In this document: positions 1 through 64,000 of the stretch, in pieces
Layout of the letters: the number at the start of each line of letters is the position of its first letter
Numbering within the stretch: position 1 is the stretch's first letter
Assembly: GCA_947474755.1 (NCBI GenBank)
Contig: CANJJE010000003.1
Span: forward strand, 1 to 64,000
DNA: 64,000 nucleotides
Source: Burkholderiales bacterium
GTDB taxonomy: Bacteria; Pseudomonadota; Gammaproteobacteria; Burkholderiales; Burkholderiaceae_C
Direction of reading: 5' to 3'
Program-made: the position numbers and the translations under genes
Notes under the pieces: generated by a model
Told to the model about the DNA's origin: nothing
Database searches by the model: none
What the model saw: only the letters and a program-made list of their open reading frames with translations

Positions 1-149
1 TCGAAGTTATCCTTGTTGATCACGAACCCGGCTTGCAGCTCCTTGGCGTGGGCCGCTGTCGCGCCCAAACCCGTCGCCAGTGCCACCGCGCCACCCAGAC
101 CGCCTTGCAGCACGCTGCGACGATCAACTCCACTCTTTTCGATTTCCAT
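1..149 (-). CDS. DUF1329-type exported protein (N-terminal part only)
   Basis: This minus-strand reading frame is open to the left edge, so only about 49 N-terminal residues are visible. The start ATG lies 7 nt after an AGGAG ribosome-binding site. The N-terminus has a twin-arginine-like signal (DRRSVLQGGLGGAVALATG) ending near ATAAHA, so the product is exported, probably by Tat. It follows the DUF1302 gene by 17 nt and is the last visible gene of a four-gene operon. In many proteobacteria a DUF1329 gene sits directly after DUF1302 in this kind of cluster, and the residues after the signal (ELQAGFVINKDNF) fit that family. The family call therefore leans on context. No function can be stated. 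Confidence 0.55.
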   Translation of the reverse strand, partial: MEIEKSGVDRRSVLQGGLGGAVALATGLGATAAHAKELQAGFVINKDNF

Positions 150-166
150 CTTGCTTGCTCCTTAAA

Positions 167-1789
167 TCAGAATTGACGTGTGACACGCAAGGCCAGCTGG
201 CTGCTGCCCTTGAAGTAACCAAACAGTTGGCTCTTTTCGCCGCTGAACTGTGTGCCGTTGCTACCGTTATCCCAGAAGATGTCGGCTTCCAGCTTGGCCA
301 GCCACTTGTCGCCAAAGGTCATCGAGACGCTCGGGATGGCAAAACCGCCACCATTGACCAGATCGAAGCCCACTGCGAACCCAGGATTGATTTCGTCGTT
401 CTGGTAGTTCAACACCGTGAACATCGTCAGGATGGTGTCGTTCTCCTTGCGCTTGGTGCCCCAGAAGAACAGTCGAGCCAGATCATCACTCTTCTTGAAA
501 TTCATGATCTGACGGCTGAAGATCTGAATCGAAGAGAACGAAGGACGGGTCGTGCCCAAGATATCTTCGAACTTCAGATTCTTGTCAGCCCGAAGCATCG
601 CGATAAGAAGGTCTTTCTCCTTGATACCGTTCAAGCCGATACCGGGATTCACACCGCTGGTCCCAACGAAACCAGCGAATGCACCGGTGCCGACGTTATA
701 CGGCTGGTCGAAGACGTAGGCCATTTCGGCACTCAGAACCGCATCCAAGGCGTCGCTGTATCCGCTGACTGTCAGGCCCAGAACATCAATGTTCGGGTGA
801 ATGAAATCGCTGACAAGTCCTTTTGGCTGAACTCCCTTGTATTGGTTCGCCGAAACCAACTGAGAGGGGTTAACCACAGGATCACCAGCCGCGGCCTTCA
901 AATAGGCGACAGAGTAGTTGACGCCAGCATACTCGCCTTGCCAACGGATACCGTAGGTCCACTTGTCTTCGTCAGCGCCCTTGGTTTCGCAGTTGGTCAC
1001 GTAGTTGATACGCGACGCGTCGAATCCACGGTACGGTGCAAAGAACCAACGGCCACCGCGGACGTCATAGGTGTTACCCATGTCTTCGCAGCGGTCCAGA
1101 CCCGGGCGCACATAAGCGGCGATCAAACCATTGGCCTCTGGAACACGAATCTTCGTTGACAACAAGACCAGTGGTTTACGCCACTCTTCATTTTCGCCTT
1201 CGAAGAACAGACGCCAGCTCAGGTTGTAGCCGTGAACAACGTCCATGGCCTGGAAGAAGTCGGACTCACCCCATACCAGCTGTTGGCGGCCGAACTTGAC
1301 GGTGGTGCGGTCACCGATAGGCGCCTCGATCCAGAATTCACGGAAGTCGAAGTTGTTGTAGTTGTCAGTGATCGACTTGCCGCCACCGGTAGCAACCCCG
1401 TTCAGGTCACCAGGACGACCCGCGGCAGTGCGCATGTCCTCCAGGTCTTTGAGGTAATTAGTTTTGTATTCCTTGTCCAGACGGGCAATGGCCTTGAACT
1501 TGATACCGTTCCACGAAGCGTCGTTGTCCACCAGAATGGAGCCGCGAACCATCGAGAGTTTGCCGCGCGCCTCTCTCTTGGTATTCGCACCAAACGCTCG
1601 CTTGTATTCTTCTTGATTCTCCAAATTCATGGAAAGCCAACCGCGCACGTAGCCTGATACGGCGTAGTTGAAATCACCTGCACCAGCAGCGTCTTCTTGA
1701 GCTTGTGCCGAAGAGAGCGCCATGGCACCGAGCGCCACAGACGCCGCGAGACTCGGGAGAGTTCGCTTGAACCTATCTAGTTTTTTCAT
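167..1789 (-). CDS. DUF1302 family outer-membrane protein
   Basis: A 540-residue protein whose true start is the ATG preceded by GGAG. The longer ORF in the track reads back into the intergenic gap. Residues 1-31 form a classical signal peptide (KKLDRFKRTLPSLAASVALGAMA, cleavage near SAQAQ). The mature part is rich in aromatic beta-strand patterns and ends in Phe (LRVTRQF), as outer-membrane beta-barrels do. It matches the DUF1302 family, which pairs with DUF1329 and often with RND/MMPL and YCF48 genes, as here. It probably serves as the outer-membrane component of a trans-envelope system. The substrate is unknown. The barrel inference is strong and the role is inferred. Confidence 0.8.
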   Translation of the reverse strand: MKKLDRFKRTLPSLAASVALGAMALSSAQAQEDAAGAGDFNYAVSGYVRGWLSMNLENQEEYKRAFGANTKREARGKLSMVRGSILVDNDASWNGIKFKAIARLDKEYKTNYLKDLEDMRTAAGRPGDLNGVATGGGKSITDNYNNFDFREFWIEAPIGDRTTVKFGRQQLVWGESDFFQAMDVVHGYNLSWRLFFEGENEEWRKPLVLLSTKIRVPEANGLIAAYVRPGLDRCEDMGNTYDVRGGRWFFAPYRGFDASRINYVTNCETKGADEDKWTYGIRWQGEYAGVNYSVAYLKAAAGDPVVNPSQLVSANQYKGVQPKGLVSDFIHPNIDVLGLTVSGYSDALDAVLSAEMAYVFDQPYNVGTGAFAGFVGTSGVNPGIGLNGIKEKDLLIAMLRADKNLKFEDILGTTRPSFSSIQIFSRQIMNFKKSDDLARLFFWGTKRKENDTILTMFTVLNYQNDEINPGFAVGFDLVNGGGFAIPSVSMTFGDKWLAKLEADIFWDNGSNGTQFSGEKSQLFGYFKGSSQLALRVTRQF

Positions 1790-1889
1790 GTCTCCATACC
1801 TTCCGTTTTTTGGAACCACACAAGAACCGTTAGAACACAGTCGGAGATTCATACATTTCGTATGCCACCCCGACTGCAAACGGCAACCC

Positions 1890-4265
1890 TTACACCGCCA
1901 TCGCTGATTTTGCCTGCTCGATCGGATGAGCCTTATTACCAACGATGAAACCTGGCCGGAACACATAAACAATCGCGGGCATGATGAACAGTGCGCTGAA
2001 GGCCGAAATAGACAACCACAGGGCAATCAAGAGACCCATATCGGCTTGCAGGCGAACCGACGAGAAGCTCCACAGACCCACGCTGGCGATCAGCGTCACG
2101 GCAGTCACCAACACACCACGACCCGCACTACGCAAGGCTTTAAGAATGGCCGCCTCAACATTTGTGGAGTGGTGCAGTTCTTCACGAATGCCGTCAACGA
2201 TATAGAACGTGTAATCCACACCCAACCCGATACCCAACGCCACCACCGGCAAGGTGTTGATGTTCAATCCGATCTCAGCCCAGGCCATATAGCTGAATGT
2301 GATGGTGTTGGACAACATCACCGGGATCATGAAGAACACACCCGCCACGGTCGATCGATAAGTAAACGTACAGCACACCACCAGGACCAGCAGAGCCAAA
2401 GCGATCGCTTCAATCTGCCCCGCGAGGATGACCTCGTTCACCGCAGCCAGCACCCCGACCAGGCCACCCGCAAGCAGGAACTCAGCATTCTTCATCGGAT
2501 TCTGAGCTACATAGTCTTGCACGCGGGCAATGGCGGTTCTAATCGTTTCCCCTTTGTGGTCGCGGAAAAACAACGTCACGGCACCATTTTTTGCGTACTG
2601 GTCCTGATACCGGTCCATGTCGCCTGGGTCAGACCCCGCAACGAACATGTAGGTCAACTCGGCGTTTTCGTTGGCATCGTTACCCAACTCGGCGTACATC
2701 GGGTTGCCTTCACGAAGCGCTCGGCGAACCTGAGGCAGGATATCCGCCACGGAAATACTGCCACCCACTTCAGGCTGCGATTCCATGTAGCGCTGGAAGT
2801 TGGTCATGCTCTGCAGCACTTCCGGTTCGCGCAACGAGCCGTTCTCCTTGCCTGCGACCACCACGAACATGCGGTCAGAGCCTTGGAACTGCCTGTTGAT
2901 TTCGGTGGCATCCATGTTGTAGGACGAGTCAGGCCACAAGATCGGCGAGCCTGGATTTGCGTCGCCCACTTTCAGGTTGAACGCATACCAGCCTGACGTG
3001 ACAAAGATGAACAGTGTGAGCCCGAGCACGGCATAACGAGCCTTCGTCGTCACAATCTTGGCGCAGACCGTAAGGATCGACTCCAACAATGGTCGGATGT
3101 TGATCGGGTGCACGAAGTGAACACGCGGCTTGACCCATGACAGCATCACTGGCGTCATGATCAGTGCGCTGACGATGATGGAGAAAATCCAGACCGTTCC
3201 GATGTAGGCGATCTTTTCGAGCATCGGAATGGGCGTCAGTGCAATCACCAGCACGCAGCCCGCGTCGGCGACGATGGCCAGCATACTTGGCTTGAACAGG
3301 TTCTGGGCACTGGCAATCGCCGCCGCTGCGGAGGTGGCCGCTCCGTTGACGATTTCATCGTCATATCTCGAAATCAGCTGAACGGAATTTGATATCGCCT
3401 GCGCTGTGATCAGGAACGCCACCACGATCACCAACGGATCCAGGTGGAAGCCCATCACATCCGCTGCACCCAGGGCCCAGACCGCGCTGATGCTACCGGC
3501 CAGCAATGGAAGCAAGGTTCCGTGCCACGTGCGCGTGATCAACAACAGGATGATCACCAAAGATGCAATCGCCGCGAAGAAGATCTTGATGGTCTCGTCG
3601 AGGTAGTAATTCACCCAGCCATAAAGCACGGGCTCGCCAACGACCCGAATCTTGATGCCCTCTTCGGCCGCATCCTTGACCAGACCCATGATCTCGTTAA
3701 AGGCCTTGCTGTAGTCGATCTCACCATCACGGAAGTCCGCGGTGATGAGCGTCGCCTTCAAGTCCAAGGAAACGTACGGGCCATAGATCAGCGCGTTGTT
3801 GAGGACGGTGGTCCTCAATCTCGCCATGCCTTCCTCGCCCTGGGGCAAATCGGGCCACATGACCGGTCTGGTTTCGACGCCTTCAGTCGATGCGCGCACT
3901 TCCTTGAGTTTCTTGGAAGCGATCGAGATGATCTGGAAGGTGTCGATACCGTTGACCTGTTGCAGGCCGACCGTTATCTTCTGGACTTTGGAGAGAACCT
4001 TCTCATTGAAGATATCACCCTTGTCCACTTCCACCATGATGGTGACCAGATTCGAACCACCGAAGGTGGATTTATATTTCTGGTTGACGGCAACGTAGGG
4101 GTGATTCTTTGGAAGCAAGTCACTGAATATGGTCTTGACTTCGATCTTGGTCGCCAGGAAGCCCATGATCGCCGTGAGCAGGGCAACAATAAGTACGACC
4201 GCTTTCCTGTTTCTTATCAGGAAAGAGAACAGTCTCTCAACTCCACTGAAGGTAGTATTTTTCAC
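1890..4265 (-). CDS. RND/MMPL-family exporter
   Basis: A 791-residue inner-membrane protein with the RND layout: one N-terminal membrane helix (about residues 18-38), a large periplasmic loop, a block of helices (about 225-380), another helix near 410, a second periplasmic loop, and a final helix block (about 620-775). The length fits the HpnN-like/MMPL subfamily of single-chain RND proteins and not the 1000-residue drug pumps. The start is GTG, 8 nt after GGAG, because the nearby ATGs run straight into a stop. It lies 18 nt after the YCF48 gene and 100 nt before DUF1302 on the same strand. It probably moves a lipid or hydrophobic compound using proton motive force. The substrate cannot be read from sequence. 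Confidence 0.85.
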   Translation of the reverse strand: MKNTTFSGVERLFSFLIRNRKAVVLIVALLTAIMGFLATKIEVKTIFSDLLPKNHPYVAVNQKYKSTFGGSNLVTIMVEVDKGDIFNEKVLSKVQKITVGLQQVNGIDTFQIISIASKKLKEVRASTEGVETRPVMWPDLPQGEEGMARLRTTVLNNALIYGPYVSLDLKATLITADFRDGEIDYSKAFNEIMGLVKDAAEEGIKIRVVGEPVLYGWVNYYLDETIKIFFAAIASLVIILLLITRTWHGTLLPLLAGSISAVWALGAADVMGFHLDPLVIVVAFLITAQAISNSVQLISRYDDEIVNGAATSAAAAIASAQNLFKPSMLAIVADAGCVLVIALTPIPMLEKIAYIGTVWIFSIIVSALIMTPVMLSWVKPRVHFVHPINIRPLLESILTVCAKIVTTKARYAVLGLTLFIFVTSGWYAFNLKVGDANPGSPILWPDSSYNMDATEINRQFQGSDRMFVVVAGKENGSLREPEVLQSMTNFQRYMESQPEVGGSISVADILPQVRRALREGNPMYAELGNDANENAELTYMFVAGSDPGDMDRYQDQYAKNGAVTLFFRDHKGETIRTAIARVQDYVAQNPMKNAEFLLAGGLVGVLAAVNEVILAGQIEAIALALLVLVVCCTFTYRSTVAGVFFMIPVMLSNTITFSYMAWAEIGLNINTLPVVALGIGLGVDYTFYIVDGIREELHHSTNVEAAILKALRSAGRGVLVTAVTLIASVGLWSFSSVRLQADMGLLIALWLSISAFSALFIMPAIVYVFRPGFIVGNKAHPIEQAKSAMAV

Positions 4266-4283
4266 ATCATTCTCCGTAGAATA

Positions 4284-5294
4284 CTATTGACCGGCGATGG
4301 TTAGTTTTCCACCTTCCAGAATACCAAGATTCGCCCCAACCACGTAATACTTCGAACCAGAGTTGACAATTTGGGTACGCCAAGCAATGTCACCCTCGGA
4401 GACTTTGCCGACCGTCCAGTTCTTGGCTTCTGCATCCGAGGAGAGCTTGACACCCTTGTCACCGACCGCGACCCATTTGTCGTCGTACCAGTGAATGTCA
4501 AACAAATGCTCACGAGTCACTTCCGGCACAGCCGTCCATGTTGCCCCGCCGTCCGAGGTGGTGATCATGGTTCCCGACAAACCCACAGCCGCGCCGTCGT
4601 TGTCGGATCGGAATTCGATGGACATCAGGCTGACCTTGTTCTCCAACTCGACCGGGTTCCAGGTGGTACCCCCATCGGTGGTCTTGAACATGGTGCCAAA
4701 CTCACCCACCAGGAAGCCAGTCTGGCCGCGGAAGGAGACGGCGTTGAAAGCGCTGTCCTTTTCGGGGAGGACGCGCGTGAAGGTTGCACCCTTGTCGTCG
4801 GACCTGAAAAAACCGCCGAACTCACCAACCGCCCAGGCGGTGTCGCCAAAGATACGCACGCGCAGAAGCTTGTTGGGGTTGTCTGACTTCGGAACAACCG
4901 AAGGCTTCCACTCCTTGCCGCCATCGGTCGTGTGGAATGCCAAGCCTCGGTTGCCCACCACCACTGCGGTCTGAGCATCCCACGCGGCGATGCCCTGCAG
5001 GTTCTCGATGGTTGCGACTTTCTGGAGCGCCCATGTCTTGCCACCGTCCTCGGAACGAACAACCTTGCCGCCAGTACCAACAGCCCAGGCTATCTGGTCA
5101 GTAGGCGCAGCAATACTGTAGAAGTTGTCGCGACGCTCAATGGGCTTCGGCTCTACTTTCTTGATCTCTGTAGTTCCCTTGACGAAAAAGCCTGCATAAA
5201 ACAGCCCGCCGATAATGATAATCGGGAGCAATGAAGTTATGAAATTGAGCAGCTTCGCGAAGCCGCCCTCTTCTTTCTCTGCCTGAACACCCAC
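4284..5294 (-). CDS. YCF48/BNR-repeat beta-propeller protein, membrane anchored
   Basis: A 336-residue protein. The chosen start is a GTG six bases after AAGGAGG. The longer ORF start in the track has no such site. A single membrane helix (about residues 19-37, ITSLLPIIIIGGLFYAGFF) anchors it. The rest is a propeller built of repeated SEDGGKTW-, TTDGGKEW-, SDDKGATF-, TTDGGTTW- and TSDGGATW-type turns, characteristic of the YCF48/Hcf136-like and BNR families. It is the first gene of the operon with the RND, DUF1302 and DUF1329 proteins. In this gene neighbourhood YCF48 proteins are thought to be periplasmic scaffolds or adaptors. That role is inferred and not established. Confidence 0.85.
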   Translation of the reverse strand: MGVQAEKEEGGFAKLLNFITSLLPIIIIGGLFYAGFFVKGTTEIKKVEPKPIERRDNFYSIAAPTDQIAWAVGTGGKVVRSEDGGKTWALQKVATIENLQGIAAWDAQTAVVVGNRGLAFHTTDGGKEWKPSVVPKSDNPNKLLRVRIFGDTAWAVGEFGGFFRSDDKGATFTRVLPEKDSAFNAVSFRGQTGFLVGEFGTMFKTTDGGTTWNPVELENKVSLMSIEFRSDNDGAAVGLSGTMITTSDGGATWTAVPEVTREHLFDIHWYDDKWVAVGDKGVKLSSDAEAKNWTVGKVSEGDIAWRTQIVNSGSKYYVVGANLGILEGGKLTIAGQ

Positions 5295-6029
5295 CGTCAG
5301 CCTCCTTCGTGCGCCACACCCATGAGTGATCTGCGGCGCTTTTTTGATTAAGCAAAAATCAAATAAATACCCAACCACAACCCATTGGGCTTATGGCGGG
5401 GAATATTCACTGATGACAGCACTCATGTGCACTGAACCGTAAACAGCCACACACACACACCAGCCACTCATCTTGTGGATGAAGGGCATAAACAACCGAT
5501 GAAGTTGCTTCATTCAGGCACCAGAAGAACACCTGAGTCCTTGCAGAACGTTTCGACATCAAGTTCTAGATAACCAGCGATTCAACTGAGAGGTTGCTTG
5601 GCAACTTGCCGACCGCGAACCGGTTGACTGCAAGACAAGAAAGAGAGCATTGGCCCGTCGGATCAGCCGAGCCACGGCCAACCAGGGACGGTTGCGCTAG
5701 GTTTGCACGAAGGCTCGCCCCGGTCAGCAGCCTATCCAAACTATTGTTTTATAAAGTTTTTTTAAAACATATAGGGTCTACCCCGAGCTTTTTTCGCAGG
5801 TCTGGACCGGTGAACTTCAGCTATGGCATCGCGAGCAGTCCGACACCTGACGATCAATAAATTGCGCCGCCGATGTCAGATCGGGGCGAAGTCTAAGGGC
5901 GTTTCGCAGGCTCTCGCATCTCATCTCTCTTGTGCGGCGCATGCGTTGGGGCACGACCCGACACGCGTCGACACCGAGGTGGGCACGCAATGGCTTGTGA
6001 TCGCGCGCGTGCCCAGAAATGCGAGTGGG
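5295..6029. other. 735-bp stretch without a convincing gene
   Basis: This gap must hold the end of the urt-fmd transcript and the promoter of the YCF48-RND operon, both on the minus strand. Two AT-rich patches stand out against the GC-rich background, near 5338-5372 and 5740-5800. A short CA dinucleotide run sits at 5448-5460. The 88-aa ORF at 5594-5860 has no ribosome-binding site, no recognisable domain and crosses the AT-rich patch, so it was not called. I found no clear intrinsic terminator and no tRNA-like cloverleaf. Confidence 0.6.
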
Positions 6030-6380
6030 CTAGTGGCTGATCATCCACGGACGCTTGCCAGGAAACGTCTTGTCACCATTGGCGGCGCGCAAGGTCGCCC
6101 CGCGCCGACTGGAGTCTGTTGCGGAGCAGCAGCCGCACCCGGATGGATGCTTGAAGCGGGCGTAGTCGCGCGAGCTCCTGGGCTCATTCGAGGCCCGCTC
6201 GTTGATCTCGAGGGCTCTGCGCGTATCGCCCGCGAGCAGCGTCAGTCTTGGCGCACTGACGAACACACGCGGTGACTCGTGAGCGCAATCGGGACAGATG
6301 GCGGGCTCATTACGTGCGGCCAGCGTGCGAAATGCGTCGAAGCCTCCGCATGCAGGGCAGTCGTAGTCGTAGGTCGGCAT
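6030..6380 (-). CDS. fmdB: FmdB-family zinc-ribbon protein
   Basis: A 116-residue protein starting MPTYDYDCPACGGFDAFR, the signature N-terminus of the FmdB family. The first Cys pair is CPAC and the second CPDC, giving a zinc ribbon in the first 40 residues. A further Cys-rich GCGCC motif lies in the variable tail. An AGGAG site precedes the ATG. It sits 18 nt after fmdA. In Methylophilus FmdB was proposed to regulate the formamidase genes, but the biochemical role is not settled. The tail is longer and more polar than in the shortest family members. Confidence 0.88.
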   Translation of the reverse strand: MPTYDYDCPACGGFDAFRTLAARNEPAICPDCAHESPRVFVSAPRLTLLAGDTRRALEINERASNEPRSSRDYARFKHPSGCGCCSATDSSRRGATLRAANGDKTFPGKRPWMISH

Positions 6381-6398
6381 GCAACGCTCCTGGGCTGG

Positions 6399-7631
6399 TC
6401 AGACGAGGTCGGGCGACAGCGGCATGTCGATCGAGCCGTCGAGATACTTCACCGGCCCGGCCGCATTCGGGTTGATGTCGAACTCGAAGATCTGCGTGGG
6501 CAGCCACAGCGTCGCACAGGCATTCGGAATATCGACCACCCCGCTGATGTGCCCCTGCACTGGCGCAGTCCCCAGGATCGAATGCGCCTGCGCTCGGGAA
6601 TACCCGAACCTGGTCAGGTACTCGATGGCATTCAGGCACGCCTGCCGGTAGGCCACGTGCACGTCCAGATAGTGCTGCTTGCCCCATTCGTCGACCGAGA
6701 TGCCCTCGAAGATCAGGTAGTCGTTGTAGGTCGGGGTGATCGGGCTGGGCTTGAAGATCGGATTCTTGATGCCGTACTTCGCCATGCCACCCTTCAGCAG
6801 GCTGACGCGCATATGCACCCAGCCCGCCATCTCGATGGCGCCGCAGAAGGTGATCTCGCCGTCGCCCTGGCTGAAGTGCAAGTCGCCAACGCTCAAGCCG
6901 GCACCGTCGACATAGACCGGGAAGAAGATCTTTGAGCCGCGCGACAAGTCCTTGATGTCGCAGTTGCCGCCATGCTCGCGCGGCGGTACGGTGCGCGCGC
7001 CCTCGGCTGCGGCCTTGGCTGCGGCATCGCCCTTGAGCTTGCCCATGTGGGCGGTTGCTGACGACGGCGGTACGGCCAGCGGCGGCACGCGGTGGGGATC
7101 GGTCGCGATGAAATCGCCCTCGCGCTTGTTCCACATGTCCAGCATCGGCTTGTCGGGCAGGCAGCCGATCAGGCCGGGGTGAATCAAGCCGGCGAAGTTG
7201 ACGCCTGGCACGTGGCGCGAGCTGGTGAACATGCCCTTGAAGTCCCAGATCGACTTCTGCGCCTGCGGGAAATGGTCGGTCAGGAAGCCGCCACCGTTCT
7301 TCTTGCTGAAGAACCCGTTGAAGCCCCAGAGGCTGTCGGGCTTGGCGCCGATGTCGAGCAGCTCAACCACCAACAGGTCGCCCGGCTCGGCGCCTTTCAC
7401 ACCCACCGGGCCCGACAGGTAGTGCACCGTGGTCAGGTCGATGTCGCGCACATCGTCGGCGCTGTCGTTGTTCTTGATGAATCCGCCGGTCCAGTCGAAG
7501 GTTTCGAGGATGAAGTCGTCCCCCGGCTTGACCCAGCAGGCCATCGGGATGTCCGGATGCCAGCGGTTGTGGATGTTCTCGTTGAGGGTGGGGGATTGGC
7601 TCAAGTCCACCTTGATCAGGGTGTCGGTCAT
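6399..7631 (-). CDS. fmdA: Formamidase / acetamidase (FmdA/AmdA family)
   Basis: A 410-residue cytoplasmic amidohydrolase that splits formamide and related short amides into ammonia and the acid. The start MTDTLIKVDLSQSP follows an AGGAG site. The longer ORF start lies inside the urtE gap and is not needed. Family hallmarks include the N-terminal NRWHPDIPMACWVKPGDDF block, the SGPVGVKGAEPGDLLVVEL segment and the SQGDGEITFCGAIEMAG segment. It lies 70 nt after urtE and 18 nt before fmdB on the same strand, so amide uptake and hydrolysis look co-expressed. The original FmdA system is also linked to an ABC importer for short amides and urea. Confidence 0.93.
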   Translation of the reverse strand: MTDTLIKVDLSQSPTLNENIHNRWHPDIPMACWVKPGDDFILETFDWTGGFIKNNDSADDVRDIDLTTVHYLSGPVGVKGAEPGDLLVVELLDIGAKPDSLWGFNGFFSKKNGGGFLTDHFPQAQKSIWDFKGMFTSSRHVPGVNFAGLIHPGLIGCLPDKPMLDMWNKREGDFIATDPHRVPPLAVPPSSATAHMGKLKGDAAAKAAAEGARTVPPREHGGNCDIKDLSRGSKIFFPVYVDGAGLSVGDLHFSQGDGEITFCGAIEMAGWVHMRVSLLKGGMAKYGIKNPIFKPSPITPTYNDYLIFEGISVDEWGKQHYLDVHVAYRQACLNAIEYLTRFGYSRAQAHSILGTAPVQGHISGVVDIPNACATLWLPTQIFEFDINPNAAGPVKYLDGSIDMPLSPDLV

Positions 7632-7701
7632 GGTTGGCTCCTGTGTGGTTTGTGTGGCGCGGAAGAAAAGGGGGCGAAGCGACGCTGATGTCTGGCGAGC
7701 T

Positions 7702-8391
7702 TCAGACGCAGAGGTATTGCTTGATGTGGGCGACGTCGGTGCCAGCACGGGTGGTCTCGTGGACCAGGCGGCCGCCTTCGATGACGAACAGGCGGTCGGC
7801 GACATCCATCGCGAAACTCAGCACCTGCTCGGAGACGATGATCGTGATCTCGCGCATCTTGCGGATCTCGTTCAGCGCCTTGGCGATGTCCTTGATGATC
7901 GAGGGCTGGATGCCTTCGGTCGGCTCGTCGAGCAGCAGCACCTTCGGGTTGGTGACCAGGGCGCGCGCGATCGCGAGCTGCTGCTGCTGGCCACCCGACA
8001 GATTGCCGCCCTTGCGGTTGCGCATGTCGAACAGCACCGGGAACAGCGCGTAGATCTCGTCAGGAATGCGCTTGTCCTTCGCGTTCTCGAGGCCGGTCTG
8101 GATGTTCTCGGTGACGCTCAGCGTCGAGAAGATCATCCGGCCCTGCGGCACGTAGGCGACCCCCTTGGCCACACGCTGGTAACTCTCGTCCTTGCTGATG
8201 TCCTGGCCATCGATCTCGATCGAGCCGGACTTCAACGCCAGGATGCCGATCAGCGACTTGAACAGCGTGGTCTTGCCCATGCCGTTACGGCCCATGATGG
8301 CCACGGTCTCGTTCTTGTTGGCGTGGAAGTCGATGCCGTGCAGCGCTTCGCTCTGGCCATAGCCGACATGCAGATTGGTGACGTTGAGCAT
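7702..8391 (-). CDS. urtE: Urea ABC transporter ATP-binding subunit UrtE
   Basis: A 229-residue ABC ATPase of the branched-chain amino-acid (LivF-like) type. Walker A is GRNGMGKTT, the signature is LSGGQQQQLAIARAL, and Walker B is VLLLDEPTEG. It starts at an ATG behind AAGGA, 26 nt downstream of urtD. With UrtD it powers the UrtBC permease pair. The LivF/UrtE subfamily is assigned from its place in the urtABCDE order and from the adjacent formamidase and urease genes. Sequence motifs alone would not separate it from a LivF. Confidence 0.92.
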   Translation of the reverse strand: MLNVTNLHVGYGQSEALHGIDFHANKNETVAIMGRNGMGKTTLFKSLIGILALKSGSIEIDGQDISKDESYQRVAKGVAYVPQGRMIFSTLSVTENIQTGLENAKDKRIPDEIYALFPVLFDMRNRKGGNLSGGQQQQLAIARALVTNPKVLLLDEPTEGIQPSIIKDIAKALNEIRKMREITIIVSEQVLSFAMDVADRLFVIEGGRLVHETTRAGTDVAHIKQYLCV

Positions 8392-8417
8392 GGCAATCCT
8401 TGTTCAGTGCCCGAGGG

Positions 8418-9161
8418 TCAGTGACCCAGATACACATCAATGACCTTGGGATCGTTCTGCACCTGGTCCATCGACCCTTCGGCCAGGATCTTTCCCTGGT
8501 GCATCACGGTCACCTTGTGGGCGATCTGCTTGACGAACTCCATGTCGTGCTCGATCACGATCACCGCACGGTTCGCACAGATGCGCTTGAGCAATTCGGC
8601 TGTCAGTTCGCGTTCGCGCGCACTCATGCCGGCGATGGGTTCATCGAGCATCAGCAGCTCGGGTTCCTGCATCAGCAGCATGCCGATCTCCAGCCACTGT
8701 TTCTGGCCGTGCGAGAGCAATCCGGCTTCGGTGCCGAGCTTGTCCGAAAGGCCAATCTCCTCGGCCACCACCTGCACCTTGGCCTTGACCTCGTCGGTGC
8801 ACTTGAAAGCGAGTGCGCCCAGGACGGAGCGGCCCTTCGGGTACGACACCTCGAGGTTCTGGAACACGCTCAGGTTCTCGTAGATCGAAGGCGTCTGGAA
8901 CTTGCGGCCGATGCCCAGGCGCACACGCTTGTGCTCGGCCATCTTCGTCAGTTCGGTGTTCTTGAACTTGATGCTGCCACTGCTCGCGCGGGTCTTGCCA
9001 CAGATCAGGTCGAGCAGCGTGGTCTTGCCGGCGCCGTTCGGGCCGATGATCACGCGCAGCTCGTTCTTGTCGATGTACAGCGTCAGCATGTCGATGGCCT
9101 TGAAGCCGTCGAACGACACGGTCAGGTCTTCCACGGCCAGAGCGAAATCGGTGTTGCTCAT
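8418..9161 (-). CDS. urtD: Urea ABC transporter ATP-binding subunit UrtD
   Basis: A 247-residue ABC ATPase of the LivG-like type. Walker A is GPNGAGKTT. The signature region reads LLSHGQKQWLEIGMLL, the SHGQ variant typical of UrtD in place of SGGQ. Walker B is LLMLDEPIAG. The ATG follows a GGAG-containing site. It lies 19 nt after urtC and 26 nt before urtE, so the genes are translated from one transcript. It partners UrtE in ATP hydrolysis for urea or short-amide import at the inner membrane. Confidence 0.93.
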   Translation of the reverse strand: MSNTDFALAVEDLTVSFDGFKAIDMLTLYIDKNELRVIIGPNGAGKTTLLDLICGKTRASSGSIKFKNTELTKMAEHKRVRLGIGRKFQTPSIYENLSVFQNLEVSYPKGRSVLGALAFKCTDEVKAKVQVVAEEIGLSDKLGTEAGLLSHGQKQWLEIGMLLMQEPELLMLDEPIAGMSARERELTAELLKRICANRAVIVIEHDMEFVKQIAHKVTVMHQGKILAEGSMDQVQNDPKVIDVYLGH

Positions 9162-9180
9162 GGGTTGCTCCGCTCCGTGC

Positions 9181-10386
9181 TCAGGCTTGTTGACCGTTCA
9201 GGCCGGGCGGCAACTTGCCGTCGTGATCCTTCGGCGGCTTCGTTGCCGGCTGGTCGGGGTAGGCGGCATGGGCCGCAGCGATCCGCTCGGCATTCGTGCG
9301 GCGATCGAGCTGGCGGCGTGCCCACCACGGCTTGATCTTGTCCTCGACCAGGCCCGCCAACCCCATCGGGAAGGCCATGGTCACACCGATGAACAACGCG
9401 GCCATCAGGAAGAGCCACAGATCCGGGAAGCTTTCAGAAAACAGCGTCTTGCCAGCATTCACCAGCAGCGCGCCGTAGACCGCACCGACCAGACTCATGC
9501 GCCCGCCCACTGCTGCATAGATCACCATCTCGATGGAGGGCACGATGCCCACGAAGCTGGGCGACATGAAACCCACCTGCAGCGCGAACAGCGCGCCACC
9601 GATGCCGGACAACCCCGCGGCCAGGCAGAAGGTGAAGATCTTGAAATCGGCCACGTCGTAGCCGGAGAAACGCACCCGGTCTTCCTTGTCGCGCATGGCC
9701 AGCAGCAGCGTGCCGCACTTGCTTTTCTGCACCCAGCGGCACAGAAGGATGCTGGCGATCAACAGGCCGACGCAGAGGAAGTACAGGATGTACTTCGCCT
9801 GGTCCGTTCGCGTGTCCCAGCCCAGCACCGTCTTCAGGTCGGTCATGCCGTTGACGCCGCCGGTGTAGCCCTGCTGTCCGATGATGAGCACCGTGACGAT
9901 CAGCGACACCGCCTGCGTGATGATCGCGAAGTACACGCCACCGACGCGCCGCTTGAACATCGCGTAGCTGATGACCCAGGCCAGCAGCATCGGCACCGCG
10001 ATCACCAGGATCAGCGTCAGGGGCAGGCTCTTGAACGGCAGCCAGAAGGTGGGCAGTTCGGTGATCTGGTTCCAGTCCATGAAGTCCGGAATGCCCGGCG
10101 TCGACTGGATCCTGGTGGTGATGGGATCGCTCGCTTCGAGCTTCAGGAACATCGCCATCGCGTAGCCGCCCAGGCCGAAGAAAACGCCCTGCCCCAGGCT
10201 CAGCACGCCGCCATAGCCCCACACCATCACCAGGCCCACCGCGACGAAGGCATAGGTCAGGTACTTGCCGACCAGGTTCAGCCGGAAGATGTCCAGGCTC
10301 AACGGCAGGACCACCACCAGCAGGATCGACAGCAGCAGCAGTGGCCCGAGACCCGATCGTTTCAAGCCATTCATCAAGGCGTTCAT
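9181..10386 (-). CDS. urtC: Urea ABC transporter permease UrtC
   Basis: A 401-residue LivM-like permease with about ten membrane helices beginning at GPLLLLSILLVVVLPLSL. The conserved permease motif region (GGVLSLGQGVFFGLGGYAMAM) is present, and the charged 60-residue C-terminal tail is common in UrtC. The start ATG follows GGAG by eight bases. It is 44 nt downstream of urtB. The tail ends in a Lys/Pro-rich stretch with no recognised domain. Confidence 0.92.
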   Translation of the reverse strand: MNALMNGLKRSGLGPLLLLSILLVVVLPLSLDIFRLNLVGKYLTYAFVAVGLVMVWGYGGVLSLGQGVFFGLGGYAMAMFLKLEASDPITTRIQSTPGIPDFMDWNQITELPTFWLPFKSLPLTLILVIAVPMLLAWVISYAMFKRRVGGVYFAIITQAVSLIVTVLIIGQQGYTGGVNGMTDLKTVLGWDTRTDQAKYILYFLCVGLLIASILLCRWVQKSKCGTLLLAMRDKEDRVRFSGYDVADFKIFTFCLAAGLSGIGGALFALQVGFMSPSFVGIVPSIEMVIYAAVGGRMSLVGAVYGALLVNAGKTLFSESFPDLWLFLMAALFIGVTMAFPMGLAGLVEDKIKPWWARRQLDRRTNAERIAAAHAAYPDQPATKPPKDHDGKLPPGLNGQQA

Positions 10387-10430
10387 TCAGCGGACTCCGG
10401 GAAACGTCGATGTGTGTTGCAAGAGCAGGC

Positions 10431-11345
10431 TCATCGGCGCACCTTGACCGCGAACAGGCCTTGCGGGCGGATCATCAGGATCACGACGATCAACGACAGC
10501 GTCAGCACCTTGGCCATCGAGCCGCTCATGAAGAATTCGGAGATCGACTGCGTCTGGGCGATGCCGAAGGCTGAAGCCACGGTGCCGAGCAGGCTGGCGG
10601 CGCCGCCGAACGTCACGACCAGGAACGCATCGACGATGTACAGCGAGCCTGAGGTCGGCCCGGTCGATCCGATGGTGGTGAAGGCAGCTCCGGCAATGCC
10701 CGCGATGCCGCATCCGATGGCGAACGTGAGCCGATCGGTCTTCTGGGTATTGATGCCGGTGGCGTTGGCCATCGCCCGATTCGCCACCGTGGCGCGCACC
10801 CGCAGGCCCCAGCGGCTGCGATAGAGCGCCAGCATCACGGCGCCGGTGACGAACAGGGTCAGAGCGAGCACGAACATGCCGTTGATCGGAATGTCCAGGC
10901 CGGGGTGCGGCGACCAGGAGCCCAGCAGCCAGTCCGGCAAGGTGGGACTCACCTCTTTCGGGCCGATGAAGGAGCGGAAGCTCTGCTGCATCGCCAGGCT
11001 GATGCCCCAGGTGGCCAGCAGCGTGTCGAGCGGTCGCTTGTAGAGATGCCGTATCAGCGACCATTCGACGAACCAGCCGACGATGAACGCGAACACGAAG
11101 GCCACGCCGATCGCGATCAGGAAGTAGTACGGCATGAAGCTCGGTGCGAGCCTCTCGGTCAGCGTCGACGCCAGGAAGATGGTGTAGGCGCCGATCGTCA
11201 TGAACTCGCCGTGCGCCATGTTGATGACGCCCATCTGGCCGAAGATGATGGCCAACCCGAGTCCCATCAACAGCAGCACGGCGAACAGGCTGAGGCCTGC
11301 GAAGCCTTGCATCGTGGCGATGTTGAGCATGTCGGAAAAGGTCAT
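10431..11345 (-). CDS. urtB: Urea ABC transporter permease UrtB
   Basis: A 304-residue LivH-like permease. The chosen start MTFSDMLNIATMQGFAG matches the usual UrtB N-terminus. The ORF track adds eight residues from an upstream TTG, and no strong ribosome-binding site favours either. The motif GQMGVINMAHGEFMTIGAY is the conserved cytoplasmic loop of this permease class, and about eight membrane helices follow. A 73-bp gap to urtA contains a strong hairpin, which may reduce expression of the membrane genes relative to the binding protein. Confidence 0.92.
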   Translation of the reverse strand: MTFSDMLNIATMQGFAGLSLFAVLLLMGLGLAIIFGQMGVINMAHGEFMTIGAYTIFLASTLTERLAPSFMPYYFLIAIGVAFVFAFIVGWFVEWSLIRHLYKRPLDTLLATWGISLAMQQSFRSFIGPKEVSPTLPDWLLGSWSPHPGLDIPINGMFVLALTLFVTGAVMLALYRSRWGLRVRATVANRAMANATGINTQKTDRLTFAIGCGIAGIAGAAFTTIGSTGPTSGSLYIVDAFLVVTFGGAASLLGTVASAFGIAQTQSISEFFMSGSMAKVLTLSLIVVILMIRPQGLFAVKVRR

Positions 11346-11375
11346 GGCGGTGGCTCGCGTGCGTAACAAGGAGAA

Positions 11376-11396
11376 CCCTCTCCCGCCGGGAGAGGG
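11376..11396 (-). terminator. Hairpin between urtA and urtB (attenuator or RNA-processing site)
   Basis: A perfect 9-bp inverted repeat, ccctctccc-gcc-gggagaggg, in the 73-bp gap downstream of urtA. There is no T-run, so it is not a canonical intrinsic terminator. Stem-loops after binding-protein genes often stabilise the upstream message and lower downstream expression. That role is inferred here. Confidence 0.55.
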
Positions 11397-11419
11397 GTGC
11401 GGACAGAACAGCCCGTGGC

Positions 11420-12682
11420 TTACTGGTAACCCTTGGGGAACGGATCGGGTTTGATCAGTTCAGGTGACTCCGCCACCACCTTGAAGGTGGCGTCAGGCTG
11501 GCCCTGTGCGATGCGCGAGCGGCTCCACAGGTGGTGGTTCGCGTCGAGCCTGACGTAGCCTTCGGGCGCCATCTTCAACTCGATACCGGGCGACGCGGCG
11601 ACGACCTTGTCGACGTCGAAGCTGCCGGCTTTCTCGACCGCTGCCTTCCACAGCCAGGCACCGAGGTAGGCGGCTTGCGTCACGTCACCGATCACCGAGG
11701 CCGGGCCGTACTTGGCCTTGAAAGCGGCGACGAACTTCTTGTTGTTCTCGTTGTCGAGCGACTGGAAGTACTTCATCGACGAGTAGAAACCGGTGAAGTT
11801 CTCGCCGCCCACGCCGGTCATCTCGTCTTCCGTCACCGACAGCGTCAGCAGGAGCTGCTTGTCGCCGGTGATGCCCGCAGCCTTGAGCTGCTTGTAGAAC
11901 GCGACGTTGGAGCCGCCGACCACGGCCGCGAAGATGCAGTCGGGCTTGGCCACCTTGATCTTGTTGATCAGCGAGTTGAAGTTGGTGTTGCCCAGCGGGT
12001 AGTACTCCTCGCCGACCACCTTGCCCAGCTTGCCCACGGTTTCGATGTGCTTGCGCGCGATCTTCATCGAGGTGCGCGGCCAGATGTAGTCGGAGCCGAT
12101 CAGGAAGAAGGTCTTGGCCTTTTTCTCTTTCGAGGTCCAGTCCAGGCCGTACAGGATCTGCTGCGTGGCCTCCTGGCCGGTATAGATCACGTTCTTGCTC
12201 TGCTCCAGCCCTTCGTAGAAGGTCGGGTAGTACAGCAGTCCGTTTTCCTTCTCGAACACCGGCAGCACGGCCTTGCGGGAGGCACTGGTCCAGCAGCCGA
12301 ACACGGCGGCCACGCGGTCATTGACGAGCAGCTTCTTGCTCTTCTCGGCGAAGGTCGGCCAGTCTGATGCGCCGTCTTCCTTGATGACCTTGATCTTGCG
12401 GCCGAGGATGCCACCCATGGCATTGATCTGATCGATCGCCAGCTGCTCGGCCTGGATCGAGCCGGTTTCCGAGATCGCCATCGTGCCCGTGGCCGAGTGC
12501 AGCTGGCCGACCGTGACTTCGGTGTCGGTGACCGCGAGCTTGGTGGTGTTGACCTTGGCGGTGGGATAGGTTTGCGCCATCGCCCACCCGGGCACGGCAG
12601 CCACGGGCAGCGACGCGATGCCCTGGATCAGGCGGCGGCGGTTGACTGAGAGAGAAGATGAATCATCACGATCGTTCGACAT
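11420..12682 (-). CDS. urtA: Urea/short-chain amide ABC transporter substrate-binding protein UrtA
   Basis: A 420-residue periplasmic binding protein. The true start follows an AGGAG site. The 536-aa ORF in the track extends upstream without support. The N-terminus carries a Tat-type signal (NRRRLIQGIASLPVAAVPG). The mature protein has the urea-binding family features LHSATGTMAISETG near the start, AVFGCWTSASRKAV, and GLDWTSKEKKAKTFFLIGSDYIWPR. It is the first gene of urtABCDE-fmdAB and is transcribed divergently from the NCS1-kinase gene. The ligand could be urea, formamide or both. Confidence 0.94.
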   Translation of the reverse strand: MSNDRDDSSSLSVNRRRLIQGIASLPVAAVPGWAMAQTYPTAKVNTTKLAVTDTEVTVGQLHSATGTMAISETGSIQAEQLAIDQINAMGGILGRKIKVIKEDGASDWPTFAEKSKKLLVNDRVAAVFGCWTSASRKAVLPVFEKENGLLYYPTFYEGLEQSKNVIYTGQEATQQILYGLDWTSKEKKAKTFFLIGSDYIWPRTSMKIARKHIETVGKLGKVVGEEYYPLGNTNFNSLINKIKVAKPDCIFAAVVGGSNVAFYKQLKAAGITGDKQLLLTLSVTEDEMTGVGGENFTGFYSSMKYFQSLDNENNKKFVAAFKAKYGPASVIGDVTQAAYLGAWLWKAAVEKAGSFDVDKVVAASPGIELKMAPEGYVRLDANHHLWSRSRIAQGQPDATFKVVAESPELIKPDPFPKGYQ

Positions 12683-12859
12683 GGTGGCTCCTGCGGTGGT
12701 CTCGAAGGCGGGGCGGATTGCACTTCGCTTGAGACGCATGGTGCTCAGGAACACGCTCGGATCGAATACGTCAATCAACGTAGACCGCCGTGCGGCAACG
12801 CCGTCAGCATCGAATCCGGTCCTTGAACAAAGCGGAACGTTTCTTGCCCGCCTTCCGGT
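12683..12859. promoter_or_regulatory. Divergent control region between urtA and the NCS1-kinase gene
   Basis: The 177-bp gap separates two oppositely transcribed units and must carry both promoters. A stretch with local AT enrichment lies around 12760-12785. I could not identify a convincing sigma-54 (GG-N10-GC) or NtrC site by eye. The kinase start codon is GTG with only a weak upstream purine run. Confidence 0.4.
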
Positions 12860-15800
12860 GTGCACACCGAATCGATCCCACCCCCGCCCGCCTTGACTGC
12901 CGCCACGCAGAAGATCTTCCGCATCCGACGCGACTACAACGCCTGGGTGGCCGACGAGTCGATGGAGGACTACGCGCTGCGCTACACACCGCGCAGCTTT
13001 CGCAAGTGGTCGGAGATGCGGGTGGCCCACACCGCGTTTGGTGCGGTGTCGTTCCTGGCGCTGGAGGCCATTGGCGGCGCGATCGCACTGAACTACGGCT
13101 TCACCAACGCGCTGTGGGCGATCCTGACGGTGGGGCTGATCACCTTCCTGACCGGGCTGCCCATCAGCTACTACGCCGCCCGCTACGGCGTCGACATGGA
13201 CCTGCTGACGCGAGGTGCCGGCTTCGGCTACCTGGGCTCGACCATCACCTCGCTGATCTACGCCAGCTTCACCTTCATCTTTTTCGCGCTCGAGGCGGCC
13301 ATCATGGCGCTGGCGCTGCAGATGTTCTTCGACATCCCGATCGCCTGGTGCTACGTCATCAGTTCGCTGGTGATCATCCCGATGGTGGTACGCGGCATCA
13401 CGCTGATCTCCAGGCTGCAGATGTGGACGCAGCCGGTGTGGGGGGTGCTGCTCCTGCTGCCGTATCTCGCCATTTACTGGAAGAACCCGCAGGCGTACTC
13501 GGATTTCATGGGGCTGAGCGGCCGCACCTCGGGCAGCAGCGACTTCGATCCGCTCATGTTTGGTGCGGCAGCGACGGTGGCGTTCTCCTTGGTGGTGCAG
13601 ATCGGCGAGCAGGTCGACTTCCTGCGCTTCCTGCCCGAAAAGACCGCGGCCAACCGCAGCCGCTGGTGGACGGCCGTGCTGATGGCGGGGCCGGGCTGGA
13701 TCATCCCGGGCATGCTGAAGATGCTGGGCGGCGCGTTTCTCGCCTTCCTGGTGCTGCAGCTTGAGCTACCGGCCGCCAAGGCAATCGAGCCGACACAGAT
13801 GTACCTCGCGGCCTATGGCTACGTGTTCACCGATCCGGCCTGGGTGCTGGCTGCCACCGTCATCTTCGTCGTGGTGTCGCAGGTCAAGATCAACCTGACC
13901 AACGCCTATGCCGGCTCGCTGGCCTGGTCCAACTTCTTCGCGCGCCTGACGCACAGCCACCCGGGGCGCGTGGTGTGGCTGGTGTTCAACGTGCTGATCG
14001 CGGTGCTGCTCATGACGCTGGGCGTCTTTCAGGCGCTTGAAAAAGTACTCGGGCTGTACAGCAACGTCGCGATCGCCTGGGTGGGCGCGCTGGTGGCCGA
14101 CCTGGTCATCAACAAGCCGCTGGGGCTCAGCCCGAAGGGAATCGAATTCAAGCGGGCACACCTCTACGACATCAACCCGGTGGGTCTGCTGTCGATGCTG
14201 TTGGCGGCAGCGCTCGCGGTGGTGGCCTATGCCGGCACACTGGGGCCGCAGGCAGAGGCTTTCGCACCGTTCATTGCGCTGATCACCGCCCTGGCACTGT
14301 CGCCCATGCTCGCGTGGTTGACAAAAGGCCGCTACTACATTGCACGTCAGCCACAGGTCATCGGAAATCCGGGGCAGGTGCTGAAGTGCAGCGTCTGCGA
14401 GAACCGCTTTGAAGCCGAGGACATGGCGCATTGCCCGGCCTACAGCGCACCGATCTGCTCCTTGTGCTGCACGCTGGAATCGCGCTGCCATGATCGATGC
14501 AAGACCGGCTCGCGTGCAGCCGAACAGGCCGAAGGCCTGCTGACCTCGCTTCTGCCCACATCGCTGTCGAACCGGGTGAACTTCCGCGTTGGCCACTATC
14601 TTGTGGTGGTGCTGTCGCTGTGCACATTGCTGGCGGTGGTGATGGCGATGGTCTACACGCAGCAGGTCGGGCCAGATCTGTCGATCGATACCCAGCTGCT
14701 GCTGAAATCATCGTTCGTCAAGGTGTTTGCGATGCTCCTGCTGGTCGTCGCGGTGTGCAGCTGGTGGGTGGTGCTGGGCAGCGAAAGCCGCCGCCTGGCG
14801 CAGGATGAATCGAACCGGCAGAACCAGCTGCTGCAGCGCGAGATCGAGGCCCACTCGCGCACCGATGCGGCCTTGCAGGCAGCCCGCGATGTGGCCGAAT
14901 CGGCCAACCAGGCCAAGACCCGCTACGTGGCCGGCATGACGCATGAATTGCGCACGCCGCTCAACAGCATCCTCGGCTACTCGCAGATCCTGTTGAAGGA
15001 CGAAGCGCTGGCGACGAACCCACGCGAGGCGGTGCAGACCATCCAGCGCAGCGGCGAACACTTGCTGGCACTGATCGATGGACTGCTCGATCTGGCACGC
15101 ATCGAGGCCGGCCGCCTGCAGCTCGAACCGATGCCGCTGCACCTCCCGGACTTCCTCGATGAGCTTGTGCGCATGGTCAGCCCTCAAGCCGAGGCCAAGG
15201 GGCTGGCTTTCGTCCACACGCGCGCAGGCCATTTGCCGACCTGGGTCAAGGCCGATGCGAAGCGCTTGCGCCAGATCCTGATCAACCTGCTGGCCAATGC
15301 GGTGCGCTTCACCGACACCGGCACGGTCACGCTGCACGTCGATTCGCGCAAGCAGGTGGTGCGCTTCGACGTGGTCGACACCGGCGTCGGCGTGCTGCCG
15401 CAGGACCGTGAGCGCATCTTCCTGCCCTTCGAGCGGGGCGCCGCCGGGCGACGGCAAGGCGGCGAGCCCGGCACCGGTCTCGGGCTGACGATCACCGCCC
15501 TGCTGACCTCGCTGATGGGTGGCGATCTCACGCTCTCCAGCACCTCAGGCCAGGGCAGCACCTTCAGCGTGAGGGTCTACCTGACCGAAACCGCCGACCC
15601 GGGACCGCTGCGCGAAATGCCGCGGCAGATCGTGGGCTACTTCGGCGAGCGGCGCACGCTGCTGGTCGTCGATGACCAGCCTGTGCAGCGGCAGATGCTG
15701 GCCGGAATGCTGATCCCGCTGGGCTTCGCAGTTCGAGAAGCGGCCAGTGGGGCCGAGTGCCTGGCCAGTCTGCACGAGTCGGTACCAGACGCCATCCTGC

Positions 15801-16279
15801 TCGACATCACGATGGACGACATGGACGGCTGGCAGGCGGCGACGCATCTGCGCACGGCCGGCTACACCGATGTGCCGATCATCATGGTGTCGGCCAATGT
15901 GTTCGAGAACCAGGTGCAGCGACTTCGTTCGGCGCAGTGCCAGGCTTTCGTGGCCAAGCCGGTGCTCGAGTCTGAACTGATCGCCGCACTGCACCGCACG
16001 CTCGGTCTGGAATGGCGAGCGACCGGCGCGTCCAGCCTTCCGACCGAGGGGACCGATCCCGATTCGGCCGGTCGCCTGGAACTCCCCGACAGTGTGCGCA
16101 CCGACCTGCTGCGGCTCGCGCGGGTCGGCCATGTGCGAGGGCTGCAAACTGCCCTCGATGACATCACCGAAGCAGACCCGTCGCTGGCGGCGGCATGCAC
16201 CCGGCTGCGCGGTCTGGTCAGCCGCTTCGAGATGGGCCGACTGCAAACCCTGCTGATGGACGAAGCCGAACTCACCTGA
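12860..16279 (+). CDS. NCS1 permease-hybrid histidine kinase fusion (transporter-type sensor)
   Basis: An 1139-residue protein that begins with GTG. Residues about 20-500 are an NCS1 cytosine/purine/allantoin permease domain with roughly twelve helices (LALEAIGGAIALNYGFTNAL, LLTRGAGFGYLGSTITSLIY). Residues 510-546 hold a Cys-rich knuckle (CSVC, HCP, CSLCC, CHDRC). Two more helices follow near 577-599 and 618-640, then a coiled coil. The HisKA box is MTHELRTPLNS with phospho-acceptor His695, and the ATPase lobe has the N box INLLANAVRF and the G boxes DTGVGVLP and GTGLGLTI. The C-terminal receiver has acidic residues 938-939 and phospho-acceptor Asp982. It faces urtA divergently and is followed after 2 nt by a LuxR regulator. 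It likely senses a nitrogen compound through the permease fold. Transport activity is uncertain. Confidence 0.92.
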   Translation: MHTESIPPPPALTAATQKIFRIRRDYNAWVADESMEDYALRYTPRSFRKWSEMRVAHTAFGAVSFLALEAIGGAIALNYGFTNALWAILTVGLITFLTGLPISYYAARYGVDMDLLTRGAGFGYLGSTITSLIYASFTFIFFALEAAIMALALQMFFDIPIAWCYVISSLVIIPMVVRGITLISRLQMWTQPVWGVLLLLPYLAIYWKNPQAYSDFMGLSGRTSGSSDFDPLMFGAAATVAFSLVVQIGEQVDFLRFLPEKTAANRSRWWTAVLMAGPGWIIPGMLKMLGGAFLAFLVLQLELPAAKAIEPTQMYLAAYGYVFTDPAWVLAATVIFVVVSQVKINLTNAYAGSLAWSNFFARLTHSHPGRVVWLVFNVLIAVLLMTLGVFQALEKVLGLYSNVAIAWVGALVADLVINKPLGLSPKGIEFKRAHLYDINPVGLLSMLLAAALAVVAYAGTLGPQAEAFAPFIALITALALSPMLAWLTKGRYYIARQPQVIGNPGQVLKCSVCENRFEAEDMAHCPAYSAPICSLCCTLESRCHDRCKTGSRAAEQAEGLLTSLLPTSLSNRVNFRVGHYLVVVLSLCTLLAVVMAMVYTQQVGPDLSIDTQLLLKSSFVKVFAMLLLVVAVCSWWVVLGSESRRLAQDESNRQNQLLQREIEAHSRTDAALQAARDVAESANQAKTRYVAGMTHELRTPLNSILGYSQILLKDEALATNPREAVQTIQRSGEHLLALIDGLLDLARIEAGRLQLEPMPLHLPDFLDELVRMVSPQAEAKGLAFVHTRAGHLPTWVKADAKRLRQILINLLANAVRFTDTGTVTLHVDSRKQVVRFDVVDTGVGVLPQDRERIFLPFERGAAGRRQGGEPGTGLGLTITALLTSLMGGDLTLSSTSGQGSTFSVRVYLTETADPGPLREMPRQIVGYFGERRTLLVVDDQPVQRQMLAGMLIPLGFAVREAASGAECLASLHESVPDAILLDITMDDMDGWQAATHLRTAGYTDVPIIMVSANVFENQVQRLRSAQCQAFVAKPVLESELIAALHRTLGLEWRATGASSLPTEGTDPDSAGRLELPDSVRTDLLRLARVGHVRGLQTALDDITEADPSLAAACTRLRGLVSRFEMGRLQTLLMDEAELT

Positions 16280-16281
16280 CC

Positions 16282-17214
16282 ATGTCACCAGACCTTGCCT
16301 CACACGCCATGTCATTGCAACCGACCGCCGATCGCCCCGTAGTCCTCGTCGTCGACGACGCACCGAGCAGCCTCGGCGTGCTGTGCGACACGCTGGAGAG
16401 CGCCGGCTACACCGTACTGGTCGCCGGGGACGGCGAGACCGCGTTGCAGCGCCTGGAGCTGGTGACGCCTGACGCGATCCTGCTCGATGGCCTGATGCCC
16501 GGGCTGTCGGGTTTCGACACCTGCCGCCGCATCAAGGAGACGCCGGCCTGGGCGCATGTGCCGGTGATCTTCATGACCGGGCTGTCGGAGACCTCGAACG
16601 TGGTCGAGGGCTTCGCGTGTGGCGGCGTGGACTACGTCGTCAAGCCGCTGCGCGCACAGGAGGTGCTGGCACGGCTGCACACCCACGCGCGCAACGCACG
16701 CATCACGCGGATGGCCCGCGATGCGGTCGATGTGGCTGGACTGGGCGTGGTGTTCGTCGACGCCCTGGGCCGCATCGCCTGGCGTTCACCACAGGCGGCG
16801 GTGTGGCTGCAGGCGCTGGAAGACGGCAGCGGCACGGGACGGTTGCCGACCGCGCTGCGCGCCGCACTCGATGTCGCACTTGAAGGCGACAGCACGCAGG
16901 TCGTGCACACCCGCACCGATCCGCCGCTGTCGGTGCGCAACATGGGTACCGCCACCCTGGGCGAGACGATGCTGCTGCTCGAAATCAGGAGCGAAGGCGC
17001 GCTGGCGTCGTCGCGCCTGAGCCATGCCGCGCTGACGCCTCGCGAGACCGAGGTGCTGTCCTGGCTGGCCAAGGGCAAGACCAACCGCGACATCGGCGAC
17101 ATCCTGGGCATGAGCCCGCGCACCGTCAACAAGCACCTGGAGCATGTCTTCGAAAAGCTCGGTGTCGAGACGCGCGCCGCTGCGGCCGCCCTGGCAAGCG
17201 GCCTCCTGCCATGA
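16282..17214 (+). CDS. LuxR-type (NarL-like) DNA-binding response regulator
   Basis: A 310-residue regulator. The start MSPDLASHAMSLQ lies 2 nt after the kinase stop. The ORF track start is inside the kinase gene. The receiver (about residues 15-135) has the acidic pair in VLVVDDAP, phospho-acceptor Asp69 (ILLDGLMPG) and the conserved Lys in YVVKPLR. A linker of about 100 residues with a PAS-like look (GLGVVFVDALGRIAW) precedes a LuxR helix-turn-helix (LTPRETEVLSWLAKGKTNRD). It is the obvious partner of the fused kinase. Its targets are probably the urt-fmd and ure operons on either side, which is inference from position. Confidence 0.92.
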   Translation: MSPDLASHAMSLQPTADRPVVLVVDDAPSSLGVLCDTLESAGYTVLVAGDGETALQRLELVTPDAILLDGLMPGLSGFDTCRRIKETPAWAHVPVIFMTGLSETSNVVEGFACGGVDYVVKPLRAQEVLARLHTHARNARITRMARDAVDVAGLGVVFVDALGRIAWRSPQAAVWLQALEDGSGTGRLPTALRAALDVALEGDSTQVVHTRTDPPLSVRNMGTATLGETMLLLEIRSEGALASSRLSHAALTPRETEVLSWLAKGKTNRDIGDILGMSPRTVNKHLEHVFEKLGVETRAAAAALASGLLP

Positions 17215-17217
17215 AGC

Positions 17218-17233
17218 AGGCCGCACGCGGCCT
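17218..17233 (+). terminator. Short GC-rich hairpin after the response regulator
   Basis: The sequence aggccgcacgcggcct folds into a six- to seven-base stem four bases after the stop codon. No T-run follows, so termination would be weak or Rho-dependent. It may partly separate the sensor pair from ureA, which starts 75 nt later. Confidence 0.3.
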
Positions 17234-17307
17234 CTCGCACTGAGCCACTTCTCGCCGCCGACACCGACCGCTACCATCACACGACCCACGAATTACCCGA
17301 GCCTCCG

Positions 17308-17610
17308 ATGGAACTGACCCCTCGCGAAAAGGACAAGTTGCTGATCTTCACGGCCGCACTGCTGGCCGAACGCCGTCGCGCTCGAGGGCTCAAGCTGAAC
17401 TACCCGGAAGCAGTCGCGCTGATCAGTGCGGCGATCATGGAAGGTGCGCGCGACGGCAAGACCGTGGCCGATCTGATGAGCGACGGCAAGCTGGTGCTCA
17501 CGCGTGCCGACGTGATGGACGGCGTGGCTGAACTGATCCCCGAGATACAGATGGAAGCAACCTTCCCCGACGGCACCAAGCTGGTGACCGTGCACCAACC
17601 GATCACCTGA
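17308..17610 (+). CDS. ureA: Urease subunit gamma
   Basis: A 100-residue protein of exactly the usual UreA length, starting [20 protein letters not shown] and containing the conserved [21 protein letters not shown] and [26 protein letters not shown] segments. It is a structural subunit of the cytoplasmic nickel urease (urea to ammonia and carbamate). It is followed after 23 nt by a 53-aa ORF and then ureB. Position 3' of the sensor pair suggests nitrogen control. Confidence 0.97.
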
Positions 17611-17633
17611 GCACCTCGACACAAGGAGTCCCC

Positions 17634-17795
17634 ATGAGAACGTTCGCTCTGCTGCTTCTGGCGCCATCGCTGGCATGGGCACATTCCGGTCACGGCCTGG
17701 GTGACGGCTGGCACTGGCATCCCTCGGACACCTGGGCCTACCTGTTGTTTGCCGCAGTGGTGGCCGTCGCCATCTGGGGGAGGCGCAAGAAGTGA
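17634..17795 (+). CDS. Small His-rich exported/membrane peptide between ureA and ureB
   Basis: A 53-residue ORF missing from the ORF track. It has a strong AAGGAG site five bases before its ATG, and its stop overlaps the ureB GTG start in a GTGA motif, so translation is coupled. The sequence has a signal peptide ([15 protein letters not shown]), a His/Trp/Gly-rich segment ([16 protein letters not shown]), one membrane helix and a Lys/Arg end. The HSGHG start of the mature part recalls the first residues of HupE/UreJ metal permeases, but only one helix is present. A metal-related role near urease is speculation. The reading frame and coupling are seen directly. Confidence 0.75.
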
Positions 17796-18097
17796 TCCCC
17801 GGCGAACTGCTCACCGAAGGCCCCGACCACACCATCAACCTCGGGCGCCGCACGATCACGGTCGTGGTCGAGAACAGCGGTGACCGGCCGATCCAGGTCG
17901 GCTCCCATTACCACTTTGCCGAGACCAACGGCGCGCTGGTGTTCGATCGCGCTGCGGTGCGCGGCATGCGACTGAACATCGCCTCGGGCACCGCGGTGCG
18001 CTTCGAGCCCGGACAGCAGCGCACGGTCGAGCTGGTCGATTTCGCCGGCGACCGACAGGTCTACGGCTTTCGCGGGCAGGTTCAGGGCCCGCTCTGA
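17792..18097 (+). CDS. ureB: Urease subunit beta
   Basis: A 101-residue UreB of normal length starting at GTG ([18 protein letters not shown]). The conserved core [20 protein letters not shown] and the [21 protein letters not shown] segment are intact. The start codon overlaps the stop of the small upstream ORF by four bases. It forms the trimeric (alpha-beta-gamma) enzyme with UreA and UreC. Confidence 0.97.
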
Positions 18098-18156
18098 GCC
18101 CCCGCCCGTCAACACGCGCCTCTGACACTATTTCTCGACACGCTGAGCAGGACCCC

Positions 18157-19884
<1,728 letters not shown>

Positions 19885-19887
19885 TTC

Positions 19888-19912
19888 CTCTCGCGCATAA
19901 GTGGCGCGAGAG
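19888..19912 (+). terminator. Hairpin after ureC
   Basis: A perfect nine-base stem (ctctcgcgc / gcgcgagag) with a seven-base loop begins three bases after the ureC stop. No U-tract follows, so it could act with Rho or as a 3' stabiliser. It separates the structural urease genes from the palindromic element downstream. Confidence 0.5.
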
Positions 19913-19941
19913 CGCTCTGGCAGCCACCGAAGCGGTCGTGG

Positions 19942-20143
19942 GATTTGAGTTCCGCCGCACGCGACAACGGTGCCGGCTGTCGAGGGCGTGGGGTGACCGG
20001 CGCAGCGAAGTAAAGGAGGAGGGCCAGAACGGCGTTACCCGAAGCGTTTGTGAAGTGATCCGGCCCGGAGGACATGAGCGGAGTCGGTCACCCCACGTCC
20101 TCGACAGCTCCACACGAAAGTCTGCACGCCGACGGACTCGAAT
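19942..20143. repeat. 202-bp imperfect palindromic element between ureC and fbpC
   Basis: The core arms at 19977-19999 and 20084-20106 are inverted copies that match at 22 of 23 positions (ctgtcgagg.cgtggggtg). Weaker inverted similarity extends outwards to gatttgagt on the left and gactcgaatc on the right, so the whole segment can form a long cruciform or RNA hairpin. The inner 84 bp also has smaller dyads (cccgaagcg opposite gcgcagcg-type sequence). There is no ORF with a ribosome-binding site. It lies between two convergent genes. It could be a dispersed MITE/REP-type repeat or a bidirectional terminator. Confidence 0.7.
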
Positions 20144-20150
20144 CAAAAGA

Positions 20151-21230
20151 TCAAGCCACCGCCGGAAACGCGATCAGGTGGTCCATGTCGAGGCGGATGC
20201 CGATGGCTTCGCCGATGCGGTGGTTGTGGTGCGAGGGCACCATCGACAGCACGCGCATGCCGCTGGCGAGTTCGAGCGTGTAGAGGATCTGCGCGCCCCT
20301 GAACGCCTTGTGCCGCACGATGGCCTGCACAGGGCTGGTGTCATCGTGCACCACGTCGTCCGGGCGAAGCAGCACATCGACATGGCTGCCAGCGGGGCAC
20401 GGCCTGCCATCGGGCGCATAACGGATGGTCTCGGTGGCTGACACCGAGCCGATCTCGATCGCGAGCTGCCGCTCGGCCACCACGGTGCCGCGCACGAACA
20501 CGCCCTGGCCGATGAAGTCCGCGACGAATCGACTGGCCGGGCGGTGATACAGGTTGTAGGCGGTGTCGATCTGCTGGATGCGTCCGTCGGACATCACCGC
20601 GACCTCGTCGGCCATCGCGAACGCCTCGTTCTGATCGTGGGTGACGAACACCGCGGTAGTGTTTGTCGCCTTCAGGATGTCGCGCACTTCGGCGGCGAGT
20701 TGTTCGCGCAAATCGACGTCCAGGTTCGAGAAGGGCTCGTCCATCAGCAACAGACGCGGCTGCGGCGCCAGCGCACGGGCGAGCGCCACACGTTGCTGCT
20801 GTCCGCCGGACAGCTCGTGAGGGAAGCGCTGCGCCTGGGACCGCAAGCCGACCATGTCGAGCAGCCGCTGCACGCGAGCCTGGTCATCGGCGCTGCCGCG
20901 CGTTCCGAAAGCGACATTGCGCTCGACGCTCAAGTGCGGGAACAGCGCATAGTCCTGAAACACCATGCCGATGCGGCGCTGCTCGGGAGGCAGGTGGCGG
21001 CCCGGACCGCTGACCTGCTCGCCCGCGATGCGGATGTCACCGCCGGACAAGGGCTCAAAGCCACCGATGCAGCGCAGCACGGTTGTCTTGCCGCAGCCCG
21101 AGGGCCCGAGCAGGCAGCAGATGCTGCCGATGGACAGCGTCAGGTTCAGCCCATCCACCGTGACACGCGCACCGTACGCATGGCGCACGGCGTTCAGGAT
21201 CAGGACAGGGATGGAATTCGGGGTGGTCAT
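20151..21230 (-). CDS. fbpC: Ferric iron ABC transporter ATP-binding protein FbpC
   Basis: A 359-residue ABC ATPase of the FbpC/PotA type. The start MTTPNSIPVLILNAVRHAYG is preferred over an upstream alternative with no support. Walker A is LLGPSGCGKTT, the signature LSGGQQQRVALARAL and Walker B LLLMDEPFSNLD. The D-loop and switch His (AVFVTHDQNEAFAMAD) are intact. A C-terminal TOBE-like region of about 120 residues matches the FbpC subgroup. It is transcribed divergently from fbpB across a 187-bp gap and ends eight bases from the palindromic element. Confidence 0.88.
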   Translation of the reverse strand: MTTPNSIPVLILNAVRHAYGARVTVDGLNLTLSIGSICCLLGPSGCGKTTVLRCIGGFEPLSGGDIRIAGEQVSGPGRHLPPEQRRIGMVFQDYALFPHLSVERNVAFGTRGSADDQARVQRLLDMVGLRSQAQRFPHELSGGQQQRVALARALAPQPRLLLMDEPFSNLDVDLREQLAAEVRDILKATNTTAVFVTHDQNEAFAMADEVAVMSDGRIQQIDTAYNLYHRPASRFVADFIGQGVFVRGTVVAERQLAIEIGSVSATETIRYAPDGRPCPAGSHVDVLLRPDDVVHDDTSPVQAIVRHKAFRGAQILYTLELASGMRVLSMVPSHHNHRIGEAIGIRLDMDHLIAFPAVA

Positions 21231-21417
21231 GGTTGAGGCCGAGATCACGGGGATGCGACGCAGTGTCTCCGATGCGCGCAAGGGCCATGGTCAATCACGC
21301 TGAACGGTCGAGACCGGTCTGCCATGGGCATCATCGAGGGCAGGCAATACCCTGCGCGAGCCGTACACTGCCTGCGAATCAATCGCGTTCACTATGCCGT
21401 GCGATGATATCCCTCGC

Positions 21418-23109
21418 ATGACTGCCACCCTGTCCTCCCCTGCGTCGTCGACCCCCGTGGCCGGTCGGCAACAGGCCGGATGGCTGAGCTTGGCCACGGC
21501 GGTGGTGGCACTGCTTGTCGCGCTACCGATCATTTCGGTGGCCACGAACGTGTTCTCGACGGGCACCTCCGGCACCTGGTCGCACCTGGCATCCACGGTG
21601 CTGCCGGAGTACATCGGCACAACGCTGTGGCTGTGCCTCGGGGTCGGCAGCCTGGCTGCGCTGGTCGGCGTCGGCACGGCCTGGCTGGTCACGCATTTCG
21701 ATTTCCCGCTGCGCAGCAGCTTCGAGTGGGCGCTCGTGCTGCCACTGGCAATGCCAGCCTATGTGATGGCCTATGCCTACACCGATCTGCTGCAGTTTGC
21801 CGGCCCGCTGCAGAGCTGGCTGCGCGCGACGATGGGCTGGACGCGCGCCGATTACTGGTTTCCCGACGTGCGCACGCTGGGCGGGGCGGTGGTGATGTTC
21901 ACCTTCGTGCTGTACCCGTATGTGTTCATGCTCGCGCGTACGGCCTTCATGGAACGCGGCGCAGCGGTCATCGAGGCCGGGCGCTCGTTGGGGCTGTCGC
22001 CTCGGCAAAGCTTCATGCGCGTGTCGCTGCCGATGGCTCGGCCCGCCGTGGCGGCGGGCGTGGCGCTGGTGCTGATGGAAACGCTTGCCGACTACGGCAC
22101 GGTTTCCTACTTCGCGGTGCAGACCTTCACCACCGGCATCTACCGCGCCTGGTTCTCGCTGGGCGACCGGGTGGCTGCCGCGCAATTGGCAATGTGTCTG
22201 CTCGGCTTCGTCGTCCTGCTGCTGGCACTGGAGCGGCAGTCACGCGGCGGAGCCCGCTTCCACGGCAGTGGGCTGCGTCGCCAGCCCTCCCGCGGCGCAC
22301 CGCTGACCGGGTTGCGGGCCTCGGTGGCGATCACGCTGTGCGTGCTGCCGATCCTCATCGGCTTCCTGCTACCCGCTGGCGTGCTGCTGCACCTGGCCAT
22401 GACGGAGGGAGATACGCAGTTCGGCACCCGCTTCCTGACCCTCGCCAGCAACAGCGTCGTGGTGTCCGGCCTGACCGCCCTGCTCGCGGTGGCGCTCGCA
22501 CTGCTGGTCGCCTACGCCCGACGACTCGAACCGTCGCCGCTGACCCGCTCGGCGCACTGGGCGGTGGGCCTGGGCTATGCGCTGCCGGGGTCGGTGATCG
22601 CCGTCGGCGTGCTGATTCCAATGGCTCGGATGGACAACGCGCTGGCCCAGTGGCTGCAAGCCAGCTTCGGCTGGCAAACAGGGCTGCTGTTTACCGGGAC
22701 CATCGCCGCGCTGGTGTTCGCCTGCCTCGTGCGCTTCATGACCACCGCACTGCAGACCGTCGATTCATCCCTGTACCGCGTCACGCCTCACATGGATGAC
22801 GCTGCACGCAGCCTCGGCCTGACGCCAGCCCGCACGCTGCGTCGCGTGCACCTGCCGCTGCTGCGGCGCGGCCTGCTGACTGCCGGGCTGCTGGTCTTCA
22901 TCGACGTGATGAAGGAACTGCCCGCCACGCTGGTCATGCGCCCGTTCAACTTCGATACGCTGGCCACTCAGGCCTACACACTGGCGTCTGACGAGAGACT
23001 GGCCGAAGCGTCGACGGCCACGATCGCCATCGTGGCCGTCGGCCTGCTGCCGTTGATCGTGCTGTGCCGGCAGATCGCGAGCGAGCGGCGACAGCTGGCG
23101 CCGAATTGA
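21418..23109 (+). CDS. fbpB: Ferric iron ABC transporter permease FbpB
   Basis: A 563-residue fused permease with two copies of the binding-protein-dependent permease domain, about twelve helices in all. The EAA-type motifs are EAGRSLGLSPRQSFMRVSLPMA in the first half and DAARSLGLTPARTLRRVHLPLL in the second, as in the FbpB/SfuB family. The start could be ATG 21418 or ATG 21394. Neither has a good ribosome-binding site, and 21418 gives the more typical N-terminus. It converges on fbpA, whose stop is 23 nt away. The fbp genes are thus arranged fbpC < > fbpB ... < fbpA rather than as one operon. Confidence 0.88.
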   Translation: MTATLSSPASSTPVAGRQQAGWLSLATAVVALLVALPIISVATNVFSTGTSGTWSHLASTVLPEYIGTTLWLCLGVGSLAALVGVGTAWLVTHFDFPLRSSFEWALVLPLAMPAYVMAYAYTDLLQFAGPLQSWLRATMGWTRADYWFPDVRTLGGAVVMFTFVLYPYVFMLARTAFMERGAAVIEAGRSLGLSPRQSFMRVSLPMARPAVAAGVALVLMETLADYGTVSYFAVQTFTTGIYRAWFSLGDRVAAAQLAMCLLGFVVLLLALERQSRGGARFHGSGLRRQPSRGAPLTGLRASVAITLCVLPILIGFLLPAGVLLHLAMTEGDTQFGTRFLTLASNSVVVSGLTALLAVALALLVAYARRLEPSPLTRSAHWAVGLGYALPGSVIAVGVLIPMARMDNALAQWLQASFGWQTGLLFTGTIAALVFACLVRFMTTALQTVDSSLYRVTPHMDDAARSLGLTPARTLRRVHLPLLRRGLLTAGLLVFIDVMKELPATLVMRPFNFDTLATQAYTLASDERLAEASTATIAIVAVGLLPLIVLCRQIASERRQLAPN

Positions 23110-23132
23110 CCCCCCGATGCACAGCAAGAGGC

Positions 23133-24170
23133 TCAGCGCCAGCCCGCGCGGTCGTAGATGCGCTGTGCCTGAGCGGCGTTGGCGGCGAGTTGCCCGATTG
23201 GCAGCGTGTCCGGCTTGAAGGATCCCAGCGCCTCGAGCGCCGGGTTCTTGACCTGCGCGGTCTTGACGACCGGCCACTCGTTGTTGCCGTCGGCGAAGTA
23301 GGCCTGAGCTGAGTCACTGGTCAGGTACTCGAGGAACTTCAGCGCCGAGGCCCGGTTTGGCGCGTACCGGGTGATGCCCGCACCCGATACATTGATGTGC
23401 GCACCCCAGGTCTTCTGGTTCGGCCAGACGACTCCCAATGCCCGCACGACCTGCTGGTCTTCCAGCTTGGTCGAACGCATCAGACGGGCGAGGTAATAGC
23501 TGTTCGAGATCGCCACACCGCATTCACCCGCGGCAACGGCCTTCAACTGGTCGGTGTCGCCGCCCTTGGGCGCCCTGGCAAAATTTGCGACCAGGCCTCG
23601 CACCCACTCTTCGGTCTTCGCCTCGCCCTCGTGCGACAGCATGGCCGCGCCCAGCGACAGGTTGTAGGGGTGTGCGCCGGACCGCACACAGACCTGATTC
23701 TTCAACCGCGGTAGCGCCAGGTCTTCGTAGGTCTGCACCCACTCGGGGTTGACCGTGGCCTTGGCATAGACGATGACCCGTGCGCGCGTCGAGAACGCAG
23801 CCCAGTTCGGCGTTCGCAGCGCCGCTGGAATGCGCGCCTCGATCAGCGCCGACTTCAGCGGCTGGAACAGTCCGGCCTTGTCCGCGATTTCCAGGCGCGA
23901 GGCGTCGACCGTGATCAGCAGGTCGGCCGGACTGCTGGCGCCTTCGTTCTTGAGGCGCTCGAGCAGTTCTTCTTCCTTGCCATCGAGCCGGTTGATCTTG
24001 ATGCCGGTCTGCCTCGTGAAGTCGGTGTACAGCGCCTCGTCGGTCTGGTAATGGCGCGCCGAGTAGATGTTGAGCTCGCCCTGCGCGTGCGCCAGTGGAG
24101 TGGCCAGCAAGGCAAACAGCGCGCCAGCGGCAACGGTGCCGGCATCAAGGATGGATTTCAGACGAATCAT
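23133..24170 (-). CDS. fbpA: Ferric iron ABC transporter substrate-binding protein FbpA
   Basis: A 345-residue periplasmic protein. The start is ATG 24170, giving a signal peptide IRLKSILDAGTVAAGALFALLATPLAHAQ. The mature protein begins GELNIYSARHYQTDEALYTDFT, a hallmark of FbpA/FutA iron-binding proteins. The tyrosine pair that binds Fe3+ is visible in SNSYYLARLM. It is upstream-regulated by a candidate Fur box 64-82 bases before the start codon. It is transcribed divergently from ureE, so the iron genes interrupt the urease cluster. Confidence 0.9.
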   Translation of the reverse strand: MIRLKSILDAGTVAAGALFALLATPLAHAQGELNIYSARHYQTDEALYTDFTRQTGIKINRLDGKEEELLERLKNEGASSPADLLITVDASRLEIADKAGLFQPLKSALIEARIPAALRTPNWAAFSTRARVIVYAKATVNPEWVQTYEDLALPRLKNQVCVRSGAHPYNLSLGAAMLSHEGEAKTEEWVRGLVANFARAPKGGDTDQLKAVAAGECGVAISNSYYLARLMRSTKLEDQQVVRALGVVWPNQKTWGAHINVSGAGITRYAPNRASALKFLEYLTSDSAQAYFADGNNEWPVVKTAQVKNPALEALGSFKPDTLPIGQLAANAAQAQRIYDRAGWR

Positions 24171-24233
24171 GGACGGGCCTCGGTATGTCAGTCGCGGAAA
24201 CTGAGAATCAGACAGCAGAAACAGAACTGTATA

Positions 24234-24252
24234 CGAAACCATTCTCATTAAC
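24234..24252 (-). promoter_or_regulatory. Candidate Fur box upstream of fbpA
   Basis: On the minus strand the 19-mer starting GTTAATGAGAATGG matches the classical Fur consensus GATAATGATAATCATTATC at 12 of 19 positions, with 10 of the first 12 identical. It lies about 64 bases upstream of the fbpA ATG. A TATACA hexamer that could be the -10 follows at once. The match is moderate and rests on reading by eye. Confidence 0.45.
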
Positions 24253-24386
24253 ATTCCGTGTATGCGCGTGACTGTTGGTGGTTCGACGCCACTCCCGGCG
24301 CTGATATCTTTCTTGCTGCGGTCCGCACTCATGCCAGACTCTTGGCCTTCTCAACTGCTCCAACTGCGCCGCAGGCGCTCACCGAC

Positions 24387-25016
24387 ATGTCCACCCTGCT
24401 GACCATCAACAAGCTCATCACCCAGGGGCGCGGACTGAGCCGCGTGCTGCTGGCCCGTGCCGCCACGGTCTCCCTCGACTGGGACGTGCGCCAGAAGAGC
24501 CGCTTCGATGCCACCGACTCGCAAGGGCGCGCGCTCGGCGTGTTCCTGCCGCGTGGTGCGGTGGTGCGCGGCGGCGATGTGCTGGTCGCCGAAGACGGTT
24601 CCCTGATCGCGGTCCAGGCAGCGCCACAGCCGGTGCTGGTGGTCACCCCCTGCAAGGAGCACGGCTCGAGTTTCGACCTGGTGCGCGCGGCCTATCACCT
24701 GGGCAACCGCCATGTGCCACTGGAGTTGAAGCCCGACCACCTGAAGCTCGAACCCGACCATGTGCTGGCCGACCTGTTGCGCCAGATGCACTTGACCGTG
24801 ACCGAAGCGCAGGCATCGTTCGAACCGGAAAGCGGTGCATACGCACCGGGCGCGACCGCCGGTGGGCACGATCATGGCCACGCACATGACCACGGACACG
24901 ACCACGGTCATGCGCATACGCATGCGCCATCGCCCCCCCCCGCGCCGAAGACCATTCCGATCCAGGGTGCCGCCGCGCCCCACGTGCACGGCCCGGGTTG
25001 CAAACACGACCACTGA
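24387..25016 (+). CDS. ureE: Urease accessory protein UreE (nickel metallochaperone)
   Basis: A 209-residue nickel chaperone. The start [16 protein letters not shown] fits the family, and the ORF track start lies further upstream in the fbpA promoter. The N-terminal domain has the [18 protein letters not shown] region, and the metal-binding domain has [14 protein letters not shown]. The C-terminal tail is exceptionally His-rich ([20 protein letters not shown], later [11 protein letters not shown]), giving many nickel ligands. It overlaps ureF by one base (TGATG) and delivers Ni2+ to the urease activation complex. Confidence 0.96.
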
Positions 25017-25786
25017 TGGGCACACCTCGGCTGCGGCCAGCGATTCGATCGACTGGGCGCCGTGAACATCGGCGGCCTTCGTCGCCGGCGCCGAACCTGA
25101 CGCCAGCATCGCTGCTGCAACTGATCTGGCTGGCATCGCCAGCACTGCCAGTCGGAGGGTTCAGCTATTCGGAGGTGCTCGAAGCTGCAGTGGATGCGGG
25201 TCTGGCCACGGGTGAAACCGAAGCCTGCCACTGGCTGCTCGACCAGTTGCGCCTGGGACTGTCGCGCGGCGATCTGGCCTTGGTCGCGCGGGCCCACAGC
25301 GCCTGGCGGCGCGGCGACGCCGCCGAAGCCGCCGCGCTCAACACCTGGGTGGTGACCACGCGGGAAAGCCACGAACTGCGCCAGCAGACTGAACAGATGG
25401 GCCGCTCGCTGGTCGAATGGATGAAGAACCGGCCGCTCGACGCGCGCCATGCCGATCAGCTCCAGCTACTGGCGTTGCTGCGCCCCGCGCCAACCTGGCC
25501 AGTGGCCTTCGCGCTCGCCGGGTTGCAGGCGGGTGCGCCATGCCGCGACACGCTGCTGTGCTTCGCGTTCGGCTGGGCCGAGAACATGGTGCAGGCGGCG
25601 CTGAAATCGGTGCCGCTCGGGCAGGCAGCGGGGCAACGTATCCTGAGCGCGCTGGCAGACGCGATTCCAGACGCCGTCGATTTTGCGATCCAGCTCGGCG
25701 ACGCCGAACGCCAGGTCTGCACGCCGATGCTCGCCATCTTGTCCGCGCAGCACGAAACCCAGTACTCGCGGTTGTTCAGGTCCTGA
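25016..25786 (+). CDS. ureF: Urease accessory protein UreF
   Basis: A 256-residue protein if translation starts at the ATG that overlaps the ureE stop. An in-frame TTG 18 nt upstream is less likely. The UreF core begins at [20 protein letters not shown] and continues with [18 protein letters not shown] and the C-terminal [21 protein letters not shown] segment. UreF normally acts in a UreD-UreF-UreG complex that checks the activation GTPase. UreD is not found in this window. The first 36 residues are basic and poorly conserved, so the true start may lie further in. Confidence 0.93.
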
Positions 25787-25825
25787 ACTTGCTGTAGACC
25801 CACCTCCCTCAAGGCCATCCCCATC

Positions 25826-26491
25826 ATGACCGCACTGCACACCATAGCCCGACGCACCAAGAAACTGCCCCCGCTGCGTGTCGGCGTCGGCGGACCAGTC
25901 GGTTCGGGCAAGACGACGCTGGTCGAGATGCTGTGCAAGACGATGCGTGAGCGCTACGACCTCGTGGTCGTGACCAATGACATCTACACCAAGGAAGACC
26001 AGCGCCTGCTGACCGTGGCCGGTGCCTTGTCAGCCGACCGGATCATGGGTGTGGAAACCGGTGGCTGTCCGCACACCGCGATCCGCGAGGACGCATCGAT
26101 CAACCTCGAAGCGGTCGACCGCATGCTGGAGAAATTCCCCGACGCGGACATTGTGTTCATCGAGTCCGGGGGCGACAACCTGGCCGCGACCTTCAGCCCC
26201 GAACTCAGCGACCTGACGATCTACGTGATAGACGTGGCCGCCGGCGAGAAGATTCCGCGCAAGGGCGGCCCGGGCATCACGAAGAGCGACCTGTTCGTCA
26301 TCAACAAGATCGACCTCGCACCTTATGTTGGCGCCGACCTCGACATCATGAAGACCGACACCACCCGCATGCGCACCGGCGCGCAAGGCCTGCGCCCCTT
26401 TGTCATGAGCAACCTGAAAACCCGCCAGGGCCTGGACGATGTGGTCAGCTTCATCGAGCGCAAGGGCATGCTGACCGGTGAATTGGTCTGA
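25826..26491 (+). CDS. ureG: Urease accessory GTPase UreG
   Basis: A 221-residue SIMIBI-class GTPase that couples GTP hydrolysis to nickel insertion into urease. It has the P-loop [12 protein letters not shown], the metal-binding CPH motif ([15 protein letters not shown]), the Walker B-like [16 protein letters not shown] and the base-specificity motif NKIDLAP. Length is standard. It follows ureF by 39 nt. It converges on gpmA, with a small inverted repeat (cggagg / cctccg) in the 94-bp gap. Confidence 0.97.
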
Positions 26492-26585
26492 TGCCGGCTT
26501 ATGCGGAGGAATTCACCCTCCGACTGCTTCGGCAGATGCTGCAGCGCGGTGACAGGTCTTCGAGTGGAGCGCAGTGAAGCAGGAG

Positions 26586-27281
26586 TCAGTCGCTTTCAAG
26601 AAAGCGCCGGCTGATCGGCTGAAACGCCGCATCCAGGTCATAGACGATCGGTACGCCGTTCGGAATCTCCAGGCCGACGATGTCGCTGTCGGAAATGCCG
26701 TCGAGGTGCTTCATCAGTGCGCGGATGCTGTTGCCGTGTGCGACGATGATCACCCGCTTGCCAGCCGCGATCGAGGGCACGATGGTGTCGTTCCAGTAGG
26801 GCAGTACCCGCGCCACCGTGTCTTTCAGGCATTCGGTCAGCGGCACCTCGCCGGGCTGCAATCCAGCGTAACGCAGATCGCCGCGCTCACAGCGCGGATC
26901 GCTCGGCTCCAGCGCGGGTGGCGGCGTGTCGTAGCTGCGGCGCCACTGCAACACCTGCGCGTCGCCGTACTTCGCTGCGGTATCGGCCTTGTTGAGCCCT
27001 TCCAGCGCGCCGTAATGACGCTCGTTCAGCCGCCACGAATGCACCACCGGTAACCAGGTGCGATCGAGTTGGTCAAGCGTGTGCCACAGAGTCCACACCG
27101 CGCGCTTCAGGACCGAGGTGTAAGCGATGTCGAAATCGAAACCCGATGCCTTGAGTCGGCGGCCGGCAGTTCGCGCCTGCTCGACACCGAGAGGCGTCAG
27201 ATCGACATCGACCCAGCCAGTAAACCGGTTGTCGAGGTTCCAGGTGGATTGCCCATGGCGGATCAGCACGAGTTGGGTCAT
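26586..27281 (-). CDS. gpmA: 2,3-bisphosphoglycerate-dependent phosphoglycerate mutase
   Basis: A 231-residue glycolytic enzyme interconverting 3- and 2-phosphoglycerate. The phospho-acceptor His lies in [12 protein letters not shown], the conserved loop is [13 protein letters not shown], and the second catalytic His is in [14 protein letters not shown]. Length fits the dPGM family. It reads away from the rhodanese-grxC-secB-gpsA group, sharing a 111-bp divergent promoter region. Confidence 0.96.
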
Positions 27282-27346
27282 GGCAGGTCGATGGGATTGC
27301 GGTCGGAGAAAGGGAATGAGCCAGGCTCGGGAAAACCCCGAAATTC

Positions 27347-27352
27347 TATAAT
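27347..27352 (+). promoter_or_regulatory. Candidate -10 element of the rhodanese-grxC-secB-gpsA unit
   Basis: A perfect TATAAT lies 40 bases upstream of the rhodanese start codon in the divergent gap with gpmA. The expected -35 position (around ggctcg) is a poor match to TTGACA, so only the -10 is supported. Confidence 0.45.
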
Positions 27353-27392
27353 CGCGCGCTTTCGAATGACCCTACCCTGACCGGACCGCCTT

Positions 27393-27803
27393 GTGACCTT
27401 CTTTATCAACAACTGGTTTTTGTTCGCCACCGCTCTGGTCTCAGGCGGTCTGCTGGCATGGCCGCTGCTGTCGCGCGGCAGGACCGCGGGGGGCATCAGC
27501 CCGGCCGAAGCCGTCAACCTGATCAACCGCGAACGCGGTGTTCTGATCGACGTCAGCGAGCCGGCCGAGTACGTTGCCGGACATGCAGGCGGGGCCAAGA
27601 ATGTACCGTTCGGCACGCTGGAGACAGCCGCCGACCTGCCGAAGAACAAGGCCGTTCCCCTGCTGCTGATGTGCCCGACCGGGGCACGCGCGAATCGCGG
27701 TGCCGCCATTCTGCGCAAGCGCGGCTATGAAAAGGCCAGAGCGATTGTCGGCGGCGTCGCCGCCTGGCGCGAGGCGAACCTGCCCATCGAGCGCTCCGCT
27801 TGA
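27393..27803 (+). CDS. Membrane-anchored rhodanese-like protein
   Basis: A 136-residue protein with a GTG start. Residues 6-25 form a membrane helix (NNWFLFATALVSGGLLAWPL), followed by a single rhodanese domain. The motif LIDVSEPAEYVAGHAGGAKN is the conserved CH2A region, and the active-site loop is LMCPTGARANRGAA with the catalytic Cys. Equivalent genes commonly precede grxC and secB in betaproteobacteria. It probably transfers sulfane sulfur at the membrane. The substrate is not known. Confidence 0.9.
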   Translation: MTFFINNWFLFATALVSGGLLAWPLLSRGRTAGGISPAEAVNLINRERGVLIDVSEPAEYVAGHAGGAKNVPFGTLETAADLPKNKAVPLLLMCPTGARANRGAAILRKRGYEKARAIVGGVAAWREANLPIERSA

Positions 27804-27836
27804 CGATCACCCCCAGACCATGTCGCCAATCTGTCC

Positions 27837-28118
27837 ATGACCCAGCACCCTCCCATCATCATGTACACCACCGAGGTGTGCCCGTACTGTCTGCGCGCCA
27901 AGGCGCTGCTGAAAGCACGGGGCGTGACCGCGATCGACGAAGTGCGAGTGGACCGTGATCCCGCTGCGCGCGCCACGATGATCGAGCGCACCGGGCGGCG
28001 CACTGTGCCGCAAATCTTCATCGATGGCGCTCACATCGGCGGCTGCGACGATCTGATCGCGCTTGATCAGCGCGGTGCGCTGTTGCCCTTGCTGCAGCAG
28101 CAGCCCGCACAAGGCTGA
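27837..28118 (+). CDS. grxC: Glutaredoxin 3
   Basis: A 93-residue dithiol glutaredoxin with the CPYC active site ([16 protein letters not shown]), the cis-Pro segment [11 protein letters not shown] and the glutathione-binding GGCDDL. It reduces disulfides and glutathione mixed disulfides in the cytoplasm. It lies 33 nt after the rhodanese gene and 119 nt before secB. Length is standard. Confidence 0.95.
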
Positions 28119-28237
28119 CACCGAACGGCGAGCGAGCGCTTCGGTTCCTGGGCGAAAGGCGGTCACAACGCATCCGCCATAATCCGCTCCCCATGCGGCC
28201 GCCTGGTCGCCGCTCCACAACCCACCTAGAGATTGCC

Positions 28238-28714
28238 ATGGCAGACGAAGACACTTCCCCGATGTTCCAGATCCAGCGCATCTACCTGAAGGATTTGTCG
28301 CTGGAACAGCCCAATTCGCCGGCAATCTTCCTCGAGCAGCAGCAACCGCAGGTCGACATCAACCTCGGCGTTGGCGCCGAGACCATCGGCAAGGACAACT
28401 ATGAAGTCTCGGTGCGCGTGACAGTGACCGCCAAGGTGGGTGAGAAGACACTCTTCCTGCTGGAAGCCAAGCAGGCCGGCATCTTCGAAATACGCAACAT
28501 CCCGCAGGATCAGTTGCAGCCGATCATCAGCATCGCCTGCCCGGGCATCGTCTTCCCATATTTGCGCGCCATCGTCTCCGACATCTGCACCCGCGCCGGC
28601 TTCCCGCCAGTGACGCTGGCAGAAATCAACTTCCAGGCGATGTACGAAAGCCAGATGGCTGCCGCCGCCGAAGCGGCCGCCAATGGTGCCAGTGGCAGCA
28701 CGCTGGTCAACTGA
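28238..28714 (+). CDS. secB: Protein-export chaperone SecB
   Basis: A 158-residue chaperone. The start [20 protein letters not shown] is the family N-terminus, and the ORF track adds 15 unsupported residues. The client-binding groove segments ([16 protein letters not shown]-like SVRVTVTAK) and the C-terminal [25 protein letters not shown] are conserved. It holds preproteins unfolded and delivers them to SecA. The usual partners grxC and gpsA flank it. Confidence 0.97.
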
Positions 28715-28750
28715 GCGTCAGGTCTATCCGGGACCGCTGAGCGCCGGTCA

Positions 28751-29740
28751 GTGAAACTGAGCGTGCTGGGTGCCGGTGCCTGGGGCACCGCGCTGGCGAT
28801 CAGTGCCAGTTCGCGCAATCCCACGCTGCTGTGGGCGCGTGATGTGCAGCAAGTGGCGGCGATGCGCTTGCAGCGGTGCAACGCGCGCTATCTGGAAACG
28901 GCCGCTTTCCCAGCGGGGCTTGAGGTCACCGACGATTTCGATGGGGCCGTTGCACACGCTCGCGACGGGTTGCTGATCGTCGCCACGCCAATGTCGGGGC
29001 TCGCCAGTGTGTTGCGCGCCTTGCCGACCGATCCGCGGGCCCCAGGTCTGTTCTGGCTCTGCAAGGGCTTTCAGGAGGGTACGGGTTTGCTGGGCCATGA
29101 ACTGGCGCAGCAGGTCTGGCCGACCGGGCGCGTTGGCGTCCTGTCGGGCCCCAGCTTTGCGCAAGAGGTGGCCGCAGGCCAGCCGACCGCGCTGGTCGCC
29201 GCCAGTCACGATGCCTCACTTTGCGAGCAGGCCGTTTCTGCACTGCATAGCGACAACCTGCGCATCTACACCACTGACGATCCGATCGGCGTCGAGGTCG
29301 GCGGCGCGGTCAAGAACGTGATGGCCATTGCTACCGGGCTGGCCGACGGGCTGCGACTCGGCTTCAACGCGCGCGCGGCGTTGATCACCCGCGGACTGGC
29401 CGAAATGGTGCGCCTGGGCGTGGCCCTGGGCGCCCGCGCCGACACATTCATGGGCTTGAGCGGGCTGGGCGATCTGGTATTGACCGCCACTGGCGATATG
29501 TCGCGCAACCGCACGGTCGGGCTGCTGCTGGCGCAAGGGCAGCCGCTGGCACAGATCGTCGGTGAGCTCGGCCATGTGGCCGAGGGCGTGCTCAGTGCTC
29601 CCACCGTGCTCAAGCGCGCCCAGGCGCTGGGGGTTGAGATGCCAATCACTTGCGCCGTGGTGGCGGTACTGGAAGGGCGCGCCACGCCGCGCGAGGGCGT
29701 CGAGCACTTGATGGGTCGCGGTCCACGCACCGAGCGTTGA
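28751..29740 (+). CDS. gpsA: Glycerol-3-phosphate dehydrogenase [NAD(P)+]
   Basis: A 329-residue enzyme that makes sn-glycerol 3-phosphate for phospholipids from dihydroxyacetone phosphate. The start is GTG ([17 protein letters not shown]) with the Rossmann motif GxGxWG. Further hallmarks are [17 protein letters not shown], the catalytic Lys in [17 protein letters not shown], and DMSRNRTVG. It follows secB by 36 nt and converges on trmL with a 9-bp gap. Confidence 0.97.
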
Positions 29741-29749
29741 GGGCTCTGT

Positions 29750-30220
29750 TCAAGCACCGCCAGCGTAGCCGTTCTGGCGCCACGCTTCAAACACTGCCAC
29801 TGCCACCGCGTTGCTCAGGTTCAGGCTGCGCTGACCTGGCAGCAGCGGCAGCCTGACCCGCTGGTCTTCGGCAAAGGCGTTTCGAAGCTCGGCAGGCAAG
29901 CCAGCGGTTTCCGAGCCGAATACCAGCCAGTCGCCGGCTCGCCAGCCGATGGCGGTGAGAGTCTGTTGACCGCGCGTCGTGAAGGCGAAACAGCGGGAAA
30001 GATCGGGCCGCATGGTCGCAACGAACTGATTCCAGGAGGCATGGCGCTCAACCCGCGCATACTCGTGATAGTCGAGGCCGGCGCGTTGCAGTAGCTTGTC
30101 ATCCATCGAGAAGCCCAGCGGCTCGATCAGGTGCAATGCGCAGCCGGTGTTGGCGGCCAGCCGGATCACGTTGCCCGTGTTCGGTGGGATCTCGGGGTGC
30201 ACCAGGACGATGTTGAACAT
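29750..30220 (-). CDS. trmL: tRNA (cytidine(34)-2'-O)-methyltransferase TrmL
   Basis: A 156-residue SPOUT methyltransferase acting on the wobble base of leucine tRNAs. The start MFNIVLVHPEIPPNTGNVIR is exact for the family. The upstream 13 residues of the track ORF lie in comF. The knot motifs LVFGSETAGLP and RSLNLSNAVAVAVFEAWRQ are intact. It begins 2 nt after the comF stop, so the two form an operon. Confidence 0.95.
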   Translation of the reverse strand: MFNIVLVHPEIPPNTGNVIRLAANTGCALHLIEPLGFSMDDKLLQRAGLDYHEYARVERHASWNQFVATMRPDLSRCFAFTTRGQQTLTAIGWRAGDWLVFGSETAGLPAELRNAFAEDQRVRLPLLPGQRSLNLSNAVAVAVFEAWRQNGYAGGA

Positions 30221-30222
30221 CG

Positions 30223-30954
30223 TCAATGCTCCGGCGGCGGTGTGCGCGCCACCACCCACACCTGCACCGACTGTGCGCCCGCGACGAGCAGCGCACGACT
30301 CAGCTCATCGGCGGTGGCCTGTGTCGTCATCACGTCGTCGATCAGGGCGATCCTGCGACCGATCAGCTCGGCGCGCCGCGTGGGTTCGATTGCGAACGCG
30401 CCGCGCACGTTGGCAAGGCGTCGTTCGCGCGGCAGCGACAGCTGGTGCGGCGTCTCGCGGATGCGCAGAAGCATCGAGGCGTCGGTTCGGCAGCCGAGTC
30501 GCCGAGAGCAGAGGCGCGCCAGTACCCACGACTGGTTGTAGCCTCGTTCGCGCAATCGCTGCGCGCCCAGCGGCACTGGCAGCAGCCAGTCTGGCGTATC
30601 GGCCGCATGGCGCTGGTGCGCAGCCATCAGCAGGTCGCAAAGTGCTCCACCGAGGTCGAGCCCGTCGCGGTACTTGAAATCGCCGATCAGCCGGTCCCAG
30701 GGATGGCTGTAATCGACAGCGGCGATGGCGCTTTCGAAACTGGGCGGTGAGCGTACGCACCGACCGCACAGCGCGATGCCAGCCACCACCCGGGCGGCGC
30801 AGCGCCGACAACGATCGACGGGGTCGGCGAAGCGCTTCGCGCACCTCCCGCAAATGCGACCGGCGCCCCAGCCATGGCACACCGCGCATTGGCTGGGCCA
30901 GCGATGCCACGGCGCGGAGCGCGCCACGCGAGGTATTTCGGTTTGTACGATCAC
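30223..30954 (-). CDS. comF: ComF-family phosphoribosyltransferase-like protein
   Basis: About 243 residues. The N-terminal third has three Cys pairs (CAVC, CGRC, CRRC, then CGRC) forming zinc-ribbon-like elements, followed by the ComF core YNQSWVLARLCSRRL and the PRTase loop RIALIDDVMTTQATADEL. Members take part in natural transformation (ComF/ComFC). In many betaproteobacteria the gene is kept without proof of competence. The start is uncertain: the GTG used here sits directly against GAGGAG, and another GTG lies 27 nt downstream. It is divergent from the methyltransferase gene with only 20 bp between. Confidence 0.85.
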   Translation of the reverse strand: MIVQTEIPRVARSAPWHRWPSQCAVCHGWGAGRICGRCAKRFADPVDRCRRCAARVVAGIALCGRCVRSPPSFESAIAAVDYSHPWDRLIGDFKYRDGLDLGGALCDLLMAAHQRHAADTPDWLLPVPLGAQRLRERGYNQSWVLARLCSRRLGCRTDASMLLRIRETPHQLSLPRERRLANVRGAFAIEPTRRAELIGRRIALIDDVMTTQATADELSRALLVAGAQSVQVWVVARTPPPEH

Positions 30955-30974
30955 CTCCTCAATATACTGGGCTG

Positions 30975-31889
30975 ATGGCAGGCAGTAGTGACGCGACGCG
31001 GAGATCGATCGATGAAGGGGCGGTCGCGGCCGTGCAGCGGCGCCTGGCGCGGCAGACAGCTCCGCCATGGTTGCACGCCGAAGTCGCTGGTCGCATGGCC
31101 GAGCGCCTCCTGCTGTTCAAGACGCCGCCGCGCTGCATCGTCGACTGGTGGTCTTTTCTTGGTGCAAGCGCACAAAAGTTGACGACGACCTTCCCCGAAG
31201 CTGCATTGATCGCTGTCGAGCCCTGCGACATCCTGGTCCAACGCAGTCGCCTGTCGCTGCGATTGCCATGGTGGAACCCCCGGCGCTGGACGGCCCTCGC
31301 TCCCGATGTGATGCTGGAGTCGGCAATGCCGTCTTGCGACGCGCAACTGGTTTGGGCCAACATGGTGCTGCACGGTGTCACCGACCTGCCGGCGCTGATG
31401 CGGCGCTGGCACCGCATGCTGTCACCCGGCGGCTTCGCTATGTTTTCGTGCCTGGGGCCGGACACCGTGCGCGAGCTGACTTCGGTGTATTCACATCTGC
31501 AGTGGCCCGCGCCGACGATCGGATTCGTCGACATGCACGACCTCGGCGACATGCTGGTGCATGCAGGCTATGCGGATCCTGTGATGGACCAGGAGCGCCT
31601 GACTGTGCACTGGGACAGCGCACCGGCACTTTGCAGGGATCTGCGGCTGCTAGGTGGCAATGTGTCGCCTGATCGACACTCGGGTTTGCGCACGCCGCGT
31701 TGGCAGACTGCCTTGCAAACGGTGCTGGAGCCCCTGCGCGACACGAGTGGCCGATTTGCTCTGACGTTCGAGATCGTGTATGGCCATGCTTTCAAGGCCG
31801 AGACGATTGCGTCAGCACCTGCCGAAACCCAGGTTCCGCTGGGAGAAATGCGACGACTTTTGCACTCTGCACGAAAGACCGCTTTTTGA
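30975..31889 (+). CDS. BioC-like SAM-dependent methyltransferase
   Basis: A 304-residue protein with start MAGSSDATRRSIDEGAVAAV; the track ORF extends back into comF. A class I methyltransferase fold is suggested by VWANMVLHGVTDLPALMRRW and MLSPGGFAMFSCLGPDTVREL, which match BioC (malonyl-ACP O-methyltransferase). The glycine-rich SAM loop is degenerate: IVDWWSFLGASAQKL replaces DxGxGxG. Similar versions occur beside comF and cox genes in Burkholderiales, as far as I recall. A role in biotin synthesis is plausible but not proven. Confidence 0.75.
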   Translation: MAGSSDATRRSIDEGAVAAVQRRLARQTAPPWLHAEVAGRMAERLLLFKTPPRCIVDWWSFLGASAQKLTTTFPEAALIAVEPCDILVQRSRLSLRLPWWNPRRWTALAPDVMLESAMPSCDAQLVWANMVLHGVTDLPALMRRWHRMLSPGGFAMFSCLGPDTVRELTSVYSHLQWPAPTIGFVDMHDLGDMLVHAGYADPVMDQERLTVHWDSAPALCRDLRLLGGNVSPDRHSGLRTPRWQTALQTVLEPLRDTSGRFALTFEIVYGHAFKAETIASAPAETQVPLGEMRRLLHSARKTAF

Positions 31890-31913
31890 GTGGAAGCCCT
31901 GGGGTCGTATAAA
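31886..31913 (+). promoter_or_regulatory. Sigma-70-like promoter of the cox locus
   Basis: TTGAGT and TATAAA are separated by 16 bases, overlapping the end of the methyltransferase gene and about 110 bases before the DUF2244 start. This is the best promoter-like match in the cox region and would drive DUF2244-coxB-coxA and following genes. Confidence 0.55.
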
Positions 31914-32024
31914 CTCGCCTCCGCTCGCAATGCAGGTAACTGCCATGTGCGTGTATCGCTTGAGCGGGCATCTTCCCGCATCGCCGAGCTTGCCTCGCCC
32001 CAGTAGCTGAGTTGTTGCTTCGAG

Positions 32025-32594
32025 ATGTCCACCTGCTCTTACGGCCACCCTACAGTTGCGCCCACGTTGCCGGCAGTGTGGCGCTTCGGGAGAGAAACCG
32101 ACCCATCGGTGAGCGAGTGGTCGGTGGAGTGGCTTCTGAAGCGCAATTGTTCGATGGCTCCGAAGCAGCTGTTCGCCATATTCGGCGCGCTCTGCGCAGT
32201 GTCGCTGACGATTGCAGCGTATTTCTGGTGGCAGGGTGCCACCATCATCATGGCGTTTGCCTCGGTGGAATTGGTCGCGGTAGGTACCGCTTTGCTCGTC
32301 TACTCGCGGCACGCTACGGACCAGGAAAACATCGCCCTGCGCAAGGGTAGGCTGACGGTCGCCCACACATCTGGCAACACGATCGAGACAGCCGAATTCG
32401 CGCCCGAATGGGTCAGCGTCGAGCCCGTGACCGGTGATGAGTCTCTGATCGAGGTCTCAGGTCAGGGACGGCGGATTGAAGTCGGGCGCTTTGTTCGCCC
32501 GGAGTTGAGGCGGCAATTGGCCAACGAGCTGCGGCATGCGGTTCGGCTGGCGCGGCTGCGGCCGCAAGGTTCTCTGCCATCGGCAGAGCTTTGA
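32025..32594 (+). CDS. DUF2244 family membrane protein
   Basis: A 189-residue protein with two adjacent membrane helices (about residues 48-68 and 73-93, LFAIFGALCAVSLTIAAYFWW and IIMAFASVELVAVGTALLVY) and a soluble C-terminal domain ending EVGRFVRPELRRQLANELRHA. This is the DUF2244 pattern, which is common just upstream of coxB. The stop lies 14 nt before the coxB ATG. The first 40 residues look poorly conserved, so the true start may be the ATG at residue 44 (MAPKQLF). An oxidase-related role is inferred from position. Confidence 0.8.
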   Translation: MSTCSYGHPTVAPTLPAVWRFGRETDPSVSEWSVEWLLKRNCSMAPKQLFAIFGALCAVSLTIAAYFWWQGATIIMAFASVELVAVGTALLVYSRHATDQENIALRKGRLTVAHTSGNTIETAEFAPEWVSVEPVTGDESLIEVSGQGRRIEVGRFVRPELRRQLANELRHAVRLARLRPQGSLPSAEL

Positions 32595-32608
32595 CAATAC
32601 GAGCAGTG

Positions 32609-33784
32609 ATGATGAACACGATGAAAACAATTTCCACAAAGGTCTCTCAGGCGATGCTGGGCACGAGCTTGTGGGTGGTCTCGACGCTGGCCGCAGCGAC
32701 CAACGATCTGCCGGGCGGCCCGGCAGTCAATCAGCTCGATCTGCACCCGGCAGTGACGAAGATTGCCGAAGACCAACGCTATCTTCATTACCTGATGATG
32801 GTCATCTGCCTGGTCATTTTCGTCGCCGTGTTCGGCGTGATGTTCTATTCGATCTTTGTGCATCGCAAGTCGAAGGGCGCCAAGTCCGCCAACTTCCACG
32901 AGAGCACCGCGGTCGAGATTGCCTGGACGGTTGTGCCGTTCATCATCGTCATCGGCATGGCCTTGCCAGCCACCAAGGTGGTCGTCGCGATGAAGGACAC
33001 CAGTTCGGCCGATTTGACGATCAAGGCCACGGGCATGCAATGGAAGTGGGGCTACGACTATTTGAATGGCGAAGGCGCTGGTATCGGTTTCGTCTCGACG
33101 CTGGACGCTGCACAGCGGCAGATGTCCGACTCGGGCAGCCCCTCTGGTGATAACTATTTGTTGAAGGTCGATCATCCGCTGGTGGTGCCGGTCGACAAGA
33201 AGATCCGCATCATTACCACCGCCAACGACGTCATTCACGCCTTCGCGGTGCCCTCTTTCGGGATCAAGCAGGACGCCATTCCCGGATTCGTGCGTGACAC
33301 CTGGTTTCGCGCTGAAAAGATCGGCGATTACTACGGGCAGTGCCAGGAACTGTGCGGCAAGGAGCACGCCTACATGCCGATCCATGTGAAGGTAGTGTCT
33401 GCTGCCGATTACACGAAATGGGTCGAAGGCCAGCGCACTGAAATGTCGGCGAAAGCTGACGACCCGAACAAAGTCTGGGAGCCAGCCGATCTGATCGCCC
33501 GCGGCGAGAAGGTCTACAACGGCAACTGCGCCGTCTGCCACGGGGCCAGCGGCAAGGCTGCTGGCGCCATCAAGGCTCTCGACGGCGCTGCGGTGGTGCT
33601 GGATGAAGACAAGACCAAGCAGATCGCGGTGCTGCTGAACGGGCAGAACAATGGCGCAATGCCAGCCTGGAAGCAACTCTCCGATACCGAGATTGCCGCC
33701 GTGATCACCTACACCAAGAACACTTGGTCGAACAAGACCGGGCAAGCCGTGCAGCCAGCCGAAGTAGTTGCCGCGCGCAAGTAA
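32609..33784 (+). CDS. coxB: Cytochrome c oxidase subunit II with fused cytochrome c domain
   Basis: A 391-residue subunit with a signal peptide, two membrane helices (LMMVICLVIFVAVFGVMFYS and AWTVVPFIIVIGMALPATK) and a CuA cupredoxin domain. The copper site is CQELCGKEHAYM near residues 245-256, and TANDVIHAFAVPSFGIKQD supplies the first His. A C-terminal extension holds one c-type heme (CAVCHG, near 307) with axial Met in NGAMPAWKQL. Start choice: ATG 32609 over a TTG 18 nt upstream. The covalent cytochrome c makes this a caa3-like version common in betaproteobacteria. Confidence 0.96.
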   Translation: MMNTMKTISTKVSQAMLGTSLWVVSTLAAATNDLPGGPAVNQLDLHPAVTKIAEDQRYLHYLMMVICLVIFVAVFGVMFYSIFVHRKSKGAKSANFHESTAVEIAWTVVPFIIVIGMALPATKVVVAMKDTSSADLTIKATGMQWKWGYDYLNGEGAGIGFVSTLDAAQRQMSDSGSPSGDNYLLKVDHPLVVPVDKKIRIITTANDVIHAFAVPSFGIKQDAIPGFVRDTWFRAEKIGDYYGQCQELCGKEHAYMPIHVKVVSAADYTKWVEGQRTEMSAKADDPNKVWEPADLIARGEKVYNGNCAVCHGASGKAAGAIKALDGAAVVLDEDKTKQIAVLLNGQNNGAMPAWKQLSDTEIAAVITYTKNTWSNKTGQAVQPAEVVAARK

Positions 33785-33826
33785 TCGTTTCCAGACACAC
33801 GATCAGCAGTTTCAGAAGGACCTTCC

Positions 33827-35446
33827 ATGAGTGCAGTACTTGACCACCACGGTGACCACGGTCACGATCATGCTCACGGTGCGCCACACGGTTGGCGCCG
33901 CTGGCTGTACGCCACGAACCACAAGGACATCGGCACGATGTACCTGTTGTTCTCGTTTGCCATGCTGATCGTGGGCGGCATCATGGCGATGATCATCCGT
34001 CTGGAACTGTTCCAGCCCGGCCTGCAATTCGTCAACCCGGAGCTGTTCAACCAGCTGACCACGATGCATGGCCTGATCATGGTTTTCGGCGCGATCATGC
34101 CGGCCTTCGTCGGCTTCGCCAACTGGATGATTCCGCTTCAGATCGGCGCGCCCGACATGGCATTCGCCCGGATGAACAACCTCAGCTTCTGGCTGTTGAT
34201 TCCTGCCGCGCTCACACTGGTCGGCTCGTTTTTCATGCCCGGTGGGGCACCGGCAGCCGGCTGGACGCTCTACGCGCCGCTGACGCTCCAGATGGGCCCG
34301 TCGATGGACGCTGGCATCTTCGCGATGCACATCCTCGGCGCGAGCTCGATCATGGGCTCGATCAACATCGTCGTCACCATCCTGAACATGCGTGCTCCAG
34401 GCATGACGCTGATGAAGATGCCGCTGTTCGTCTGGACCTGGCTGATCACTGCCTACCTGCTGATCGCGGTGATGCCGGTGCTCGCGGGTGCGATCACGAT
34501 GACGCTGACCGACCGCCACTTCGGCACCAGCTTCTTCAACCCTGCTGGCGGCGGTGACCCGGTGATGTACCAGCACATCTTCTGGTTCTTCGGCCATCCG
34601 GAGGTCTACATCATGATCTTGCCGGCCTTCGGCATCATCAGCGCCATCATCCCGGCCTTCGCCCGCAAGCGTCTGTTCGGCTACACCTCGATGGTTTATG
34701 CCACGGCTTCGATCGCGATCCTGTCCTTCATGGTCTGGGCGCACCACATGTTCACGACCGGCATGCCGGTAACGGGCCAGTTGTTCTTCATGTACGCGAC
34801 GATGCTGATCGCGGTACCCACGGGCGTGAAGATCTTCAACTGGATCGCCACGATGTGGCGCGGTTCGATGACCTTCGAGACGCCGATGCTGTTTGCGGTC
34901 GGCTTCATCTTCGTGTTCACGATGGGCGGCTTCACCGGCCTGATCCTGTCGGTGGCACCGGTCGACATCCAGATGCAGGACACGTACTACGTGGTGGCGC
35001 ACTTCCACTACGTGCTGGTGGCCGGCTCGCTCTACGCGATGTTCGCAGGCGTCTACTACTGGGGTCCGAAGTGGACCGGCGTGATGTACAGCGAGACCCG
35101 CGGCAAGATTCACTTCTGGGGCTCGTTGATCTTCTTCAACATCACCTTCTTTCCGATGCACTTCCTGGGTCTGGCCGGCATGCCACGTCGCTACGCCGAC
35201 TACCCGATGCAGTTCGCCGATTTCAATGCCCTTGCCTCCATTGGCGCCTTCGGCTTCGGGCTCATGCAGGTGTACTTCTTCTTCTTTGTGGTGCTGCCGA
35301 TGATGCGCGGCAAGGGCGAGCCCGCACCGGCGAAGCCCTGGGAAGGTGCTGAAGGTCTGGAATGGGAGGTGCCGTCACCCGCGCCATTCCACACCTTCGA
35401 AACCCCTCCGAAACTCAATGCATCTGCAACCAAGGTGATCGCCTGA
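33827..35446 (+). CDS. coxA: Cytochrome c oxidase subunit I
   Basis: A 539-residue heme-copper oxidase core of the aa3 type with twelve helices. The His-rich N-terminus (HHGDHGHDHAHGAPHG) is followed by TTMHGLIMVFGAIMPAF with a heme a ligand. The D-channel glutamate and cross-linked His-Tyr lie in FFGHPEVYIMILP, CuB ligands in VWAHHMFTTGM, and the last heme ligands in YYVVAHFHYVLV. It follows coxB by 42 nt. It reduces O2 to water and pumps protons. Confidence 0.98.
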   Translation: MSAVLDHHGDHGHDHAHGAPHGWRRWLYATNHKDIGTMYLLFSFAMLIVGGIMAMIIRLELFQPGLQFVNPELFNQLTTMHGLIMVFGAIMPAFVGFANWMIPLQIGAPDMAFARMNNLSFWLLIPAALTLVGSFFMPGGAPAAGWTLYAPLTLQMGPSMDAGIFAMHILGASSIMGSINIVVTILNMRAPGMTLMKMPLFVWTWLITAYLLIAVMPVLAGAITMTLTDRHFGTSFFNPAGGGDPVMYQHIFWFFGHPEVYIMILPAFGIISAIIPAFARKRLFGYTSMVYATASIAILSFMVWAHHMFTTGMPVTGQLFFMYATMLIAVPTGVKIFNWIATMWRGSMTFETPMLFAVGFIFVFTMGGFTGLILSVAPVDIQMQDTYYVVAHFHYVLVAGSLYAMFAGVYYWGPKWTGVMYSETRGKIHFWGSLIFFNITFFPMHFLGLAGMPRRYADYPMQFADFNALASIGAFGFGLMQVYFFFFVVLPMMRGKGEPAPAKPWEGAEGLEWEVPSPAPFHTFETPPKLNASATKVIA

Positions 35447-35459
35447 TCCGAATCGCGCC

Positions 35460-35573
35460 ATGACCACGTCTGAGAAAAAGAAAAGCAACTTGCGGCTAGG
35501 GTTGATCCTGGCCTCGGTCGCGGTGGCGTTTTTGATCGGCTTCATGGCCAAGGCCGTCTTGTTCGGCCTCTGA
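35460..35573 (+). CDS. Cytochrome oxidase small assembly protein
   Basis: A 37-residue ORF too short for the track. It has a basic N-terminus (MTTSEKKKSNLRLG) and one membrane helix (LILASVAVAFLIGFMAKAVLF). It starts 13 nt after coxA and stops 3 nt before ctaG, so it is clearly part of the operon. Equivalent tiny proteins lie between coxA and ctaG in many Burkholderiales and are annotated as small assembly proteins. No mechanism is known to me. Confidence 0.85.
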   Translation: MTTSEKKKSNLRLGLILASVAVAFLIGFMAKAVLFGL

Positions 35574-35576
35574 CCA

Positions 35577-36206
35577 ATGAGTGATCAGCCCCGTCACAAT
35601 TTGTCCGCAGCCGGCCTGCTGCGGAATGACAACGTTCGGATGCTTGGCAAGCTGCTCGTCGTCACGGCGCTGATGTTTGGCTTCGGCTATGCGCTGGTAC
35701 CACTCTACAGGGCTGTCTGTATCGCACTCGGCATCAATGTGCTGACACTGTCGGACAAGGTGGTGTGGAGCCGTGATTCGTCATCGGGGACCAACTCGCA
35801 GGTGGACAAGAGCCGCACGATCACCGTCGAATTCGACGCGAATTCGCGTGGCATCTGGAAGTTCAAGCCTGCGGTCAGCAGCGTTCAGGTGCACCCTGGT
35901 GAACTGACCACGGTGATGTACGAGTTCACCAACACGCAGAACCGGACCATGGCTGCGCAGGCCATTCCGAGTTATGCACCGATGCAGTCGATGGCGCACT
36001 TCAACAAGTTGCAGTGCTTCTGCTTCAACGAGTACGTCATGAAGCCAGGCGAGACCAAGCAATGGCCGGTTGTATTCGTGATCGAACCCAAGTTGCCCAA
36101 GGACGTCACCACTATTACGCTGTCCTACACCTTCTTTGAAGTGGGTGGAAAGATTCCCGCTGCCCCAAGGGCGGCGCTTGATGACGGGCTTGCGGGAGGA
36201 TCATGA
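35577..36206 (+). CDS. ctaG: Cytochrome c oxidase assembly protein CtaG/Cox11
   Basis: A 209-residue membrane-anchored copper chaperone that delivers Cu to the CuB site of CoxA. One N-terminal helix (LLVVTALMFGFGYALVPLYRAVC) precedes a periplasmic immunoglobulin-like domain. The copper-binding motif QCFCFNEY and the FFVDP-like strand region EPKLPKDVTTITLSYTFF are present. It overlaps the DUF2970 gene in an ATGA. Confidence 0.96.
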   Translation: MSDQPRHNLSAAGLLRNDNVRMLGKLLVVTALMFGFGYALVPLYRAVCIALGINVLTLSDKVVWSRDSSSGTNSQVDKSRTITVEFDANSRGIWKFKPAVSSVQVHPGELTTVMYEFTNTQNRTMAAQAIPSYAPMQSMAHFNKLQCFCFNEYVMKPGETKQWPVVFVIEPKLPKDVTTITLSYTFFEVGGKIPAAPRAALDDGLAGGS

Positions 36207-36442
36207 CGCCGGCCGATTCCAGCTTGAAAGCCGCCTCTCGGCGAAAACTGTCTTTCTTGCAGACGTTGCGCGCAGTGGCGTGGTCGTTTTTCGGTGTGCG
36301 AAAGGCGGCAGATCTTGAGAAAGATGTGAACCAACTGAATCCGATTCACGTGGTGATCGCCGGCGTGGTCGGGGCGCTGGTGCTGGTCGCTGTGCTGGCG
36401 ACTCTGGTGAATTGGGTGTTGACAAGCGGCGTGGCCGCTTGA
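36203..36442 (+). CDS. DUF2970 small membrane protein
   Basis: A 79-residue protein with start codon overlapping the ctaG stop. The motif LQTLRAVAWSFFGVRKAADLEKDV is characteristic of DUF2970, followed by one membrane helix (HVVIAGVVGALVLVAVLATLV). It occurs in betaproteobacterial cox operons between ctaG and coxC and is likely an oxidase accessory protein, though no activity is known. Confidence 0.88.
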   Translation: MTPADSSLKAASRRKLSFLQTLRAVAWSFFGVRKAADLEKDVNQLNPIHVVIAGVVGALVLVAVLATLVNWVLTSGVAA

Positions 36443-36521
36443 GATTTGGCGGAAGATCGCAGGCTGAAGTTTGCCGCGACGCTTCCATGAGAACGTAGAG
36501 ATTCGGGATTCAGGAGAGATC

Positions 36522-37418
36522 ATGTCGGCAGCGACCCCTACGGCCAGTGCACGCGGTGCGGCGCCCTATTACTTCATTCCGGAGCCATCACGGTTTCCGG
36601 TGCTGACGTCACTAGGCTTGTTTCTGGTGATCGTGGGCGCGGGGCAATGGGTCAACGGCGTCAGCTGGGGCAGCTATCTCACGCTGGCCGGACTTGCGGT
36701 CTGGGCGTTCGTCTTGCAGGGTTGGTTCCGCGCGGCGATCAGCGAAAGCGAAGGCGGTCTTTACAGCGACCGCATCGACGTCTCCTACCGCTGGAGCATG
36801 AGCTGGTTCATTTTTTCCGAGGTGATGTTTTTCGCTGCGTTTTTCGGTGCGCTCTACTGGGCTCGCCTGCATTCAGTACCCAACCTCGGCAGCCTGGAAA
36901 ACGCCGTCTTGTGGCCCGACTTCAAGGCGGTCTGGCCAAGTGTTCAGGCCGGTTTCACCGCAGCGCCTGCCGGCACGGTTGATGCCTTCTCCACCATGGG
37001 CCCGTGGCCCCTGCCGACGATCAACACGGCGTTGTTGCTGACCTCGGGCGTGACCCTGACGATCGCCCACCACGCCTTGATTGCTGGTCATCGCGCCAGA
37101 ACCATCGGTTTCATGTGGATCACGTTGCTGCTCGGATTCACCTTTATCGGTGTGCAGGCTTATGAGTATTACCACGCCTACACTGACCTGAACCTGAAGC
37201 TCACCAGCGGCGTTTACGGCTCGACCTTCTTCATGCTGACCGGCTTCCATGGCTTCCATGTGTTTGTCGGTGCATTGATGCTGCTGTTCATCACCCTGCG
37301 CTTGCACAAAGGGCACTTCACACCACAACGTCATTTCGGCTTCGAGGGCGCAGCCTGGTACTGGCACTTTGTCGACGTGGTCTGGTTGGGCCTGTATGTC
37401 GTGGTGTATTGGTTCTGA
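36522..37418 (+). CDS. coxC: Cytochrome c oxidase subunit III
   Basis: A 298-residue subunit with seven helices. The start MSAATPTASARG follows AGGAG; the ORF track adds 17 residues upstream of it. Conserved parts are SWFIFSEVMFFAAFFGALYWARLHS, the loop TLTIAHHALIAGHR, and the end FHVFVGALMLLFITLRL...WYWHFVDVVWLGLYVVVYW. It is the last structural subunit, and a strong intrinsic terminator follows 23 bases after the stop. Confidence 0.97.
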   Translation: MSAATPTASARGAAPYYFIPEPSRFPVLTSLGLFLVIVGAGQWVNGVSWGSYLTLAGLAVWAFVLQGWFRAAISESEGGLYSDRIDVSYRWSMSWFIFSEVMFFAAFFGALYWARLHSVPNLGSLENAVLWPDFKAVWPSVQAGFTAAPAGTVDAFSTMGPWPLPTINTALLLTSGVTLTIAHHALIAGHRARTIGFMWITLLLGFTFIGVQAYEYYHAYTDLNLKLTSGVYGSTFFMLTGFHGFHVFVGALMLLFITLRLHKGHFTPQRHFGFEGAAWYWHFVDVVWLGLYVVVYWF

Positions 37419-37441
37419 GGCGCTCAGCCGCCACAAGCAAC

Positions 37442-37468
37442 AAAAAAGCCGCTCTCAGCGGCTTTTTT
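37442..37468. terminator. Intrinsic terminator between coxC and the DUF2909 gene
   Basis: A perfect 12-base stem (aaaaaagccgct / agcggctttttt) with a three-base loop and T-run on either strand. It can stop transcription from coxC and from the opposite-strand DUF2909 gene. Confidence 0.93.
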
Positions 37469-37498
37469 GTTATGCCTCACGAGGCTTGACGAATGGTG

Positions 37499-37717
37499 TC
37501 ACCCTCGCGGAATGCCCGTCGGCTGGATCCAACCCATCAGGTAGCTGCCGATCAGGCACAGGAACAGAAGCACCGACAGCCCGACACGAAACGCAAGAGC
37601 GCGCATCATCGATCCGGACTTCGGTTTGCCATCGCGCCCATCCTGAACCATCGACACGCCTGCAAACACCAACGCCCCAATGATGCCAACGAACGCGATG
37701 CCGATGAGGTACTTCAT
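37499..37717 (-). CDS. Twin-transmembrane (DUF2909-like) protein
   Basis: A 72-residue protein on the strand opposite to the cox genes. Two helices (LIGIAFVGIIGALVFAGVSM and LAFRVGLSVLLFLCLIGSYL) are joined by a short charged loop DGRDGKPKSGSMMR, the DUF2909 pattern. Such genes are regularly found opposite-strand between coxC and surf1 in this lineage. The function is unknown. Confidence 0.85.
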   Translation of the reverse strand: MKYLIGIAFVGIIGALVFAGVSMVQDGRDGKPKSGSMMRALAFRVGLSVLLFLCLIGSYLMGWIQPTGIPRG

Positions 37718-37783
37718 GCGGTCTGATTATCGGTACACCCGCACCGCGTGGGGGGAGCAACAACACCTACGAGTTCTTCCGCC

Positions 37784-38524
37784 ATGAAGTCGGATCGACC
37801 CAACCTGCGGGCGATCATCGTTCTGGCGGCGGCCGCGGTCGTCGTCGCTGGAACGGCCCGCCTCGGGGTATGGCAGCTGGATCGCGCCGCGCAGAAAGAG
37901 GCTCTGCAGCATTCACTTGACACCCGATCGCGTCTGCCGGCCGTCGAGGCAGCGATGCTGGCCGACACCGCCGAGGGCTCAGCCGAGCAGTACTACCGGC
38001 GAACGGTGGTGCGTGGTCATTGGGTCTCGCAGGCAACGGTGTTTCTCGACAACCGGCAGATGAATGCCCGTCAGGGCTTCTTCGTTGTCACGCCACTTCG
38101 GTTGAACGAGGTTGCTGGTGGGGTGGTGCTGGTGCAACGTGGCTGGGTGCCGCGTGATCTGCTCGATCGCACCAAGGTGCCCAGCCTGCCTGAAGAACCA
38201 GGTGAAGTCACCATCATCGGCCACATTGCCCCGCCGCCGGGCAGGCTGTACGAGTTTGCCGGTGCTGCGTCGGGCGTGATCCGTCAAAATCTGGACGTGG
38301 ATGCTTTCGCGCAGGAGTTTTCGCTGCCGCTGAAGCCTTTGTCCATCGTCCAGGACGCCGAAGGCTCGCCGCCAGATGGTTTACTGCGGCAATGGCCCCG
38401 GCCGGATGTGGGCATCCAGCGGCACTACGGCTATGCGTTCCAGTGGTTTGCGCTTTGCGCCTTGATGACAGGTCTGTATGTCTGGTTCCAACTCGTCCGC
38501 CCCCGCCTCCGCTCCCGGCGCTGA
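37784..38524 (+). CDS. SURF1 family cytochrome oxidase biogenesis protein
   Basis: A 246-residue protein with two helices, one near the N-terminus (IIVLAAAAVVVAGTARLGVWQL) and one at the C-terminus (HYGYAFQWFALCALMTGLYVWF). The SURF1 signatures LGVWQLDRA, FLDNRQ and VQRGWVPRD are clear. The start is ATG 37784, not the upstream GTG in the ORF track. It assists heme A insertion into subunit I. It overlaps the next gene by 47 bases. Confidence 0.95.
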   Translation: MKSDRPNLRAIIVLAAAAVVVAGTARLGVWQLDRAAQKEALQHSLDTRSRLPAVEAAMLADTAEGSAEQYYRRTVVRGHWVSQATVFLDNRQMNARQGFFVVTPLRLNEVAGGVVLVQRGWVPRDLLDRTKVPSLPEEPGEVTIIGHIAPPPGRLYEFAGAASGVIRQNLDVDAFAQEFSLPLKPLSIVQDAEGSPPDGLLRQWPRPDVGIQRHYGYAFQWFALCALMTGLYVWFQLVRPRLRSRR

Positions 38525-39191
38525 TGCCGATCTGGCGTCACCGCTGAGCCTCACGGTTCACTCGATGCCGGCACCCGACTTGTCGCCTCGTCGCACGGCG
38601 TTGGGGCGGCTGAAGATGCTGATGGTGCTGGGGGTATGCGCTGCGCCAGTCATCGCTTCGTATTTCACCTACTTCGTGATCCGTCCAGAGGGCAGAACCA
38701 ACTACAGCGAGTTCGTGACGCCGCCGCGCGAAATACCTGCCACCTTGCCGCTGCGTGACCTCGCGGGACAGCCGGTATCTGCACCCGGCCTGCATGGCCA
38801 ATGGCTGGTGGTTGTCACCGCGGGCGGCGCCTGCGATGCGCGTTGCGAGTCGCACCTCGTGTTGCAGCGTCAACTGGTCGAGACCTTGGGCAGGGAGAAA
38901 GGTCGTGTCGACAAGCTCTGGTTGATCACGGATGACGCGACACCGACACCGGCGCTCCTGAAGGCCATCGGCGGGGCGCAGCCAGCCACGGTGCTACGCG
39001 CTCCTGCGGCCGAACTGTCGCAGTGGTTGAGCCCGGCCCAGGGACATCAGCTCGATGAGCATCTGTATGTCGTCGATCCGATGGGACAGTGGATGATGCG
39101 CACGCCGGTCGAACCAGACCCGGCCAAGCTCAAGCGCGATCTTGAAAAGCTGTTGAGGGCATCGTCCTCCTGGGACCAGCCCGGCCGATGA
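38478..39191 (+). CDS. Conserved cox-locus membrane protein with a CxxxC motif
   Basis: A 237-residue protein with one N-terminal helix (LMVLGVCAAPVIASYFTYFVI) and a periplasmic domain resembling the thioredoxin-fold SCO family. The Cys pair in GGACDARCESH has CxxxC spacing, as in SCO copper sites, but the conserved downstream His is not obvious. The start may be ATG 38478, overlapping surf1, or ATG 38565 at the MPAPDLSPRR segment. It is conserved between surf1 and ctaA in Burkholderiales, as far as I recall. A redox or copper role in CuA assembly is an inference. Confidence 0.75.
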   Translation: MSGSNSSAPASAPGADADLASPLSLTVHSMPAPDLSPRRTALGRLKMLMVLGVCAAPVIASYFTYFVIRPEGRTNYSEFVTPPREIPATLPLRDLAGQPVSAPGLHGQWLVVVTAGGACDARCESHLVLQRQLVETLGREKGRVDKLWLITDDATPTPALLKAIGGAQPATVLRAPAAELSQWLSPAQGHQLDEHLYVVDPMGQWMMRTPVEPDPAKLKRDLEKLLRASSSWDQPGR

Positions 39192-39214
39192 CCACGCGCC
39201 GAGCACTCTGCTGA

Positions 39215-40390
39215 ATGGCCGCCGTGGACGTTCCTGCCTACGATCTGGGACCGCTGCCGACCGTGGTGCTGATCGGCGCAATCGTGGCCATGGTGCCGCT
39301 GATCTGGGTCGTCTGGCGTCATCGGCGAAGCGACCCGGCGGTGCGCCGTCGCGCGCTGACGATGCTGACTCTGTTCCTCACCTTCGATCTGGTGCTCTTT
39401 GGCGCCTTCACCCGGCTCAGCGATTCGGGGCTGGGTTGTCCCGACTGGCCGGGCTGCTACGGCAGCGCGAGTCCGCTGGGCGCCCACGAATCCATCGGAG
39501 CGGCGCAAAGTGCGATGCCCACCGGCCCGGTGACCCACGGCAAGGCGTGGATCGAGATGCTCCATCGCTACCTCGCCACCGGGGTCGGCGCGCTGATCAC
39601 GGTGCTCGCGGTCACCGCATGGCTCGAAGCGCGCCAGAGGCGATCAACGGCAACGATGGCCGTGTCCCCATGGTGGCCGACCGTGACCTGGTTTTGGGTA
39701 TGCGGCCAGGGTGCCTTCGGTGCCTTGACGGTGACGATGAAGCTCTATCCGGCGATCGTCACCCTCCATTTGCTCGGTGGGCTGGGCCTGCTCGCACTGC
39801 TGGCTATCCAGAGCCAGCTCCATCTGCGCTCGACGCTGAACCTGTCGCCGGCGCTGAAACGCGGGGTCATCGCGGTGTTGGGGCTGGTCATCGTGCAGAC
39901 GGCGCTTGGCGGGTGGGTCAGTACCAATTACGCGGTACTCGCCTGCGCCGAGTTCCCGACCTGCCAAGGCAGCTGGTGGCCGCCCATGGACTTCGCCCAT
40001 GGTTTCACCGTGCTGCGAGAGCTCGGCGCGGGCAAGGACGGCGGTTACCTGCCCTTCGCTGCACTGACTGCGATTCACATGGTCCATCGGATCGGAGCCG
40101 CGATCCTTGTTCTGGCCATCGGCTTGCTGGTCTGGCGCCTTTGGGCCCCCGGCGACAAGGAATTGCGCCGCTGGGCGATGGCATTGACCGGCGCGACCGC
40201 CTGGCAAGTCGCCACTGGTCTGGGTAATGTGCTGTTCGACTGGCCCTTGCTGGCAGCGGTGTCGCATACAGGCGGCGCGGCCGTGATGCTGGTACTGTTT
40301 TCCATTTTGCTGACTCGCGCGTGGCCTCAGGCTGTAGCGGTCCCCACGGCGGTGTCGTCAAGTCGGCGCGGCATGAACGCAGCTTCGTAG
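39215..40390 (+). CDS. ctaA: Heme A synthase CtaA/COX15
   Basis: A 391-residue enzyme that oxidises heme O to heme A. Eight helices are arranged as two four-helix bundles. Conserved His residues for heme appear in [43 protein letters not shown] and [14 protein letters not shown]. The disulfide-type Cys motifs [11 protein letters not shown] and [11 protein letters not shown] mark the Cys-containing proteobacterial type. It starts 23 nt after the previous gene and is followed by ctaB. Confidence 0.96.
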
Positions 40391-40410
40391 AATCATCGGC
40401 TGAGCTGAAC

Positions 40411-41322
40411 ATGTCTGAAACCCTGACCACCCCATTGCCAATCGTCCGGCCTGTCTCACGAGTCAGGCAGTTCTACATCCTGACAAAGCCGCGTGTGGTG
40501 CAGTTGATCGTTTTCTGTGCGGTCATCGGCATGCTCCTCGCAGTGCCTGGCCTGCCCGATCTGAAAGTCGCGCTGGCCACCACCGCCGGCATCTGGCTGG
40601 TCGCTGGTGCCGCTGCGGCATTCAACTGCATCGTCGAGCAGCACATCGATGCCAAGATGGCGCGCACCTCCTGGAGGCCGACCGCCAAGGGTGATCTCAC
40701 CAATGCGCAGACGCTGACCTTCTCCGCCGTGCTGTGCGGTTTGGGCAGCGCTCTGCTGTATTTCTGGGTCAACCCGCTCACGATGTGGCTGACCTTCGGC
40801 ACCTTCGTGGGTTACGCGGTCATCTACACCGTGCTGCTGAAGCCAGCCACCCCGCAGAACATCGTGATTGGAGGCGCTTCCGGTGCCATGCCGCCGGTGC
40901 TCGGCTGGGCAGCCATCCGCGGCGAGGTCGGACCCGAGGCGCTGATCCTGTGTCTGATCATCTTCCTGTGGACGCCGCCACACTTCTGGGCACTGGCCTT
41001 GTACCGCGCCGAGGATTACCGCAAGGCCGGGTTGCCAATGCTGCCGGTCACCCACGGTGCGGCCTTCACCCAGTTGCATGTCTTCCTGTACACCCTGGTG
41101 CTGTTCGCTGCGACCTTGCTTCCGTTCATCTCGGGCATGAGTGGTGTGATCTACCTGATTTCGGCGATCGCTCTGGGCGGCATCTTCATCGGCTACGCCT
41201 GGAAGCTGTGGCGCAATTACTCGGACGCACTAGCGCGCAAGACCTTCAAGTTTTCGATCTGGCACCTGATGCTGTTGTTCGCGGCGCTGCTCATCGACCA
41301 TTACATGAAACAGTGGCTATGA
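40411..41322 (+). CDS. ctaB: Heme O synthase (protoheme IX farnesyltransferase) CtaB
   Basis: A 303-residue prenyltransferase of the UbiA superfamily with about nine helices. It adds farnesyl to heme B. The start [14 protein letters not shown] is the ATG 20 nt after the ctaA stop. The track ORF starts inside ctaA. The first Asp-rich motif is the variant [18 protein letters not shown], and the second region is [15 protein letters not shown]-like ([13 protein letters not shown]). The stop overlaps the sco start in an ATGA. Confidence 0.96.
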
Positions 41323-41972
41323 GACGGGCAACGCTGGGCGGTCGTTCAATCTCGTCTCGCCGCGGCTTTCTGGAACTGGGCGGGGTGGCTCTGGCAGGCG
41401 CTGTGATGTTGCTCGCAGGTTGCGATGCGCCGTCGTCGAGCGGAGGTGCGACCACCTCGTTCAAAGGCATCGACATTACTGGCGCCGAATACGCCCGAGC
41501 CCTGTCGCTGACCGACCAGAACGGCCAACCGCGCACACTCGCCGACTTCAAGGGCAAGGTCACCGTCGTCTTCTTCGGCTTCACCCAGTGCCCCGACGTG
41601 TGCCCGATGACGATGGCCGAGCTGGCTCAGGTCAAGACGTCTCTGGGCAAGGATGGCGAGCGGGTGCAAGGCGTGTTTGTCACCGTCGATCCCGAGCGCG
41701 ACACCGCTGCGGTGCTCAAGACCTACATGAGCGGATTCGACCCCAGCTTCGTTGCGTTACACGGCAGCCCGGAAGAAATCGCCGCCACGGCCAAGGAATT
41801 CAAGGTCTTCTACGCCAAGGTGCCAGGCAAGACCGAAGGCAGCTACAGCGTGGACCACACGGCAGGCTCGTATGTGTTCGATGCGCGAGGCAAGGTACGG
41901 CTCTTCATTCGCTACGGTGGCGGCGCAGAGGCCTTGGCGGCCGATCTGAAAACGCTGCTGGCAGCCGGCTGA
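41319..41972 (+). CDS. SCO1/SenC copper chaperone lipoprotein
   Basis: A 217-residue SCO protein that loads CuA of CoxB. The start overlaps the ctaB stop. The N-terminus has both a Tat-like [10 protein letters not shown] and a lipobox LLAGC, so it is a lipoprotein. Copper ligands are CPDVCP in [18 protein letters not shown] and the His in [13 protein letters not shown]. It is the last gene of the cox locus and is followed by a terminator. Confidence 0.95.
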
Positions 41973-41987
41973 CCGAGCCCGAATGAG

Positions 41988-42012
41988 AAACGGCCCCGGG
42001 AGGGGCCGTTTT
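41988..42012. terminator. Intrinsic terminator between sco and rpoH
   Basis: A ten-base perfect stem (aaacggcccc / ggggccgttt) with loop ggga and a T-run. The two flanking genes converge on it, and the A-run on the opposite side lets it work both ways. Confidence 0.9.
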
Positions 42013-42032
42013 CATTCATGCGGAAACCGCGC

Positions 42033-42971
42033 TCAGTGCGCTGCGCCCAGCGCCTTGCGCATCTTCTTCATCGCGGCGACCTCGATCTGGCGGATACGTT
42101 CGGCGCTGACGCCGTATTCGTCCGCCAGGTCGTGCAGCGTCATGCCGCCAGAGTTGTCGTCGTTGACCTTCAGCCAGCGCTCCTCCACGATGCGGCGGCT
42201 GCGCGCGTCCAGAGTGTCCAGTGCGAGCAAGATGCCGTCGCCGGACAGCCAGTCACGGCGCTGCGCCTCCAGCACATGGCTGGGCTCCTGGGTTTCGTCG
42301 GCCAGGTACGCAATCGGGGCATAGCTTTCCTCGCCGTCGTCGGTCAGTGGCTCCAGTGGCACGTCGCCTCCGGACAGTCGGGTTTCCATCTCGAGAACGT
42401 CCTCGCGCTTGACGTTCAGGGTGCTCGCCATCGTGTCGACTTCGCCCTGGGTGAGGGTGCTGCGATGGGTCTCACCTTCGAGGGCGTCTTCCTTCAGGCT
42501 CTGCTTCATCGAGCGCAGGTTGAAGAACAGCTTGCGCTGTGCCTTGGTGGTCGCCACCTTGACCATGCGCCAGTTCTTCAGGATGTACTCGTGGATCTCC
42601 GCCTTGATCCAGTGCATCGCGTAACTGACCAGGCGCACGCCCTGGTCGGGATCGAATCGTTTGACGGCCTTCATCAGGCCGACATTGCCTTCCTGAATCA
42701 GGTCGCCGTGCGGCAGGCCGTATCCCAGATACTGGCGAGCGATCGATACCACCAGCCGCATGTGTGACAGCACCAGCTGGCCAGCGGCCTGCAGATCGCC
42801 CTGGTCGCGCAGCTTGCGCGCCAGCGACTGCTCTTCTTCAAGGCTGAGCATCGGCACGCGGTTGGCCGCAGCAATGTAGGCGTCCAGACTGCCGAGCGAC
42901 GGGATCATCGCCCAAGGGTCACGAAGCGCCAGCGCCGAAACAGAGGAATATGATGTATTCATGGTGCTCAT
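42033..42971 (-). CDS. rpoH: RNA polymerase heat-shock sigma factor RpoH (sigma-32)
   Basis: A 312-residue sigma factor. The start follows a GAGGTGATCC site. Region 2 has GDLIQEGNVGLMKAVKRFDP and VSYAMHWIKAEIHEYILKN. The RpoH box, which marks sigma-32 against RpoD/RpoS, is complete in TKAQRKLFFNLRS. Region 4 has the helix-turn-helix DLADEYGVSAERIRQIE. Its promoter contains a CIRCE operator, so HrcA and not only sigma feedback should control it. It is a single-gene unit converging on the cox locus. Confidence 0.97.
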   Translation of the reverse strand: MSTMNTSYSSVSALALRDPWAMIPSLGSLDAYIAAANRVPMLSLEEEQSLARKLRDQGDLQAAGQLVLSHMRLVVSIARQYLGYGLPHGDLIQEGNVGLMKAVKRFDPDQGVRLVSYAMHWIKAEIHEYILKNWRMVKVATTKAQRKLFFNLRSMKQSLKEDALEGETHRSTLTQGEVDTMASTLNVKREDVLEMETRLSGGDVPLEPLTDDGEESYAPIAYLADETQEPSHVLEAQRRDWLSGDGILLALDTLDARSRRIVEERWLKVNDDNSGGMTLHDLADEYGVSAERIRQIEVAAMKKMRKALGAAH

Positions 42972-43002
42972 GGATCACCTCGACTCAGGGTTGGTTCCAA
43001 GA

Positions 43003-43032
43003 ATATTAGCACTCCAGTCGCTCGAGTGCCAA
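43003..43032 (-). promoter_or_regulatory. rpoH promoter (sigma-70 type)
   Basis: On the minus strand TTGGCA and TAATAT are spaced 18 bases apart and sit about 30-60 bases before the rpoH ATG. The -35 and the start of the -10 coincide with the two arms of the CIRCE operator, so HrcA binding would block polymerase. Confidence 0.7.
43006..43032. promoter_or_regulatory. CIRCE operator (HrcA-binding site) upstream of rpoH
   Basis: The sequence TTAGCACTC, nine bases, GAGTGCCAA matches the CIRCE consensus TTAGCACTC-N9-GAGTGCTAA at 17 of 18 arm positions with the exact nine-base spacer. It overlaps the rpoH promoter. HrcA represses genes with CIRCE until heat shock titrates its chaperonin GroE. The hrcA gene is not in this window. 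Confidence 0.9.
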
Positions 43033-43105
43033 TTTCGACAGATCGGCGCCAGGTTGTCAGATCGGGACTCCATCACGTCGAGCCACTCGTTGCCTTGCGT
43101 CTCGC

Positions 43106-46100
43106 TCAGTCCGGCAGCGCAATCACGAAGCAAGACTGCGGCGGCAGCACGCGCCATGCCAGCGGCTGGCCCGGTGCCAGGGTCGCGGCAGTCCCGGTCG
43201 CATGGGCGTCGAGCGCCGCCAAGGCCGACTGCCGCATCAGGATAAAGCGCATCGTGCGGGCGTCGGCGCCGCTGCCGCGGGTCAAGGTCAGCTCGGCCTG
43301 TGGCCAGTCCGCGGGCAGGCAGGGCGTGAAATGCAGCGACTCGGCGCCTTGCTGCAAGCCGAAGATCGATTCGATAGCCGCGCGATGGAGCCAGGCCGCG
43401 GCGCCCGTGTACCAGCTCCAGCCGCCGCGTCCGACGTACGGCGCCTGGGTGTACACATCACCGGCCACCACATACGGCTCGATGCCGTAGACCGCGCCCT
43501 GGGTCGGATTCGCTGCGCGGTGAGCCGGGCTCAGACAGGTGAAGTAGCGGTAGGGCAGATCGCCGGGCGCATTGAGCTTCGCCTGTGCCATCAGCGCCCA
43601 GACTCCCGCATGCGAGTACTGACCGCCGTTCTCGCGCACCCCCGGCGGATAGGCCTGGATGTAGCCGGCACTCGGCTGCGCGTGCAAGAGCGGCGGGTCC
43701 AGCAGCTTGATCAGACCCGCATCGTGGTCCACCAGATGGGCCTCCACCGATTCCATCGCCAGTTGCTGCATTGGCAATGGCGCAGCACCCGACAACACCG
43801 CCCAGGCCTGCGCAATCAGATCGATGCACGCCTCGGCATTGGCGTGCGAGCCCAGCGCGCTGCCGTCGTCGAAATAGGCGCGCTTGAACCAGCGCCCGTC
43901 CCAGGCTTCGCCGCCCAGCGCAGCCTTCCAGCCCTGCGCCGCCGTTTCCCAGTGCCCAGCGCGCTCCTCCTGGCCGCGCTCGCGGGCGAGCGGTGCGAAG
44001 TCCATGACCAGCCGCCACAGGAACCAGCCCAGCCAGACCGACTCCCCGCGACCTTCATGGCCGACGCGGTTCATGCCGTCGTTCCAGTCGCCCGTGCCCA
44101 TCAGCGGCAGGCCGTGCGCACCGACGCGCAGGCTGCGGTCGATCGCACGCGCCGCATGTTCGTAGAGCGAAGCGGTTTCGCTGCTGACGGTGGGCGCGTA
44201 GTAGGCGTCTTCAGCGCCGTCGGGGATCGCCGCGCCTTCGATGAACGGCACCTGCTCAGCCAGCAGACTGGCGTCGCCGGTCGTCTCCAGGTAACGCACG
44301 CAGGCGTGTGGCAGCCACAGCAGGTCATCGGAGAAGCGCGTGCGCACCCCGGCGCCGCCCGGCGCATGCCACCAGTGCTGGACATCGCCTTCGGCGAACT
44401 GTCGCGAGGCGGCGAGCAGGATCTGCCGGCGCAGCATGTCCGGCGCGGCCCAGGTCAGCGCCATCGCGTCTTGCAGCTGATCGCGGAAGCCGAACGCACC
44501 CCCGGCCTGGTAGAAGCCAGCCTTGGCCCACAACCTGCACGACACCGTCTGGTACAGCAGCCATCGGTTCACCATGGCGTCGAAAAGCGGGTCGGGTGTC
44601 TTCACCGTGGTCGCACCGAGCAGCGTGTCCCAGTGCTGGCGCACCGCGTCCATGCGTTCGCTTGCCGACGCTGAAGCGGCCTGGACGGCGAGCTGACGCG
44701 CGGCATCGGGGCTTTCGGCATAACCCAGCAGGAACACCCGCTCGACGGATTCGCCGGCCACCAGGGTGAGCCGCGTGGACAGCGCCGCGCAAGGGTCCAG
44801 CCCGCCACCGCAACGCTCACCGAAGTAATCGGGCAGCACCAGGCGGCCGCGTGCGTCGAAGCATTCGCGCCGGTCACAGGTCCAGTCGTCAAGGTCGTCG
44901 CTGGCACCGCTGCCGGCCAGGGCCAGAAATGCGGTTCCGCCGCCAAAGCCGGCCGATCGCTCCGGCTGCGTGCACAGCAAGGCGGTGAGTCGCGGTGCAT
45001 CACCTGCACCGGGCTGCCCCGTATCCGACGTACTGCGCACATCGGGCAGCCCTTGCCGGTGCAAGGCGGTGTGCACCGTGCCCCGGTCGGTGCGGGTCGC
45101 ACCCATCATCCATTCGGCAATGCCGACCACGCGCAGCAGCAAGGTCTCGTGCCCCCGGTTGATCAGCCGGATGCGGATCTGCTTGACTGAGCTGTGCGGG
45201 TCCACGCACCACGACACCGAAACATCGACATCGTCGCGCCGATGCCCGATCACGCTGTAGCCCTGGCCGTGGGCAACGCGGTAGCTCGCGCTGTCGCCGT
45301 CCGGCGCGTGACCCCAGGCCGATGGCGCGACGCTCCACACGTCCAGCGTTCTCAGGTCCTGCAGCAGGAACCACTCAGAGGGCGGGTCGCCCACCGGGTC
45401 GTTCGACCAGGCGGTGAGCTGGTTCATGCGGCTGTTCACCGCCCAGGTGTAGCCTCCGCCGGCTTCCGACCACTGGCAGCCGAAGTCCGGATTCGCCAGC
45501 ACATTGACCCACGGCCGCAGCGGCCGCCGCCGGGCATTGACATCGAAGCGGAATTCACCCGACGTCGGCGAGAACGCACCGACCGTCGCCGTCGACGCGA
45601 TGTCGGTGTGCGGGGACAGCGGCACCGGCACGGTCGAGGTGTCGTGCCGTCGCAGCGAGGCTTGCTCATGCAGCTCGCACCACTCCTGCACGTGGTGCGG
45701 CAAGGGTCGGCCATCGGCCTGCAGGCGCACGCGGGCGAGGCTCTGCAATGTGCTCAGCTCGTCATCTGACAGCTCCTCCGCGCGCAGCACATGAACCTCG
45801 GTACTGAGTGGGGCATGGTCCGCGACCGCACCGCCAAGCGGGTTGAATTCGGCACCGCGGTCCGCGCCGTGCCTCTCACGCAGGGCTATCAACTCGCGCT
45901 GCAACACCATGAGGTACGAGGTCGGCTCGGCATTCACCACCACCAGATCGCAGGCGACGCCTCCCCATGACCACAGGCGCATCGCCTGCGCCAGCGAGCG
46001 GATCAGGCCCAGACCTTCGGGCGCCCCGGCCTTGACCAGCAGGATCGGCCGGTCCCCCGAGATGCCGAATCGCCACAGCAGCCGGCGATCGCACACCGCT

Positions 46101-49100
46101 GGCGTCGCGCCGAGAGCTCCCGCAGCCAGCGTACGCGGCCGCGCCACGGTCAGCAGCAACGCCGTGGTCAATGACTGGATGGCGGCGAGCTGCTCCTGGC
46201 TGATGCGCAGGCTGCGAAAGCGGACGCTGGCCAGCGTGGCCGACATCAGCGAGGCGCGCTTGACATTGCTCGCCTGGCGGTACTTGTCGATCACCGCGCT
46301 CAGCGTGCCGCCGTTGTCGCAGGCGGCCGTGGCGAACGTCAGCTGCGCCTTGCCCTGCGGTGCGATGCGCAGGCGTACCGACATCGCACAGACCGGGTCG
46401 AGACCGGTGTCCAGCGACTCGGCACCGTCGCGTTGTGCGCTGGACAGCAATGCGCCGTCGAATGAAGCCAGCGGCTGGCTCGCGCTGCGGTTGCGGCCGA
46501 GCCAGCGCTGGCGGTCGGTCTGAACCTCCACGGACACCAGCTGCGGGTCGCTTTCGGCCAGGAAATGGGCCGCGAGCACGCCCCGTTCGGTGAGCAGTCG
46601 TGGCGTACGCTCGAAGCGCAGCGCCTGGTGCTCGGCCAACCACGTGGCGCGCACGAACAGGTTGCTGAAGGCCGGGTGGGCCTCGTCGGCCCGTGGATCG
46701 GCGAGCGTCACCTCGAAGGCCGAGATGAGCTCGATGTCGAGTTCATGATCCCCGAGGTTTCGCAGCTCGATCTGACGGAATTCGATGTCGTCCTCCGGAC
46801 TGACCCACACCGTCGTGTGTGCCTGCACCGTCGGCCACTCCGCATCGAAGCAGACACGGTCGGCGTGGAAGACGCTGCGGTAATGCGCAGCGGAGTCAGC
46901 TGCCGGGTGCTGTGTGATGGACACGACCGGTGCGACGATGCCCGACGGGCGCGGGGCGGCCTGGCTGTCGTCGCGCTGCCAGCGCAGGTAGAAGAAGGAG
47001 CCATGCGCATCGCGCAAGGCGTCGTCGCGACTGCGCGTGATGCTCGTCTGGCCCCAGCGGCTGCTTCCCGCGCCATTGGCGCGCAGGCTGACGCTGTAGC
47101 GGCCGTTCGACAGCACATGGGTCGGCTCCAGCGCGGCTGCACCCGGCAACACCTCGCGCAGCAGACCCGGCGCACGGCGCAGCACGCTCTGCGGTGGCGG
47201 GCCCGGCGGGAGCGCATACAGCATCGACACCTCGCGCGGTGCGCGCTCGTGCAGCAGCGATCCCACCGCCTCGATGTGTGGATTGGCCATGCCCCAGCGC
47301 TGCGCCACACTGTCCAGCAGCACATTGGCCAGCGCCACGATCGTCATGCCCTGGTGATGTGCCATGAAGGTCATCACCGGCGTGAACGCCTCGTCGCTGT
47401 TCTGCCTTGACGCAGTGAAGTCCAGCGCCTCGATGAAACCATAGGGCTCGCGCGGCGCCAGCGCTTCGATCGCCGCGAAGTTCAGCCTTGCCAGGTGGGG
47501 GGCGATCTGGCTGGCGAGCGCGGTGGCGTAGGGTGCGATCACCAGCTCATCGGGCGACGTGCGGCGCAGCGCGAGTCGTGGCACGCCTTGCGGCGCGTAC
47601 TGGTAGGCCAGGGTGAAGTCACGTCCGGCGTAAGCCGATTCCGAAATGCCCCAGGGCACGCTGCCGCCATGAACGAGCCGCGCCTTTGCGAACGCGATCT
47701 GCTCGCGCACTGCCGCGTGGCAGGCTTCCCGCAGCACACTGCCGTAGGGCTCCTCGAGCACCAGCGTCGGCATCAGGTACTCGAACATCGATCCTGACCA
47801 CGAGCGCAGGCCGGCGTCTGCACCGACCGCATAGAACATGCGGCCGAGCGAGGCCCAATGCTGCACCGGCACATCGCCCTTGGCGATCGCCAGCAGGCTG
47901 GTCAGCCGCGATTCGGACGCGAGCAAGTCATAGAAACCTGCATCGAGCTGCTGCTCTGCGACCCGCAAGCCGATGTGGAACAGATGTCGCTTGCGGTGAT
48001 ACAGGAAGCTGAAGTCGGCCTCCCACGCGAACTGCTCGCAGCAGTCGGCCACAGCCTGCAGGCGGTCTGTGATGGCGCTGTCCTGCGACCAGGACGCCTG
48101 CCCCCGGCAGGCCTGCGCCACCGCCAGCAGGTGACCGCTGAGGTTGCCGCTGTCCACCGTCGACACATACATCGGCAGCAGAGGTGCCAGCGTCTGTGTG
48201 TCGTACCAGTTCAGGAAATGCCCTCGATGGCGCTGCATCCGCCCGAGCGTGGCAAGCGTGGCTTCCATGCGAGCCAGCAGCTGGAGCGTGTCGATCCAGC
48301 CGAATTGCCGTGCACAGGCTGTGCTCAGCAGGTACAGGCCGATGTTGGTCGGTGAGGTGCGATGCGCCACCATGTCCATCGGCGCCGTCTGCAGGTTGTC
48401 GGGTGGCAGGTGGTTCTCTTCGGCCACCACGCAGCGCTCGAAAAAGCGCCAGGCATCGCGCGCGACACCTTCGAAGTAGGCGCGGTCGACCTCGTTCAGT
48501 ACCAGCTCCGAATCGGCGAAACATGGTCGGCTGACCCACCAGGTCCAAAGCGGCGACGCGGCCCACAACAGGCTCAGCGTCGTCGCCAGCCAGGGCGTCG
48601 GCGTGCCGACGGCGAACAGCGCGGCCAGCAGCACCAGGGCCAGCAGGGGCTCGTGCCCATGCTGCCGACACAGCGCTGGCAGCGTCGTCTGCGCGCGCGC
48701 CTGTGCAGCGGCAGCGGTGGTCCACTGAAGCAGATGACGTTGGCTGAAGGTCATGCGGTAAACCGCACGCACGATTGCATCCGTCATCAGCAGTGCCTGA
48801 GCCGCCAGCTGCGCCAGCAGCCACGCGCCGCACCACAGCGTGCGTCCCAGATCGCCGGCGGCCAGGCGGTAGAAGTGGCGCAGCGCGATATCGTCGCGGC
48901 TCGGCGAAAAGCCGGCCACCGCACCCATCAGCGGACCGGCGGAAATGGCCGCCACCACCATGACCAGCGCGACCCAGGGCGACACCACGCCGGTGCCCAG
49001 TGCCAGCAGCAGCAGGGCCAGCGACATGGGCGCGACCAGGGAGCGGCGAAGGTTGTCGAACATTTTCCAGCGGTTGATGCCCCGCAAGCGCCAGCGGTCG

Positions 49101-51640
49101 GGATGCCGCAGCGAATCGAGCAGGAAAGGCATCAGCTGCCAGTCACCGCGTGTCCAGCGATGCACGCGGGACGCGGCCACATCGGCGTGGAACGGCGCAT
49201 CCTCGATCAGCGTGATGTCGGTCACCGCCGCGCAGCGCGCAATCGACCCTTCCAGCAGATCGTGGCTGAGCACACGGCCTTCAGGCAGGCGACCGGACAG
49301 CACGGCATGCATCGCGTGCACATGCAGCAGACCCTTGCCGGTGAACGTGCCTTCTCCGAACACATCCTGGTACACCTCGGAGGTGGCGGCGCTGTACGGG
49401 TCGATGCCGCATTGGCCAGCAAACAAGCGGTGGTAGAGCGTGAAGTCCTTCGGTGACGGCAGGGGCGTGACGATGCGCGGCTGCAGGATCGCGTAGCCGC
49501 TGGTCACCAGGCGTCGGCTGGCATCGATCTGCGGCTGGTTCTGCGGGTGTGCGGCAACACCGACCAGGTCGTGCAGCCGCCCCGGTGGCAGTTGGGTGTC
49601 GCTGTCGAGGGTGACGATGTACCGGGTGTCGGCCGCGATGCGCGACGATGTGCCGAGGTCGATGAACGGGTACGCCGTGCCTGCATCGCTGCATGCCGAT
49701 GCGTCGGCGAGCACGGTGATCAGCTGTTCGAGCTTGCCCCGCTTGCGCTCCCAGCCGATCCATCGCTGCTCGGTCTCGCTGTAGCGGCGTTCGCGGTGCA
49801 GCACGATGAAGCGCGGCGGCGCGGGCAGCGTGGCCGTCAGCTCGTCGAGCCCGGGCGAGAAGCAGGTCGGGTAGCGCGCATTCAGCGCTTCGATCTGTTG
49901 CCTTGCATCGTCCAGCAGGCCGGCGTCGGACGGGATCCTGGCGCTGTCGGCATCGGCCCAGTCGGTCAGCAGCGCAAACTGCGCGTGGCGCTCGGGGTTG
50001 GCGAGATGATGCAATTGCAGCCGGTGGACCAAGGCGTGGGTCGAGGCGGCATCGGTCAGCATGGCCGGGATCACCACCATCACCCGATGCTCGGGGGGAA
50101 TGCCGGTGGCCAGCGCCAGCCGTGGCAGATGCGCCGGACGTGCCGACTCGCTGATCAGCCGGTTGATCACCGCCACCACGGCTTCAGACGCCGGGAACAG
50201 CATCAGCATGCCGGCCAGCCAGGTCCAGCCCCAGTCGACTGGGGCATCGCCCAGTCCCGCCATGTGTCTCAGCAGCACCCACGCGACGAGACCGACCGCC
50301 ACCGCCAGCAGCGAGCCAAGGTACAAGGGCAAGGCGACCTGGTGGGCCACGGCTCGCCAGATCGCGGCACCGCGCTCGGGCAGGCCGAGCGCGCTCACCA
50401 GGGCGGGACGACCAGGGCCTGTCAGCCAGTAGCCCGCGACGGCCGTCGGGCGTTCGGTCAGCGAGCCCTCGGGGGCGGGAGTGCCCGGCTCCTGCATCAG
50501 ACCCAGCAAGGTGCGACCGACCGCGACTTCACTCAACCTGCTCCGCCTGGCCAGCCGCTCGATGCCGTGCATGGTCAGATCGCGCGTCATCGGGTGTTCG
50601 GACTCGAACACCGGTGAGGTCAGCATCAGGCGCATCAGCGTGCTGCTGCGAGCCACGATGTCGGGCCAATCGGCGTCGCCGATCGCACGCAGCGACGACA
50701 CCGCATTGCTGACGCTCAGGTTGTCAGCTGTCTTTTCGGCGTGCTGCTGCGCCTGCATCAGCGCCGGATCGGGAAGCGCACGCCGCAACCACTCGTGCTG
50801 CTCGGCGCGATCGTCAGGCCGGTCACTCGCGCGCTTGTGAACCAGCAGCTCGGCACCGGCGCCGATACCGGCCGCGTGACCACGCCCGTCCTGCATGCGC
50901 TGCGACATCTGTCCCAGGAACACCCGGCCGACGCCACGGCGGTTGAGCATGGCCAGCAGTTGATCGAGCGTATCGGCGGTCATGCTGTCGATGCGATCGC
51001 AGCACAGGTTGGCGACCTCGCGCGCGGCCTTGTTGTTGGCCACGCGTTCGGCCAGCCGGCGCAGGTTTTCGATCAGGACCACGCGCAAGGTGGTCGGCAA
51101 CGCCCACATCTCCCCGAGGTTCAGTTCACGGGCTTCCTGGTACGCGCTCAGGAAATGGATCAGCAGCGCTTCATCGAAGTCGCCATCAGTGTGCGCAACG
51201 AAGGCCCAGGCCACGCCGTAGATCCGGGGCAGACCCGCCAGCGGCTCATCGATCAGTACCGGCAGCGCACGGAAGTAGCGACGCGGCAGGCCTTCATGGA
51301 TCTCTTCGAGCTGCGCCTCGATCAGGTGAAAGTTGTCGAGCAGCCATTCCGCAGCTGGGCTGATGTCGTAACCCGTGCTGGCCTGCACGCCGATATAGCG
51401 ATGCGCCGCGCGCAGGGTCTGGATGTTGTTTCGCAGCCGGGGAAAGAAGCTCGCCCTGAATGAGCGAGATCGTTGCGCGCGGTGCGTTTCACCGAGGCTG
51501 CGCCCGTGCTGTGCGAAGCGCTGCAGGCCGAAGATTTCGGAACGTATCGGGGGCTCGATCGCCCCCTGCGTATGGCTGAGGATGTCGCATAGCGCCTGCG
51601 GCGGGTCCGGGATCAGGCGCAGCAGCTCGGCTGGCGACAT
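43106..51640 (-). CDS. ndvB: Cyclic beta-glucan synthase (NdvB/ChvB-like, GT84-GH94)
   Basis: A 2844-residue inner-membrane protein, close to the 2800-2900 residues of ChvB/NdvB. The N-terminal region (to about 400) precedes membrane helices near 430-520 (LYLGSLLAVAVGLVAWVLL). The glycosyltransferase 84 domain follows with YIVTLDSDTQLPPG and WTRGDWQLMPFL, then more helices (about 850-1000). The C-terminal half has two beta-sandwich segments and a GH94 (alpha/alpha)6 phosphorylase-like domain ending with GTGDWNDGMNRVGHEGRGES. It makes periplasmic cyclic glucan, probably beta-1,2-linked, for osmoadaptation and surface interactions. The start ATG follows the small upstream gene by 3 nt. No frameshift was seen. 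Confidence 0.95.
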   Translation of the reverse strand: MSPAELLRLIPDPPQALCDILSHTQGAIEPPIRSEIFGLQRFAQHGRSLGETHRAQRSRSFRASFFPRLRNNIQTLRAAHRYIGVQASTGYDISPAAEWLLDNFHLIEAQLEEIHEGLPRRYFRALPVLIDEPLAGLPRIYGVAWAFVAHTDGDFDEALLIHFLSAYQEARELNLGEMWALPTTLRVVLIENLRRLAERVANNKAAREVANLCCDRIDSMTADTLDQLLAMLNRRGVGRVFLGQMSQRMQDGRGHAAGIGAGAELLVHKRASDRPDDRAEQHEWLRRALPDPALMQAQQHAEKTADNLSVSNAVSSLRAIGDADWPDIVARSSTLMRLMLTSPVFESEHPMTRDLTMHGIERLARRSRLSEVAVGRTLLGLMQEPGTPAPEGSLTERPTAVAGYWLTGPGRPALVSALGLPERGAAIWRAVAHQVALPLYLGSLLAVAVGLVAWVLLRHMAGLGDAPVDWGWTWLAGMLMLFPASEAVVAVINRLISESARPAHLPRLALATGIPPEHRVMVVIPAMLTDAASTHALVHRLQLHHLANPERHAQFALLTDWADADSARIPSDAGLLDDARQQIEALNARYPTCFSPGLDELTATLPAPPRFIVLHRERRYSETEQRWIGWERKRGKLEQLITVLADASACSDAGTAYPFIDLGTSSRIAADTRYIVTLDSDTQLPPGRLHDLVGVAAHPQNQPQIDASRRLVTSGYAILQPRIVTPLPSPKDFTLYHRLFAGQCGIDPYSAATSEVYQDVFGEGTFTGKGLLHVHAMHAVLSGRLPEGRVLSHDLLEGSIARCAAVTDITLIEDAPFHADVAASRVHRWTRGDWQLMPFLLDSLRHPDRWRLRGINRWKMFDNLRRSLVAPMSLALLLLALGTGVVSPWVALVMVVAAISAGPLMGAVAGFSPSRDDIALRHFYRLAAGDLGRTLWCGAWLLAQLAAQALLMTDAIVRAVYRMTFSQRHLLQWTTAAAAQARAQTTLPALCRQHGHEPLLALVLLAALFAVGTPTPWLATTLSLLWAASPLWTWWVSRPCFADSELVLNEVDRAYFEGVARDAWRFFERCVVAEENHLPPDNLQTAPMDMVAHRTSPTNIGLYLLSTACARQFGWIDTLQLLARMEATLATLGRMQRHRGHFLNWYDTQTLAPLLPMYVSTVDSGNLSGHLLAVAQACRGQASWSQDSAITDRLQAVADCCEQFAWEADFSFLYHRKRHLFHIGLRVAEQQLDAGFYDLLASESRLTSLLAIAKGDVPVQHWASLGRMFYAVGADAGLRSWSGSMFEYLMPTLVLEEPYGSVLREACHAAVREQIAFAKARLVHGGSVPWGISESAYAGRDFTLAYQYAPQGVPRLALRRTSPDELVIAPYATALASQIAPHLARLNFAAIEALAPREPYGFIEALDFTASRQNSDEAFTPVMTFMAHHQGMTIVALANVLLDSVAQRWGMANPHIEAVGSLLHERAPREVSMLYALPPGPPPQSVLRRAPGLLREVLPGAAALEPTHVLSNGRYSVSLRANGAGSSRWGQTSITRSRDDALRDAHGSFFYLRWQRDDSQAAPRPSGIVAPVVSITQHPAADSAAHYRSVFHADRVCFDAEWPTVQAHTTVWVSPEDDIEFRQIELRNLGDHELDIELISAFEVTLADPRADEAHPAFSNLFVRATWLAEHQALRFERTPRLLTERGVLAAHFLAESDPQLVSVEVQTDRQRWLGRNRSASQPLASFDGALLSSAQRDGAESLDTGLDPVCAMSVRLRIAPQGKAQLTFATAACDNGGTLSAVIDKYRQASNVKRASLMSATLASVRFRSLRISQEQLAAIQSLTTALLLTVARPRTLAAGALGATPAVCDRRLLWRFGISGDRPILLVKAGAPEGLGLIRSLAQAMRLWSWGGVACDLVVVNAEPTSYLMVLQRELIALRERHGADRGAEFNPLGGAVADHAPLSTEVHVLRAEELSDDELSTLQSLARVRLQADGRPLPHHVQEWCELHEQASLRRHDTSTVPVPLSPHTDIASTATVGAFSPTSGEFRFDVNARRRPLRPWVNVLANPDFGCQWSEAGGGYTWAVNSRMNQLTAWSNDPVGDPPSEWFLLQDLRTLDVWSVAPSAWGHAPDGDSASYRVAHGQGYSVIGHRRDDVDVSVSWCVDPHSSVKQIRIRLINRGHETLLLRVVGIAEWMMGATRTDRGTVHTALHRQGLPDVRSTSDTGQPGAGDAPRLTALLCTQPERSAGFGGGTAFLALAGSGASDDLDDWTCDRRECFDARGRLVLPDYFGERCGGGLDPCAALSTRLTLVAGESVERVFLLGYAESPDAARQLAVQAASASASERMDAVRQHWDTLLGATTVKTPDPLFDAMVNRWLLYQTVSCRLWAKAGFYQAGGAFGFRDQLQDAMALTWAAPDMLRRQILLAASRQFAEGDVQHWWHAPGGAGVRTRFSDDLLWLPHACVRYLETTGDASLLAEQVPFIEGAAIPDGAEDAYYAPTVSSETASLYEHAARAIDRSLRVGAHGLPLMGTGDWNDGMNRVGHEGRGESVWLGWFLWRLVMDFAPLARERGQEERAGHWETAAQGWKAALGGEAWDGRWFKRAYFDDGSALGSHANAEACIDLIAQAWAVLSGAAPLPMQQLAMESVEAHLVDHDAGLIKLLDPPLLHAQPSAGYIQAYPPGVRENGGQYSHAGVWALMAQAKLNAPGDLPYRYFTCLSPAHRAANPTQGAVYGIEPYVVAGDVYTQAPYVGRGGWSWYTGAAAWLHRAAIESIFGLQQGAESLHFTPCLPADWPQAELTLTRGSGADARTMRFILMRQSALAALDAHATGTAATLAPGQPLAWRVLPPQSCFVIALPD

Positions 51641-51643
51641 GCC

Positions 51644-51886
51644 TCAGGAGATGAACGAGCTGACACCAATGAGCAGCGCAGCCACCACCAGCGTCGTCAT
51701 CATGCGGCCAGCCACGAATCCGTGCATGGCTTCAGCGGCGCAGCGCGCGTCGAACAGGCGCCCCGTCAGCGGCTTGCACTCGGCCATGTGCGCACCGAGG
51801 GCTGACAACTCCATCGGCGAGGCGTCGGCGGTGTCGCCGAACGATGCGGTGCTCCAAAGCGGCGAGGTGGTCGGTGGTGTCTGCAT
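51644..51886 (-). CDS. Small membrane-anchored protein preceding ndvB
   Basis: An 80-residue protein starting MQTPPTTSPLWSTASFGD after a GGAG site; the 115-aa ORF in the track adds an unsupported upstream part. The N-terminal half is polar, and the C-terminal end is a single membrane helix (MMTTLVVAALLIGVSSFIS) preceded by Arg. The stop is 3 nt before the cyclic glucan synthase start, so the two are translated together. I do not recognise a family. It could be a tail-anchored regulator or partner of the synthase. Confidence 0.7.
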   Translation of the reverse strand: MQTPPTTSPLWSTASFGDTADASPMELSALGAHMAECKPLTGRLFDARCAAEAMHGFVAGRMMTTLVVAALLIGVSSFIS

Positions 51887-52194
51887 GGTTGACTCCGCCT
51901 GGGCCGCCGCGAAGCGGCACAGAAAAGGGGGATCGGCAGTGATGACGCTGTGTTGGCATCGGCAGCCACCACCACACTGGGTTCGTTTCATCCTAGATGG
52001 CAGCGAAGACCGCGTCTGTCGGACGGCGCCCCGCGCGCCGTAGGAGGTGTCCTAGTCCGCGCCGACCCGGCGTGTTGAAGTGTCAGGAATCCCATGGCGA
52101 TGCACGCTACGGCGCGCCCTCTCGAGGGTCTGTTCGCCAACAAAACAGACTGAACGGGACTAGGCTAGCCGCACCGCCCCACCTGGACCTCGTC
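51887..52194. promoter_or_regulatory. 308-bp divergent control region (ndvB operon / oxidoreductase)
   Basis: No gene was found here. It holds the promoters of the ndvB unit (minus) and the CurA-like gene (plus). CTAGGAT on the minus strand at 51990-51996 and CTAGGCT on the plus strand at 52160-52166 look like related -10 elements. A further CTAG lies near 52053. The long ORF reading through it has no ribosome-binding site. Confidence 0.45.
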
Positions 52195-53226
52195 ATGCCG
52201 CAAAGCCTTGCCGTCAATCGCCGTATCGTTCTCGCCGCTCGCCCCACGGCAGCGGTCGGCCCTGAACACTTCCGCATCGAGGAGACTGCTGTGCCGGTAC
52301 CGGCCGCGGGGCAGGTACTGCTGCGCACGGTGTTCCTCTCGCTCGACCCCTACATGCGCGGACGGATGAACGACGCACCCTCGTATGCGCCGTGCGTACA
52401 GATCGGTGCGGTGATGACCGGCGGTGCGGTGTCACAGGTCGTCGCTTCGCGGAACCCCGCCTTCCAGCCCGGTGACCGGGTGATGGCTTACACAGGCTGG
52501 CAGGACTACGCGCTGTCGGACGGCAGCGGACTCACCCTGCTGCCCGCCGACATGGTGCGCCCTTCCCTGTCGCTGGGCGTGCTCGGCATGCCCGGATTCA
52601 CGGCGTACATGGGCCTGATGGACATCGGTCAGCCGAAGGCTGGCGAGACCGTGGTGGTGGCCGCTGCCAGCGGAGCCGTTGGTGCCGTGGTCGGCCAGAT
52701 CGCGAAGATCCAGGGCTGCCGCGTCGTCGGCATCGCCGGCGGTAGCGAGAAGTGCCGTTTCGTCGTCGACGAACTCGGCTTCGACGCCTGCCTGGACCGC
52801 CGCGCACCGGACTTTCCGGCACAACTGGCGGCCGCTTGCCCCCAGGGCATCGACGTCTACTTCGAGAACGTCGGCGGCGCGGTCTTCGACGCGGTGCTGC
52901 CGCTGCTCAACACCCATGCCCGCGTGCCGGTCTGCGGGCTGATTTCGCTCTACAGCGGTGGCAGCGCCACCACCAGCCACGACCGCCTGCCCGCACTGAC
53001 CCGTGCACTGCTGGTCAAGCGCATCCGCATGCAGGGCTTCATCATCTTCGACTACGAAGGTCGCCAGGGCGAGTTCCTCGGCCCGATGCGGCAGTGGCTG
53101 GCCGAAGGCAAGGTCAAGTTTCGCGAGGACATCGTCGACGGTCTCGAGAACGCTCCGCAGGCCTTCATCGGGCTGCTGCAGGGGGAGAACTTCGGGAAGC
53201 TGCTGGTGAGGGTGGCGCAGGAGTGA
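52195..53226 (+). CDS. NADP-dependent oxidoreductase, CurA/leukotriene B4 dehydrogenase type
   Basis: A 343-residue zinc-free medium-chain reductase. The start MPQSLAVNRRIVLAARPTA lies at the ATG 28 bases after CTAGGCT; the track ORF extends through the promoter. The family signature LLRTVFLSLDPYMRGRM is exact, the Rossmann motif is AASGAVGAVVGQIAKIQGC and the substrate-loop YFENVGGAVFDAV is present. It reduces alpha,beta-unsaturated carbonyls with NADPH, perhaps in detoxification. The natural substrate is unknown. Confidence 0.92.
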   Translation: MPQSLAVNRRIVLAARPTAAVGPEHFRIEETAVPVPAAGQVLLRTVFLSLDPYMRGRMNDAPSYAPCVQIGAVMTGGAVSQVVASRNPAFQPGDRVMAYTGWQDYALSDGSGLTLLPADMVRPSLSLGVLGMPGFTAYMGLMDIGQPKAGETVVVAAASGAVGAVVGQIAKIQGCRVVGIAGGSEKCRFVVDELGFDACLDRRAPDFPAQLAAACPQGIDVYFENVGGAVFDAVLPLLNTHARVPVCGLISLYSGGSATTSHDRLPALTRALLVKRIRMQGFIIFDYEGRQGEFLGPMRQWLAEGKVKFREDIVDGLENAPQAFIGLLQGENFGKLLVRVAQE

Positions 53227-53264
53227 GGGACTCGCGCGATCCTCCGGGCACGCACCGCCGTGCC

Positions 53265-53678
53265 TCAGCGCGGCTCGGCGAAACGGTCGTGCACCCCCAT
53301 GCCGATCAGCATCGCGACGACGAAGATCCACGCGCTTGCCGCACCGCTGCCAGCCGCGACCACCGCGGGCCCGGGGCAAAAGCCCGAGATGCCCCAGCCG
53401 ATGCCGAAAAGCACACCGCCGCCGATCAATCGGGCGTCGATGGTGGTGTTCGTCGGGATCTGCAATGGCTCGCCATCCCACGCGGTGGGACGGCACCTGG
53501 CGATGGCAAAGGCGACGATGCCCACCGCGATCGCACCGCCCATCACCAGCGCCAGGCTCGGGTCCCAGGCGCCGAAAACGTCGAGGAAGGCCCTCACCTT
53601 CAATGGCTGCGCCATGCCGCCAGCGATCAGGCCCAGACCGAAGACCAGGCCGCTGGCGATTGCGATCAGGTCGCGCAT
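53265..53678 (-). CDS. YeeE/YedE-type transporter, C-terminal-half protein (DUF6691)
   Basis: A 137-residue membrane protein with four helices. Start MRDLIAIASGLVFGLGLIAG. The conserved Cys loop is GFCPGPAVVA, part of the sulfur-conducting pore in the YeeE family. It is 13 nt downstream of the partner gene encoding the other half. The pair corresponds to one full-length YeeE/YedE split in two, a known organisation. Transport of thiosulfate or a related sulfur compound is likely by family. Confidence 0.85.
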   Translation of the reverse strand: MRDLIAIASGLVFGLGLIAGGMAQPLKVRAFLDVFGAWDPSLALVMGGAIAVGIVAFAIARCRPTAWDGEPLQIPTNTTIDARLIGGGVLFGIGWGISGFCPGPAVVAAGSGAASAWIFVVAMLIGMGVHDRFAEPR

Positions 53679-53691
53679 CGTCGTTCGTCCT

Positions 53692-54135
53692 TCAAAGGGC
53701 ATGACGCAGCACGAACACCGTGAGCGCACCAGCGCCCATGAAGGCCAGCACGTTCACCAGCGAACGCAGCGAGAAACGGCTCAGCCCGCAGACCCCGTGG
53801 CCGCTGGTGCAACCATTGGCCATGCGCACACCAACGCCCACCAGCAGGCCTGCCACGGCCAGGGCGGTTGATCCGACATCGACGGTGGCCAGCGGCATTG
53901 GCGCAAAGACCTGCCACAGGTGCGGCGCGACCAGCAGCCCCGCGATGAACAGCAAGGGCACACGCTGCGGCGCTGTCGTGCCCAAGGCCAGCAAGGCCCG
54001 CAGCGGGCTGGCAAGGATGCCGGCAATGCCCGCAATGCGTCCGGTGCCCAGCAGGTACAGCGCTGTCGCCAGGCCGATCAGCAGGCCGCCGGCCAGCGAG
54101 GTCCAAGGGGTGAAGTGGTTCCAGTCGAGCGTCAT
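53692..54135 (-). CDS. YeeE/YedE-type transporter, N-terminal-half protein
   Basis: A 147-residue membrane protein with four helices (TSLAGGLLIGLATALYLLG first). The hallmark Cys loop NGCTSGHGVCG is intact. Together with the next gene it should form one pseudo-symmetric pore. It lies 34 nt after trxC on the same strand, so thioredoxin and sulfur uptake may be co-expressed. Confidence 0.88.
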   Translation of the reverse strand: MTLDWNHFTPWTSLAGGLLIGLATALYLLGTGRIAGIAGILASPLRALLALGTTAPQRVPLLFIAGLLVAPHLWQVFAPMPLATVDVGSTALAVAGLLVGVGVRMANGCTSGHGVCGLSRFSLRSLVNVLAFMGAGALTVFVLRHAL

Positions 54136-54169
54136 GCGGAGTATTCCTTCAGGAGGGTGTCACCACGGG

Positions 54170-54598
54170 CTATGGGCGCGCGAGTTCCGCTTGCACCCAG
54201 CGCAGCAGATCGCCGGCGGTCAACGCGCCCGACTGCCGAGCCCGCTCTCGCCCACCCTGGTACAGGATCAGCGTCGGGATGCTGCGAATCTGATGGCTCG
54301 CACTGGCCACCGGGTTGGCCTCGGTGTCGACCTTGACGAAGCGAACCTGCGGCAGTTGCGCCGCCACCGTCGCGAAGTGAGGTGCCATCAACTTGCAGGG
54401 TGCGCACCAGTCGGCCCAGAAATCGACCAGCACCGGCAACCCGGTACCCGCGATGAAACGGGGAAGGAGGTCGTCGTCGAGGTCGACCGGCCGTGCGGCC
54501 ATCAGCGCGCCCTTGCAACGGCCGCAGACTGGCTGATCACTCAAACGGTCGTCGGGCACCCGGTTGGTGGTGCCGCAGGCGGGACAAATCAGGTTCAT
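54170..54598 (-). CDS. trxC: Thioredoxin 2 (TrxC)
   Basis: A 142-residue thioredoxin with the zinc-binding N-terminal extension CPACGTTNR...CGRC that separates TrxC from TrxA. The redox site is FWADWCAPCKLMAP, and the cis-Pro segment is RSIPTLILYQGG. It reduces cytoplasmic disulfides and is often linked to oxidative stress. It heads a probable trxC-yedE-yedE transcript. Confidence 0.95.
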   Translation of the reverse strand: MNLICPACGTTNRVPDDRLSDQPVCGRCKGALMAARPVDLDDDLLPRFIAGTGLPVLVDFWADWCAPCKLMAPHFATVAAQLPQVRFVKVDTEANPVASASHQIRSIPTLILYQGGRERARQSGALTAGDLLRWVQAELARP

Positions 54599-54812
54599 GC
54601 TTTCACGCTCCGTGATGGGGGGACGAGGCTGCCATTGGATCGCGATCTCGGCAAGCCTTCGCTGTGGGGGCCTTCGGAGTGTCGCGTGTGCGTTTGGAAA
54701 GACACTGATTCCCGTTGCCCCACACGGGGCTGATTACCTAGTGCGCCGGGACTCGGGCTAGGGTCAAATAGGGGCTTCGGGACATCCCCCTCGCAGAACG
54801 GAGAAACGCAGT
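54599..54812. promoter_or_regulatory. Control region between trxC and the cbb3-like oxidase
   Basis: The 214-bp divergent gap has a CTAGGGT element at 54758-54764, about 50 bases before the ccoN ATG, like those before the oxidoreductase and the 59-kb gene. An AACGGAG ribosome-binding site precedes ccoN. No FNR/Anr box of acceptable quality was found. The best match, around 54636, has only 7 of 10 conserved positions. Confidence 0.4.
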
Positions 54813-56474
54813 ATGGATTTCACCGTGAGCATGCTGCTCGGCACCTTCCTGTTGTCGATAGCGGCCCTGTTTGCATTCATCTGGTCCATGTCGAAAGGGC
54901 TGTTCGGACAAGGCTCCGATGCGGCCACCGAAATCTTTGCGGCACATGAACTCGGAACCGTCGAAGACCCGGCCGCTACCGCGGTTCAGAAGGGCGGCCT
55001 GCAGAAGGCGATCGCCAAGGGCGCGGGGCCCGACGAGCACATGGACGCGGCCGACATCGATTTCCGCACCCGTGCCGACCAGTCGACCTCGCTGGTGGTT
55101 GGTGTGTGTCTGACGTTGGCCGTGGTGTGGCTGGTGCTTGCCTCGCTGGCCGGGCTGATCTCGTCGATCAAGCTGCACGAGCCCGATTGGTGGGTGCAGT
55201 ACGAATGGCTGACTTTCGGGCGCATCCGCCCGATTCACCTGAACCTGGTCGGCTATGGCTGGTGCTCGCTCGCCGGCATCGGCGTGGCGATCTGGCTCAT
55301 TCCGAGGCTGCTGCAAACCGAGATGGTGGGCGCGAAGTACGCGCTGGTCGGCGGCGCGCTGTGGAGCATCGGCGTGTTCGCCGGCGCGGTGGCCATTGCC
55401 ACCGGACATTCCGATGGCCTTGAGTGGCTGGAGTTCCCATGGCAGATCGACATGCTGCTGGTCGTAGCCGGCGCCCTGGTCGGTTGTCCCTTGTGGCTCA
55501 CGCTGCTACGACGCAAGGTCAAGCACCTGTACGTGTCGGTCTGGTACATCGCGGCCGGGCTGCTGTGGTTCCCGATCCTGTTCCTGATCGCCAACTGGCC
55601 CGGCCTGCATTTCGGTATCGAACAGGCGACGATGAACTGGTGGTTCGGCCACAACGTGCTCGGGCTGTGGTTCACGCCGCTGGGTCTCGCAGCGGCTTAC
55701 TATTTCATCCCGAAGTTGCTCGGCACACCGATCCATTCGTACAACCTGTCGCTGCTGGGGTTCTGGTCTCTGGCGTTCTTTTACAGCCAGGTCGGCGGTC
55801 ACCATCTGATCGGCGGGCCGGTGCCGTCGTGGTTGATCACGATCTCGATCGTGCAGAGCATGATGATGGTGATCCCGGTGTTCGCAGTCGCGGTGAATCA
55901 CCACCGCACGGTGATCGGCAACTTCCGCGCGCTGATCTATTCGCCGACGCTGCGCTTCATCGTGCTGGGCTCGATGCTGTACACCGCCGCGTCGGTTCAG
56001 GGCTCGCTCGAAGCGCTGCGTTCGGTCAACACGATCACCCACTTCACCCACTACACCGTGGCGCATGCGCACCTCGGCCTGTACGGCTTCTTCTCGATGG
56101 TGATGTTCGGATCGATCTACTTCATCATGCCCCGCGTGATGAACTGGGAGTGGCCGTACCCAAAACTCATCTCGCTGCATTTCTGGCTGGTGCTCGGCGG
56201 CTTTGCGGTCTATTTCATCGGACTCTCGTTCGGCGGCTGGTACCAGGGTCTCGCGATGCTCGATGAAAAGATCCCGTTCATGGAATCGGTCAAGCTCACG
56301 CTGCCGTACCTGGAAGCGCGCTCGATCGGTGGTGGTCTGATGACGCTGGGCCATCTGGTGTTCGCTGCGCACTTCTTCGCGATGGGCTGGAAGTTCGGAC
56401 CAAAGCGGCTCGGCGCCGCGCTGCTGGGCGAGTCCCTGATTCCGCGCCGCGCGGTGAAAGGGGTGGCAGCATGA
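54813..56474 (+). CDS. ccoN: cbb3-like cytochrome oxidase subunit I with CcoS-like N-terminal extension
   Basis: A 553-residue heme-copper oxidase core of the C family. Residues 1-90 are an additional helix (TVSMLLGTFLLSIAALFAFIW) and an acidic soluble stretch resembling a CcoS assembly protein, then the usual twelve helices begin near 93. Heme and CuB ligands are found in WWFGHNVLGLWFTPLG, SQVGGHHLIGGPVPSW, VNHHRTV and HYTVAHAHLGLYG. HSYNLSLLGFW carries the tyrosine expected for C-type oxidases. It is the first gene of a tight operon with overlapping starts. Terminal oxidase for low oxygen is the likely role. Confidence 0.92.
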   Translation: MDFTVSMLLGTFLLSIAALFAFIWSMSKGLFGQGSDAATEIFAAHELGTVEDPAATAVQKGGLQKAIAKGAGPDEHMDAADIDFRTRADQSTSLVVGVCLTLAVVWLVLASLAGLISSIKLHEPDWWVQYEWLTFGRIRPIHLNLVGYGWCSLAGIGVAIWLIPRLLQTEMVGAKYALVGGALWSIGVFAGAVAIATGHSDGLEWLEFPWQIDMLLVVAGALVGCPLWLTLLRRKVKHLYVSVWYIAAGLLWFPILFLIANWPGLHFGIEQATMNWWFGHNVLGLWFTPLGLAAAYYFIPKLLGTPIHSYNLSLLGFWSLAFFYSQVGGHHLIGGPVPSWLITISIVQSMMMVIPVFAVAVNHHRTVIGNFRALIYSPTLRFIVLGSMLYTAASVQGSLEALRSVNTITHFTHYTVAHAHLGLYGFFSMVMFGSIYFIMPRVMNWEWPYPKLISLHFWLVLGGFAVYFIGLSFGGWYQGLAMLDEKIPFMESVKLTLPYLEARSIGGGLMTLGHLVFAAHFFAMGWKFGPKRLGAALLGESLIPRRAVKGVAA

Positions 56475-57112
56475 GCGAGGGCAGCAGCTTCTGGGAAATG
56501 GACGAACTGCGGCTGATCACCGGTGCGATGGTGATCCTGGCCTTGGCCACCGGCATCCTTGTGCTGGTGCCCTACCTGCTGATCAAGCCCGTGAAGGCAC
56601 CGGTGGGACTGAACCCCTACACCGACATTCAACTGGCAGGGCGCCAGTCGTACATCGCCAATGGCTGTGTCTACTGCCACTCGCAGCAGCCCCGAGACAT
56701 CCAGCAAGCGCCCGATGCCAAGCGCGGCTGGGGGCGAGCGTCGGTGGCTGGCGACTACGTCTATGACACGCCGCATCTGCTGGGCACCATGCGCACCGGG
56801 CCCGATCTGCTGAACATCGGTGCCCGGCAGCCCAGCGCCGACTGGCACCTCGGACACCTCTACCAGCCTCGGGCCTACACGCCAGGGTCGATCATGCCGT
56901 CCTACCCCTACCTGTTCGAAGTGCGCCGGGGAGAGGCTCAGGCGGGCGAGAAGGTGCTGACGCTGCCGCCTGGACTGACCCGGCCCGGTGAGGTCGTGAT
57001 CGCCAAGCCCGAGGCGCTGGCGCTGGTGGCCTACCTCCTTTCACTGGATCGCACCTACCCGGCGCTTCCACCTCGGTCGCAGAGCGCGGTCGCCGCCGGA
57101 GATGCCCCATGA
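56471..57112 (+). CDS. ccoO: cbb3-like oxidase mono-heme cytochrome c subunit (CcoO)
   Basis: A 213-residue subunit with one N-terminal helix (ITGAMVILALATGILVLVPYLL) and one c-type heme in GCVYCHSQQPRD. The axial Met is probably in YTPGSIMPSYPYLFE. The CcoO core TGPDLLNIGARQPSADWHLGHLYQPR is typical. The ATG overlaps the ccoN stop. It feeds electrons to the binuclear centre. Confidence 0.92.
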   Translation: MSEGSSFWEMDELRLITGAMVILALATGILVLVPYLLIKPVKAPVGLNPYTDIQLAGRQSYIANGCVYCHSQQPRDIQQAPDAKRGWGRASVAGDYVYDTPHLLGTMRTGPDLLNIGARQPSADWHLGHLYQPRAYTPGSIMPSYPYLFEVRRGEAQAGEKVLTLPPGLTRPGEVVIAKPEALALVAYLLSLDRTYPALPPRSQSAVAAGDAP

Positions 57113-57720
57113 CGCCGTCGCGCAAACGACCACCGCCCACGGCACAACTCCAGCGCGAGAACGCCGATCCGGATGAGAGCGTCAAGCCGCTGCCGTGGTT
57201 TCTGGTCATGTCGCTTGGCGCCATGGCGATGTGGGGCGCTTTCTACATCTACGCCACCCCGTCGGGCATCGAGTCTGCCTATGGCGACCAGCGCACGGTG
57301 GCCACCCTGCGCCCGCCAGAAAAGACAGCGACGGGTGCTGCGCCCGCAGTGGACGGCAAGCAGCTGTTCGGCGCGAAGTGCGCCGCCTGTCATCAGGCCA
57401 GCGGGCTCGGCGTGGCTGGCGTCTTCCCGCCATTGGCCGCGTCGGAATGGGTCATCGGTGATGAGAAGACGCTGATCCACATCTTGCTGCACGGAGTGGT
57501 CGGCGAGATGCAGGTGAAGGGCAACACCTACAACGGCGCGATGCCCGGCTGGAAGTCGCTCAGCGACGACGAACTGGCGGTGGTGATGACCTACATTCGC
57601 ACCGACTGGGGCAACAAGGCCTCGCCGATCCTGCCTGAGACCGTGAAGGCGCAGCGCGAGGCGACCGCATCGCGCACCGGGCCCTACCAAGGTGGCAAAG
57701 AGCTTGCTGCAGGACCTTGA
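57109..57720 (+). CDS. Membrane-anchored mono-heme cytochrome c (CcoP position)
   Basis: A 203-residue protein with one helix (WFLVMSLGAMAMWGAFYIYA) and a single c-type heme (CAACHQASGLGVAGVFPPLA), with axial Met in YNGAMPGWKSLSDDEL. A standard CcoP has two hemes and about 300 residues, so this is a reduced version. Its ATG overlaps the ccoO stop, and its end overlaps the SCO gene by 29 bases. No ccoQ was found. Confidence 0.88.
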   Translation: MTPSRKRPPPTAQLQRENADPDESVKPLPWFLVMSLGAMAMWGAFYIYATPSGIESAYGDQRTVATLRPPEKTATGAAPAVDGKQLFGAKCAACHQASGLGVAGVFPPLAASEWVIGDEKTLIHILLHGVVGEMQVKGNTYNGAMPGWKSLSDDELAVVMTYIRTDWGNKASPILPETVKAQREATASRTGPYQGGKELAAGP

Positions 57721-58360
57721 GCCGTCGGCCGGTGACAGCGGCCTGGTGAAGACCTTCACGGCCAGCGCCCTGGTGCTGGTGATCGGACTGGGCGGATTGC
57801 TGTACGCCACCGAAGGCGGTCAGGCCTACACCACTGAAACGCTGCGACGCGCGGCCGTTGAACGCGCGCCGCAGTCGATCCCCGACTTGCAGCTGGTCGA
57901 CGACAGCGGTCGACAGCTTGGCTTGCATGCGATGCTGGCGGCCGACGGCCGGGTTCGCATCGTCGACTTCATCTATACGCGCTGCCAGACAGTGTGCACC
58001 GCACTCGCTTCGGTGACACAGCGCCTGCAGGCCGACGTTCTGGCGCAGCAGCTGGAGCGCCGCGTCGCGGTGCTGTCGATCAGCTTCGATCCCGAGGCTG
58101 ACGATCCGTCCGCGCTGAGGGCCTATGCCGACCGGCTGCGCATGGATCGCAGCGTCTGGCAGGCCATGTCGCTTGCAAAGCCCGCCGATCGGCGGCGCCT
58201 GCTCGATGCGTTCGGCATCATGGTGGTGCCTGCGCCGCTTGGCGAATTCGAGCACAACGCGGCCCTGCACATCGTCGACGCCAGCGGCCGGCTCGTGCGC
58301 ATCGTCGATGCCGACGCCCACGGCGAGGCGCTGGCTGCGGCGCTTGCCGTTGGCCGATGA
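57692..58360 (+). CDS. SCO family copper protein of the cbb3-like operon
   Basis: A 222-residue protein starting at GTG inside the end of the cytochrome gene. One N-terminal helix (TASALVLVIGLGGLLYATEG) precedes a SCO-type thioredoxin fold. The copper ligands are IYTRCQTVCTALAS and the His in GEFEHNAALHIVD. It differs from the CPxxCP version of the cox operon and likely supplies copper to, or reduces, this oxidase. Confidence 0.87.
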   Translation: MAKSLLQDLEPSAGDSGLVKTFTASALVLVIGLGGLLYATEGGQAYTTETLRRAAVERAPQSIPDLQLVDDSGRQLGLHAMLAADGRVRIVDFIYTRCQTVCTALASVTQRLQADVLAQQLERRVAVLSISFDPEADDPSALRAYADRLRMDRSVWQAMSLAKPADRRRLLDAFGIMVVPAPLGEFEHNAALHIVDASGRLVRIVDADAHGEALAAALAVGR

Positions 58361-58968
58361 AGGCCCCAGAGAGCGCCCTGGCGCTGCTGGTGCTCCTGAT
58401 AGCGGTCGCGCTCTCGCTGCCACCGGGGCGCCAACTGATCGAGCAGAGCATGGTGTGGCACATGTCAGTCCAGGTGCCGCTGCTGCTGGCAGCCGGCTGG
58501 CTGTCGGCCGGTGCCACGTCAAAGGCGCCGACATGGCGATGGACATCCGACTGGAATCGCTATGGATTGACAGGCCTGCTGGCGGCTCAAGTCATCCTGG
58601 CGTACTGGATGCTGCCATCAGCCATCGACCGCGCGGTGGTGTCGCCACTGGCCGACATGCTCAAGGTCATGACGCTGCTGGCCTGTGGCGCCTTGCTTCG
58701 GCGCTCCGTATCGCATGCGCCGGCGGTGCTTCAGCTCTTTGTCGTTGGCTCAGCGGTGCCGATGACAGTGTGGCTCGGCGTCTACTTTGCGACCACCGAT
58801 CGGCGGCTGTGCAACGCCTACACGCTGGCGAGTCAGGCGTCCGCCGGCATCGGCATCGCGGTGTGGGGGCTGGCCGTCGCAGCCGCCTGGGTCGTCGTGC
58901 TGCTGCGCCAGGCCGCATCGCAGGCGCCAGAAATGCCAGCGGTGCGGTCGGATGTGGGAACCGACTGA
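58357..58968 (+). CDS. Multi-helix membrane protein of the cbb3-like operon
   Basis: A 203-residue protein with about five helices; its ATG overlaps the SCO stop. A His-Met motif (VWHMSVQVPLLLAAGWL) at the start of the second helix resembles the metal-ligand helices of caa3-type CtaG assembly factors. The similarity is short, so the family is not certain. Position supports a role in oxidase assembly or copper handling. The hydrophilic end (QAPEMPAVRSDVGTD) is cytoplasmic by the positive-inside rule. Confidence 0.65.
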   Translation: MKAPESALALLVLLIAVALSLPPGRQLIEQSMVWHMSVQVPLLLAAGWLSAGATSKAPTWRWTSDWNRYGLTGLLAAQVILAYWMLPSAIDRAVVSPLADMLKVMTLLACGALLRRSVSHAPAVLQLFVVGSAVPMTVWLGVYFATTDRRLCNAYTLASQASAGIGIAVWGLAVAAAWVVVLLRQAASQAPEMPAVRSDVGTD

Positions 58969-59073
58969 CGCGGCGCGGAGGGCTTGTCCGACTCCGGGTC
59001 CCTTTCCGTCACTCCGTGTGAGGCCTAGTATCGATTGGGTGCGGCAGGTGGCCGTCAGACAGAGGAGTGCTGG

Positions 59074-59538
59074 ATGGACAAGGACAAGGTTCCCGAATCG
59101 TTCGGCGTGTTCAAACCCGTCGGCCACGTGGTGATCACCTTCCGCAGGGCGGGCGATCTGCAGGCTGCCGAGGCGGCGCTGCAGGATCAGGGCTTGGCTG
59201 CGTCCGAGATGGTCCGCTACACCCCGGCGGAGATGATTGCCCAGGTCGATGCCGAGGTCGACCGAGCCAGCCCGTTGGCGTCCATCGGACAGGACCTGAA
59301 TCTGATCAAGGCACACCGGGAACGGGCCCTGGAGGGCTGCAGTTTCCTCGTCGTGCATGCACCCGAACCGGCGACTGTCGCCAAGGTGGACGCGGTGGCG
59401 CACCAGCTGAAGGCAGTGGCTGCTCAGCGCTATGGGCGCTTCATCACCGAAGAGTTGATCGACGACGACGCCGGACCCCAGACCAACGAGTCGCCGGACA
59501 CCGGGCTCGACGACGCTGCGGTGGCGGGTCGACACTGA
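59074..59538 (+). CDS. Conserved hypothetical soluble protein
   Basis: A 154-residue acidic protein with no signal peptide or helix. The start MDKDKVPESFGVFKPVGHVV follows GAGGAG; the ORF track adds 13 residues. It has an alternating alpha/beta pattern (HVVITFRRAGDLQAAEAALQ, FLVVHAPEPATVAKVDAVA) that suggests a ferredoxin-like or heavy-metal-type fold, but no motif was recognised. A CTAGTAT promoter-like element lies 43 bases upstream. The neighbours are copper and oxidase genes. Confidence 0.7.
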   Translation: MDKDKVPESFGVFKPVGHVVITFRRAGDLQAAEAALQDQGLAASEMVRYTPAEMIAQVDAEVDRASPLASIGQDLNLIKAHRERALEGCSFLVVHAPEPATVAKVDAVAHQLKAVAAQRYGRFITEELIDDDAGPQTNESPDTGLDDAAVAGRH

Positions 59539-59566
59539 CGGTACCCTCGCGACGCAAAGGAGTTCC

Positions 59567-60034
59567 ATGATTCATTTCCATCGGTGGCTTGCAACAGGCC
59601 TGATCTTCCTGTGCCACTTCGCGCAGGCCCATGAACCCCGCGAGCACGCCTTCGGTTTCGGCCAGCCCGGCGATGCGAAGAAGGTCAGCCGCACCGTCGA
59701 GATCACCATGAACGACGCGATGCGCTTCACGCCACCCAGCGTCTCGGTGAGGCGCAACGAGACCATCCGCTTCGTGCTGGAGAACGAAGGCCGGCTCAGG
59801 CACGAGATGGTGCTGGGCAGGATCAGCGACCTGAATAAGCACGCGGCGCTGATGATCAAGTTCCCTGACATGCAGCACAGCGATCCCAACCAGGCCAGTG
59901 TCGAGCCCGGCCAGACGGGCGAGCTGGTCTGGCGCTTCACCCGGTCCGGCAGCGTCGATTTCGCCTGCCTGCAGCCCGGGCACTACGACGCGGGCATGAA
60001 GGGGCAGGTTGTGGTCGACCAGCGAACACCTTGA
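59567..60034 (+). CDS. Periplasmic cupredoxin-like copper protein
   Basis: A 155-residue protein with a signal peptide ([20 protein letters not shown], cleaved before HEPREH). The mature part is a plastocyanin/azurin-like domain; the copper ligands are His in LRHEMVLG, Cys in [14 protein letters not shown], and the His and Met in the same loop. It sits directly before the copper ATPase, whose TTG start overlaps its TGA. It may receive copper exported by the ATPase or pass it to the oxidase. Confidence 0.88.
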
Positions 60035-62352
60035 ACGCGTTCGAGCCCGGGATGTCGCCAGCTGCCGTGGCGGCGGCCGATCCGCTGAAAGACCCGGTGT
60101 GCGGCATGACGGTGACGCCCGCGTCGCCGCATTCATTCGAGCACGAGGGCCGGCCGTTTTACTTCTGCTGTGGTGGCTGCAAGACCAAGTTCGCAGCCGA
60201 CCCCCTGCGGTTCCTGCAGCCTGTCGTGGTCGAGCCGCCCATCGAAGGTGCCACCTACACCTGCCCGATGCACCCCGAGGTGCGCGAGGACCACCCGGCC
60301 GCCTGCCCGAAGTGCGGCATGGCGCTCGAGGCCGAGATGCCGACGCTCGACGAGGGCGAGAACCCGGAGCTCACCGATTTCCGGCGTCGCTTCGTCTGGA
60401 CCTTGCCGCTGACGTTGGCGGTTTTCGTGCTGGCGATGGGTGGCCACCGCTTGCACCTGTTCAGCGGCGGCACGCAAAGCTGGATCGAGCTGCCGCTGAC
60501 GCTGCCGGTCGTGCTGTGGGCCGGTGCGCCGTTCTTCGTGCGCGGCGTGCAATCAGTCATCCACCGCAGCCCGAACATGTGGACCTTGATCGCCACCGGC
60601 ACCTCTGCCGCATTTGCCTACAGCGTCGTGGCCACTGTCGCGCCCGGCCTGATCCCCGCGTCGTTTTCCTCGATGGGCCGCGTGCCGGTGTATTTCGAGG
60701 CAGCGGCGGTGATCATTTCGCTGACGCTGCTGGGCCAGTTGCTCGAGCTGAAGGCGCGCTCGCAGACCTCGGCAGCGATCAAGTCGCTGCTGGGCCTGGC
60801 GCCGAAGACCGCACGCCGCGTCGAGATTGACGGCAGCGAAGCCGATGTTCCGCTCGCGGCGGTGCAGGTCGGTGACATGCTGCGGGTGCGCCCTGGCGAG
60901 AAGGTTCCGGTCGATGGCGTGGTGCTGGAAGGCAGCAGCGCCGTCGATGAATCGATGCTCACCGGCGAGCCGATGCCCATCAGCAAACGCATCGGCGACA
61001 CCCTGATCGGCGCCACGCTGAACACCACCGGCGCGCTGCTGATGAGCGCAGCCAAGGTGGGCTCGCAGACGGTGCTGGCCGGCATCGTGCAGATGGTGGT
61101 GCAGGCGCAGCGCTCGAAGGCGCCGATGCAGCGCATGGCCGATCGGGTGGCGGGCTATTTCGTTGTCACCGTGGTCGCCATCGCGGGCTTGACCTTCGTC
61201 GCCTGGGGGTTGTTCGGCCCCGAGCCGCGCTGGGTCTACGGCCTGATCAATGCGGTGGCCGTGTTGATCATCGCCTGCCCTTGTGCATTGGGGCTGGCCA
61301 CGCCCATGTCGATCATGGTCGCCACCGGCCGCGCGGCGACGCAGGGCGTGCTGTTTCGAGACGCGGCGGCGATCGAACGCTTGCGCGATGTCGACACGCT
61401 CATCCTCGACAAGACCGGCACGCTCACCGAAGGTCGACCGCGGTTCGAACGCGCCATTGCCGCCGAGGGCTACACCGACGACGAGGTGCTGCGCCTGGCG
61501 GCCAGCATCGACAAGGCCAGCGAACACCCGCTGGCGCGCGCGATCGTGGTCGCCGCACGCGAACGCAAGCTCCGCCTGGAGCGGGTCATCGAGTTCGACT
61601 CGTCCAGCGGCGTCGGTGTCTCGGGCCGCATCGGCGAACGCTCGATCGCGCTCGGCAACCGCGCGCTGATGCAACAGGCCGGCGTGGTCATCGGGGCGCT
61701 GGAAGCACAGGCCGAAGCGCTGCGGGCCGCGGGAGCCAGCGTGATGTTCCTCGCGGTGGATCACCAGGCAGTCGGGCTGCTGGCCGTGTCCGACCCGATC
61801 AAGGCCAGCACCGCCGAGGCGCTGGCCACGCTGAAGGCCTCGGGCCTGAGGGTGATCATGGCCTCGGGCGATGGCCTGAGCACCGCCAGGCAGGTGGCTG
61901 CGACGCTGGGCATCGACGAGGTGCATGGCGAAGTCAAGCCGGCTGACAAGCTGGCGCTGGTCAGGAAGCTGCAGGCCGAAGGCCGCATCGTCGCGATGGC
62001 CGGAGACGGCATCAACGACGCGCCGGCGCTGGCGCAGGCCGATGTCGGCGTGGCGATGGGTACGGGCACGGATGTGGCGATGAACAGCGCGGCAGTGACG
62101 CTGGTCAAGGGTGACCTGCGGGGCATCGCGTTGGCGCGCGTGATCTCGCAGCAGACGATCTCGAACATGCAGCAGAACCTGGCGTTTGCCTTCGCCTACA
62201 ACGCGCTCGGCGTGCCGCTGGCCGCTGGCGTGCTGTACCCGTTCACCGGCTGGCTGCTGTCGCCGATGCTGGCCGCGCTGGCGATGAGCCTGAGTTCGGT
62301 GTCGGTGATCTCGAATGCGCTGCGTCTGCGGGGGGCTCACCTGCGCAAGTGA
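60031..62352 (+). CDS. Copper-transporting P1B-type ATPase with YHS and heavy-metal-binding domains
   Basis: A 773-residue ATPase. The likely start is TTG overlapping the cupredoxin stop, or ATG 60052. The N-terminus has no HMA domain. It has a YHS domain ([20 protein letters not shown] and [12 protein letters not shown], about 20-56) and a second Cys module ([23 protein letters not shown], about 71-95). Six or more helices, the CPC motif ([14 protein letters not shown] near 415), the phosphorylated Asp460 in DKTGTLTEG, the SEHPLARAI nucleotide motif and [14 protein letters not shown] are intact. It should move Cu+ out of the cytoplasm, perhaps to supply cuproenzymes. Confidence 0.94.
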
Positions 62353-62434
62353 TCGGCGCCGGCCTGCGCTGTTGTGTCGTTCACCGCACAGACGCCAGTG
62401 GCTGGCCTGCCTATGGTGTTTCATCGCACCGGAG

Positions 62435-62962
62435 ATGACCATGCAACATCCACGCACCTTGATTGCCGCAGCGGCGGCGGCTCCTGTCGGGGTCTCGAGA
62501 CTGGACTCCACCATGGGATGGCGGCCCGCGACGCGGCGCCTTCGCGCAAGGAGCGGCAGGCACACGCTCGACGCCCAGTTCATCAACGTGCTTGCAGCGT
62601 TCCGGGGATGCGGTGGCCTCGCTCCCGCTGAAGAAGCCCTGGCCTGGCTGGATGGGGAGGTCGAACAGGGCTTGTCGACGCTGGCCCGGTGGATCGCGCT
62701 GCGCGAGGTCGTCAGCCTTGAATGGCAGGCGCAGATCTGGCTGCCGCTGTTCCAGTTCGACCGTCGCGACATGAGCATCTACCCGCAGATGCCACCGGTC
62801 ATGGCCGAACTGCGCGGGGTCTTCGATGAGTGGGAGCTGGTGCACTGGTTCGCACGGCCGAACCGAACGCTTGACGGGCTGATCCCGGCCGAGGCGTTCC
62901 GGGATGACCCCACGTTGGTGTTGCAGGCCGCGCGCACCGACAGGTGGGCGATCGAGGGCTGA
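62435..62962 (+). CDS. Putative DUF2384 (MbcA/ParS/Xre C-terminal-like) protein
   Basis: A 175-residue protein starting MTMQHPRTLIAAAAAAPVG after GGAG-type purines; the track ORF starts inside the ATPase gene. The C-terminal 45 residues (WFARPNRTLDGLIPAEAFRD...LVLQAARTDRWAIEG) resemble the toxin-binding DUF2384 domain of MbcA/ParS antitoxins. There is no recognisable helix-turn-helix or toxin partner next to it. The residues before it are helical and Trp-rich. The assignment is by motif only. Confidence 0.6.
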   Translation: MTMQHPRTLIAAAAAAPVGVSRLDSTMGWRPATRRLRARSGRHTLDAQFINVLAAFRGCGGLAPAEEALAWLDGEVEQGLSTLARWIALREVVSLEWQAQIWLPLFQFDRRDMSIYPQMPPVMAELRGVFDEWELVHWFARPNRTLDGLIPAEAFRDDPTLVLQAARTDRWAIEG

Positions 62963-63078
62963 GCACCTGCGCCTGATCCCGGTGCGCTGTTGTCCTACAG
63001 GCAGCGCACGAATCGTCCGACGGCGCATTCCCTCGAGGCATCGCACGCTTGGAACGCATCCTCGCAGGAGTCGCCACC

Positions 63079-63129
63079 ATGGGCATTCTGACCAGCGACC
63101 TGTTCAACTTCATCTGGAGCGCATCATGA
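63079..63129 (+). CDS. 16-codon mini-ORF coupled to the PPOX gene
   Basis: The ATG follows AGGAG by nine bases, and the frame (MGILTSDLFNFIWSAS) ends in an ATGA overlap with the start of the next gene. It could be a leader peptide for translational coupling. It may also be chance, since GGAG within it serves as the ribosome-binding site of the downstream gene. Confidence 0.35.
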   Translation: MGILTSDLFNFIWSAS

Positions 63130-63623
63130 AAATCCAACCCCAAACCAATGCCGAGCGGCAGAAGCTGGCGACCCTGATCCAGCCGATGGACAGCGTGGCG
63201 ATGTTGACCAGCCAGAATGCCGAGGGCGCGCTGGTCAGTCGGCCGATGGCTCCGCTGGAAATGGATGCCCAGGGCGCCATCTGGTTCTTCACCGATCGCA
63301 ACTCGGCCAAGGTCGAGCAACTGCGTACGCTGAACCTGAGTTTCTCGGACGCCGAACGCGGCACCTATGTCTCGCTGTGCGGACACGGTGATCTGGAGAC
63401 CGACCGCAGCCACATCAAGCGCCTGTGGACGCCGCTGGCACGTCCCTGGTTTCCCGACGGCACCGATTCCGAGAATCTGGCGCTGCTCAAGTTCACGCCG
63501 AGCGCAGCAGAGTACTGGGACGCCGTCGACACGAAGATGGTGCATCTGTTCGCGACAGCGGTGTCGGTGATCGCGGCCCGGCCGATCGGCATGGGAGAGC
63601 ACGGCCGCATCGGCCAGCTTTGA
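63126..63623 (+). CDS. Pyridoxamine 5'-phosphate oxidase-like flavoprotein (general stress type)
   Basis: A 165-residue FMN-binding split-barrel protein. The start MKIQPQTNAERQKLATLIQP follows GGAG. Family features are the N-terminal strand AMLTSQNAEGALVSRPM, the WFFTDRNSAKVEQL segment and TYVSLCGHGDLETDR with the FMN loop, then YWDAVDTKMV near the end. It resembles general stress protein 26 rather than PdxH. The activity is unknown. Confidence 0.88.
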   Translation: MKIQPQTNAERQKLATLIQPMDSVAMLTSQNAEGALVSRPMAPLEMDAQGAIWFFTDRNSAKVEQLRTLNLSFSDAERGTYVSLCGHGDLETDRSHIKRLWTPLARPWFPDGTDSENLALLKFTPSAAEYWDAVDTKMVHLFATAVSVIAARPIGMGEHGRIGQL

Positions 63624-63670
63624 TCGCAGCGCGATGAGCCCCGCCAGGGGCTCAGCCGAGTATCTCGGTC

Positions 63671-64000
63671 ATGAACGATCCAGCTCGACACACCCGCACC
63701 GAATCCGACAGCTTCGGTGCCATCGAGGTGCCCGCCGACGCGCTGTGGGGCGCGCAGACCGAACGCAGCCTGCACTTCTTCGCGATCGGCGAGCAGCGCA
63801 TGCCGCTGGCGGTGATTCACGCGATCGCCTGGTTCAAGTGGGCAGGTGCCCGAGTCAACGGCGAGCTGGGCCTGCTCAGTGCAGCGCGCGCCCAGGCGAT
63901 CGCCGATGCCGCGCTGCGGGTGGCCGAAGGCGAGTTCGACGCCCAGTTTCCGCTGTCGGTGTGGCAGACCGGATCGGGCACGCAAAGCCACATGAATGTC
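63671..64000 (+). CDS. fumC: Class II fumarate hydratase (partial, N-terminal)
   Basis: The first 110 residues, open to the right edge. MNDPARHTRTESDSFGAIEV is followed by the superfamily element PADALWGAQTERSLHFFAIG, the conserved FKWAGARVNGELGLL, and the fumarase block QTGSGTQSHMNV (SNMN is more common). It is a TCA-cycle enzyme interconverting fumarate and malate. It starts 47 nt after the PPOX gene. Confidence 0.93.
   Translation, partial: MNDPARHTRTESDSFGAIEVPADALWGAQTERSLHFFAIGEQRMPLAVIHAIAWFKWAGARVNGELGLLSAARAQAIADAALRVAEGEFDAQFPLSVWQTGSGTQSHMNV

Follow-up and report, generated by a model that had tools for sequence, protein, structure and literature searches.

The window, a 64,000-nucleotide stretch of a Burkholderiales bacterium genome, carries a gene whose product joins a membrane permease to a sensor kinase. 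As read from the translated frame, the domain order is NCS1 permease, eight-cysteine module, transmembrane (TM) hairpin, coiled coil, HisKA, HATPase and receiver (REC). The protein is probably a sensor kinase with a transporter-derived input, which would detect small amides (formamide foremost, then urea) and act via a LuxR-type regulator.

Architecture of the permease-kinase fusion

The gene is one unbroken frame of 1139 aa with a GTG start and a TGA stop (Table 1). The frame is also continuous in 58 further full-length homologues, and a strong long-frame match to the kinase is present in 38 of 299 sampled Pseudomonadota genomes (approximately 13% of sampled species), which indicates that the fusion is not an assembly join. 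A first-pass annotation of this DNA had described a continuous permease-kinase frame and had named a frameshift or assembly join as something that would refute it; the frame is unbroken over 12860-16279 and intact in dozens of genomes. It had also named homologues split into separate genes unconnected to urea genes. In fact, the standalone permease relatives themselves adjoin urease or formamidase; the one exception is A. baumannii, whose standalone permease is divergent from the kinase in a fetched stretch that encodes neither enzyme.

Table 1. Features of the permease-kinase locus in the window
Feature	Position	Strand	Basis and remarks
fmdB, zinc-ribbon putative formamidase regulator	6030..6380	-	PF09723 Zn_ribbon_8; kept beside fmdA
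fmdA, formamidase	6399..7631	-	NF045496, 766 bits; most constant neighbour of the system
urtE, ATPase	7702..8391	-	TIGR03410
urtD, ATPase	8418..9161	-	TIGR03411
urtC, permease	9181..10386	-	TIGR03408
urtB, permease	10431..11369	-	TIGR03409; start uncertain
urtA, substrate-binding protein of urea/short-chain-amide ABC transporter	11420..12682	-	TIGR03407 above cut-off; start codon
Predicted operator TACGTCAATCAACGTA	12767..12782	.	Divergent urtA/kinase promoter; dyad in 90/97 loci; ~280-fold enriched
NCS1-hybrid histidine kinase	12860..16279	+	1139 aa; continuous frame and Pfam; start codon uncertain, GTG used
NCS1-type permease domain	12917..14344	+	Residues ~20-495, 12 TM helices, LeuT/NCS1 fold; hhalign, AF2 and Foldseek
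Eight-cysteine module	14381..14506	+	Cys 510, 513, 525, 533, 536, 537, 543, 547
Extra transmembrane hairpin	14582..14779	+	Residues ~575-640, into long coiled-coil helix; AF2 helices, sequence hydrophobicity
HisKA, phospho-acceptor H695	14912..15112	+	Pfam; H695 in 59/59
HATPase_c domain	15254..15583	+	Pfam; motif residues in 59/59
Receiver domain, D982 and K1033	15662..15991	+	Pfam; both residues in 59/59
Response regulator	16282..17214	+	Receiver, ill-defined middle region, LuxR/GerE helix-turn-helix; Pfam Response_reg and GerE; alternative start 16309

The kinase part is canonical. Pfam places HisKA at residues 685-751, HATPase_c at 799-908 and Response_reg at 935-1044, all well above cut-off, as the earlier reading had them. 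The H box, the N and G boxes and the receiver Asp and Lys are intact in all 59 full-length proteins, the HATPase_c residues N809, N813, D840, G842, G844, G871, G873 and G875 being invariant, and the protein thus qualifies as a hybrid HisKA kinase.

The identity of the permease part required a less direct route. Pfam finds no domain in the first 680 residues of the kinase, PF02133 (Transp_cyt_pur) matches neither the window protein nor anything in a scan of the whole genome, and phmmer and profile searches with the NCS1 part against PDB sequences gave no match. Since PF02133 is silent on the protein, NCS1 membership is shown via intermediates and structure. By hhalign, residues 32-497 of the window family align with five standalone permeases at a probability of 99.9% (E=1.5e-35). 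Two permeases exceed the PF02133 cut-off of 23.5: one of these five (L103), at 36.4 bits, and a Klebsiella protein with 45% identity to the domain, at 37.7 bits. The profile of the L103 permease group matches the cytosine permease CodB (7qoa) in the PDB. Similarly, an AlphaFold2 (AF2) model of residues 1-755 (pLDDT 86.7) retrieves CodB (2.7e-10) and Mhp1 (5.6e-10) in Foldseek ahead of all other folds. The twelve-helix NCS1 permease proposed at first pass is therefore upheld by hhalign, the intermediates and the fold match; of the Pfam domains it had expected, HisKA, HATPase_c and Response_reg were found, and Transp_cyt_pur has no direct match. On whether the standalone permease or the kinase came first, two rooted trees give conflicting answers, with a very long branch to the outgroup.

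Between permease and kinase lies a module with the pattern C-x2-C-x11-C-x7-C-x2-CC-x5-C-x3-C, all eight cysteines of which are invariant in the 59 full-length proteins. A profile of the module, run on 399 Pseudomonadota genomes, gave strong matches only in family-like long frames (894-1365 aa) and one further marginal match in a short frame; what is said here of its occurrence covers Pseudomonadota. Prok-RING_1 matches weakly and below cut-off in 8 of 45 members (best 0.0065), and RING, PHD and FYVE folds stand at the top of the Foldseek list for the module at insignificant E values of 0.45 or worse. These weak signals hint that the module may be a two-metal treble-clef finger, and it is probably metal-bound. 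In the standalone relatives of Klebsiella, Moraxella and Acinetobacter, a shortened CxxC...CxxC tail ends inside the module. After the module, AF2 helices 575-602 and 609-713 make up the TM hairpin and the long helix that leads on to HisKA. The module, the hairpin and the fmdA and fmdB genes beyond the urt genes had all escaped the first-pass annotation.

The NCS1-Cys-TM unit occurs with several different output domains, which marks it as a portable input module: it is joined to a different HisKA kinase without a receiver in three loci (L109, L110 and L151), to PAS-PAS-HisKA-HATPase-REC in another (L156), and, provisionally, to PAS-GGDEF-EAL in a single genome (L155). Tentatively, and with less confidence than in the sensor itself, the permease, the eight cysteines and the hairpin may be viewed as a general portable transceptor module of Pseudomonadota, which would both move and sense formamide or urea and whose metal-bound cysteine domain would couple the transporter to hybrid, NtrB-like and PAS kinases and to GGDEF-EAL.

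Amide genes and a predicted operator around the kinase

In the window, FmdA and UrtA-E score above the NCBIfam cut-offs and FmdB above that of Pfam, which identifies an fmd/urt amide-urea uptake cluster. A scan with one genome per species yielded 72 loci, which range from the Burkholderiales as far as Methylobacterium and Acidiphilium. In the genome collection, fmdA is present wherever a kinase locus extends 7 kb or more upstream of the kinase, nearly always together with fmdB and urtEDCBA, and these genes run divergently from the kinase and its regulator; a minority of these loci have urease genes nearby. FmdA was found in 31 of the 299 evenly sampled genomes, 30 of which also have the kinase and one of which does not. 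The kinase is thus present in 30/31 FmdA genomes versus 8/268 others (Fisher 9e-33, a significance inflated by related genomes); such p-values and the locus counts overstate the independent evidence, because many loci and genomes are close relatives. Urease, found in 101/299 genomes, is much commoner than FmdA and less tightly tied to the kinase. At the level of genes, fmdA is no more than 20 kb away from 30 of the 43 kinase genes, ureC from 12, and at least one of the two from 40; the remaining three are close to the end of a contig or belong to fragmented assemblies. This linkage pattern spans alpha-, beta- and gammaproteobacteria. The first-pass annotation had placed the kinase among urea genes; its constant partner is formamidase, and purine genes were not seen to recur beside it. 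Urease adjacency in the clade of the window is incidental.

Loci with other gene content are informative about the ligand. The formamidase of the Klebsiella plasmid locus is AmiF, a nitrilase-family enzyme unrelated to FmdA; matches to the permease domain occur in 342 Klebsiella plasmid records. Urt gives way to an AmiS/UreI channel in Paracoccus and two further loci, and to a standalone NCS1 permease beside fmdA in Acidiphilium and in another locus (L152). In Moraxella, the standalone NCS1 permease adjoins fmdA and no kinase is present; in K. pneumoniae, where the cluster is ureDABCEFG, it follows ureG. These standalone permeases by ure or fmdA genes are 45-56% identical to the sensor domain and have the same pocket residues. 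The REPLACEMENTS pointing to the ligand comprises the enzyme, FmdA or AmiF, and the transporter, which is Urt, AmiS/UreI or a standalone NCS1 permease. As the types of enzyme and transporter swap and the formamide/urea chemistry stays constant, the neighbourhood itself points to the ligand.

The divergent promoter between urtA and the kinase holds a palindrome, at a distance of 85 bp from the beginning of urtA and 78 bp from that of the kinase gene. The dyad TACGT-N6-ACGTA is present in 76 of 97 urtA/kinase intergenic regions, versus 0.1 expected from shuffles, and the looser core TACG-N8-CGTA in 90 of 97. Among the fetched loci, which include some duplicates and close relatives, TACGY-N6-RCGTA occurs at 1.6 per kb in promoters versus 0.0056 per kb elsewhere; a single exact copy, at 12767-12782, is present in the whole 3.06 Mb genome. 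The palindrome is retained in two loci where a permease stands in for urtA (L148 and L152), and it lies upstream of fmdA in the locus where fmdA is separated (L112). It is absent beside the swapped kinases (L109, L110, L151, L155 and L156) and where no kinase adjoins (L113 and L153; in L114 the nearest thing to it is an imperfect match at a distance of 8 kb). No convincing sigma-54 site was found in the divergent promoter. Direct control of the window's urease genes by the same predicted operator was rejected, there being no second site.

Downstream of the kinase, at 16282-17214, lies the dedicated LuxR-type regulator that the earlier reading had noted. From co-occurrence and a small covariation, the predicted operator may be assigned to this regulator. 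In two regulators (L108 and L111), the recognition helix PRTVNKHLE is changed to PATVKKHLE, and their loci lack the palindrome. In a third locus (L158), the PRTVNKHLE helix is present and the palindrome absent, and some kinase copies near urease, that of L111 among them, lack the palindrome despite a related regulator.

Pocket, ligand and competing readings

In Mhp1, Trp117 and Gln121 hold hydantoin, and Ser312 is a Na+ ligand. In a joint alignment, which has less than 20% identity to Mhp1 and a one-residue gap near N318, Gln121 corresponds to Glu145 of the window protein, Trp117 to Phe141 and Ser312 to Lys343; Asn318, kept as Asn348 with an indel, is the only matching residue of those compared. 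Of the Mhp1 comparison proposed at first pass, the N318 equivalent is thus retained, and Q121, W117 and S312 are replaced by E145, F141 and K343. By this alignment, neither the Mhp1-type Na+ site nor the nucleobase/hydantoin-binding residues are conserved in the window protein. The fused proteins show no variation at Glu145, Lys343 or N348, and the first two of these are also kept in the standalone permeases. With Lys343 at the Na+ site and both residues kept in the two kinds of protein, it is likely that sensor and standalone permease have a Na+-independent pocket in common.

We infer the ligand, any transport, the regulator-DNA binding and every dynamic step of the following model. Formamide or urea would bind in the NCS1-fold pocket, in which Glu145 stands for Mhp1 Gln121 and Lys343 would fill the Na+ site. 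The resulting conformational change would be relayed by the cysteine module and the TM hairpin, reach the coiled coil and so alter the phosphorylation of H695. The phosphate would then reach the LuxR-type regulator, which would bind TACGY-N6-RCGTA and activate urtABCDE-fmdAB and probably its own operon too. The REC domain probably has a tuning role in this pathway, no Hpt domain having been found. Formamide, urea and other short-chain amides are not told apart by genomic association, and formamide as first ligand is therefore a preference that we infer.

A serious though somewhat doubtful alternative is that the NCS1 domain is a working permease and flux sensor, importing the amide and reporting on it, as proposed for CbrA. 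The close standalone permeases beside fmdA and ure genes, presumably transporters, share its pocket residues; CbrA transports histidine (PMC7918813) and has a Lys in its Na2 site (PMC13022988), as K343 appears to be here. On the other hand, the comparable fusion Ks-Amt5 lost transport (PMC5764959), and since nearly all loci encode a dedicated ABC importer next to the kinase, transport by the sensor would be redundant.

An unlikely alternative places signal binding outside the NCS1 domain, with the cysteine module sensing metal or redox state, or the imported ligand acting intracellularly, and the permease retained as an inherited anchor. The invariance of all eight cysteines and the presence of the module with kinase and c-di-GMP outputs alike would suit such a role. 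However, the pocket residues E145, K343 and N348 are also invariant, which is unexpected for an anchor; the neighbours are amide genes rather than metal or redox genes; and the cysteine-bearing tail is also present in standalone permeases.

The first-pass annotation had suggested a sensor for a purine-, hydantoin- or urea-related nitrogen compound, of which the nitrogen-compound sensor stands; a purine, hydantoin or other nucleobase-related ligand is very improbable, for although nucleobases, hydantoins and allantoin are substrates of known NCS1 members, and some standalone relatives are annotated as cytosine or allantoin permeases, those very permeases adjoin urease and formamidase, the hydantoin-holding Trp117 and Gln121 of Mhp1 are Phe and Glu here, and amide genes, but no nucleobase-catabolic (purine or hydantoin) gene, recur in the annotated neighbourhoods of the kinase.

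Comparison with known systems

The amide sensor kinase proposed here would be a candidate regulator, with a predicted operator, for formamide and urea use, which is reported to be inducible: induction by formamide and urea has been reported for Methylophilus (PMC10781810). The fmdCABDEF and urtABCDE-fmdA clusters of Methylophilus and of the Klebsiella plasmid 'UTS' contain the same kinds of structural genes, but no sensor kinase has been described there, and the Klebsiella UTS papers leave the adjacent kinase unmentioned (PMC5506382, PMC13060141). The kinase would thus be the overlooked regulatory half of the UTS cluster. Carriers of the fusion include many soil, plant and some clinical bacteria. 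The class has been hidden by its annotation as 'ATP-binding protein' and by a permease that Pfam misses. No description of an NCS1-kinase fusion was found in the open-access literature, where absence is no proof.

CodB and Mhp1 are alike in fold and share the sequence family through intermediates, but they have no signalling domains, and the Na+ site and substrate residues are replaced in the window protein. That the same domain exists both as a sensor and as a matching transporter offers a route to testing how a transporter changes into a receptor.

Transporter-kinase fusions are described as rare, and the literature cases found use SLC5 and Amt domains. In CbrA and CrbS (MxtR), as here, a LeuT-fold transporter domain is placed on a nutrient-sensing histidine kinase (PMC7918813), and the likeness to CbrA seen at first pass holds in this sense. 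CbrA is also similar in the Lys of its Na2 site, and CrbS in being a hybrid kinase. These proteins, however, combine an SLC5 domain with a STAC and PAS linker and respond to histidine or acetate, whereas the present protein combines an NCS1 domain with the eight cysteines and TM hairpin and is linked to amides. It has no Pfam match to SLC5 (SSF), and the fold search places NCS1 structures ahead of those of SLC5; its linker contains no Pfam domain, STAC included, and the cysteine module and hairpin occupy that place. Ks-Amt5 is likewise a transporter turned nitrogen-compound sensor and fused to a HisKA kinase (PMC5764959), but it has the trimeric Amt fold and neither a cysteine module nor a receiver domain. 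An NCS1 class is thus added to the transporter-kinase fusions, set apart by its NCS1 domain, its cysteine linker and its linkage to amides.

Related sensors and the second kinase of the same genome

The permease domain of the second NCS1-hybrid kinase is 68% identical to that of the window kinase, and in sister genomes ureABC adjoins relatives of this second kinase. The TACG palindrome (TACGY-N6-RCGTA) is absent from its locus, and the recognition helix of its regulator differs from that of the window system. In another locus, L155, the NCS1-Cys-TM module is joined to PAS-GGDEF-EAL; this fusion protein is a c-di-GMP version of the sensor.

Features discussed and their positions
Feature	Position	Remark
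ABC transporter within the urease operon: ATPase, fused permease, binding protein	window 20151-24332	resembles ferric-iron uptake
Second NCS1-hybrid kinase with its own regulator	L108:8782-12423	contig C22, window's own genome
PAS-GGDEF-EAL fusion	L155 (G528:C3:74000-93000)	
'Cytosine permease', Klebsiella pneumoniae	L113:7941-9548	directly 3' of ureG
Standalone NCS1 permease cluster	L103:5949-10984	

Urease operon of the window

The urease operon is split between ureC and ureE by the ABC transporter genes, whose ATPase occupies the same position in the close relatives L001 and L044. Most urease operons contain ureD; tblastn with two UreD proteins as queries found none at 17215-17310, beside ureA, or elsewhere in the window.

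Standalone permeases and the Klebsiella UTS cluster

The K. pneumoniae 'cytosine permease' is one of the relatives of the sensor domain, and transport of urea or an amide is its more likely role. In Acinetobacter baumannii (L148), a near-perfect palindrome separates a lone NCS1 permease from a divergent kinase-regulator pair, and the fetched stretch contains no formamidase. The cluster that holds the L103 permease, a more distant relative, also encodes a carbon-nitrogen hydrolase along with AmiC/AmiR-like proteins, which again suggests amide transport. Papers naming UTS, the plasmid-borne urea transport cluster of Klebsiella, do not mention the NCS1-hybrid kinase, a regulator frame or the palindrome; on the K. 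pneumoniae plasmid NZ_LR890370.1 (L115), all three, the palindrome at 11865, are part of UTS.
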